Shown: positions 1 to 34,207 of the stretch, piece after piece
Layout of the letters: each line of letters starts with the position of its first letter
Position numbering within the stretch: position 1 is the first letter of the stretch
From: Cytophagales bacterium
Lineage (GTDB): Bacteria > Bacteroidota > Bacteroidia > Cytophagales > CCMP332
NCBI GenBank assembly: GCA_028279065.1
Contig: JANQSY010000129.1
Span: 1-34,207 of the forward strand
DNA length: 34,207 nucleotides
Direction: 5' to 3'
Position numbers and translations under genes: made by a program
The notes under the pieces: generated by a model
What the model saw: only the letters and a program-made list of their open reading frames with translations
What the model was told of the DNA's origin: nothing
Databases searched by the model: none

Positions 1-2
1 CG

Positions 3-257
3 ATTACAACGAGAGCAAGGCACGCCGTGCGGATTGCTTTTAGGGTTCCAGTCACCCCAATTACGAACTGGTTTCCGCTTTGGAATTGGTTTTCCAGGAG
101 CGTTTTCTGTGCCTCTCCAGCTTTTTTTTCTGGATCAAAGGTTTTGTATTCCCATTTATCTGATGGCAGAATCATGCCCGGTGATGTCCCGGAAGAGTTT
201 TGCTTTTCAGCATTTTACCCTGTCAATTCCAAATATGAGATCATTGAAGTCCTTTAA
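3..257 (+). CDS. 3' end of an unidentified protein (partial, frame uncertain)
   Basis: I do not recognise this protein. All three forward frames are largely open at the left edge. The frame ending in TAA at 255-257 has the most gene-like codon pattern (many RNY codons such as GTT, ATT, AAC, GAT and GTC), and its C-terminus reads plausibly (GDVPEEFCFSAFYPVNSKY). It would overlap the start of the next pseudopilin-like gene by 23 nt, which fits the overlapping style of this operon. By position it could be another pseudopilin or a pilus-assembly protein whose N-terminus lies outside the window, but no motif shows this. The competing frame that runs directly into the 235-423 gene cannot be excluded. 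Confidence 0.35.
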   Translation: MTTRARHAVRIAFRVPVTPITNWFPLWNWFSRSVFCASPAFFSGSKVLYSHLSDGRIMPGDVPEEFCFSAFYPVNSKYEIIEVL

Positions 258-423
258 AAGATTTAGGGCGGGCAGCCTAATGGAATTGGTCGTTTGCATG
301 ATATTGATTGCCATTTTTCAATTTCTAATGCTTGGGAATACTTGGCTTCGGGATTCTAAAGCAATGGAATATGATTCTTCCTACGACAGGTATTTTGACA
401 ACAAAACGATGATCTGTGAATAG
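235..423 (+). CDS. short pseudopilin-like protein (type IV prepilin N-terminus)
   Basis: This is a 62-residue protein from the ATG at 235. After a short basic leader (MRSLKSFKRFRA) comes GSLMELVVCMILIAIF, which matches the type IV prepilin / type II secretion pseudopilin signal: cleavage after Ala, glutamate at mature position +5, then a hydrophobic helix. Only about 30 residues follow the helix, so the globular domain is nearly absent; ordinary pseudopilins have 100-200 residues. The frame is open further upstream to the window edge, but the ATG at 235 gives a normal class III leader length. It overlaps the next pseudopilin gene by 8 nt, which points to co-translation. It could be a minor pilus-tip or initiator subunit, or a degenerate copy. 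Confidence 0.6.
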   Translation: MRSLKSFKRFRAGSLMELVVCMILIAIFQFLMLGNTWLRDSKAMEYDSSYDRYFDNKTMICE

Positions 424-904
424 GCTTGGGTCCAGATTGGATGCATTTTCCCTACCTGAGCTTATGATCTCGGTTGGGATTTCCTCAGCTCTGGTCTATT
501 CACTTTGGTTAATGGTGACCTTGTTTCACCAGCGAACCGAGTTTCAAAAGCAAAAGTATCTGCTGTTAGAAAAGATCATTTTTTGGAATGAAGTCCTGGA
601 GAGTGACTTTAAGGAAAGTAGCTTGATCAAAACAATTCCACAAGGCTTTCAATTTGGAATTGGTACGCGCCAAATACAGTACCTGCAACGTGGGGATCAC
701 CTATTCCGATGGGGCCGGCTTGAATTGGATTCCATTCAAATTCTTGATGCTAAGGTCTGCAGATCAGAAAACCGTTTTGGAAAAATCGATGCAATAGTCT
801 TCCGGGGAAGAACCAAGGATTCACTCTTCTTTAGCATTTCGGGGTCAAAGCATTATACATCTGCTGAAATGCTGGAACTCAAAAGAACGAAGGAGGATGA
901 GTAA
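416..904 (+). CDS. pseudopilin-like minor subunit
   Basis: This 162-residue protein has a type IV prepilin N-terminus: a basic leader (MNRLGSRLDA) followed by FSLPELMISVGISSALVYSLWLM, with Glu at +5 of the predicted mature chain and a hydrophobic helix of about 20 residues. The remaining 125 residues look like a small globular domain and I recognise no family motif. The length fits a minor pseudopilin of the GspH/I/J or ComG type. The start overlaps the previous gene by 8 nt, and the stop overlaps the GspF-like gene by 8 nt, so the three are almost certainly one operon. The protein is expected in the inner membrane until processed by a prepilin peptidase, which is not encoded in this window. 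Confidence 0.75.
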   Translation: MNRLGSRLDAFSLPELMISVGISSALVYSLWLMVTLFHQRTEFQKQKYLLLEKIIFWNEVLESDFKESSLIKTIPQGFQFGIGTRQIQYLQRGDHLFRWGRLELDSIQILDAKVCRSENRFGKIDAIVFRGRTKDSLFFSISGSKHYTSAEMLELKRTKEDE

Positions 905-1916
905 GTCCTTTAATATTCCCAAAGAAAAGATCGCTTTGATCGAAGGTTTGGATCATTTGGTTTCCTCTGGTCTTGGTCTTTATGAATCACTATTAGTTCT
1001 TGGAAAGAACCCGGTAGCAAAAGATATCCATTCAGGTCTCAGTTCTGGCCTGGGAGTAGCTGATAGTTTCGGAAGATCAAATTCCTTCAACCAATATGAG
1101 ATGGATCTCATAGAATCAGGAGAAAAGTCTGGAAATCTTGAGGCGGCCTTCAAAGGCATACTCGATCTACAACACTTTAAGAACGAATTGAGATCAAGGA
1201 TACTCAGTGTTTCTATTTATCCACTTCTTGTATTGGTTACAGCATTGGGAACCGTTATTTTCATGGTCGGCTATATTATTCCTTCCTTTCAAGAGGTCTT
1301 CAACCAGTCCCAGGGAGATCTTCCCGAATTGACAAAACTGATTTTTGAACTAAGCAATGTTCTTGAAGCCTGGCTTTCAAGCTTTTCTTTTTGGTTGGGA
1401 GTCATCTTCTTGTTGGTCTTCTTTTTCCTATACCGAGCTCAGTTGGGTGATATCATGCTACTAGTGGGTTTTTCAATTCCTTCAATAAGGACGAGGATAA
1501 TCTCCCTGATCCGGTTTTCCTTTTTTTCTATCATGGCTGTACAGCTAAATGCTGGGATCCCATTTGTACAAGCACTTGAGCAAAGCAAGAAATTCTTGAT
1601 GGTCAAGTCACTGAGAAACAAACTTGACACCTGCTTGGAGATGATCTTAAAGGGCATGACCATTGAAGAGTCCCTTCGGTATATGGATTTCCTAAAGGAT
1701 CCGGAATTGGCTCTGATCCGTTCGGGTGAAAAATCCAATACTCTGATACATGTTTTTAGTGGGATCTCTCGACGATCCGGGATGGCAATTAAAAATGAGG
1801 TTGAGCTAATGGGAAAATTTGTGGAACCGCTAATACTAATAGTGGTGGGAACTATTGTGGGGATCATTTTGGTTGCCTTATACCTTCCAATGTTTCAGTT
1901 AAATCAAATTTTTTAA
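897..1916 (+). CDS. GspF/PilC-type inner-membrane platform protein
   Basis: This 339-residue protein belongs to the T2SSF family. These polytopic platform proteins of type II secretion and type IV pili connect the cytoplasmic assembly ATPase to the growing pseudopilus. Two related cytoplasmic repeats are visible: the first contains IESGEKSGNLEAAF near residue 75, the second IRSGEKSNTLIHVF near residue 280. Each is followed by hydrophobic segments, and the C-terminal helix reads FVEPLILIVVGTIVGIILVA as in GspF proteins. GspF/PilC usually has about 400 residues; the shorter N-terminus here recalls ComGB. The ATG at 897 sits directly behind AGGAGG, which is too close for an ideal ribosome site, so translational coupling from the upstream gene is likely. 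The matching GspE ATPase and GspD secretin are not in this window. Confidence 0.9.
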   Translation: MSKSFNIPKEKIALIEGLDHLVSSGLGLYESLLVLGKNPVAKDIHSGLSSGLGVADSFGRSNSFNQYEMDLIESGEKSGNLEAAFKGILDLQHFKNELRSRILSVSIYPLLVLVTALGTVIFMVGYIIPSFQEVFNQSQGDLPELTKLIFELSNVLEAWLSSFSFWLGVIFLLVFFFLYRAQLGDIMLLVGFSIPSIRTRIISLIRFSFFSIMAVQLNAGIPFVQALEQSKKFLMVKSLRNKLDTCLEMILKGMTIEESLRYMDFLKDPELALIRSGEKSNTLIHVFSGISRRSGMAIKNEVELMGKFVEPLILIVVGTIVGIILVALYLPMFQLNQIF

Positions 1917-1939
1917 TAACCTCTTAAAATGTATTAATC

Positions 1940-2815
1940 ATGAAAACTTTAATCTTCAATTTTCTATTTCTTGGGATCTCTTTTGGTTTATTGGCCCAGT
2001 CTCCTTGGGAAGAGAATGATCCTGGTTCCAAAACAGGCGAGATTTACAGGTCAGGGCCTGTAGGAATAGGGACATTTTCGACCCCTGATGCTCCAAATTG
2101 GCCTTTGTTTCCTTTGCATCTTGTTGGCTTTCAAGAAAGTAGCGATGGAGGGTCCCAAGCACCAAGAATTCAATTAGAACATTCCTATCTAACCAGCTCT
2201 GGATCTTCCGGAGAGCCTAATGAGAATAATGGACCTTCCTCCGCGATTGATGGGGTTGAGCGCCACCTTGTAGGATGGGGAGTGGAAAACCTCAATGGGA
2301 TTTTAAAATTTATCCGAAACGGAGAGACCAAAGTAGAGATCGGATCCACAAAATTCTTGGTTGGAAATGCAAATACCAGTTGTGACCTGCAACTGTTCGG
2401 AAATGCTACGTTTGGGCATCCTGCCGGAGGAGATAGAATGGATATTTTTTCGGATGTATATTTTCATAATGCCACTTCTTTTGCCGGAATAGTAACCTTT
2501 AATGATAAGCTTGTTATTGGAAATGAGTACTCAGGGAATTCGGCCTTCGAACTTTCTGTGGATGGAAACATCCTCTGCCAGGAAGTCACGGTTGAAACGG
2601 TTGAGCAATGGAATGATAAGGTCTTTTCCCCCGAGTATGAGTTAAGGGAGCTGGATGACCTGAAAAGGTTTATTGAAAACAACCGTCATCTTCCCGAGAT
2701 CCCAAGTGAAGAGATAATCAAAGCCCAAGGTTATAACTTGGCTGAAATGGATGCCCTTCTCTTAAAGAAGATCGAAGAGCTTACCCTATATATCCTTAGT
2801 CTGAATGAAAATTAG
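1940..2815 (+). CDS. secreted protein with Bacteroidota 'LPEIPS' C-terminal helix module
   Basis: This 291-residue protein has a Sec signal peptide (MKTLIFNFLFLGISFGLLAQ). The central part is Gly/Asn/Ser-rich with repeated short strands (GPVGIGTFS, LQLFGNATF, FELSVDGNIL), as in fibre-like or phage-tail-like surface proteins. The last 65 residues (from about RELDDLKRFIENNRHLPEIP) match a module common at the end of Bacteroidota tail-fibre-like proteins, usually followed by an extended coiled coil. Here the chain ends at ILSLNEN, without that extension. It starts 23 nt after the GspF-like gene, so it is probably in the same operon and may be exported or displayed by that machine; this is inference. 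No enzymatic motif is seen. Confidence 0.8.
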   Translation: MKTLIFNFLFLGISFGLLAQSPWEENDPGSKTGEIYRSGPVGIGTFSTPDAPNWPLFPLHLVGFQESSDGGSQAPRIQLEHSYLTSSGSSGEPNENNGPSSAIDGVERHLVGWGVENLNGILKFIRNGETKVEIGSTKFLVGNANTSCDLQLFGNATFGHPAGGDRMDIFSDVYFHNATSFAGIVTFNDKLVIGNEYSGNSAFELSVDGNILCQEVTVETVEQWNDKVFSPEYELRELDDLKRFIENNRHLPEIPSEEIIKAQGYNLAEMDALLLKKIEELTLYILSLNEN

Positions 2816-2955
2816 CTTCGCTTCATGGGACTTTTTTGCCCACCTGGATTTAGATAAGTTGAATTCATAAAAGTCGGGGGTTTGATTTTGGTGGGATAAG
2901 GTGTTTTTCTCCTTTTTCACTTGAATGATTTTGCGTCCTTTGCAGCCTGGAAATC

Positions 2956-3696
2956 ATGCTTTTTAAAAGGACACTTAGCGAGGAGCAACTAGAATCTGAG
3001 AAACTGAAGGACTACCAGCGGGTTGTAATGGTACAGATGCTGATCGTTGTCCTTGGAATGGTGTTGGCAGGACTATATGACCCTGGATCGGATACTCCAG
3101 GTGGCCTTTTTGTTAATCTTTTATTTAGCGGATTCGGAGTTCTTTATGCTTTCCTTCTATGGGACATGATGAGGAACTTTACCCAGAACCTGCCTCTGAT
3201 ATCCATAGTATTTTTTGTTTTGATCGGGATCGTAATTACTGGTCTCATCGTTGAAAATCCCTTTATTCAATTCGTACCTGGTGACCTAAGAAGACCATTC
3301 TTAATGGGGATCCATGGAGCATTGTTCCCGATCGAAGTTTTGGTCATCTCCTTCACAATAGTTGATGTCTTTGGAGGAAAATACATGAGCACAGAACGGC
3401 TTTGGGGAGCGGCTTGTGTTTTTTTAATGATTGGAATAAGCTTTGGGAGCCTTTACGATCTGATAAATATTATCCAACCGGGAAGTCTGGGTGAAGAACT
3501 TGAACTAGGCCTTCCCAGTTATACCGAATGCATTTACTATAGTTTCAACGTACTAGGGGGTTTGGATACAGCCTACCCCAATCCCACAAAGCTTGTTCGA
3601 AATCTTGGTGTGATAGAATCCGTTTGGGGAAACTTGTTTACAGTTTTGATCATTGGGAAATTGCTCACCCTGCCTAGCAAGGAGAATAAGAGTTAA
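2956..3696 (+). CDS. six-helix membrane protein resembling a K+ channel, altered pore
   Basis: This 246-residue protein has about six hydrophobic helices (near residues 23-41, 50-70, 80-98, 112-132, 147-165 and 220-240). The C-terminal third resembles the two-helix ion-channel domain: helix 5, then YTECIYYSFNVLGGLDTAYP, then ESVWGNLFTVLIIGKLLTLP, which aligns with the pore helix, filter and inner helix of bacterial K+ channels. Where the canonical filter reads T-x-G-Y-G-D, residues 200-204 here read L-G-G-L-D, so Tyr-Gly are lost but Gly and Asp remain. No arginine-rich voltage sensor is visible. It may be a channel of unusual selectivity or a non-conducting relative. It lies in line upstream of mfd with a 29-nt gap; a functional link to repair is unlikely. 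Confidence 0.7.
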   Translation: MLFKRTLSEEQLESEKLKDYQRVVMVQMLIVVLGMVLAGLYDPGSDTPGGLFVNLLFSGFGVLYAFLLWDMMRNFTQNLPLISIVFFVLIGIVITGLIVENPFIQFVPGDLRRPFLMGIHGALFPIEVLVISFTIVDVFGGKYMSTERLWGAACVFLMIGISFGSLYDLINIIQPGSLGEELELGLPSYTECIYYSFNVLGGLDTAYPNPTKLVRNLGVIESVWGNLFTVLIIGKLLTLPSKENKS

Positions 3697-3725
3697 CTAC
3701 GAGAGCGGTGGAAGGGGAGAAATTA

Positions 3726-6700
3726 ATGAGTATCTACGGACAGGACTCGGTGCTGAGGAGTCGGCTATCAAAGGTGTCGGACTCCAAAAAGACCCATTTC
3801 AAAAATCTATCGGGAAGCCTGCCCTCAGTAATTGTGGCTACCGATTCCCAACTTTCAAAGCGGGATCAATTTATTATCCTCAACGACACTGAAGAAGCGG
3901 GATATTTTTTTGATGATATGAGTCACCTTCTGAGGGATAATGCTGAGATCCTATATTTCCCTCCTTCCTTTAAGAAGCTTTATGAGTTTGAGGAAACTGA
4001 TAATGCCAATGTGGTTTCAAGGGCAGAAGTATTGAGTTCCCTTAGGTCTGATAAACGGAAACCCAGGATAATAGTATCCTGTTCAGAGGCCCTTCCTGAA
4101 AGGGTAATCAGCAAAAAAAACCTGGTTGAGAACTCCGTTGAGATCAGGAAAGGTTCTGAATTGGAGCAGTCCTTTTTGATCGAGTTTTTGAGTGAATATG
4201 GTTTTGAAAAAACCGATTTTGTTTACGAGCCTGGTCAGTTCTCATTAAGAGGGGGGATCATCGATGTTTTTTCTTTTTCAAACGAAAAACCCTTTAGGCT
4301 GGAGTTTTTTGGTGACAGCATAGAAAGTATCAGGGAGTTCAATCCCAATGATCAGTTATCACAGAAGACCCTTGAGGTAGTTAGTATTCTTCCTAACATC
4401 AGATCCGATGAATTTCTTGAAGAAAGGGTCTCCATCTTTGAGTTCTTGGATCGCAATACCCAGATATGGATCAAGGATCTTGACTATTCTTCAAGTATCT
4501 GGGAGAATGTTTTTGGATCTGCTGTTGAAGAATATGACAGGCTAAAAAATGGTAACGGAGATACTCCTGTCGTATTTTCTCCAAAAGAATTATTTGATTC
4601 AGCCAGTGAGGTAATGAAATCCCTGGATCTTTTCAGTATTTGCCAGTTCGGCTTTACTAGATCCGGGGGAAGTTTTGAAGGGATCGACTATTCATCAAGC
4701 CCTCAACCTTCCTTCAATAAGAACTTTGAATTGATCAAAGATGACCTGAAGGAGAAACAGGAATCAGGATATCAGCTATTCATTGCTACGGATCAAATGA
4801 GCTCGGTGGGGAGGATCAACGAGATCTTTAATGAGCTGGATCCGGATCTTTCTTTTCAGATCATTCTACTTGGAATAAAGGAAGGTTTCATTGATGAGCA
4901 GCAAAAAGTGGTTTGCTATACCGAGCATCAACTCTTCGAGAGGTTTTACAGGATAAAAGGTAAGGATAGGTTTTCGAGATCCAGGGCTATCTCGCTTAAC
5001 CAATTGAGGGAACTTCAGATCGGGGACTATGTTACTCATATCGATTTTGGGGTAGGCCGCTTCGTAGGGCTGGAAAAGAGGGAGGTTAACGGAAAAACCC
5101 AGGAATCCATTCGTTTGATCTACCGGGATAATGATATCCTGCTTGTTGGAATCCACGCCTTACATAAGATCTCGAAATATGCCGGAAAAGATGGTGAGGT
5201 TCCAACAATAAGCAAGCTTGGATCGCCAGAATGGGAAAACAAGAAAAAAAGGGCTAAAAGGAAGGTCAAGGATATCGCTAAGGATCTGATCGAACTTTAT
5301 GCTAAAAGAAAAAAAAGCCCTGGTTTTGCTTATTCACCTGATTCCTATTTACAGGCAGAATTAGAGACCTCTTTCCTTTATGAAGACACCCCGGACCAGG
5401 CCAAAGCGACGGACCAGGTCAAAGAAGACATGGAACATCCCCATCCAATGGATAGGCTTGTATGCGGAGATGTGGGATTTGGGAAGACCGAAGTAGCTAT
5501 AAGAGCAGCCTTTAAGGCAGCAACCGAAGGAAAGCAGATCGCAGTGTTGGTTCCAACTACGGTACTTGCACTTCAGCATTTCAAAACTTTCAAAGAAAGA
5601 CTTAAAGATTTTCCGGTTGACATAGAGTACCTCAATCGGTTTCGGACCCAGGCCCAAACCAAAAGAATCCTGAAAAACCTGGAAGAAGGAAAAGCCGACA
5701 TAATTATCGGAACCCATAAGTTGGTCGGAAAAGATGTGAAGTTTAAGGATTTAGGACTTCTGATCATTGATGAAGAGCAAAAGTTTGGGGTTTCCACGAA
5801 AGAAAAACTTAAGAAACTCCGCGTCAATGTTGATGTACTTACCCTAACCGCTACACCGATCCCGAGGACACTTCAATTCTCACTTATGGGTGCCAAGGAC
5901 TTCTCAGTAATCACCACACCACCCCCAAACAGGCAACCGGTACAAACCGAAGTCATGGTATTCAATGAAAAAATCATCAGAGATGCCATTTCTTTTGAGC
6001 TTGCAAGAGGAGGGCAGGTGTTTTTTGTTCATAATAGGATCAAGGACATAGATGAGATCGCAGGAATTGTTAAGAAACTTGTCCCTGAAGCTTCAATTTC
6101 AATAGCTCATGGCCAGATGGATGGGAAGATCCTGGAAAAGACCATGGTAGGATTCATCGAAGGCGAGTATGATATCCTGGTTTCAACCAATATCATTGAG
6201 TCCGGACTTGATATTCCAAATGCGAATACAATTATCATTAACCAAGCCCAGAATTTCGGATTATCAGATCTTCACCAAATGAGGGGAAGGGTTGGCAGGT
6301 CGAATAAAAAAGCGTTTTGTTTTTTCCTTACCCCCCCCCTTACAGGTCTGTCGGGGGATGCAAGGAAAAGGTTGCAAACCCTTTCGGAATTCTCAGAGTT
6401 GGGGGATGGGTATAAAGTGGCAATGAGGGATTTGGATATCAGGGGTGCAGGCAACCTATTGGGTGGTGAGCAAAGCGGTTTTATCAATGATCTCGGGCTT
6501 GAAACTTATCATAGGATCCTTGATGAGGCTGTTCAAGAATTAAAAGAAACAGAATTCAAGGATCTTTTTATGGGAACCGGTGATCCCGAGGAAATTGTCA
6601 AGGATAGCAATCTTGAAACCGATTGGGAGGTTTTGATCCCTGAGGATTATGTGTCCAATATTTCCGAAAGGCTTCGTCTATATACCCGTCTTGATAACCT

Positions 6701-7052
6701 CAAAGATCAATCCGGGGTTGATGGATTCCTGAAGGAGCTTGAAGATAGGTTTGGGCCTGTCCCAGATGAGGTCAATGTCTTGATCAGTCTTCTTCAACTG
6801 AGGTGGATGGCACAAAAGATCGGATTTCAGAAAGTTTCAATAAAAAGCCAAAGGATGAGGTGCTTTTTCCCTGATAAATCACCTGAATATTTTCAGGGAG
6901 AGATGTTTGGGAGAGTCCTGGCTTATGTAAAAAACCACCCGAAGGAATCCAGTTTAAAGGAGGTTAGGGGAACTCTGATCCTTTCTTTTTCCTCCGTAGA
7001 TAATGTTTCTAAAGCACAGCGGGTACTGGGGGAAATTCTTAATAATGAGTAA
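3726..7052 (+). CDS. mfd: transcription-repair coupling factor Mfd
   Basis: Mfd uses ATP-driven translocation to remove RNA polymerase stalled at DNA lesions and recruits UvrA. The product has 1108 residues, the usual length. The N-terminal third is the UvrB-like region. The RNA-polymerase-interacting CarD-like domain starts near residue 430 (LQIGDYVTHIDFGVGRFVGL). The helicase core follows, with Walker A GDVGFGKT near 580, LLIIDEEQ near 682, LTATPIPRTL, and the Mfd/RecG motif QMRGRVGRSNKKAFCFF. The C-terminal domain ends after RFGPVPDEV. I chose the ATG at 3726 over a GTG 18 nt upstream because AAGGGGAG lies 6-14 nt before it. A run of nine C at 6331-6339 codes for Thr-Pro-Pro within the translocase and is a potential slippage site. 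Confidence 0.97.
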   Translation: MSIYGQDSVLRSRLSKVSDSKKTHFKNLSGSLPSVIVATDSQLSKRDQFIILNDTEEAGYFFDDMSHLLRDNAEILYFPPSFKKLYEFEETDNANVVSRAEVLSSLRSDKRKPRIIVSCSEALPERVISKKNLVENSVEIRKGSELEQSFLIEFLSEYGFEKTDFVYEPGQFSLRGGIIDVFSFSNEKPFRLEFFGDSIESIREFNPNDQLSQKTLEVVSILPNIRSDEFLEERVSIFEFLDRNTQIWIKDLDYSSSIWENVFGSAVEEYDRLKNGNGDTPVVFSPKELFDSASEVMKSLDLFSICQFGFTRSGGSFEGIDYSSSPQPSFNKNFELIKDDLKEKQESGYQLFIATDQMSSVGRINEIFNELDPDLSFQIILLGIKEGFIDEQQKVVCYTEHQLFERFYRIKGKDRFSRSRAISLNQLRELQIGDYVTHIDFGVGRFVGLEKREVNGKTQESIRLIYRDNDILLVGIHALHKISKYAGKDGEVPTISKLGSPEWENKKKRAKRKVKDIAKDLIELYAKRKKSPGFAYSPDSYLQAELETSFLYEDTPDQAKATDQVKEDMEHPHPMDRLVCGDVGFGKTEVAIRAAFKAATEGKQIAVLVPTTVLALQHFKTFKERLKDFPVDIEYLNRFRTQAQTKRILKNLEEGKADIIIGTHKLVGKDVKFKDLGLLIIDEEQKFGVSTKEKLKKLRVNVDVLTLTATPIPRTLQFSLMGAKDFSVITTPPPNRQPVQTEVMVFNEKIIRDAISFELARGGQVFFVHNRIKDIDEIAGIVKKLVPEASISIAHGQMDGKILEKTMVGFIEGEYDILVSTNIIESGLDIPNANTIIINQAQNFGLSDLHQMRGRVGRSNKKAFCFFLTPPLTGLSGDARKRLQTLSEFSELGDGYKVAMRDLDIRGAGNLLGGEQSGFINDLGLETYHRILDEAVQELKETEFKDLFMGTGDPEEIVKDSNLETDWEVLIPEDYVSNISERLRLYTRLDNLKDQSGVDGFLKELEDRFGPVPDEVNVLISLLQLRWMAQKIGFQKVSIKSQRMRCFFPDKSPEYFQGEMFGRVLAYVKNHPKESSLKEVRGTLILSFSSVDNVSKAQRVLGEILNNE

Positions 7053-7102
7053 AAGAATCTGGATAAATCCCTAATTTTAATTTCTACCAAATCAAAGAGA
7101 TC

Positions 7103-8098
7103 ATGCTAAAAAAGATTCTTTACGGGTTTTTAGCCCTAATTGCCCTAATAATTTTGGTTTCCTTCTTTCTGCCTGGAACGGCGCACGTAGAAAGGACCAC
7201 TGAGATCAATGCACCAGCTGCAAAAGTATTCCCCCTTCTCAATGACCTGAAGGCTTGGGATGTTTGGTCTCCCTGGGATGCCAAAGATCCGGATATGGCC
7301 AAAACATGGGGCGAAGTAACATCGGGTGAAGGAGCCACATATAGTTGGGAAGGAGATCCTGAGCAGGTTGGTTCCGGGACCATGACCATTACTGAAGTAA
7401 TTGAAAACCAAAAAGTCGTTACCCAACTGGATTTTGGTGACCAGGGAACAGCCATGGGAGGTTTCGATCTTTCCGAGAGCGATGGAGTCACCAAGGTTAC
7501 CTGGTACTTTGATACAGATGTATCCAGTCCATTTTTAATCGGTAAATACTTCGGGATGATGATGGATGGATTTGTTGGGCCCGACTTTGAAGCCGGATTG
7601 AACAACCTTAAAGAATATATTGAAGCCATGCCACCTTACTCAATTGAAATTGCCGAAACAACCTTTGGAGATATTCACTACCTTTTTATTAGAGGCGTTT
7701 GTGCTCAGTCAGACCTCCAACCAAATATGGAGGAACGTGCAGGAGTTTTGATGGGATATGTGGGTGAGTCAGGTGTTGAAGTGGCGGGAATGCCATTTTC
7801 CATGTATCATTCATGGGGTGATGAAGTGGATTTCGCATTTTGCATTCCTGTAAGCGGAGAAATGGACATTGACCATGAAAGCATAGAATATGCATATATG
7901 GAGGAAGCAACCTTTGTTAAAGGAACTCATGTAGGGGCCTATGACCACCTGGGGACTTCATACGACGAGATCCAGAGGTACCTGGAGGACAATGCCATCA
8001 TGTCCAAGGGACCGGCAGTGGAATACTACGAGAACGATCCGGGAGAAGTTGAAGAAGCAGATCTGATCACATCGATCTATTTTCCTAAGGATTCTTAA
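7103..8098 (+). CDS. SRPBCC-domain protein fused to a GyrI-like domain
   Basis: This 331-residue protein starts with one hydrophobic helix (ILYGFLALIALIILVSFFLP), probably a membrane anchor. Residues about 28-170 form an SRPBCC/polyketide-cyclase-like ligand-binding domain (start HVERTTEINAPAAKVFPLLNDLKAW, here cited in part: EINAPAAKVFPLLNDL). Residues about 180-331 resemble the GyrI/AraC-effector-binding fold, ending VEYYENDPGEVEEADLITSI. Proteins with this arrangement are common in Bacteroidota, with no defined substrate; a role in binding small hydrophobic or stress-related ligands is inference. It lies 50 nt downstream of mfd. Its stop overlaps the stop of the convergent lipoprotein gene in the shared TTAA, and its likely terminator is the hairpin at 8138-8160. 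Confidence 0.85.
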   Translation: MLKKILYGFLALIALIILVSFFLPGTAHVERTTEINAPAAKVFPLLNDLKAWDVWSPWDAKDPDMAKTWGEVTSGEGATYSWEGDPEQVGSGTMTITEVIENQKVVTQLDFGDQGTAMGGFDLSESDGVTKVTWYFDTDVSSPFLIGKYFGMMMDGFVGPDFEAGLNNLKEYIEAMPPYSIEIAETTFGDIHYLFIRGVCAQSDLQPNMEERAGVLMGYVGESGVEVAGMPFSMYHSWGDEVDFAFCIPVSGEMDIDHESIEYAYMEEATFVKGTHVGAYDHLGTSYDEIQRYLEDNAIMSKGPAVEYYENDPGEVEEADLITSIYFPKDS

Positions 8099-8847
8099 AG
8101 AGGAGTTACCTTTAAATTTTCAAGTATAATTTCAGACAAAAGGGGCAATTGCCCCTTTTTATATTTTTCAAGGATATTATTCAACTCAATGGATTCATCC
8201 TTCGGCTCAGAATAGTTCCTATAGTTTTGAAACAGAACATTTCCTACTCTGATTTTTTCAATCACCTCCCTGAATCTGATCCCCCCTCCGTCCGTTTCAT
8301 ACGAATAGGCGAAATAGTCAACTTCGTAATTATCTTTATTTATCCAATAGAGGAATTCATCCTGATAATCCTCTCCTCCTCCTTCCTGTCTGAATCGTAC
8401 CAGAATTTCATAGTAATCCTTGCCATTTATTGAAACCACCCCGTTCAAGGTTTTTAAAACGGCTTCGTCATTAAGACGAAATGGAAGAAGGGCAAAATAA
8501 ATCACGGAATTAACCGACCTGGTGTATTTTCCTTCCCATTCATCTTCGACCTGGACTGGATTTCCATTGATTTTCCTTGTATAACCGGAATTGGAAAGGA
8601 TGTCCGTGATAAATCCGGCAGTATCTTCCCATTCACGTCTGAACTCGAAATTTCCATTTTCCCTGAAACGATAGTAATGCCTGCCCCTAAAATCGAACTC
8701 AATGATTGAGCTGGAATAGGTAATTCCTCCATGGGATTCGATCGCCCGATCAACTATTTGTTGTGGGTCTTCTGATCCAGGCCTGCAGCATGTTGCTGAA
8801 ACTATCAGAAGAAGAAATACAAGCCTTTGATGTTTATAAATGTTCAT
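8095..8847 (-). CDS. predicted lipoprotein of unknown function (DUF6503-like)
   Basis: The ATG at 8847 gives a 250-residue product with a lipoprotein signal: MNIYKHQRLVFLLLIVSATC then Cys-Arg, with the lipidated Cys at about residue 20-21. The frame stays open 204 nt further upstream, but that stretch is unlike a protein and overlaps the divergent gene. The mature part (IVDRAIESHGGITYSSSIIE, then paired strands with many Tyr and Asp) resembles periplasmic Bacteroidota lipoproteins such as the DUF6503 group; that assignment is from memory of the pattern and is tentative. No catalytic motif is visible. The last 20 codons contain a strong terminator-like hairpin, described separately. Confidence 0.7.
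   Translation of the reverse strand: MNIYKHQRLVFLLLIVSATCCRPGSEDPQQIVDRAIESHGGITYSSSIIEFDFRGRHYYRFRENGNFEFRREWEDTAGFITDILSNSGYTRKINGNPVQVEDEWEGKYTRSVNSVIYFALLPFRLNDEAVLKTLNGVVSINGKDYYEILVRFRQEGGGEDYQDEFLYWINKDNYEVDYFAYSYETDGGGIRFREVIEKIRVGNVLFQNYRNYSEPKDESIELNNILEKYKKGQLPLLSEIILENLKVTPL
8138..8160 (+). terminator. intrinsic terminator inside the convergent gene
   Basis: A perfect inverted repeat AAAAGGGGC-AATT-GCCCCTTTT is followed by another T. It starts 39 nt after the stop of the SRPBCC/GyrI gene, so it is well placed to end that transcript. It lies wholly within the 3' coding end of the opposing lipoprotein gene, where it encodes Lys-Lys-Gly-Gln-Leu-Pro-Leu. The repeat is nearly symmetric, with T runs on both strands, so it could also act on the opposing transcript. 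Confidence 0.7.
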
Positions 8848-8934
8848 TAGGGGGTATTGTAATCCTGGCCTTTTTAAGACTAATATTGCGAATCTCAATT
8901 TTTTGTATTGTACTTGTTGTCGGCCTAAAGGCAC

Positions 8935-9642
8935 ATGGAAATTTTTCATCCTATATATCTTTCCTTTTATCTGGTGGTCATCCTTTCCATAGTCGCGGGT
9001 GTTTTTATGGTCCTCAGAGGATATTTCGGGAAAAAGGGTGGCTTCCCGCAAGTACTGATATTCCTACTGCTGATCTTTGGCTGGCTTACCCTATCCGCCT
9101 ATCTTCCAAATTACCTTGAGATCAATTCCTTCAATGACTTTGTTCTTTTTTCTGCATTGGGCCTGGGAATCCCGATCTGCATTTTGTTGATCCTAATGCT
9201 TCTCAGCCTTAAGACCGTTGACCTTCTTCCTCCCAAATGGCTTACCTTCTTCCAGGTTTTGAGAGTGCTTATTGAATTGTCCTTTTATGGATTGTTCATC
9301 AGGGGTCTATTACCTGAAAAAATGACCTTTACCGGCATGAATGGTGACCTGCTTATCGGGCTTTTTTCACCGGTCATCGCTATGTATCATTATTCCAATC
9401 ATTCATGGGGGAAGTTCTATGCCTATCTTTTTCACATTGCCGGGATCATATCCCTTGTATGGATTTGTTTTCTTGGATTCTACCCCCCGGGGGCAGAGGA
9501 ACAGGGGACATTCTCTTTGGAAAACCCAACCTGGTTTGAATACCCCTGGATATGGCATTGGACCTATCTAGTCCCTCTGTTTTTGTTCGGCCATATTATT
9601 TCCCTTTATCATTTGATCAAAAATCCTAGGATTGAATCATAA
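8935..9642 (+). CDS. conserved multi-pass membrane protein, function unknown
   Basis: This 235-residue protein has about seven hydrophobic helices. It starts MEIFHPIYLSFYLVVILSIV and has a hydrophilic loop around PEKMTFTGMNGDLLIGLF. The pattern Q-V-L-R-V-L-I-E-L ... P-E-K-M-T-F-T-G-x-N-x-D-x-L-x-G-L resembles a small family of unnamed integral membrane proteins seen in Bacteroidota; I know no function for it. The start lies 87 nt from the divergent lipoprotein start, so both promoters must share that gap. The stop overlaps the sugar transporter gene by 11 nt, indicating co-transcription with it. Confidence 0.8.
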   Translation: MEIFHPIYLSFYLVVILSIVAGVFMVLRGYFGKKGGFPQVLIFLLLIFGWLTLSAYLPNYLEINSFNDFVLFSALGLGIPICILLILMLLSLKTVDLLPPKWLTFFQVLRVLIELSFYGLFIRGLLPEKMTFTGMNGDLLIGLFSPVIAMYHYSNHSWGKFYAYLFHIAGIISLVWICFLGFYPPGAEEQGTFSLENPTWFEYPWIWHWTYLVPLFLFGHIISLYHLIKNPRIES

Positions 9643-10990
9643 TCAAACAAACAGTTCAGTCCTGATCCCCCTGACCACCCTATTCTTTTTGTGGGGTTTC
9701 ATGACAGTTCTTAATGACCTGCTCATTCCGTTTTTAAAGGGACATTACCAGCTGGATTATTTTAGATCGATGCTGGTCCAAACATCATTTTTTGGGGCGT
9801 ATTTTGTGGGATCCCTTGCCTATTTCATCTACTCTTCAGCATTTGAAGATCCCATAAACAAGATTGGGTACAAGAACGGGATCATCCTTGGACTGATTTT
9901 ATCAGGCTTTGGCTGCATGATTTTTTTACCGGCTGGAATTATTGACAGCTATCCGGTTTTCTTGTCTGGTCTTATGGTTCTCGGGTTTGGATTCACAATT
10001 TTACAGATCGCGGCCAATCCTTTCGTATCTATAGCTGGCCCAAAGGAGAAAGCCAGCTCAAGACTTAATCTGGCTCAGGGTTTTAATTCATTCGGAACCA
10101 TGTTAGGACCTCTGCTTGGAGGGGTGGTTATATTCAGCCTTTTATCAGGTATCAATGCTATTTCCTATCCTTATTTTTTTGCAGGGCTGGTGTTTTTTGG
10201 AGTGGCAATCCTTTTCTATTTTCTTCCAATACCGGCCTGGAAGAATGAGGAGAAGATCGAGAAAGGCCTGGTTTCATTGGAGTTCCCAAATCTCAAATGG
10301 GGTATTCTGGGGATCTTTTGCTATGTGGGGGCAGAAGTTGGTATAGGAAGTATAATTATTAACCTGCTCGGATTGCCTGAATTCGGTGGGTTAAAGGAAG
10401 AAATCGCCAGTGACTTTTTGAGTCTTTATTGGGGTGGGTTAATGATTGGAAGATTTGGCGGGGCAATTACCCAAACAGGTGAGCTTTCCAAGTCAAACGC
10501 CATTAAAGCCGGGCTGGTAATGCTTGCAGCATTTTTGGTAGTTGCCGTCTTCAATCTCCTAAAGGGAGGGATTGGTTTTTCCGAAATTCTTCTCTTTTTC
10601 CCTGTGGCAGCCCTTTCCTTTTTAGCCTTCATAATTGGAAAAGGAAAAAACCGGCTTACCATCAGCATATTTTCCTTGGCCATCGTAGTTTCCCTTGCAA
10701 CTGCCATGCTTGGATCAGGGAAGCTTGGACTTTGGAGTTTGATCGGGATTGGTCTTTTTAATTCCATCATGTGGCCGAATATTTTCACCTCCGCCATTGA
10801 GGGGCTTGGGAAATACACTTCTCAAGGATCTTCCCTATTGGTAATGGCGATCCTAGGTGGAGCCCTGGTGCCTCCCATAATGGGTTGGCTAGCAGATGAA
10901 ATCGGTCTTAGGTTAGCCCTTTGTATTCCGGTTTTTTGTTACCTCTATATCCTTTGGTACTCCACCAGAAGCTTTTGGACCAAAAAATAG
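9632..10990 (+). CDS. FucP/GluP-type sugar:H+ symporter (MFS)
   Basis: This 452-residue protein has about 12 membrane helices and an N-terminus typical of the fucose/glucose/galactose branch of the major facilitator superfamily: FFLWGFMTVLNDLLIPFLK, where Asn-Asp in helix 1 is characteristic. Helix 4-5 carries QIAANPFVSIAGPKEKASSR followed by LNLAQGFNSFGTMLGPLLGG, also as in FucP/GluP. It should import a hexose or 6-deoxyhexose with protons across the inner membrane; the exact sugar cannot be read from sequence. The only reasonable start is TTG at 9632, inside the end of the preceding membrane-protein gene (11-nt overlap); the next in-frame ATG would delete half of helix 1. No sugar catabolic genes are adjacent. 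Confidence 0.87.
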   Translation: MNHNQTNSSVLIPLTTLFFLWGFMTVLNDLLIPFLKGHYQLDYFRSMLVQTSFFGAYFVGSLAYFIYSSAFEDPINKIGYKNGIILGLILSGFGCMIFLPAGIIDSYPVFLSGLMVLGFGFTILQIAANPFVSIAGPKEKASSRLNLAQGFNSFGTMLGPLLGGVVIFSLLSGINAISYPYFFAGLVFFGVAILFYFLPIPAWKNEEKIEKGLVSLEFPNLKWGILGIFCYVGAEVGIGSIIINLLGLPEFGGLKEEIASDFLSLYWGGLMIGRFGGAITQTGELSKSNAIKAGLVMLAAFLVVAVFNLLKGGIGFSEILLFFPVAALSFLAFIIGKGKNRLTISIFSLAIVVSLATAMLGSGKLGLWSLIGIGLFNSIMWPNIFTSAIEGLGKYTSQGSSLLVMAILGGALVPPIMGWLADEIGLRLALCIPVFCYLYILWYSTRSFWTKK

Positions 10991-11024
10991 GGCCGGCTCA
11001 ATGTGAATTAAAAGCATCTTGGTT

Positions 11025-11032
11025 TACTTTTG
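11025..11032 (+). promoter_or_regulatory. -7 element of the tRNA-His promoter
   Basis: TACTTTTG is an exact match to the Bacteroidota -7 consensus TAnnTTTG and lies 12 nt before the tRNA. A weak -33 element (ATGTG near 11001-11005) stands about 19 nt upstream. Transcription would start near 11038-11040, only a few bases before the mature 5' end. Confidence 0.55.
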
Positions 11033-11043
11033 CACCCCTTAAT

Positions 11044-11118
11044 GGTGGCTGTAGCTCAGCTGGTTAGAGTAGCGGTTTGTGGATCCGTTGGTCGTGGGTT
11101 CGAATCCCATCAGCCACC
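11044..11118 (+). tRNA. tRNA-His (anticodon GTG)
   Basis: A complete cloverleaf is visible. The acceptor stem GTGGCTG (11045-11051) pairs with CAGCCAC (11111-11117). The extra G at 11044 pairs with C73 at 11118, the hallmark of tRNA-His. The D-arm is GCTC...GAGT, the T-arm is GTGGG-TTCGAAT-CCCAT, and the anticodon GTG lies at 11079-11081 in the loop TTGTGGA. The anticodon stem closes with a T-T opposition at its inner end. The CCA tail is not fully encoded. The gene has its own promoter and a terminator hairpin just downstream, so it is a single-gene transcription unit before purK. Confidence 0.96.
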
Positions 11119-11123
11119 CATCG

Positions 11124-11160
11124 TCCTGCCCTTTGAAAATTCATTGTGGCAGGATTTTTT
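11124..11160 (+). terminator. intrinsic terminator after tRNA-His
   Basis: TCCTGCC (11124-11130) pairs with GGCAGGA (11148-11154), followed immediately by six T. The hairpin begins six nt after the tRNA 3' end and 25 nt before the purK start, so it probably separates the tRNA transcript from purK. Confidence 0.78.
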
Positions 11161-11184
11161 GTTTTGCTCTCCTAAGTGTAAGAA

Positions 11185-12315
11185 ATGGGAATAAAAACCA
11201 AAATTGGTATACTTGGTGGTGGCCAGCTCGGCCGTATGCTTTATGAGGCTTCTATCGGTCTTGATATCGAGATCCATTTCATGGATCCTGATCCACATGC
11301 ACCCTGTAAGTACCTTGGAAGATCATTTACAGCTGGTGATATCAATGATCCAGATTCGGTTTTTCAATTTGGAAAAGACAAGGATGTCATCAGCATCGAA
11401 ATAGAGAGGGTGAGCGTCGAGGGCCTAACAAGGTTGAATGAGATTGGAAAAAAGGTGTTCCCTTCCCCTCAATTGATTGCGGTGGTACAGGATAAGATCC
11501 TTCAAAAGCAATTCTTTCAAAAACATCAGATCCCCACAGCGCCCTTTGAAGTGATTCAGGACCTGGCCGGTCTGAAAGCATTAAAAAAAGACTTTCCATT
11601 TGTAAACAAGATCGGGGTTGGTGGATATGATGGGAGGGGAGTTCAATTAGTTCGGAATGAAGCTGACATTCAAAATTGTTTTGATGCACCCGGAATTGTT
11701 GAGGATCTTGCTGATATCGACAAAGAGATCTCGGTAATAGCCTGCCGAAATGAGGAGGGACAAACCGAGACCTTCCCAGCAGTGGAAATGGTTTTTGACG
11801 CCAGGGCAAACCTTGTTGATTATTTGATCTCCCCGGCTGAGATCAGCCTGGAGGAAGAAAGAAAAGCACAGGAGATCGCTCGCGAGCTGGCTCAAAAAAT
11901 GGACCTTGTCGGAGTAATGGCCGTTGAGATGTTTTTGTTGAAAAACGGTCAGATCTGGGTAAATGAGGTGGCGCCCAGGCCTCATAATTCGGGCCACCAA
12001 AGCATCGAGGGGAACTATTCCTCTCAGTATGATCAGCATTTAAGAGCCTTATTGGGCCTCCCAATGCTAAGCCCTCCAATTATTTCACCCTCCGCAATGG
12101 TAAATCTCCTTGGTGCAGAAGGCTATGAAGGTGAGGCAAAGTATGAAGGCATAGAGGAGGTATTGCGAAGAAAGGATGCCTACATCCATATCTATGGAAA
12201 GAAACTCACAAAGCCTTTTAGAAAAATGGGGCATGTGACCGTGCTGGGAAAGGACAAGGAAGAACTGATAGAAAAAATTAACTTCGTTAAACGAAACCTA
12301 AAAGTAATCGCATGA
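11185..12315 (+). CDS. purK: N5-carboxyaminoimidazole ribonucleotide synthase PurK
   Basis: PurK makes N5-CAIR from AIR, bicarbonate and ATP in de novo purine synthesis. The 376-residue product has the ATP-grasp layout: N-terminal [13 protein letters not shown], a central ATP-grasp region with [18 protein letters not shown] and the metal-binding segment [20 protein letters not shown] near residues 255-275, and a small C-terminal domain ending [12 protein letters not shown]. Length and all motifs are normal. The ATG at 11185 follows the tRNA-His terminator. The stop codon overlaps the purE start in ATGA, so the two purine enzymes are translationally coupled, matching the fact that PurK and PurE catalyse consecutive steps. 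Confidence 0.96.
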
Positions 12316-12803
12316 ATACATCCAGGGTGGGGATAATAATGGGGAGTAAGTCGGACCTCGAGGTGATGAATGGGGCGGCAGAGGTATTGGAGAAGTTGGG
12401 TGTTGAGTATGAAATTGACATAGTTTCCGCTCATAGGACACCGAATAAAATGGCTGATTATGCTAAAAATGCACGGGAGCGTGGCATTTCGGTGATCATT
12501 GCCGGTGCTGGAGGAGCAGCTCATCTCCCTGGAATGGTTGCTTCATATACCACTTTACCAGTTATTGGTGTTCCTGTCAAGTCAAGGAATAGCATTGATG
12601 GATGGGATTCTGTGCTGTCAATCCTCCAAATGCCTGGAGGTGTCCCCGTTGCAACTGTGGCTCTCGACGGAGCTCAAAATGCGGGTATCCTGGCTGCCCA
12701 GATCATTTCTACATCGGATAATTCGGTTGCTGAGAAACTTAGGGATTACAAAGCCGAATTAGCAAAAAAGGTCGAAGATTCTGCAAAAGGTTTAAAATCC
12801 TAG
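12312..12803 (+). CDS. purE: N5-CAIR mutase PurE (class I)
   Basis: PurE converts N5-CAIR to CAIR, the step after PurK. The 163-residue protein has the class I signatures: [12 protein letters not shown] at the N-terminus, [12 protein letters not shown] near residue 40 with the catalytic His, [14 protein letters not shown] near 75, and [23 protein letters not shown] near 105-127 (cited in parts: [14 protein letters not shown]). Its start ATG is within the purK stop (4-nt overlap). The presence of purK confirms that this is the N5-CAIR mutase type and not the AIR carboxylase (class II) type. Confidence 0.97.
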
Positions 12804-12832
12804 AATAGATCACCTCAAGGATTGGCACGGTT

Positions 12833-12860
12833 TTGGGGAATCGAATAATTGCTATTTTTG
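12833..12860 (+). promoter_or_regulatory. Bacteroidota-type promoter for the small secreted protein gene
   Basis: TTG at 12833-12835 (within TTTTG), a 17-nt spacer, then TATTTTTG at 12853-12860 match the Bacteroidota -33 / -7 consensus exactly. The start codon of the following gene is 23 nt past the -7 box, leaving a leader of about 17 nt. This is one of the best promoter matches in the window. Confidence 0.62.
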
Positions 12861-12883
12861 GCCCAACTCTGAAATTTCATAAA

Positions 12884-13378
12884 ATGAAGAATTTTATACT
12901 GTTTTTAATCTGTTTATCACCCTTCATGGCAAAAGCACAAGCTGAGATGACGGCTGTATCCGATCCTCTGGCGATTCATGGTCATCATGTAAAGCTTGAT
13001 GTCACCCTTTACGACAAGGGAGGTGCAAAATACGTCGGAGTAGAACTGCATACCATTTATGACCTTGGGTGTATTGCAGATACAGGATTGATCCTATATC
13101 TCAACAATGGAGCGGAAGTTGACGGAATCCTTGAAGAAAAGAATTGCGGGGATATGAAAGACAATAAGGGAAAATTCAGCAGCAAGGTGAGTCGCCATGC
13201 TGAGTACTTCCTTTATTTCGCATTGGACCCGGAAGACCTTCCTGACCTTAGAACCTATGAAATGGAAGCTCTTGATATCGAAGGAGAGCACTTGACCATT
13301 GAGCGAAGCGCAGATGATTTTCAGGACCTATCCCGAAATCATTTTACCAAGTTCTTTGTTGAAGGTCTAAGCAAATAA
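12884..13378 (+). CDS. small exported protein of unknown function
   Basis: From the ATG at 12884 the product has 164 residues and a Sec signal peptide (MKNFILFLICLSPFMAKAQA). The frame is open 51 nt further upstream, but that extension overlaps the promoter and would bury the signal peptide. The mature part of about 145 residues has a beta-rich look, with two Cys (in DLGCIADTG and EKNCGDMKD) that could form a disulfide, and HAEYFLYFALDPEDLPDLR. I recognise no family. It has its own promoter upstream and a strong intrinsic terminator downstream, so it is a monocistronic unit. Confidence 0.75.
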   Translation: MKNFILFLICLSPFMAKAQAEMTAVSDPLAIHGHHVKLDVTLYDKGGAKYVGVELHTIYDLGCIADTGLILYLNNGAEVDGILEEKNCGDMKDNKGKFSSKVSRHAEYFLYFALDPEDLPDLRTYEMEALDIEGEHLTIERSADDFQDLSRNHFTKFFVEGLSK

Positions 13379-13383
13379 AACTT

Positions 13384-13408
13384 AAGCCCCGGAAACGGGG
13401 CTTTTTTT
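13384..13408. terminator. strong intrinsic terminator between convergent genes
   Basis: AAGCCCCG (13384-13391), the tetraloop GAAA, and CGGGGCTT (13396-13403) form a perfect 8-bp stem leading into a run of seven T. It ends the small secreted protein transcript on the plus strand. The stop codon of the convergent flavoprotein gene (13407-13409) sits at the edge of the T run, so the hairpin can also serve the minus strand, although the T run there is weaker. Confidence 0.87.
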
Positions 13409-14360
13409 ATATGCTGTCCTTTACCTTGAAAAACTCCCTGATCAAATTTTCTACAACCTGTTGTGCAGAAGGAACGTCATTGATACGGCTTGAGACCTGA
13501 CCTATTTCTAACTCTCCTTCTTCGAGGTTTCCTTCAAACATTCCCTTTTTAGCCCTTCCCCTTCCCAAAAGCCTGGTAAGTTCCTCCTTGTCCGCACCTT
13601 TTTTATAAGCTTCCATGACCTGCTCAAAGAATTGATTCTTGATCATCCTTACCGGAGTGATCTCTTTTAAAGTGAGTTTGGTGGCACCCTCCTTGGCCTT
13701 TACTATTTCTTCCTTGAAATTATTATGTCCTGAGGATTCCTTTGTAGCCGCAAATCGACTGCCCACCTGTACCCCATCTGCCCCCAGGGCAAAGGCGGCA
13801 AGCATTGATCGGCCTGAACCGATCCCTCCAGCGGCGATCAGAGGAATGTCTACCTGTTCTGCAAGGTCCGGAATAAGGCACATGGTCGTAGTCTCTTCTC
13901 TTCCGTTATGACCCCCTGCTTCAAATCCTTCTCCAACTATTGCATCTACTCCGCAGTCCTGGGATTTTAATCCAAACTTTACCGACGAAACCACATGACA
14001 TACTTTTATCCCATTGGATCTTAATTTCTCAGTCCAGGTGGCAGGGTTTCCGGCACTTGTAAATACCACCTTTACTCCCTCATCGATTATCACCTTCATA
14101 TGATCCTCTATCTGGGGATAAAGTAATGGGACATTGACCCCAAAGGGTTTTTCTGTTGCTCTTTGACATTTTTTTATGTGATCTTTTAGGATATCAGGAT
14201 ACATAGAGCCAGATCCTATCAAGCCCAACCCTCCTGAATTGCTGACCGTGGAAGCCAACTCCCAACCGCTGCACCAGATCATACCTGCCTGGATAATTGG
14301 ATAATCAATCCCAAATAGCTTCGTGATTCTGTTTTTTTCGAAATATTTTTTTTGATCCAT
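13407..14360 (-). CDS. nitronate monooxygenase-family flavoprotein (NMO / FabK-like)
   Basis: This 317-residue FMN-dependent TIM-barrel protein belongs to the 2-nitropropane dioxygenase / nitronate monooxygenase superfamily, which also contains the enoyl-ACP reductase FabK. Visible motifs are YPIIQAGMIWCSGWELA at the N-terminus, GGLGLIGSG, VVFTSAGNP, VGEGFEAGGHNG near residue 150 (His next to the flavin), and the phosphate-binding segment LIAAGGIGSGRSMLAAFALG followed by GVQVGSRF. Family members oxidise alkyl nitronates or reduce enoyl-ACP; I cannot decide which from sequence. It stands alone, divergent from the ClC gene, with 58 nt between the start codons. Confidence 0.9.
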   Translation of the reverse strand: MDQKKYFEKNRITKLFGIDYPIIQAGMIWCSGWELASTVSNSGGLGLIGSGSMYPDILKDHIKKCQRATEKPFGVNVPLLYPQIEDHMKVIIDEGVKVVFTSAGNPATWTEKLRSNGIKVCHVVSSVKFGLKSQDCGVDAIVGEGFEAGGHNGREETTTMCLIPDLAEQVDIPLIAAGGIGSGRSMLAAFALGADGVQVGSRFAATKESSGHNNFKEEIVKAKEGATKLTLKEITPVRMIKNQFFEQVMEAYKKGADKEELTRLLGRGRAKKGMFEGNLEEGELEIGQVSSRINDVPSAQQVVENLIREFFKVKDSI

Positions 14361-14405
14361 TCTGTTTTATTGCTGTTTTCAAAAAGATCAAGGAATTGAA
14401 ACTTA

Positions 14406-14413
14406 TAATTTTG
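14406..14413 (+). promoter_or_regulatory. -7 element immediately before the ClC start codon
   Basis: TAATTTTG matches TAnnTTTG exactly and ends only five nt before the ATG at 14419. Since transcription in this phylum starts about 4-8 nt past the -7 box, the mRNA would begin at or next to the start codon. A convincing -33 TTG at the right distance is lacking. Confidence 0.42.
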
Positions 14414-14418
14414 TCCCC

Positions 14419-16194
14419 ATGATCCAGCGCCTACACGGCAAATTTCTTTTTTGGAGGCTAAAGAATATTCCTGAGAAGCAATTTATTTACTTCCTGGCGG
14501 TTTTCATCGGATTCTTTTCCGGACTTGCTGCAGTAGCACTAAAATCCACTGTACATTTTGTCCAGTCACTGTTGACCCAAGGTTCCGATTATCAATATGC
14601 AAACTACTGGTATTTAGGATTTCCGCTTCTCGGGATCGTGGTCACTGTGCTTTTGAATAAAAAGATCTTCAAGGAAACCTCGGGCCATGGCATTACAGAT
14701 ATTATTTATTCGATCTCACAAAAGGCAGGGATCATCTCAGAGAAGAAGATCTATTCCAGGATGGTCACAAGTACTTTTACGGTCGGTTTTGGCGGATCTG
14801 TGGGTCTGGAGGCTCCAATTACCCTTACCGGTTCGGCCATTGGCTCCAACCTTTCCCGTTTGGTGCATTTGAGTCCAAAATTGAGAACCCTAATGATCGG
14901 TTGTGGTGCAGCGGGAGGGCTTGCAGCAATTTTCAACGCCCCTATAGCGGGGGTGATCTTTGCATTGGAGATCATCGTTTCCAATGCCAGGATCAATTCA
15001 TTTATCCCCCTTTTGATCTCCTCGGTATCTGCAACTCTACTGGCAAAATTCCTGATAGGAGAGGAGATCCTTTTTTCTATCCCGCTCTCAGAGCATATTC
15101 CCATCGGAAATATTCCCTATTACGGTTTGCTTGGCATCTTATGCGGTTTGGTCGCTGTATATTTTTCCAGATCCGTGATGGAGGTAGAAACCAGGGTGAA
15201 GAATATCAAGGAGGGTTACAAACCTCTGATAGGAGGATTGGCCCTTGGTCTGATCATATTTATTTTCCCTCCAATTTATGGAGAAGGATACATGGGCATA
15301 AAAACCCTGGCCTCAAGTCAGTACTTCGGAATACTTTATGATTCCCTATTCTTCTCCAAAGTTGAGGATGAATTGTTTATCGCGATTTTTTGTGTATTCC
15401 TGGTCTTTATAAAACCCATTGCATCTGCCCTGACCATAGGAGCAGGAGGTAGCGGGGGGATATTTGCCCCTTCCCTCGTAGCGGGCGGGTATTTGGGTTT
15501 TGCCTTTGCTAGTCTTATCAACAATATCATTCCAGGGGTTGGTGTATCTAAAAACAATTTTCTCCTTGTTGGCATGTGCGGGGTATTATGCGGAGTTCAG
15601 TATTCTCCACTTACGGCAATATTCCTTATCGCAGAGATCACCGACGGTTACACGCTATTTGTTCCCTTGATGATCGTTTCAGCCTTGAGTTATGCAACGG
15701 CCAGTTATTTTGAACCCCATTCTCTTTATACCAAACGGTTGATCCAAAGAGGTGAGTTGATCCGTGATGACAAGGACAGGGAGGTTTTGAAATTGATGAA
15801 GATGAACTATTTGATCGAAAAGGATCTTCATACCATCCTTCCTGATTCTCTTTTGGCTGACCTTGTTCAGGTAGTCAGTGATTCAAAAAGGAATATTTAT
15901 CCGGTTGTGGATGAAGATCAAAATCTCCTGGGAATAGTTACCCTTGATGATATCAGAAAGATAATGTTTGACCGGGAGGCCCAGGAAAATGTAATTGTGA
16001 GAGACCTTATGAACAGTCCGCCTGAAGAGATCAGCCCCGAAGATCCGATGGAGACGGTTATGAAGAAATTTGAGACCACCGGGGCATGGAATTTGCCGGT
16101 TTTGAAAGATGGGAAATATATGGGGTTCCTTTCCAAGTCCAGGATCTTCAATGCCTACAGGACAAAAATTCGTCAGACACAGGACCTTTCCTGA
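14419..16194 (+). CDS. ClC-family chloride channel/transporter with CBS domains
   Basis: This 591-residue protein has the ClC membrane core (about residues 20-430) followed by a cytoplasmic pair of CBS domains (about 460-580; KRNIYPVVDEDQNLLGIVTL and GAWNLPVLKDGKYMGFL). Anion-path motifs are ETSGHGITDI (for the GSGIP loop), GGSVGLEAPITLTGSAI (for GREGP, keeping the gating Glu), and AGGSGGIFAPSLVAGGYLG (GxFxP). In FNAPIAGVIFALEII the position equal to the internal proton Glu (E203 of E. coli ClC) is Ile, while the neighbouring Glu is kept; this favours a channel-like or uncoupled mode (inference). CBS domains usually bind adenine nucleotides and regulate gating. The start is the ATG at 14419, directly behind a -7 element. 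Confidence 0.93.
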   Translation: MIQRLHGKFLFWRLKNIPEKQFIYFLAVFIGFFSGLAAVALKSTVHFVQSLLTQGSDYQYANYWYLGFPLLGIVVTVLLNKKIFKETSGHGITDIIYSISQKAGIISEKKIYSRMVTSTFTVGFGGSVGLEAPITLTGSAIGSNLSRLVHLSPKLRTLMIGCGAAGGLAAIFNAPIAGVIFALEIIVSNARINSFIPLLISSVSATLLAKFLIGEEILFSIPLSEHIPIGNIPYYGLLGILCGLVAVYFSRSVMEVETRVKNIKEGYKPLIGGLALGLIIFIFPPIYGEGYMGIKTLASSQYFGILYDSLFFSKVEDELFIAIFCVFLVFIKPIASALTIGAGGSGGIFAPSLVAGGYLGFAFASLINNIIPGVGVSKNNFLLVGMCGVLCGVQYSPLTAIFLIAEITDGYTLFVPLMIVSALSYATASYFEPHSLYTKRLIQRGELIRDDKDREVLKLMKMNYLIEKDLHTILPDSLLADLVQVVSDSKRNIYPVVDEDQNLLGIVTLDDIRKIMFDREAQENVIVRDLMNSPPEEISPEDPMETVMKKFETTGAWNLPVLKDGKYMGFLSKSRIFNAYRTKIRQTQDLS

Positions 16195-16282
16195 TGATAA
16201 GAGTCCCTATGTTTAAAAGCTTTTTTTATCCACAAAACCGATGTTAGGAAGTTCAGAACAAACAAGAGTTATCCACATACCA

Positions 16283-16774
16283 ATGTTCAAGACTTCACTT
16301 TGTTCACTTTTGATCGTTTTTTTGTTGTCAGTGGTGTCCAGTTCTTTTGGCCAGGTCAAGGTTTTGAGCTTTGAAGAATTCGAAAGACAGCATTTAAATG
16401 CCGAGGGAGATACTCTTTTTGTGATCAATTTCTGGGCGACCTGGTGCCGGCCATGTGTGGCGGAGCTTCCTTACTTTTTGGAAGCCGAGGAGGAATTTTC
16501 CTCTGATGAATTCAAGTTGTTATTGGTGAGCCTTGATTTCAAAACAGACTTGGATTTAAAGGTCAAGCCCTTCCTTGAAAAGAAAGGTATAGGTTCAGAG
16601 GTGGTTTTATTGGATGACCTCGATTACAACAGTTGGATAGATAAGGTATCAGAAGAGTGGAGTGGAGCCATTCCGGCAACTCTATTTTTGAATCCTGAAA
16701 AAGGAATCTATATTTTTAAAGAAGGAGAATACGAAAAAGAAATATTGTTAAATCAAATCAGACAATTACTATGA
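16283..16774 (+). CDS. TlpA/ResA-like exported thioredoxin-fold protein
   Basis: From the ATG at 16283 the product has 163 residues with a signal peptide (MFKTSLCSLLIVFLLSVVSS, cleavage near SSFGQ). The thioredoxin active site is FWATWCRPCVAELP near residue 55, with the redox Cys pair CRPC. The cis-Pro region is AIPATLFLNPEKG near residue 135. Family members reduce periplasmic disulfides or support cytochrome c maturation. The frame is open 42 nt further upstream, but the internal ATG places the signal peptide at the N-terminus. The stop overlaps the start of the next thioredoxin-fold gene in ATGA, so the two are translationally coupled and may form a relay. Confidence 0.87.
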   Translation: MFKTSLCSLLIVFLLSVVSSSFGQVKVLSFEEFERQHLNAEGDTLFVINFWATWCRPCVAELPYFLEAEEEFSSDEFKLLLVSLDFKTDLDLKVKPFLEKKGIGSEVVLLDDLDYNSWIDKVSEEWSGAIPATLFLNPEKGIYIFKEGEYEKEILLNQIRQLL

Positions 16775-17370
16775 AATCAGTTGTTCTTATACTTTCAATT
16801 TTTGGCCTATTAGGATCATTCTCAGCCCAGGCAGGTTATGAGGTCGGGGAGGTTGTGAATGATTTTAGCTTAAAAAACATCGATGGGAATCAGGTCTCCC
16901 TATCGGATTATGGCGATGCAAAAGGGGTGATAGTGGTTTTCACCTGCAACCATTGTCCTTATGCAAAGCTTTACGAGGACAGGATCATAGAGCTTCATAA
17001 GACCTATTCTGCTCAGGGCTATCCAGTTATTGCGATTAATCCGAACGATCCGGAGAAGGTTCCGGAAGATTCCTATGAGAACATGAAGAAAAGGGCAAAA
17101 AAGAAGGGCTATCCTTTTGTTTATCTCTTTGATGACACTCAGAACGTAGCAAAGGATTTCGGCGCTACAAGGACCCCACATGTCTTTCTCTTGGAAAAAG
17201 CCAAGGTCAAGTACAAGGTGGCGTACATCGGGGCCATTGATAATAACCCTCAATCAGCAGAATCGGCAGATCAGTTCTATGTTAGCGATGCTATTGCATC
17301 CCTGGATTCAGATCAACCAGTCAAGGTTACCAATACCAAAGCTGTTGGGTGTACCATAAAATGGAAGTAG
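16771..17370 (+). CDS. exported AhpC/Redoxin-like thioredoxin-family protein
   Basis: This 199-residue protein has a signal peptide (MKSVVLILSIFGLLGSFSAQ) and a redoxin domain: NDFSLKNIDGNQVSLSDY, then GVIVVFTCNHCPYAKLYEDR with a CNHC motif in the peroxiredoxin/thioredoxin position near residue 54, and GATRTPHVFLLEK as the cis-Pro loop. This 'TCNHCPYA' group is widespread in Bacteroidota and often annotated as thioredoxin-family or redoxin protein; the substrate is unknown. A third Cys near the end (KAVGCTIKWK) could be a resolving residue. Its start overlaps the TlpA-like stop by four nt. It ends four nt before the convergent GH3 gene ends, leaving no room for a separate terminator. Confidence 0.87.
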   Translation: MKSVVLILSIFGLLGSFSAQAGYEVGEVVNDFSLKNIDGNQVSLSDYGDAKGVIVVFTCNHCPYAKLYEDRIIELHKTYSAQGYPVIAINPNDPEKVPEDSYENMKKRAKKKGYPFVYLFDDTQNVAKDFGATRTPHVFLLEKAKVKYKVAYIGAIDNNPQSAESADQFYVSDAIASLDSDQPVKVTNTKAVGCTIKWK

Positions 17371-17374
17371 CGTC

Positions 17375-18886
17375 CTAATTCGAAAAACCCAGGATCTCGT
17401 CTACATATTCCCTTGAATTTGAAAGTCGCGGAACCTTGTTCTGACCACCAAGTTTTCCGCGGCTTTTCATCCATTTATAAAAGGTGTCCCTAGGTACCAC
17501 GGAGATCTTAGGTGGTGCAAGGGCAATGTCTTTTTCCCTTTTGGCGTCATAATCTGAGTTCAAGGCCTTAAGAGTTTCATCAAGTACCCTACCAAATTTT
17601 TCTTTGGTATCAGGCTGTCGGTTGAATTCGATCACCCATTCATGGCCACCCCTTTTTCCCATATCAAGGTACACAGGAGCTGCAGTGTAATTTGTTATTG
17701 AAGCACCGGTTTCTTTACAGGCCTTTGAAACGGCATTTTCAGCATTATCGATCATCAGCTCTTCACCGAAAGCATTGATGAAGTGTTTGGTTCTTCCCGA
17801 AATGATCACCCGGTAGGGATCGGTGCTGGTAAACTTTACTGTATCGCCAAGATTATATCTCCAAAGCCCCGAGTTTGTTGAAATAATAACCGCATAATTG
17901 ACCCCTTCCTTTACCTCATGAAGGGGTACCGGTTTCTGGGAAGATTCGGATCCTGATGTTGGTAGAAATTCGTAGAAGATCCCGTGATCCAATAATAGCA
18001 TCATACCGTGGTCGTGTTCCTGATCCTGGATTGCAAAGTATCCCTCCGAGGCATTATAATTTTCCAGATAGTAGATCGGAGCGCCAATAAGTCTCTCAAA
18101 AAGGGGCCTGTAAGGTTCAAAGGAAACAGCACCATGCGAAAAGATCTCCAGGTTAGGCCAAACTTCTATGATGGATTCCTTGCCTTTCAATTCCAATATC
18201 CTTTGGAGCAAAACAGTGGTCCATGTCGGAACCCCGGTTATGCTGGTTACGTTCCTGTCCATGGTTTCTCTGGCCATCTTTTCGATCTTCTCTTCCCAGT
18301 GTTCCATTAGCGCAGTCTTGAAACTCGGAACTCGGACATATTGTGCCCAGATGGGAAGATTGGCCATAAGGACAGCCGAAACATCCCCGTATTGGGTTTT
18401 ACCATCAAGGTGATTAATGCTCCGACTCCCTCCGATGACCAGACCCTTTCCCAAAAAGGACTTGGAATTGGGACGGTTCTTCACGTACAGGCTTATCATG
18501 TCCTTGCCACCTTTGAAGTGATTATCCTCCAGAGCTTCAGGACTCACCGGAATAAATTTGCTTCTTGAATTCGTGGTCCCGGAGGATTTAGCGAACCAGC
18601 TGATCTTGGTTGGCCAAAGGACATTCTCCTCGCCCTTCATGGTCCTTTCGATCAATGGGAAAATATCCTCATAGGATGATACCGGAACCCGTCTGGCATA
18701 ATCTTCATATGAGCTTATGCTTTCATACCCAAAGTCTACCCCCCATTTGGTTTTTGATGCTTTGCTTATCAATTCATTAAAGACGGCTAGTTGAGATTCA
18801 ATTGGATTGGAGGCCATATGATCAAGGGCCTTTATCCTCCCCTCAAGTGCCAGCTTCATTATTCCATTGAATAAGGTAGAGATCAT
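17375..18886 (-). CDS. GH3 auxin-responsive promoter family protein (acyl-adenylate ligase fold)
   Basis: This 503-residue protein is of the GH3 family, ATP-dependent enzymes of the adenylate-forming type; in plants GH3 joins hormones to amino acids. All three nucleotide-binding motifs are seen: SSGTTNSRSKFIPVS near residue 103, YNASEGYFAIQ near 275, and LWRYNLGDTVKFTS near 335. The C-terminal lid ends KWMKSRGKLGGQNKVPRLSN. The bacterial substrate is unknown. The ATG at 18886 is preferred because it stands one nt past the lptB stop; the frame opens 36 nt further upstream inside lptB. It is the last gene of the msrB-lnt-suhB-recJ-lptB run, so a role with envelope lipids or LPS is a reasonable but unproven inference. 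Confidence 0.92.
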   Translation of the reverse strand: MISTLFNGIMKLALEGRIKALDHMASNPIESQLAVFNELISKASKTKWGVDFGYESISSYEDYARRVPVSSYEDIFPLIERTMKGEENVLWPTKISWFAKSSGTTNSRSKFIPVSPEALEDNHFKGGKDMISLYVKNRPNSKSFLGKGLVIGGSRSINHLDGKTQYGDVSAVLMANLPIWAQYVRVPSFKTALMEHWEEKIEKMARETMDRNVTSITGVPTWTTVLLQRILELKGKESIIEVWPNLEIFSHGAVSFEPYRPLFERLIGAPIYYLENYNASEGYFAIQDQEHDHGMMLLLDHGIFYEFLPTSGSESSQKPVPLHEVKEGVNYAVIISTNSGLWRYNLGDTVKFTSTDPYRVIISGRTKHFINAFGEELMIDNAENAVSKACKETGASITNYTAAPVYLDMGKRGGHEWVIEFNRQPDTKEKFGRVLDETLKALNSDYDAKREKDIALAPPKISVVPRDTFYKWMKSRGKLGGQNKVPRLSNSREYVDEILGFSN

Positions 18887-18887
18887 T

Positions 18888-19619
18888 TCAAACCTTTCTT
18901 TTAAGCTCGAAGTGTTTCCCAAGATACACTCTTCTTACCTGTTCATCTTCAGCAAGGTCTTCTGCACTTCCCGATTTCAGGATCCGTCCCTCAAAAAGAA
19001 GATATGCCCTGTCTGTGATCGAAAGGGTTTCATTGACATTGTGGTCTGTGATCAGAATGCCAATATTTCGGTTTTTCAATTGGGCTACTATTGATTGGAT
19101 CTCCTCAACAGCAATTGGATCAACCCCTGCAAATGGTTCATCCAGAAGAACAAATTTGGGATCCACGGCAAGAGCCCTTGCGATCTCTGTCCTTCTTCTT
19201 TCACCCCCTGATAGCACAACTCCTTTATTCTTTCTGACATGGGTAAGGCTGAACTCCTCAAGAAGTGACTCCATTCTTTCCCGCTGCTCCTTTTTGGAAA
19301 GCTTGGTCATCTCAAGGACTGCCTTAAGATTCTCCTCGACGGTAAGCTGACGAAAAACGGAAGCTTCTTGGGAAAGATAACCTACGCCTAATTGGGCCCT
19401 TTTGAACATCGGCAAAGGGGTTATCTCCTGGGTGTCTAAAAAGATCTTCCCCTCATTGGGTTTGATCAATCCCACGATCATATAAAAGGTAGTTGTCTTT
19501 CCAGCTCCATTTGGACCAAGCAAACCGACTATTTCACCCTGGTTTACGTGGACGCTTACTTTGTCAACAACGGTCCTTGCCCTATATTTCTTGATCAGGC
19601 TTTCTGCCCTTAATTCCAT
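18888..19619 (-). CDS. lptB: LPS export ABC transporter ATPase LptB
   Basis: LptB is the cytoplasmic ATPase of the LptB2FGC complex, which extracts lipopolysaccharide from the inner membrane and drives it to the outer membrane. The 243-residue protein has Walker [18 protein letters not shown] near residue 35, the Q-loop [19 protein letters not shown] typical of LptB, the signature [16 protein letters not shown], Walker [17 protein letters not shown] and H-loop ITDHNV. The C-terminus YLGKHFEL is also LptB-like. Its start overlaps the recJ end by 38 nt; its stop is one nt from the GH3 start. LptF/G, LptC and LptA are not in the window. Confidence 0.96.
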
Positions 19620-21330
19620 TTGAGAAAGGTTTTATATCCTTTATTTCAAGCTCCAATTTACTATCCCCCATGTAATTATTCTCGAAGACCGTAAACACCA
19701 TATCCTTTTTGCCCTCCCTTTCGAGAATTTCCCTGAGCTCAAACTTTTTAAAACCAATACAATCAAAAGCGATGCCTTTTTCTTCCTGATATATCCTGGC
19801 CTTAAGATGAAGTTCCTTTAGGATTCTGGGAGAGTAGAGATGCTTTACACCTTTGCTCAAAAAAACCGGCTTCATATTTCCAGGGCCAAATGGTTCCATC
19901 TGGCTTAAAACAGAATAAAACTTTCGATCTATTCCTTTAAATTCGATGAGGGCATCCACTTCGATCGAGGGTGTTGGAGTCCTGCCTTGTAGCCTTTCTT
20001 TTATGATCCCATCCAGCCTGGATCTGAATTCGGGGATCTTGTTGATCGGCATGGATATCCCGGCAGCAAATTCGTGTCCACCCCATTTTAAAAAAAGGTC
20101 ACTGCATTTTTCCAATGCCGAGTAAAGATCGAACTCCTGTATGGATCTAGCCGATCCCACCGCCTGATCGCCTTTTTTCGTAAGGATTATTGTTGGCCGG
20201 TAGAATTTCTCAATGCAGCGTGAAGCAACTATCCCCAACACCCCCTGGTGCCAATCCTCATGATAAACAACTGAGCAAAACGACTCGTCTGGGTGGGTGT
20301 CCTGGATCTCCCTTAGCGCCTGAAGAGTGGTTTCCTCATCGATATGCCTTCGAAGGGTATTTTGATCATGGATATACTGGCTCCTCTCCAGGGCTTCATT
20401 CATGTCCCTTGCAACAAGGACCTGAACCGCTCCAAATCCATGCTTCATCCTTCCAGCAGCATTTATCCGGGGAGCAATTCCAAAAACGATACTGGAAATT
20501 GTCAAAGTTTTTTTCTGGTCAAGACCCGAAACCTCCATCAGAGCCTTTAGGCCGGTGGAAGGATCTTCCTTGATCTTTTTAAGGCCATAAAATGCCAGTA
20601 TCCTGTTCTCCCCAATAATCGGTACAATATCCGCTGCGATACTAACCATTACAAGATCAAGAAAATCTAAGGCATGATTCTTTTGATTCTTGATTTGTGA
20701 GTCCAGGGCCTGCATCAGTTTAAACCCTATTCCGCAACCTGAAAGCTCCTTGAAGGGGTACTTGCATTCATCTTGCTTCGGATTTAGGATGGCATGGGCC
20801 TTAGGGAGGTTCTCCCCGGGAATATGATGATCACAGATGATCAGATCGATGCCTTTGGAAGCTGCGTAATCTGCAATCTCAATTGCCTTAATACCGCAAT
20901 CCAAGGCAATAATGACCTTGCAATCCAACTCCAGGGCTGTATCTATCCCATCCTTGGATATACCATATCCCTCTTTATACCTGTCTGGGATATAATAGTG
21001 GACATGGTCAAAAAACCTTTTCAGGTAAAGAGATAAAGCCGACACAGCGGTAGTCCCATCAACATCGTAGTCGCCATAGACCATGATTTCTTCCTTTTGC
21101 TCTATTGCTGAGGTTATCCTCATAACAGCTTCCAGCATTCCTTTCATTTCAAATGGATCATGTAGGTCATCCAGGCTGGGTCTGAAAAAGGCTTTAGCCT
21201 TTTCAAAATCATCAATTTTCCTTTGGACTAGTACCGAAGCCAAAGCCGGGTGAACACCCAGACTTTTTACAAGACTGTCAACTTGTTTTTTGGAGGGCTG
21301 CTCTTTTATCTTCCATAAAAACTCTTTCAT
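19582..21330 (-). CDS. recJ: single-stranded-DNA exonuclease RecJ
   Basis: RecJ degrades single-stranded DNA 5' to 3' in RecF-pathway recombination, mismatch repair and base excision repair. The 582-residue product shows the DHH phosphoesterase motifs: [20 protein letters not shown] near residue 83, IALDCGIKA near 135, [20 protein letters not shown] near 162 (the DHH triad), [13 protein letters not shown], and the DHHA1 motif [13 protein letters not shown] near 412, followed by an OB-fold region. I chose the ATG at 21330, eight nt after the suhB stop, over an upstream ATG at 21354 that lies inside suhB. Its 3' end overlaps lptB by 38 nt, so the two are translationally linked despite different roles. 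Confidence 0.96.
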
Positions 21331-21338
21331 AATACATT

Positions 21339-22139
21339 TTAAGTAGGACCCCAATGGTCATTGAACATCTGCAGGAGTTCAGGATGGAGCTTATTAGCTG
21401 CAAAGATCTCCTTTCCAAAAAGATAATCCTTTTTGCCCTTAAAATCACTAACAATTCCCCCAGCCTCCTCCACAAGTAATGAACCGGCAGCCACATCCCA
21501 TGAATTTAATCCTATCTCAAAAAATGAGTCAAATCTTCCTGCCGCCACATAGCTGAGATCAACAGCCGCCGACCCCAATCTCCTTACCCCATGTGTTTCC
21601 CTTAAGAAATGTTTTATGGCTTTCATATAGGAATCGAATCCATCAAAATCATAGTAAGGGAAACCGGTAACCGATAAGGTGTTTTTTATGTCTTGCTGAT
21701 CGCTAACATAAATGCGAGAATCACCTAAAAAAGCCCCTCCTCCTTTGATGGCAGAAAAACATTCTCTTTTCCCGACCTCATATACAACTCCTACCAGAAC
21801 GTCATTCTTGTTTGCAAGAGCTATGGAAATTGAAAAGATTGGAAGACCATGGATAAAATTGGTCGTTCCATCCAATGGGTCTATGATCCAAAAAAACTCC
21901 TCTAGCGGCATTTTGCCCGAAAGACTCTCTTCCGCTATAAAACCAGCCTTAGGAAGTATTTCCCCTAAGCCTGAAATGATCTTCTTTTCGGATTCCTTAT
22001 CAACATAGGAAACCAGGTCCTTGAAGTTGTTTTTGAAAGTCGCTCTGTCCCTTTGGAAATTTTTGGATTCATTTTCGAGGTAGTTCCCTGTTTCTATGGC
22101 AATACCTTTCACCTGTTCACAGATCTGTACCAGGTTCAT
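21339..22139 (-). CDS. suhB: inositol monophosphatase family protein (SuhB-like)
   Basis: This 266-residue Mg2+-dependent phosphatase belongs to the inositol monophosphatase family. The metal-binding and catalytic motifs are intact: GFIAEESLSG (Glu pair) near residue 68, WIIDPLDGTTNFIHGLPIF near 83, and GLNSWDVAAGSLLVEEAGG near 208. Substrates in bacteria include myo-inositol-1-phosphate; SuhB also takes part in rRNA antitermination in E. coli, and other family members hydrolyse 3'-phosphoadenosine phosphate or sugar phosphates. The exact role here cannot be separated by sequence, so the symbol is by best resemblance. The start overlaps the lnt stop by four nt; recJ follows after eight nt. 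Confidence 0.9.
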   Translation of the reverse strand: MNLVQICEQVKGIAIETGNYLENESKNFQRDRATFKNNFKDLVSYVDKESEKKIISGLGEILPKAGFIAEESLSGKMPLEEFFWIIDPLDGTTNFIHGLPIFSISIALANKNDVLVGVVYEVGKRECFSAIKGGGAFLGDSRIYVSDQQDIKNTLSVTGFPYYDFDGFDSYMKAIKHFLRETHGVRRLGSAAVDLSYVAAGRFDSFFEIGLNSWDVAAGSLLVEEAGGIVSDFKGKKDYLFGKEIFAANKLHPELLQMFNDHWGPT

Positions 22140-23770
22140 TTTTTCTTTTTTGTAATTGTCCGGGTTAAAGCCGAAAAAAGAAATGCTATGCTTAGGAAAA
22201 GTGAGATCCTTCCCAGATAATCTCCATGCCTGGCATAGAAAGTCAATTCCTTATTGAACTTTACTTTTTCCGAAAATGAAGTCTGGACCCAATAGTCGGT
22301 CCTTTTTTTGACAACGCCTTGCTGGTCAATGACGCAGGAGATACCGGTATTCGCAGATCTTATTACAGGTCTCCTGAATTCTATAGCTCTTAATCTTGCA
22401 TAGGACATATGCTGCCTGTACCCAGGGGTATCGCCCCACCAGGCATCATTGGTGATCACTCCAATGGCTCCGGCTCCTCCTCTAATATAGTTGGCCATAA
22501 AATCCCCATATATCGATTCATAACAAATTGCTGGGGCCATGCTAAGTCCGCTGGCATTTGTAATATTGGTCCTTTCCTTTTGTCGCCCGAACTCCCCTGA
22601 GGTTCCTCCCAGATCAATTGCGAGTTCGTGAACGAAGAAGAGAAATTCGCTATAAGGCATGATCTCTACTCCGGGGACCAATTTTGATTTATGATAGATG
22701 GTGGACGGATGACCCTTTTGATATGAAAAAGCGGTGTTGAAAACATCATAATAGCCAAATCCTTCATAGAACCTTGCACTTCTGGTCTTGGGCTCATTTC
22801 CGTATCGGGTGTAGGTGGTCAACCCGGTAATTATTGTCAGGTTTGGATTTTCATCTACGAATTTCAGGATGCGGTCCACATAGTCATTCTCGAAAAGGAA
22901 TTCTTCTTCGATCTGGTCATCAATTGCTGTTTCCGGCCAAAGAAGAAATTCTGTATCGGCCTCCAATACCGATTCGGATAGCTCGAAGAAAATATCCAGC
23001 TGTTTTTCAAAGGGAATGAAATTTTCGGACTGCTTGAACTTTTGGGTATAGGGATCTATGTTCGGCTGGATCACTGCGATCTTCACATCTTTTCCTTCAT
23101 CAGAGGATATGATCCAAATGGAAAGGGAAAAAATTAGGGGAATCAGAAACAGGAGTGATGGCTTATAATAAGACCTTCGAAGAGCTCCATTTTTTATCAA
23201 ATGAAACAGGCTAAGGTTCAGGGCAAGGATCCAAAAACTCCCTCCCAGAACCCCGGTGTATTCATACCATTGTACCAAAATGGGATACTCGGAAAAAGCA
23301 TTTCCCAGGGTTAGCCAGGGCCAGGATAATTCCCAACTAAGGTGAATGTATTCAAACCCTATCCAATAAAAGATCAGGGATAGATATCCTGTATAATTGT
23401 TGGTAGCCCTCTTTGTGAATCGATATGCCAAAAGTGGGGTGGATTGTAGTAAAGCATTTGCAGTAAAGGCAACAATTGCAACAGGGGTAGAATTATATAC
23501 CCACCATGTGGTCAGGACATTCCATAATAAGAGGGAAAGGTATGCGAACAGAAAGAACTTAAAACCTTGTCCTTTTCCAGCTCTTTCTTCAATAAAGAGT
23601 AAAGGAATGAACGCAGAGAACAGGAAAATTGGTGATCCGGAAACCGGCCAGGAGATCCAGAATAAGATGCCGGACAAAAGGGATAGGCCCAGATTTGAAT
23701 TTAGAAAAGTGAGGATCCTATTTCTGGGCAGTTCCAATCTTCGTTTCAATTTTGCCCAAAGGTATTTCAA
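22136..23770 (-). CDS. lnt: apolipoprotein N-acyltransferase Lnt
   Basis: Lnt adds the third acyl chain to the N-terminal Cys of lipoproteins, the last maturation step before Lol sorting, and works in the inner membrane with its active site facing the periplasm. The 544-residue protein has about six N-terminal membrane helices, a periplasmic nitrilase-like domain and a final helix near residue 520. The Glu-Lys-Cys triad is present: FLLWPETAIDDQ near 277, YHKSKLVPGVEIMPY near 360, and APAICYESIYGDF near 413. Another signature is GVITNDAWWGDTPGYRQHM. Length is normal for the family. It lies 27 nt after msrB and overlaps suhB by four nt. Two lipoprotein genes of the window (msrB, the M1 peptidase) would be its substrates. 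Confidence 0.96.
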   Translation of the reverse strand: MKYLWAKLKRRLELPRNRILTFLNSNLGLSLLSGILFWISWPVSGSPIFLFSAFIPLLFIEERAGKGQGFKFFLFAYLSLLLWNVLTTWWVYNSTPVAIVAFTANALLQSTPLLAYRFTKRATNNYTGYLSLIFYWIGFEYIHLSWELSWPWLTLGNAFSEYPILVQWYEYTGVLGGSFWILALNLSLFHLIKNGALRRSYYKPSLLFLIPLIFSLSIWIISSDEGKDVKIAVIQPNIDPYTQKFKQSENFIPFEKQLDIFFELSESVLEADTEFLLWPETAIDDQIEEEFLFENDYVDRILKFVDENPNLTIITGLTTYTRYGNEPKTRSARFYEGFGYYDVFNTAFSYQKGHPSTIYHKSKLVPGVEIMPYSEFLFFVHELAIDLGGTSGEFGRQKERTNITNASGLSMAPAICYESIYGDFMANYIRGGAGAIGVITNDAWWGDTPGYRQHMSYARLRAIEFRRPVIRSANTGISCVIDQQGVVKKRTDYWVQTSFSEKVKFNKELTFYARHGDYLGRISLFLSIAFLFSALTRTITKKKK

Positions 23771-23797
23771 AAAACACCATCGGGATAAAAGGCCGAT

Positions 23798-24274
23798 TTA
23801 CCTTTTTTTGAAATCCAGGGAAACTGAATTGATGCAATACCTATATCCGGTAGGCCTTGGCCCATCTTCAAATACATGCCCCAGGTGGCCTTCGCAATTC
23901 GAACAGACAACCTCTGTTCTTAGCATTCCATATGAACGGTCCATCACCATGGATACATTTCCAAGGGTATCATAGAAGCTGGGCCAGCCTGATCCTGATT
24001 TGAATTTGGTCTTACTATCAAATAGTTCAGCACCACAGGCTCCGCATACATATACCCCATCCTCCTTGTTGTCCCAATATTCTCCGGTGAATGCCCTTTC
24101 GGTTCCTTTGTTTCTCAGAACATCATATTCTTCCTGAGTAAGAATTGATTTCCATTCCTCCTCGCTAAGTTCTTTCGGGTTATTGGGTTTTTCCTTGGAT
24201 GTAGATTGTGTTTGCCCACAAGCACTAAACAAGGCCAAAAAAGAAAAGACTATTGCCAAAAACGATCCTTTCAT
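23798..24274 (-). CDS. msrB: peptide-methionine (R)-S-oxide reductase MsrB, lipoprotein form
   Basis: MsrB reduces methionine-R-sulfoxide in oxidised proteins. From the ATG at 24274 the product has 158 residues and begins with a lipoprotein signal ([19 protein letters not shown], then GQTQ), so this copy acts in the periplasm, attached to a membrane. The MsrB domain starts at [20 protein letters not shown]. It has both zinc pairs ([11 protein letters not shown] and [14 protein letters not shown]), the catalytic Cys in [12 protein letters not shown] and the substrate pocket [12 protein letters not shown]. The open frame extends 39 nt further upstream, but the internal start exposes the signal. 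It is the first gene of the run that continues with lnt. Confidence 0.96.
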
Positions 24275-24309
24275 GGTTTTTGCTTTTAAAGATGGTAGCA
24301 TTTGCTGTG

Positions 24310-24326
24310 CCAAATTGTCGATTTGG
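24310..24326. repeat. short inverted repeat between divergent msrB and LytS-like genes
   Basis: CCAAAT (24310-24315), five nt, then ATTTGG (24321-24326) form a perfect palindromic pair in the 78-nt gap between two divergent start codons. A weak -7-like sequence for the plus gene (TATTTTCG, 24339-24346) lies 12 nt downstream, so the repeat falls in the -33 region. It could be an operator or chance; no LytTR-type direct repeat is evident. Confidence 0.3.
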
Positions 24327-24352
24327 GGGCAATAACATTATTTTCGAAACTC

Positions 24353-25333
24353 ATGGACAAAATTCTTTATCTGGATGATGAGTCAGCCAATCTTTCAGCA
24401 TTCAAGGCCTCCTTCAGGCATGATTTTGACATAACAATTTCGGGAGATCCAAAGGAGGCTCTGGAGTTATGCAAAAAGGAAAACTTTAAGGTGGTTTTAA
24501 GTGATCAGCGAATGCCAAATGTATCTGGATCGGTTTTTTTCCAGCAATTGATTGACATTGATCCCAAACCTATCAGGGTATTGATCACCGCTTATTCCGA
24601 CCCCCGATCCCTGAAGGAGGCGGTAAATTTGGGTCAGATATATTTCTTTATACAAAAGCCTTTTGAACAAGAGGAAATGCAGGCGATCATTTCCCGGGCC
24701 ATTTCAGAATATGACCTTAGGGAAAGGAATCAGGGGCTGGAATTGAGGAATGAGCGGATCGAAAAGGAAAAGGTGCGGGCTGTATTACATAACCTACAGA
24801 ATCAGGTAAACCCTCATTTCCTTTTCAACAGCCTGAATATGCTACATGCCCTGATCGGAAAAGACCAGGAAAAAGCCAAAGAATATGTGCTGCAGCTTTC
24901 CGACTTCCTGAGAATAAGCCTGGAGCATAAGGACATGGACACAGCTCCGCTGATCAAAGAGCTGGCTACGATCTCAAAATACCTTTTCATTCAAAAAATA
25001 CGTTTTGGGGAAGCCATTCGAATAAGGCAGAAGATCGAGGATAAATATCTTGACCGTGAGCTCCCGGTCATGGCCTTGCAGATCTGCATAGAGAATGCCA
25101 TAAAGCATAATGCGATGAACAAGGATGAACCTTTGGAGATCTCGATATCAGCATCCACTTCGGGAATAACGATCAGCAATCCCTTTCGCCCAAGAGGACA
25201 GGATCCGGTATCCTCGGGAGTAGGTCAGGAAAATTTGATCTCAAGGTATCGCTTGTTTGGGTCTGAACTTCCTATTTTCGGACCAAGAGAGGGGGTATAC
25301 CGATCCTGGCTTCCTTTTCTTGAAACAAAATGA
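24353..25333 (+). CDS. soluble receiver-domain LytS-type histidine kinase
   Basis: From the ATG at 24353 the product has 326 residues. Residues 1-118 form a CheY-like receiver domain (acidic pair D8-D9, phospho-acceptor D51 in LSDQRMP, T79, K102 in FIQKPF). A coiled-coil stretch (about 120-145) leads to the LytS-type His_kinase motif VLHNLQNQVNPHFLFNSLN, with phospho-His at H155. The ATPase domain has the N-box LQICIENAIKHN and a late GVGQENLISRYRLFG. There is no membrane segment, so the input is probably phosphorylation of the receiver by another kinase or a cytosolic signal. Its stop overlaps the LytTR regulator start by four nt; the two form a pair. The extended open frame upstream (to 24302) overlaps msrB regulatory DNA and is not used. 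Confidence 0.88.
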   Translation: MDKILYLDDESANLSAFKASFRHDFDITISGDPKEALELCKKENFKVVLSDQRMPNVSGSVFFQQLIDIDPKPIRVLITAYSDPRSLKEAVNLGQIYFFIQKPFEQEEMQAIISRAISEYDLRERNQGLELRNERIEKEKVRAVLHNLQNQVNPHFLFNSLNMLHALIGKDQEKAKEYVLQLSDFLRISLEHKDMDTAPLIKELATISKYLFIQKIRFGEAIRIRQKIEDKYLDRELPVMALQICIENAIKHNAMNKDEPLEISISASTSGITISNPFRPRGQDPVSSGVGQENLISRYRLFGSELPIFGPREGVYRSWLPFLETK

Positions 25334-26082
25334 AAAAGGTTCTGATCATAGAGGATGAAGATGTTGCAGCAGAAAGCCTGTGGGAAGAGGTGCAGACGAT
25401 CAGAGAAGACTTTCAGTTGATCGATATTGTTGATTCAGTAAAGGGGTCAGTGAGTATCCTTAAGAAAGAGAATCCTGATCTGATCTTCATGGATGTTCAT
25501 TTATCGGATGGCAACAGCTTTGAGATCTTTAAGGAGATCCAGGTAAAGGCCCCCATCATTTTCACCACAGCATTCGATGAATATGCCATTGATGCCTTTA
25601 ATCATAATAGCGTTCATTATCTGCTGAAGCCAATAGATCCGAAAAAACTGGAGGAAGCCTTAGAAAAGTTTGATGCCAAGGAGTTGGAGTTTGGCAATGT
25701 TCTGGTAAAACTGAATGAGCTGGCGACCGGTGGTAGATTCAAAAAAAGGTTTAGTGCGCAGATCAGGGACAAGATCCATTCAATACCGATTGAGAAGGTG
25801 GCTTTTTTCCTTGGAGAGGATAAATACGTGTACCTTTTTTCCAAGGAGGGAAAAAAATTCCTTATTGACCAGACGCTTCGGGAACTCGAAAATGAATTGG
25901 ATCCCAATGATTTTTTTAGGATCAACCGCAAGTTTATAGTCGGGTACTCATCAATTGTCGATATGCTTGCCTACTCAAAAAGCCGCGTGAAGCTTAGTCT
26001 TGATCCTGAGCCTCCAAATCCAATGGATGTGGTGGTAAGTGTTGAAAGATCACCGGCATTCAAAAAATGGATCAGTCGCTGA
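25330..26082 (+). CDS. LytTR-family DNA-binding response regulator
   Basis: This 250-residue protein has a receiver domain (residues 1-115; E8-D9, phospho-acceptor D55 in LIFMDVHLSDG, T in IIFTTAFDEYAIDAF, K in YLLKPIDP) followed by a LytTR DNA-binding domain (about 150-250: KDKIHSIPIEKVAFFLGEDK, LIDQTLRELENELDPNDFFR, INRKFIVGYSSIVDML). LytTR regulators bind direct repeats upstream of target genes; targets here are unknown. The start overlaps the kinase gene in ATGA, and the kinase is its likely phosphate donor. No terminator follows directly; the nearest T-tailed hairpin on this strand is at 26421-26452. Confidence 0.94.
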   Translation: MKKVLIIEDEDVAAESLWEEVQTIREDFQLIDIVDSVKGSVSILKKENPDLIFMDVHLSDGNSFEIFKEIQVKAPIIFTTAFDEYAIDAFNHNSVHYLLKPIDPKKLEEALEKFDAKELEFGNVLVKLNELATGGRFKKRFSAQIRDKIHSIPIEKVAFFLGEDKYVYLFSKEGKKFLIDQTLRELENELDPNDFFRINRKFIVGYSSIVDMLAYSKSRVKLSLDPEPPNPMDVVVSVERSPAFKKWISR

Positions 26083-26341
26083 TTTTTCCCTTTCACTCCT
26101 TCAATCTCCCCATTCACCCCAATCTCTTTCGCTTTCTGCGACACGCTTAGCACTTTTGAATTGTCAGAAGGGAGAAGCCCTTCGAAGTTCTTTAAAGTTT
26201 GGTTTGACTAAGTAAGATTCCAACTGAGTTTATATTGGAATGGAAAGACATTCAAAGTTCTTTTGCAGTACCAGGAACTGGGTAAATATCGAACCTCTTG
26301 TCAGGTTTTGTGTTTATCAGGAAAAAAACTCAAAAGGAATT

Positions 26342-26377
26342 AAAAAAAAAGAAAATCTGTTCTATAAACAGATTTTC
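26342..26377 (-). terminator. hairpin with T9 tail on the minus strand
   Basis: GAAAATCTGTT (26351-26361), a 5-nt loop, and AACAGATTTTC (26367-26377) form a perfect 11-bp stem. Read on the minus strand, it is followed by nine T (the A run at 26342-26350). This has the form of an intrinsic terminator for minus-strand transcription, 130 nt beyond the stop of the M1 peptidase gene, as a back-up to the hairpin at 26421-26452. Confidence 0.55.
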
Positions 26378-26420
26378 GTTAAAGATTAATGGTTTGGTAG
26401 ATTTTTCATAGCTAGGTTAA

Positions 26421-26452
26421 AAAGCCCTGGCCCTTTGGGTCAGGGTTTTTTT
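26421..26452. terminator. bidirectional intrinsic terminator between convergent genes
   Basis: CCCTGGCCC (26425-26433), loop TTT, and GGGTCAGGG (26437-26445) form a 9-bp stem with one G-T pair, followed by seven T on the plus strand and by a run of T on the minus strand (AAAAA before the stem). It lies 55 nt from the M1 peptidase stop codon and suits termination of the moxR-pyrC-peptidase transcript; on the plus strand it would end any read-through from the LytTR gene. Confidence 0.7.
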
Positions 26453-26507
26453 ATGAAAGTCAAAAGATAGTGAAAAAATTCACAACTCAGATTCTTAAAA
26501 TCCTACT

Positions 26508-28376
26508 TCAGGCCTCTTTATCGAAAAGGGCATCAACCGAATTATAGGTTACTGAGTGGTAGTTTTTACGCGATTCCTGGTAAACTTTTTTAGCCCAATC
26601 CTTGTATTGCTCCTTTCTCACCAACTCTTCAAAAAGTGGAAGAACAAATTTTCTTCTTCCCACAGTGCTCAAGAAGTTATCAACTACTGGTAAGCAGTCA
26701 TCATACTCTGACCTAATCAGCTTTTTCATCCAGGCAAAAAGGATCTCACTGTTTCCAGACCCTGACAGTTCAAAATCTCCATCCAGGGAGGCAATCTGCT
26801 CCAAGCTTAGAGAATCGGGTATGGAGTGTAGGAATTGTAACCATTCCACTGTGGTCCACTTTTTCATTATTTCTGTCTCGAGCCCCCCATTGCGTATGAA
26901 CTCATCCGAAATGGAACCTACGTTTTCAAATCGCTGTGATTTTGGAGGGAATTTTATTTCCGGTATGCCGGGGCCAAAAACCCATCTTTTGGGATCTGGT
27001 TCAGAGATCTTGTCGGGTATTTCCAAGTCCTCACTTAGAAACTCAAGGAACACTTCAGTGGTCATTGGTTCAAAAGCATATTTTTCAAAATAGGATCTTA
27101 GGAAAGCATCAAATTTTTCTCTTCCGACGGCATATTCGATCTCCCTTAGGAAAGAATATCCCTTTTCATACGCGATATCGGTCATGCCCTCATCGGGGTC
27201 CCTTCCTGAAAGTTCTAATTTCAGATGTGTATCCGGATTATTCTCTCCAAGGCTTTCCACCTCATCTCTTAGGTCATAAAAGCCAAGAATGGCAAGCATC
27301 TCCGAATAGGATTCTCCATAAAGTGCTTCCATGATCCTTCGTTCAAAATAGACCGTAAAGCCTTCATTCAGCCAGAAATCATTCCAGTTAGCATTTGTAA
27401 CCACATTTCCCGACCAGCTATGAGCCAATTCATGGGCTACCAATGTGGTCAAAGAGCGATCACCTGCAATTACCGTTGGAGTTGCGAAGGTCAGCCTTGG
27501 GTTTTCCATGCCCCCAAATGGGAAGGAGGGTGGCAGGACTATCAGGTCAAAACGACCCCAGGCATAGGGTCCGTAGAGCTCTTCAGCTGCAACAAGCATT
27601 TTTTCCATGTCTTCGAATTCCCAAGCGGCTTTCTCCAACATTCCCTTCTCTGCATAAACCCCTGTTCTTGGGCCTACTGACTGAAATTTGATATCTCCAA
27701 CCGCGAGGGCCATCAGGTAGCTAGGAACAGACTGCGGCATAGCGAAATCATAGATCCCTGACTCGTTGATCTCCTGAGGATTTTCTGCGCTCATCACAGC
27801 CAACAGCCCTTGAGGGACCTTAACTTTTGCATTGTATGTGAATCTGATCCCTGGTGAATCCTGGCAAGGGATCCATGATCGTGCAAGAATTGCCTGAGAT
27901 TGGGTAAAAAGAAAGGGGCTGTTTTTTTCAAGTGTTTGCTCCGGGCTTAGCCATTGGAGTGCTGTGGCCTTTGGGCTGGTCTGATAATCAATCTTGACGA
28001 TCTGGGTACTCTCATTGATCATTATTTTTAATGAGCTTCCCATGTACTCCTGGTCATCTCCAAGTTCAAATTCCAGAACATTCCCTTCCTGATCTGTGAC
28101 CCCTTTTATTTCCAGCCATTTTGTATCAAAAACAATTTGACCCGCCTCCTCTTCTTTTTTTATTTTCCAACTCGCTGTTCCCGTGATCATTTTGGAATCA
28201 AAGTCCACTTCAGCATCCCAATCGAGATGGGTAACTCTGGCCTCCTGAGGAAGCGAATATGAATGGTCATCTGGTCTTGGTTTCATGGATGTTGTTTCTT
28301 TTTGTTCCCTTGGTTGGCATGCGATAAGCATGATGCCAACAAGCATTATTGTAACCTGTACTCTTTTTTTTCGCAT
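26508..28376 (-). CDS. M1-family metallo-aminopeptidase, LTA4-hydrolase-like lipoprotein
   Basis: This 622-residue zinc aminopeptidase has a lipoprotein signal (VQVTIMLVGIMLIACQ). After an N-terminal beta domain come the exopeptidase motif FGGMENPRLTF near residue 288 and the zinc site VAHELAHSWSGN near 314, with the third ligand in NDFWLNEGFTVYFE, 19 residues on. YEKGYSFLREIE carries the catalytic Tyr region. The helical C-terminal part (from about 480) matches the leukotriene-A4-hydrolase C-terminal domain; such bacterial and eukaryotic members trim N-terminal residues of peptides. The signal suggests periplasmic or surface peptide use. Its ATG overlaps the dihydroorotase stop by one nt (TAATG), so it is co-translated with pyrC. 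Confidence 0.94.
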   Translation of the reverse strand: MRKKRVQVTIMLVGIMLIACQPREQKETTSMKPRPDDHSYSLPQEARVTHLDWDAEVDFDSKMITGTASWKIKKEEEAGQIVFDTKWLEIKGVTDQEGNVLEFELGDDQEYMGSSLKIMINESTQIVKIDYQTSPKATALQWLSPEQTLEKNSPFLFTQSQAILARSWIPCQDSPGIRFTYNAKVKVPQGLLAVMSAENPQEINESGIYDFAMPQSVPSYLMALAVGDIKFQSVGPRTGVYAEKGMLEKAAWEFEDMEKMLVAAEELYGPYAWGRFDLIVLPPSFPFGGMENPRLTFATPTVIAGDRSLTTLVAHELAHSWSGNVVTNANWNDFWLNEGFTVYFERRIMEALYGESYSEMLAILGFYDLRDEVESLGENNPDTHLKLELSGRDPDEGMTDIAYEKGYSFLREIEYAVGREKFDAFLRSYFEKYAFEPMTTEVFLEFLSEDLEIPDKISEPDPKRWVFGPGIPEIKFPPKSQRFENVGSISDEFIRNGGLETEIMKKWTTVEWLQFLHSIPDSLSLEQIASLDGDFELSGSGNSEILFAWMKKLIRSEYDDCLPVVDNFLSTVGRRKFVLPLFEELVRKEQYKDWAKKVYQESRKNYHSVTYNSVDALFDKEA

Positions 28377-29707
28377 TATCTGTTTATTTCCAATCTCATC
28401 CCGGCCCTATCAAGGATCTTCCCTTCCGAATACACCAATCGACCTGAGACGAAAGTTTTGCTAACCGAGCTTGAAAAAGTTTGACCTTCAAATGGGGACC
28501 AGCCACATTTGTATAGGATATTGGACTTCTCTACTAGCCTGCTTTTGTTCCTGTCAATCAGCACAATATCTGCGAAATATCCTTCTCTAAGGAAACCTCG
28601 CTCCTTGACCTTGAAGCGTTTTGCAACATTATGGGATGATTTTTGAACGATCTCCTCCAAGGAGAATACCCCCTCCTTTTCCATTTCCAGGAAAGCAAGC
28701 AGGGCATCCTGAACTAGTGGCCCTCCCGAGGGACACTTCATATAATGGTTTCCTTTTTCCTCGATGGTATGAGGTGCATGATCGGTAGCGAGGATATCTA
28801 TCCTGTTTTCTTTAACTCCTTTTCTAATGGCGGATCTATCCCTTGATGTCTTTACCGCTGGATTCCATTTAATGAAACTGCCTTTAGTGGCGTATTCTTC
28901 GTCAGTGAACCAAAGATGATGTGCGCATGCTTCTGCAGTGATCTTCTTTTTTTCAATATCACTCTCATTATCAAAGAGTTCCATTTCTTCTTCCGTGGAA
29001 AGGTGAAGGATGTGGAGATCTGCCCCTGTTGCCTTTGCCAATTCTATGGCTTCACTACTTGAGGCAAAGCATGCTTCTCTGGATCGGATTATGGGGTGGT
29101 ATTCAATAGGAATGTTTTCACCGAACCGGTTTAGGTATTCTTCCTGGTTTGCTCTGACGATCTCCTCTTTTTCGCAATGGGTAGCAATGATGGTTGGGGA
29201 GTGCTTAAAAATATCTTCCAGGGCCTTGTGCTTATCAACCAGCATATTCCCGGTTGATGCACCCATGAAGATCTTAATACCGCAAACCTTGGAGGGATCA
29301 AGTTTTTTAATCTCCTCAATGTTGTCATTGGTGGCGCCGAGGTAAAACGAGTAATTGACCCATGATCTTTGAGATGCGATCTCAAATTTTTCTTCCAGAG
29401 CCTCAGTGGTTATTGTTTGAGGGTTGGTATTTGGCATTTCCATGAACGAAGTAATCCCACCCGCTGCAGCTGCCTTGCTTTCGGTTAAGATCTCTGCCTT
29501 ATGGGTCAGCCCTGGTTCTCTGAAGTGTACCTGGTCATCAATGAATCCTGGGATCAGCAACAACCCCGAGGCATCGATCTCCTCTTTGGCTTGTTTGTCG
29601 ATCTCAGGGTCTAATTGTGTAATTCTGCCCTCTTTGATACCTAGATCAGCATGAAAACGCTCCCCTTCATTTATGCATTCCGCATTCTTAATCAGATAAT
29701 CCAGCAA
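28376..29707 (-). CDS. pyrC: dihydroorotase (Bacteroidota type)
   Basis: Dihydroorotase interconverts carbamoyl-aspartate and dihydroorotate in pyrimidine synthesis. The 443-residue amidohydrolase has GFIDDQVHFREPGLTHKAE near residue 54, FMEMPNTNP, the Lys for the bridging carbamate in GIKIFMGASTGNML, the His ligands in IIATHCEKEE and LHILHLST, and the catalytic Asp in ILATDHAPHTIEEK. The usual first metal-binding His of HxH is Gln here (Q59-V60-H61). I recall the same DQVHF sequence in other Bacteroidota homologues, so it is probably a family trait. The gene lies five nt after moxR and overlaps the peptidase start by one nt. A hydantoinase-like activity is less likely. Confidence 0.93.
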   Translation of the reverse strand: MLDYLIKNAECINEGERFHADLGIKEGRITQLDPEIDKQAKEEIDASGLLLIPGFIDDQVHFREPGLTHKAEILTESKAAAAGGITSFMEMPNTNPQTITTEALEEKFEIASQRSWVNYSFYLGATNDNIEEIKKLDPSKVCGIKIFMGASTGNMLVDKHKALEDIFKHSPTIIATHCEKEEIVRANQEEYLNRFGENIPIEYHPIIRSREACFASSSEAIELAKATGADLHILHLSTEEEMELFDNESDIEKKKITAEACAHHLWFTDEEYATKGSFIKWNPAVKTSRDRSAIRKGVKENRIDILATDHAPHTIEEKGNHYMKCPSGGPLVQDALLAFLEMEKEGVFSLEEIVQKSSHNVAKRFKVKERGFLREGYFADIVLIDRNKSRLVEKSNILYKCGWSPFEGQTFSSSVSKTFVSGRLVYSEGKILDRAGMRLEINR

Positions 29708-29712
29708 TGGCT

Positions 29713-30699
29713 TTATTTTATTTGAACCTTCTCTAAAATCCTGTCCACGATCTCCTCAGTTCCGATGCCATCAGCTTCAGCCTCGTAATTCAGCAATATC
29801 CTATGGTTTAAGACATCGGTTGCGATGGCCTTAATATCTTCCGGAATTACGAACTCCCTTCCTTCGAGGTATGCATTTCCTCTGGAAGCAAGGTGAAGGT
29901 TAATGCTTGCCCTCGGAGATGCTCCATAGTTGATATATCCGGCTATTTCTTCAAGGCCGAACTCTTTGGGATTCCTTGAGCAGAAAACAAGATCGATAAT
30001 ATACTTCTCCAGGGATTCTGCGAGCTTGATCTTGTTCACCTCTTCCCTGATCGAAAAGATGTCCTCTTTTTTCAGGATCCTTTTTACACCGCCGTCAAAG
30101 CTCAGGTTAGCCATTCGGGTCATGATCTCTCTTTCCTGATCCTTGGTAGGGTAATCGACAAACACTTTCATCATGAATCTGTCCACCTGAGCTTCTGGAA
30201 GAGGGTAGGTTCCTTCCTGTTCTACAGGGTTTTGTGTGGCAAGAACAAAGAAAGGTCTGTCCAATTGAAAGGTATGCTCGCCGATGGTTACCTGTTTCTC
30301 TTGCATTGATTCTAGTAATGCGGACTGAACTTTTGCTGGAGAACGGTTTATTTCATCGGCAAGAACCATATTGGCGAAGATCGGTCCCTTTTTCACTTCA
30401 AACTCGCTCTTCTTCTGGTTATATATCATTGTTCCCACAAGGTCTGAGGGAAGAAGATCCGGGGTGAATTGAAGCCTTTGAAAGTCAAGATCGAGAACCT
30501 CCGCAAGAGTGCTTACCGTAAGCGTTTTTGCAAGACCGGGTACTCCTTCGAGAAGGATATGTCCATTAGTAAATAGCCCGATCAACAACCTAGTGATCAT
30601 TTCTTCCTGTCCAATGATCACTTTATGGACCTCGTCAATTACCTGCTTCACCTTTTCCTGGTTCTTAGAACTTATCGCAGTGGTTTCTGTCATTTCCAT
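29713..30699 (-). CDS. MoxR-family AAA+ ATPase
   Basis: This 328-residue protein is an AAA_3 / MoxR ATPase: Walker A GHILLEGVPGLAKTLT near residue 52, Walker B MVLADEINRSPAKVQSALLE near 112, sensor 1 FFVLATQNPVEQEGTYPLPE near 150, arginine region QVDRFMMKVFVDYP, and the lid domain ending HRILLNYEAEADGI. MoxR proteins act as chaperone-like ATPases, usually together with DUF58 and von Willebrand A proteins. Those partners are absent here: pyrC and the M1 peptidase follow. Two ATG codons (30699 and 30693) are possible; the first is chosen. A good promoter lies just upstream. Confidence 0.94.
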   Translation of the reverse strand: MEMTETTAISSKNQEKVKQVIDEVHKVIIGQEEMITRLLIGLFTNGHILLEGVPGLAKTLTVSTLAEVLDLDFQRLQFTPDLLPSDLVGTMIYNQKKSEFEVKKGPIFANMVLADEINRSPAKVQSALLESMQEKQVTIGEHTFQLDRPFFVLATQNPVEQEGTYPLPEAQVDRFMMKVFVDYPTKDQEREIMTRMANLSFDGGVKRILKKEDIFSIREEVNKIKLAESLEKYIIDLVFCSRNPKEFGLEEIAGYINYGASPRASINLHLASRGNAYLEGREFVIPEDIKAIATDVLNHRILLNYEAEADGIGTEEIVDRILEKVQIK

Positions 30700-30718
30700 C
30701 CTAAAATTTTTGCGGCCA

Positions 30719-30749
30719 CAAATTTGATTGTTCTAAGCCTGAATTCAAA
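30719..30749 (-). promoter_or_regulatory. promoter of the moxR-pyrC-peptidase unit
   Basis: On the minus strand, TTTG (complement of 30746-30749) is followed after 19 nt by CAAATTTG (30719-30726), one mismatch from TAnnTTTG. The -7 box ends 19 nt before the moxR ATG at 30699. CAAATTTG is its own reverse complement, so the divergent hydroxylase gene might use it too, but no matching -33 box is seen on that side. Confidence 0.5.
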
Positions 30750-30788
30750 CCGCTTATGTATCTTCGGTAAGAACTGATATCCTTTTGC

Positions 30789-32018
30789 GTGGATCTGAAT
30801 CTGATCGTACTCTCCATTCCCATTTTCTTCTTTCTGATAGGAGTAGAACTGATCTATGACCGTATATCAAACCGAAAGTTGTATCGCTTGAACGATTCAT
30901 TAGCAAACATCTCATGTGGAATAACAGAGCAGCTATCTGGAGTATTTGCTAAGGTTTTCACCATTGCTGCCTATGATCTGATATACCAGAATTTCAGATT
31001 GATGGATATTCCCGCTACCTGGTACTGGTGGTTGTTTGCCTTTATTGGGGTTGATTTTTTTTATTACTGGGCTCATAGAATGAGCCACGAGGTCAACCTC
31101 TTCTGGGCAGGTCATGTGGTCCATCATCAAAGTGAAGAGTACAATCTATCAGTTGCATTGAGGCAGGGTGCATTCCAAAAGGTGTTCACCTTTTATTTTT
31201 ATTTCCCACTTGCCCTTTTGGGTTTCAGTACGGAATGGTTCCTTTCTATCAGCGCGATTAATTTGCTGTATCAGTTTTGGATCCATACAGAGACCATTAA
31301 GCGCATGCCGGTGTTCAACTTTGTTTTCAATACTCCTTCTCATCACCGGGTTCACCATGGTCGAAATCCAAAATATATCGATAAGAATCATGGAGGTACT
31401 TTTATTATCTGGGATCGTTTGTTCGGAACATTTCAGGAGGAGGAAGAACAGCCCGTATATGGGATAACAAAGCCACTGAATACTTTTAATCCTATCTATG
31501 CCCAGGTTGCCCATTTTTTTGCGCTTGGCAAGGATCTGCGGAAACTTCGGAAGCCTGGAGAGATCTTTTCCTTACTATTCAGGAAACCCGGTTGGCATCC
31601 GGAAAGGTTGGGAGGAACAAAGTCCGTTCCAGAGGTGGATAAGGGAAGTTATCACAAGTACGAAGTGGAGGTTTCCAACCGGATCAATATTTATATCTTT
31701 TTTCAGTATCTACTTTCCCTGGTGATCACTGCCATTTTCCTTTTCACAATGAGTGGAATGGCCCAATCCCTAAAGCTTGGCCTGACCGTTTGGATCTTTT
31801 TCTCTGTGGGTTCTTTGGGCCTCTTGTCCGATGGAAGGGATCTGGGAAAGAATCTCGAATGGCTTAGAGCGGTTTTGACCATTGGCTTCGGAGCATGGTG
31901 TTATTTTTCTAGAGCTGACCTGTTAATAACTTCATTGGTATTGATCAGTGGCCTTAGTTCTATTGTGTGGTTCCCGGTCGTAAAAAGCAGCTATGAATGG
32001 ATCAAATCGAGGGTTTAA
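30789..32018 (+). CDS. sterol desaturase / fatty acid hydroxylase family membrane protein
   Basis: This 409-residue integral membrane di-iron protein has the histidine boxes of the fatty acid hydroxylase superfamily: WAHRMSHEVN near residue 95, GHVVHHQSEEYN near 108, and HRVHHGRNPKYIDKNHGG near 184-200. The N-terminal 240 residues are the catalytic part with four to five helices. The C-terminal 150 residues add about four further helices, an arrangement shared with TMEM195/alkylglycerol monooxygenase-like members. It probably oxidises a lipid chain; the substrate is not readable. The GTG at 30789 is the only start that preserves the first helix. Its end overlaps the YhhN gene by 26 nt. Confidence 0.9.
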   Translation: MDLNLIVLSIPIFFFLIGVELIYDRISNRKLYRLNDSLANISCGITEQLSGVFAKVFTIAAYDLIYQNFRLMDIPATWYWWLFAFIGVDFFYYWAHRMSHEVNLFWAGHVVHHQSEEYNLSVALRQGAFQKVFTFYFYFPLALLGFSTEWFLSISAINLLYQFWIHTETIKRMPVFNFVFNTPSHHRVHHGRNPKYIDKNHGGTFIIWDRLFGTFQEEEEQPVYGITKPLNTFNPIYAQVAHFFALGKDLRKLRKPGEIFSLLFRKPGWHPERLGGTKSVPEVDKGSYHKYEVEVSNRINIYIFFQYLLSLVITAIFLFTMSGMAQSLKLGLTVWIFFSVGSLGLLSDGRDLGKNLEWLRAVLTIGFGAWCYFSRADLLITSLVLISGLSSIVWFPVVKSSYEWIKSRV

Positions 32019-32673
32019 AAACCATCTAACCGCCTATTTATCTCTTTCTCTTGTAATACTGGTTCTTCCTGAGTTGATCAGTGGGCAATGGGTGATTTAC
32101 CTTTCCAAACCCTTGGCAATGATCTACCTTTTATGGGTCTCAATTAAAGAGTACAGATCACCCAAGACAAGAAATCTTGTTTTAGGTGCAATATTATTCT
32201 CCCTTGCCGGAGATATTATTCTGATGTTTTCAGGTGAGATCACCTTTTTGACAGGTCTTGGAAGTTTTTTGGTTGCCCAGATTCTTTATGCGGTTATTTT
32301 CTTCAAACTTGGATCCAAACCCACAGGAACATTGAGCACAAGGATCCTTTTGCTGGGTATCCTTGCTTACCTGCTGTTGTTCATGTTCTATATCAAGGAG
32401 CTTGTTGGCGATATGTTCCTTCCGATTTTGATCTATGCGTTAGCCATATCCACCATGTTAAGTCTCGCTACTGGATTGAAGGATGTGGTTGAAAGAGGCT
32501 TCGGGTTAATGATCCTTGTGGGTGCTGCTTTTTTTGTGATATCGGACTCCTTATTGGCAATCGACAAATTCGCTCAGGACCTTCCCATGGATAGGATACT
32601 TATCATGGCCACCTACCTGGCAGCACAGTATGGAATTGTTGTTGGTTTGATTGGAGTTCAGGATGGAAGTTGA
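31993..32673 (+). CDS. YhhN/TMEM86-family membrane protein (lysoplasmalogenase-like)
   Basis: This 226-residue protein has about eight hydrophobic helices. It carries the YhhN-family motifs: SKPLAMIYLLWV in helix 2, LFSLAGDIILMF near residue 73 and AFFVISDSLLAIDKF near 179, with the conserved Asp residues in both. TMEM86 members hydrolyse the vinyl-ether bond of lysoplasmalogens. The overlap with the upstream hydroxylase gene (a family that includes the alkylglycerol monooxygenases, which also act on ether lipids) suggests that both work on ether-type or related lipids; this is inference. It converges with the DUF4442 gene and overlaps its stop by 16 nt. Confidence 0.86.
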   Translation: MNGSNRGFKNHLTAYLSLSLVILVLPELISGQWVIYLSKPLAMIYLLWVSIKEYRSPKTRNLVLGAILFSLAGDIILMFSGEITFLTGLGSFLVAQILYAVIFFKLGSKPTGTLSTRILLLGILAYLLLFMFYIKELVGDMFLPILIYALAISTMLSLATGLKDVVERGFGLMILVGAAFFVISDSLLAIDKFAQDLPMDRILIMATYLAAQYGIVVGLIGVQDGS

Positions 32674-33134
32674 CTTCCTGAATTGATCTTGATTACCGAG
32701 GTGGATTTCACCTTGGTGATAAGTTGCCCCTTTTTATCGATCCCGGAAACTTCAAAGACGATCTCGGCCCTTCCTATGGTCCTGAGTTCTGCTTCGGCTT
32801 TGTTTACCATGACTTCAGGAATATAGAAATCATATACGACGCTTGACTTAGCGGGCTTGATATAATCAATCTCGGACCTCTTCAACCAAGCTACGCAGTC
32901 ATACCCCCTTGACCTGAAGATGTTCCAAAATTGCACCGCAGGATAAGGATCCGTTCCGGAAAACAAGGTTCCTCCAAAAATGCTGCCCTGAGGGTTTTTG
33001 TTGAATATGCTTTTCACAACCTTGACCTTTACCCTTTTGAAATCGGGGCTTATAGATTGGACCACAATGCGATTAAAAAAAAGAGGCGGGTAGAGGCTCA
33101 TGGCCCATTTGACCAGCCGAGGAGAATGCTTCAA
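32658..33134 (-). CDS. DUF4442 hotdog-fold protein (thioesterase-like)
   Basis: This 158-residue protein resembles DUF4442, a hotdog-fold group related to PaaI-type acyl-CoA thioesterases: LYPPLFFNRIVVQSISPDFK at the N-terminus, the central helix GSIFGGTLFSGTDPYPAVQF, then AWLKRSEIDYIKPAKSSVVY. The catalytic acid of classical thioesterases is not evident, so acyl-CoA hydrolysis is possible but unproven. The best start is TTG at 33134, four nt after the stop of the upstream gene, giving MKHSPRLVKWAM; an ATG at 33101 would remove the conserved N-terminal helix. It is probably co-transcribed with the oxidase subunit III-like gene. Confidence 0.82.
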   Translation of the reverse strand: MKHSPRLVKWAMSLYPPLFFNRIVVQSISPDFKRVKVKVVKSIFNKNPQGSIFGGTLFSGTDPYPAVQFWNIFRSRGYDCVAWLKRSEIDYIKPAKSSVVYDFYIPEVMVNKAEAELRTIGRAEIVFEVSGIDKKGQLITKVKSTSVIKINSGSQLPS

Positions 33135-33138
33135 AATT

Positions 33139-33774
33139 CTAGTTCAAGAGATACAACATTGCCAAAAATATAACCAAGCCAGTACCCGTAACCCAATACC
33201 AGCCAAAAAATGAGATCTCCAGTATTGTGAGTTCAAATTTATTGGTGATGAAAACAAGGGTCTTAACCGGATCAGTAGAGTTCTTTCCCAATTTGTAGTA
33301 ACCATAGAGGGTAAGCCCCATGGCGATCAGGAATTGAACGAAGTGAAGGCTTGCTATCAAAACAAGAAATGTCATTCCCGGTGAAGATTGAAGAGCGGAA
33401 AAATCTCCGATAAGATTGCTCCAAGCACCTAATGATACGACCAGGTAAATTGTGGCGAGCAATAGAATTGAACGAAAAATAAAGCTCAAGGAACGGAGCT
33501 TTTCCGATTCCAAAAACTGACTTCCTTTTGAGGCGGTGAAGGAAACCACCAATAAGACCAAAATACTGATCGTCAGCCCTTTCGGAAGTATCATTGACTC
33601 AAAAGATTCAATTGTCCTGTCAAAGAACCAAAGTGAAAACAGGAGGAAAAGGACAGCAAGAGTTAGGGCCATAGAGCCGAGAAAGAAAATTGTCTTGTAG
33701 GGGTGGGTTTGTTCCACACCCCAGACTTTTTTTCTTTTTTGTTCCCTCAATTGGTTTTTTTTGGATAAACTCAT
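33139..33774 (-). CDS. heme-copper oxidase subunit III-like membrane protein
   Basis: This 211-residue protein has a basic, cytoplasmic N-terminus (MSLSKKNQLREQKRKKVWG) and five hydrophobic helices. The C-terminal half resembles cytochrome c oxidase subunit III: IASLHFVQFLIAMGLTLYGY for helix 4 and KFELTILEISFFGWYWVTGT for the last helix. The conserved acidic residue region after the third helix (usually F-x-x-Q-x-x-E) is not conserved, and no other oxidase subunits are near, so function in proton uptake is doubtful. The ATG at 33774 is preferred; an earlier ATG at 33804 would overlap the divergent gene. The start codons of these divergent genes are only 15 nt apart. Confidence 0.68.
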   Translation of the reverse strand: MSLSKKNQLREQKRKKVWGVEQTHPYKTIFFLGSMALTLAVLFLLFSLWFFDRTIESFESMILPKGLTISILVLLVVSFTASKGSQFLESEKLRSLSFIFRSILLLATIYLVVSLGAWSNLIGDFSALQSSPGMTFLVLIASLHFVQFLIAMGLTLYGYYKLGKNSTDPVKTLVFITNKFELTILEISFFGWYWVTGTGLVIFLAMLYLLN

Positions 33775-33789
33775 CCCTGGATCCTTCTT

Positions 33790-34207
33790 ATGAAATATAG
33801 GCACATATTACTTCTTGTAACGTTTTTAACAATACCATTTGTACAAGGTTTTGCTCAGAAGTACCTGATCCTCGATGTGATCCCAAAATCCAAGAGGTAC
33901 AGATATCAGATAGGAGAGGAGTTTACTTTTCGGGTGGATGAGCAGAAAGATCTGAGTAAAGGAATCATCACTGAGATCGGAGACAATTATATTGTTCTTG
34001 ATAACCTAGATAATATCCTGATGGAGCAGATCACTGCTGTAAAGGTTCATAGGACAGGACCTTGGAGCGGTATCAGGGATGTAACAGGTTATGTGGTTCC
34101 GGTCGTGGGTGTTGGGTACTTTGCTATTGAAACAATTGACAATGCGGTGAATGATTTTGACCCCGTTGTTCGTTCGTCCACTCTTACTGCCGCCGTAGTG
34201 TCGATAG
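33790..34207 (+). CDS. 5' part of an exported protein (runs off the window)
   Basis: The ATG at 33790 opens a frame that continues to the window end, giving at least 139 residues. The N-terminus is a signal peptide (MKYRHILLLVTFLTIPFVQG, cleavage near GFAQ). The mature part begins KYLILDVIPKSKRYRYQIGE and contains FTFRVDEQKDLSKGIITEIG and DNLDNILMEQITAVKVHRTG, which resembles a short beta-barrel of the type that carries a default value or ligand, followed by a glycine/valine hydrophobic stretch (GYVVPVVGVGYFAIE). I recognise no named family. It is divergent from the subunit III-like gene with 15 nt between the start codons. Confidence 0.72.
   Translation, partial: MKYRHILLLVTFLTIPFVQGFAQKYLILDVIPKSKRYRYQIGEEFTFRVDEQKDLSKGIITEIGDNYIVLDNLDNILMEQITAVKVHRTGPWSGIRDVTGYVVPVVGVGYFAIETIDNAVNDFDPVVRSSTLTAAVVSI

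Follow-up and report, generated by a model that had tools for sequence, protein, structure and literature searches.

NirBac1.1 and NirBac1.2 are described by Zubcevic et al. (2015, PMC4607889) as non-selective cation channels; in that account they form oligomers, interpreted as tetramers, that conduct Na+, K+ and Rb+. They are the closest precedent for the filter-replaced family reported here. TbIRK from Trypanosoma brucei is reported to favour K+ over Na+ by a factor of more than 7 although it lacks TxGYG (PMC5429665). Filters with an acid at the third position, as aligned in PMC7041947, include TLESW, TLEGWVD of CavMr and TVDGWTD of CatSper, and a high-field-strength role is ascribed in PMC4444806 to the four such Glu residues of bacterial sodium channels.

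The locus examined here lies in a window of 34,207 nucleotides, the whole stretch of Cytophagales DNA that was analysed, which is contig C137 of a source genome of 3.59 Mb in 191 contigs. An open reading frame at 2956..3696 (+) encodes a protein of 246 residues (P0001) that belongs to a conserved family of K+-channel-like proteins with a replaced filter. Four Ion_trans_2 channels are encoded elsewhere in the same genome, and this gene is not one of them. The closest relative in hand (L018; 75% identity across the 246-residue protein) comes from a Cytophagales MAG, G001, the only other genome of the genus in our sample. The gene for the transcription-repair coupling factor, mfd (3708..7052, +; TRCF, UvrB_inter and CarD_TRCF_RID domains), starts 11 bases downstream, with a GTG start as listed. 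Since mfd is directly downstream only in the window and in L018, its sister species within the genus, it is probably not a functional partner. Elsewhere in the window, a full GH3-family protein with N, M and C domains is encoded at 17375-18922 (-) and adjoins genes for an ABC ATPase and a RecJ-like protein, both assigned by eye. The GH3 family is best known for plant hormone conjugation.

A potassium channel pore module in the C-terminal half

Searches with the single protein returned nothing above chance in Pfam, no credible match in NCBIfam and no match among PDB sequences. The initial annotation had named the Ion_trans_2 profile as a check on its reading of a K+-channel-like pore, and this profile gave no match to the window protein at E values up to 10. 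A PDB search with a 20-row family profile found nothing at E 1, and one with the pore half found chance kinase matches only. As a control, GYG-bearing relatives matched 170 PDB sequences; the matches listed were K+ channels, apart from about two that carried only the name 'Transporter' or 'Lmo2059'. None of the 38 full-length family members matched Ion_trans_2 (PF07885) at E 1, among 25 of the 28 matched Pfam families listed (the remaining three match at most one member each), while all 12 GYG-bearing relatives did. Weak Pfam matches of the members (ThrE, ActD, TssN and others; best 0.0006) covered few members, found no agreement elsewhere and were discarded.

Profile-profile comparison places the TM5-pore helix-TM6 unit of the protein as clearly homologous to the pore module of K+ channels. 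The C-terminal halves of the family and of GYG channels were aligned by hhalign over 106 columns with a probability of 98.8 and an E value of 5e-17. In a controlled run, the pore half matched 12 GYG relatives with a probability of 99.1 and a score of 103, whereas the highest of 40 column shuffles scored 18.2 and the reversed profile 8.8. The N-terminal halves of the family and the GYG relatives showed no similarity in profile comparison. A match between alignments A4 and A5 (61% over 11 columns) was dropped, as both contain residues 133-143 and the match reflects this overlap.

The protein has six hydrophobic segments by Kyte-Doolittle peaks. An AlphaFold model built on the 20-row alignment (pLDDT 87.8, pTM 0.86) predicts helices at residues 9-40, 48-75, 79-99, 109-139, 146-173, 186-201 and 212-238, in the order of four transmembrane helices, TM5, a short re-entrant helix, a loop at 202-211 and TM6. 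The N-terminal four-helix bundle spans 2980..3372 (+). Based on the model and on conservation, TM5 (residues 146-173; 3391..3474, +) would form the outer pore helix, and it is the most conserved stretch of the family. The model and the alignment place the re-entrant pore helix at residues 186-201 (3511..3558, +), with a near-invariant Gly201 at its end, and the inner, pore-lining helix TM6 at residues 212-238 (3589..3669, +), with Glu221 and Gly234 invariant. TM6 is followed by only eight residues, and a KirBac-type cytoplasmic domain is absent.

A Foldseek search with the whole model gave no match at E 0.001 or better, the best being the SKOR channel at 0.24. Residues 136-242, approximately, superpose on the pores of Kir2.2, Kir4.1, Kir6.2 and KirBac at 2.0-3.1 A over 91-107 residues (for example 3spc at 2.1 A over 98 residues and 3sph at 2.8 A over 100, Z 6.9-7.0), with Z-scores of 6.1-7.2, values that also arise by chance among helical bundles (rows 1, 2 and 8 are non-channels). 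These Z-scores are for that reason not decisive alone; taken together with the profile match, the superposition is decisive for a K+-channel pore module. By hhalign, Kir superposition and the tree described below, the protein carries the homologous TM-pore helix-TM module of Ion_trans_2 channels. The same evidence confirms that residues 196-208 (SFNVLGGLDTAYP; nucleotides 3541-3579 exactly, as read off the ORF translation) lie between hydrophobic helices at the K+-channel pore site, as had been annotated.

The annotation had also described four further helices without a voltage sensor, and this was borne out. When residues 105-142 were checked across 38 rows, no S4-type Arg/Lys ladder was found in TM4; Arg or Lys occurs in more than half of the rows only at positions 112 and 113, at the helix start. 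Without such a ladder, the N-terminal bundle does not qualify as a voltage sensor. Modelled alone (pLDDT 87.4), this half matched only generic four-helix bundles. The Ci-VSP sensor was among these matches (Z 7.5, rmsd 5.0, 123 residues) but did not rank above unrelated rows, and the assignment as a voltage sensor was rejected.

The filter loop and its conservation

Residue conservation was assessed on the 38 full-length members (alignment A3), leaving out L017 (a tandem paralogue with a degraded loop), L061 (whose end is incomplete), the broken copies L015 and L073-L075, and duplicate retrievals of genes already included. In the family, G-x-[D/E]-[T/S]-x stands where K+ channels have T-x-G-Y-G. 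Nearly all members read G-[GANS]-x-[DEN]-[TSPAHQ]-x-[YLF], compared with T-[TS]-x-G-[YF]-G-D in the GYG relatives. Neither G-Y-G nor G-F-G is present in any of the 32 different strings found at positions 201-211 in the 38 members, so the Tyr-Gly filter is lost, as the annotation had it. Residue 204, whose codon is at 3565..3567 (+), is Asp in 26 members, Glu in 9 and Asn in 3, giving an acid in 35 of 38 (35 of 39 if L017 is included), and it is one of only five among the 246 columns with an acid in at least 34 of the 38. Gly201 is present in 35 of the 38 members and Gly202 in 29, so that the G-G-L-D of the window protein, whose conservation the annotation had wished to see examined, is retained as G-G-x-[D/E]. 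Ser196 of the pore helix, like the two TM6 residues named above, is invariant in all 38. The annotation had staked itself on similarity of the C-terminal third to a channel fold and on conservation of these residues among homologues, and both were found.

The register of the loop depends on the method used. Unforced alignment to a GYG-channel profile with hmmalign placed the window protein without gaps, GGLDTAY against TTLGYGD, and this register fits the pore helix ending at residue 201 in the model. In the same run several other members were gapped differently, and hhalign instead places AYPN against GYGD. In the hmmalign register, the loop G202-L203-D204-T205-A206 (3559..3573, +) would stand in the place of T-V-G-Y-G, and Asp204 likely occupies the position of the first filter Gly, with the caveat that the methods differ. 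The annotation had matched GGLD to GYGD and stated that Gly and Asp are kept; neither hmmalign nor hhalign recovers this register, and it is probably wrong.

One alternative is that K+ selectivity was retained through an unusual filter, for which TbIRK of Trypanosoma, with GGYVG, is the measured precedent (PMC5429665). A second register in our data would pair the conserved Tyr/Phe207 with the Tyr of GYG. Even so, we consider this reading highly improbable, given that most members lack the second filter Gly (12 of 38 have Gly at position 206, and 0 of 33 at position 208). The acid within the filter is likewise unlike known K+-selective filters, none of which, to our knowledge, contains one.

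Mean column entropy is 1.02 bits in TM5, 1.16 in TM6 and 1.94 in the filter loop, compared with 1.79 overall, and a one-residue deletion after the acid gives gapped filter strings in 11 of 38 members. A loop that varies more in length and sequence than TM5 and TM6 speaks for a non-conducting descendant, or pseudo-channel, in which the tetrameric fold would be kept as a sensor or scaffold and the loop would be structural or ligand-binding. We regard this as unlikely, but well worth weighing. Against it, the acid at 204 and Gly201 are each kept in 35 of 38 members, TM6, the would-be pore lining, is among the most constrained parts, and the 246-residue protein has no attached signalling domain.

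Distribution, descent and genomic context

Of 59 relatives, 12 yielded homologues, L016 among them through a GYG channel. A public genome collection added ten contigs with homologues, including seven Kapaibacterium/Ignavibacteria MAGs. Within the order, the 20-row profile matched 40 of 390 genomes at E 0.001. Full-length members are encoded in 30 of these (E 2.1e-67 or better; that of G541 is without its end), three have a broken copy and seven matched through other genes, which in six genomes are ORFs read as GYG channels, the seventh genome being G032. There were matches in 10 of 395 genomes in the class sample, GYG relatives included, and in 2 of 149 in the phylum sample, one of these a putative match at E 2.8e-9. 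The broken copies, with internal stops or as fragments (L073 in G484, L074 in G533 and L075 in G047), come from one family-level group and indicate that the gene is dispensable in some lineages. Both the broken copies and the patchy presence of full-length genes, in 30 of 390 genomes, count in favour of a non-conducting descendant.

The family is under purifying selection. Whole-gene dN/dS (Nei-Gojobori) could be calculated for 8 of 11 pairs and lay at 0.013-0.16; the remaining three pairs have saturated dS. One of these is the window and L018, with a dN of 0.203, so that no ratio is given for this pair. Decay and sequencing artefact were rejected as explanations for the family, since genomes and assemblies that are independent of one another show the same motif and the dN/dS values are low. 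The 'dead pore' offered by the annotation, if understood as decay, is unlikely on the same dN/dS values.

In a tree of 54 pore halves, from which the filter columns had been left out, a single branch separates all 39 filter-replaced rows from the others (support 100/99; 100% of 200 bootstrap trees), and none of 500 shuffles of the filter state needed as few changes as the single one observed. The filter was replaced once, and the clade has a single origin. The tree puts this clade beside the 4+2-TM GYG channels, the exact sister group being tentative since columns are few and long branches meet. The conserved clade of filter-replaced K+-channel relatives is real and has so far been overlooked, while conduction by its members is what we infer. 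The open-access literature searched yielded no report of this family, which is no proof that none exists. A side observation concerns the Kapaibacteria/Ignavibacteria members L021-L027, which share a C-terminal tail ending in P-Y-E (A-Y-T-E in L022) after a variable linker. This tail is absent from the window protein and is perhaps a docking motif.

A search for an operon partner across 31 loci was unsuccessful, as no neighbour is common to the whole family and neighbours differ between clades. The commonest neighbour cluster is an RNA methyltransferase (9 of 31), followed by citrate synthase (7), Band_7 (6) and a Cyclase-family gene (5); a gene of the TPR-histidine kinase type is near 7 of the 31 loci, not always adjacent. 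In one clade, a Band_7/SPFH gene lies 16-34 bases downstream in 6 of 7 loci, and the order family gene, Band_7/SPFH, citrate synthase is seen at L076, L077, L085, L086, L087 and L088. Band_7/SPFH being a membrane-scaffold family, this arrangement hints at a membrane-organising context and is a further point for a non-conducting role.

The proteins could alternatively be auxiliary subunits that co-assemble with the cell's own GYG channel and alter its selectivity or trafficking. At least one Ion_trans_2 channel is encoded in 32 of 33 genomes that have a family member and were examined for this (5 of 6 and 27 of 27), as this reading would have it, but such channels are common regardless (11 of 14 control genomes) and none adjoins a family gene in the neighbourhood table. 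A GYG partner is unlikely to be obligatory, since G008, whose genome is 99% complete, encodes two family members but gives no match to Ion_trans_2. We consider an auxiliary role improbable. The two members in G008, L008 and L017, stand in tandem (G008:C16, 171588-173009). The frame of L017 is intact and its Gly-Gly-x-acid loop is gone entirely (MLKLPMRYME); the two are possibly a heteromeric pair.

Proposed function and comparison with known channels

The best explanation, which we hold with about even confidence, is that the protein is a homo-tetrameric cation channel with a K+-channel pore module, in which the filter was swapped once for a Gly-x-acid loop and which has no K+ selectivity. The starting scaffold would have been the pore module of an Ion_trans_2 potassium channel with 4+2 TM helices and no voltage gating, whose backbone-carbonyl filter T-x-G-Y-G gave way once to the short Gly-x-acid loop. 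Four copies would assemble so that the four Asp/Glu204 side chains face the pore as a carboxylate ring. Cations, Na+ and/or Ca2+, would then be conducted without K+ selectivity, much as by acid rings of the TLESW or TLDDW type, and the four N-terminal helices may couple the pore to some non-voltage stimulus.

We count in favour of a channel that conservation is highest in TM5 and TM6, that the acid at 204 is kept, that the family is under purifying selection and that the filter changed a single time. Counted against conduction are the looser loop relative to TM5 and TM6, the one-residue deletions, which are odd for a precise filter, Asn204 in three members and the loss of the motif in the tandem paralogue L017. 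The method-dependent register of Asp204 and the lack of the Trp and P2 helix of sodium-channel filters also weigh against a channel reading. More tentatively, and with some doubt, the family may mark a third, independent way in which a K+ channel became a cation channel with an acid ring, in a single ancestor and on a 4+2-TM scaffold that has no voltage sensor, with the Gly-x-Asp/Glu-Thr loop serving as a high-field-strength carboxylate ring in a Na+/Ca2+-permeable clade unseen by profile libraries.

If the proteins conduct, they provide a natural experiment on a change of ion selectivity, the rest of the pore being conserved and the loop alone differing, and the comparison is made possible by close GYG relatives that these genomes also encode (L004 for the genome of the window). 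Replacing the filter, for which a few NirBac genes are the known cases, could then found a lasting clade, and channel counts based on the TxGYG signature or on Pfam would overlook such proteins. If they do not conduct, the family would clearly exemplify a pore fold that purifying selection has preserved for a different task.

Among known systems, the 4+2-TM Ion_trans_2 relatives of the same phylum (L016, L036, L039, L065-L071 and L004) share with the family a homologous TM5-pore helix-TM6, including P-G-S/A-x and the R-x-L-x-x-x-E-A-x-x-G-x-L-[FY] of TM6. Unlike the family, they keep T-[TS]-x-G-[YF]-G-D and are matched by Pfam. NavAb, with TLESW, and CavMr, with TLEGWVD (sequences as given in PMC7041947), resemble the family in the acid at the third filter position, provided that the register is right, and some Kapaibacteria members have a further acid four places on (GVDTGFD), as part of the same likeness to Nav/Cav channels. 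Such a likeness would be convergent because the scaffold of the family descends from K+ channels. The family differs from Nav/Cav channels in having no voltage sensor, no Trp at positions 202-211 in any of the 38 members and no P2 helix in the loop before TM6 of the model, and it does not fit a T-x-[E/D]-x-W filter.

TbIRK, as described in PMC5429665, is comparable in its inward-rectifier-like pore, its missing signature and its glycine-rich replacement. It differs in that it reads GGYVG, with no acid in the filter given there, has two TM helices, is eukaryotic and was measured to be K+-selective. NirBac1.1, 1.2 and 2.1, according to PMC4607889, are, like the family, prokaryotic descendants of K+ channels that kept the pore architecture and replaced TxGYG. 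The likeness is one of principle, a K+-channel scaffold with a non-TxGYG loop, and not of descent, the NirBac scaffold being that of a Kir channel with two TM helices and a cytoplasmic Kir domain, whereas the family has 4+2 TM helices and no cytoplasmic domain. As presented in PMC4607889, NirBac comprises a few genes from Anaeromyxobacter and Gemmatimonas, whose loops are homologous neither to each other nor to known filters. The filter-replaced family, in contrast, is a whole Bacteroidota clade with a conserved Gly-x-acid loop.
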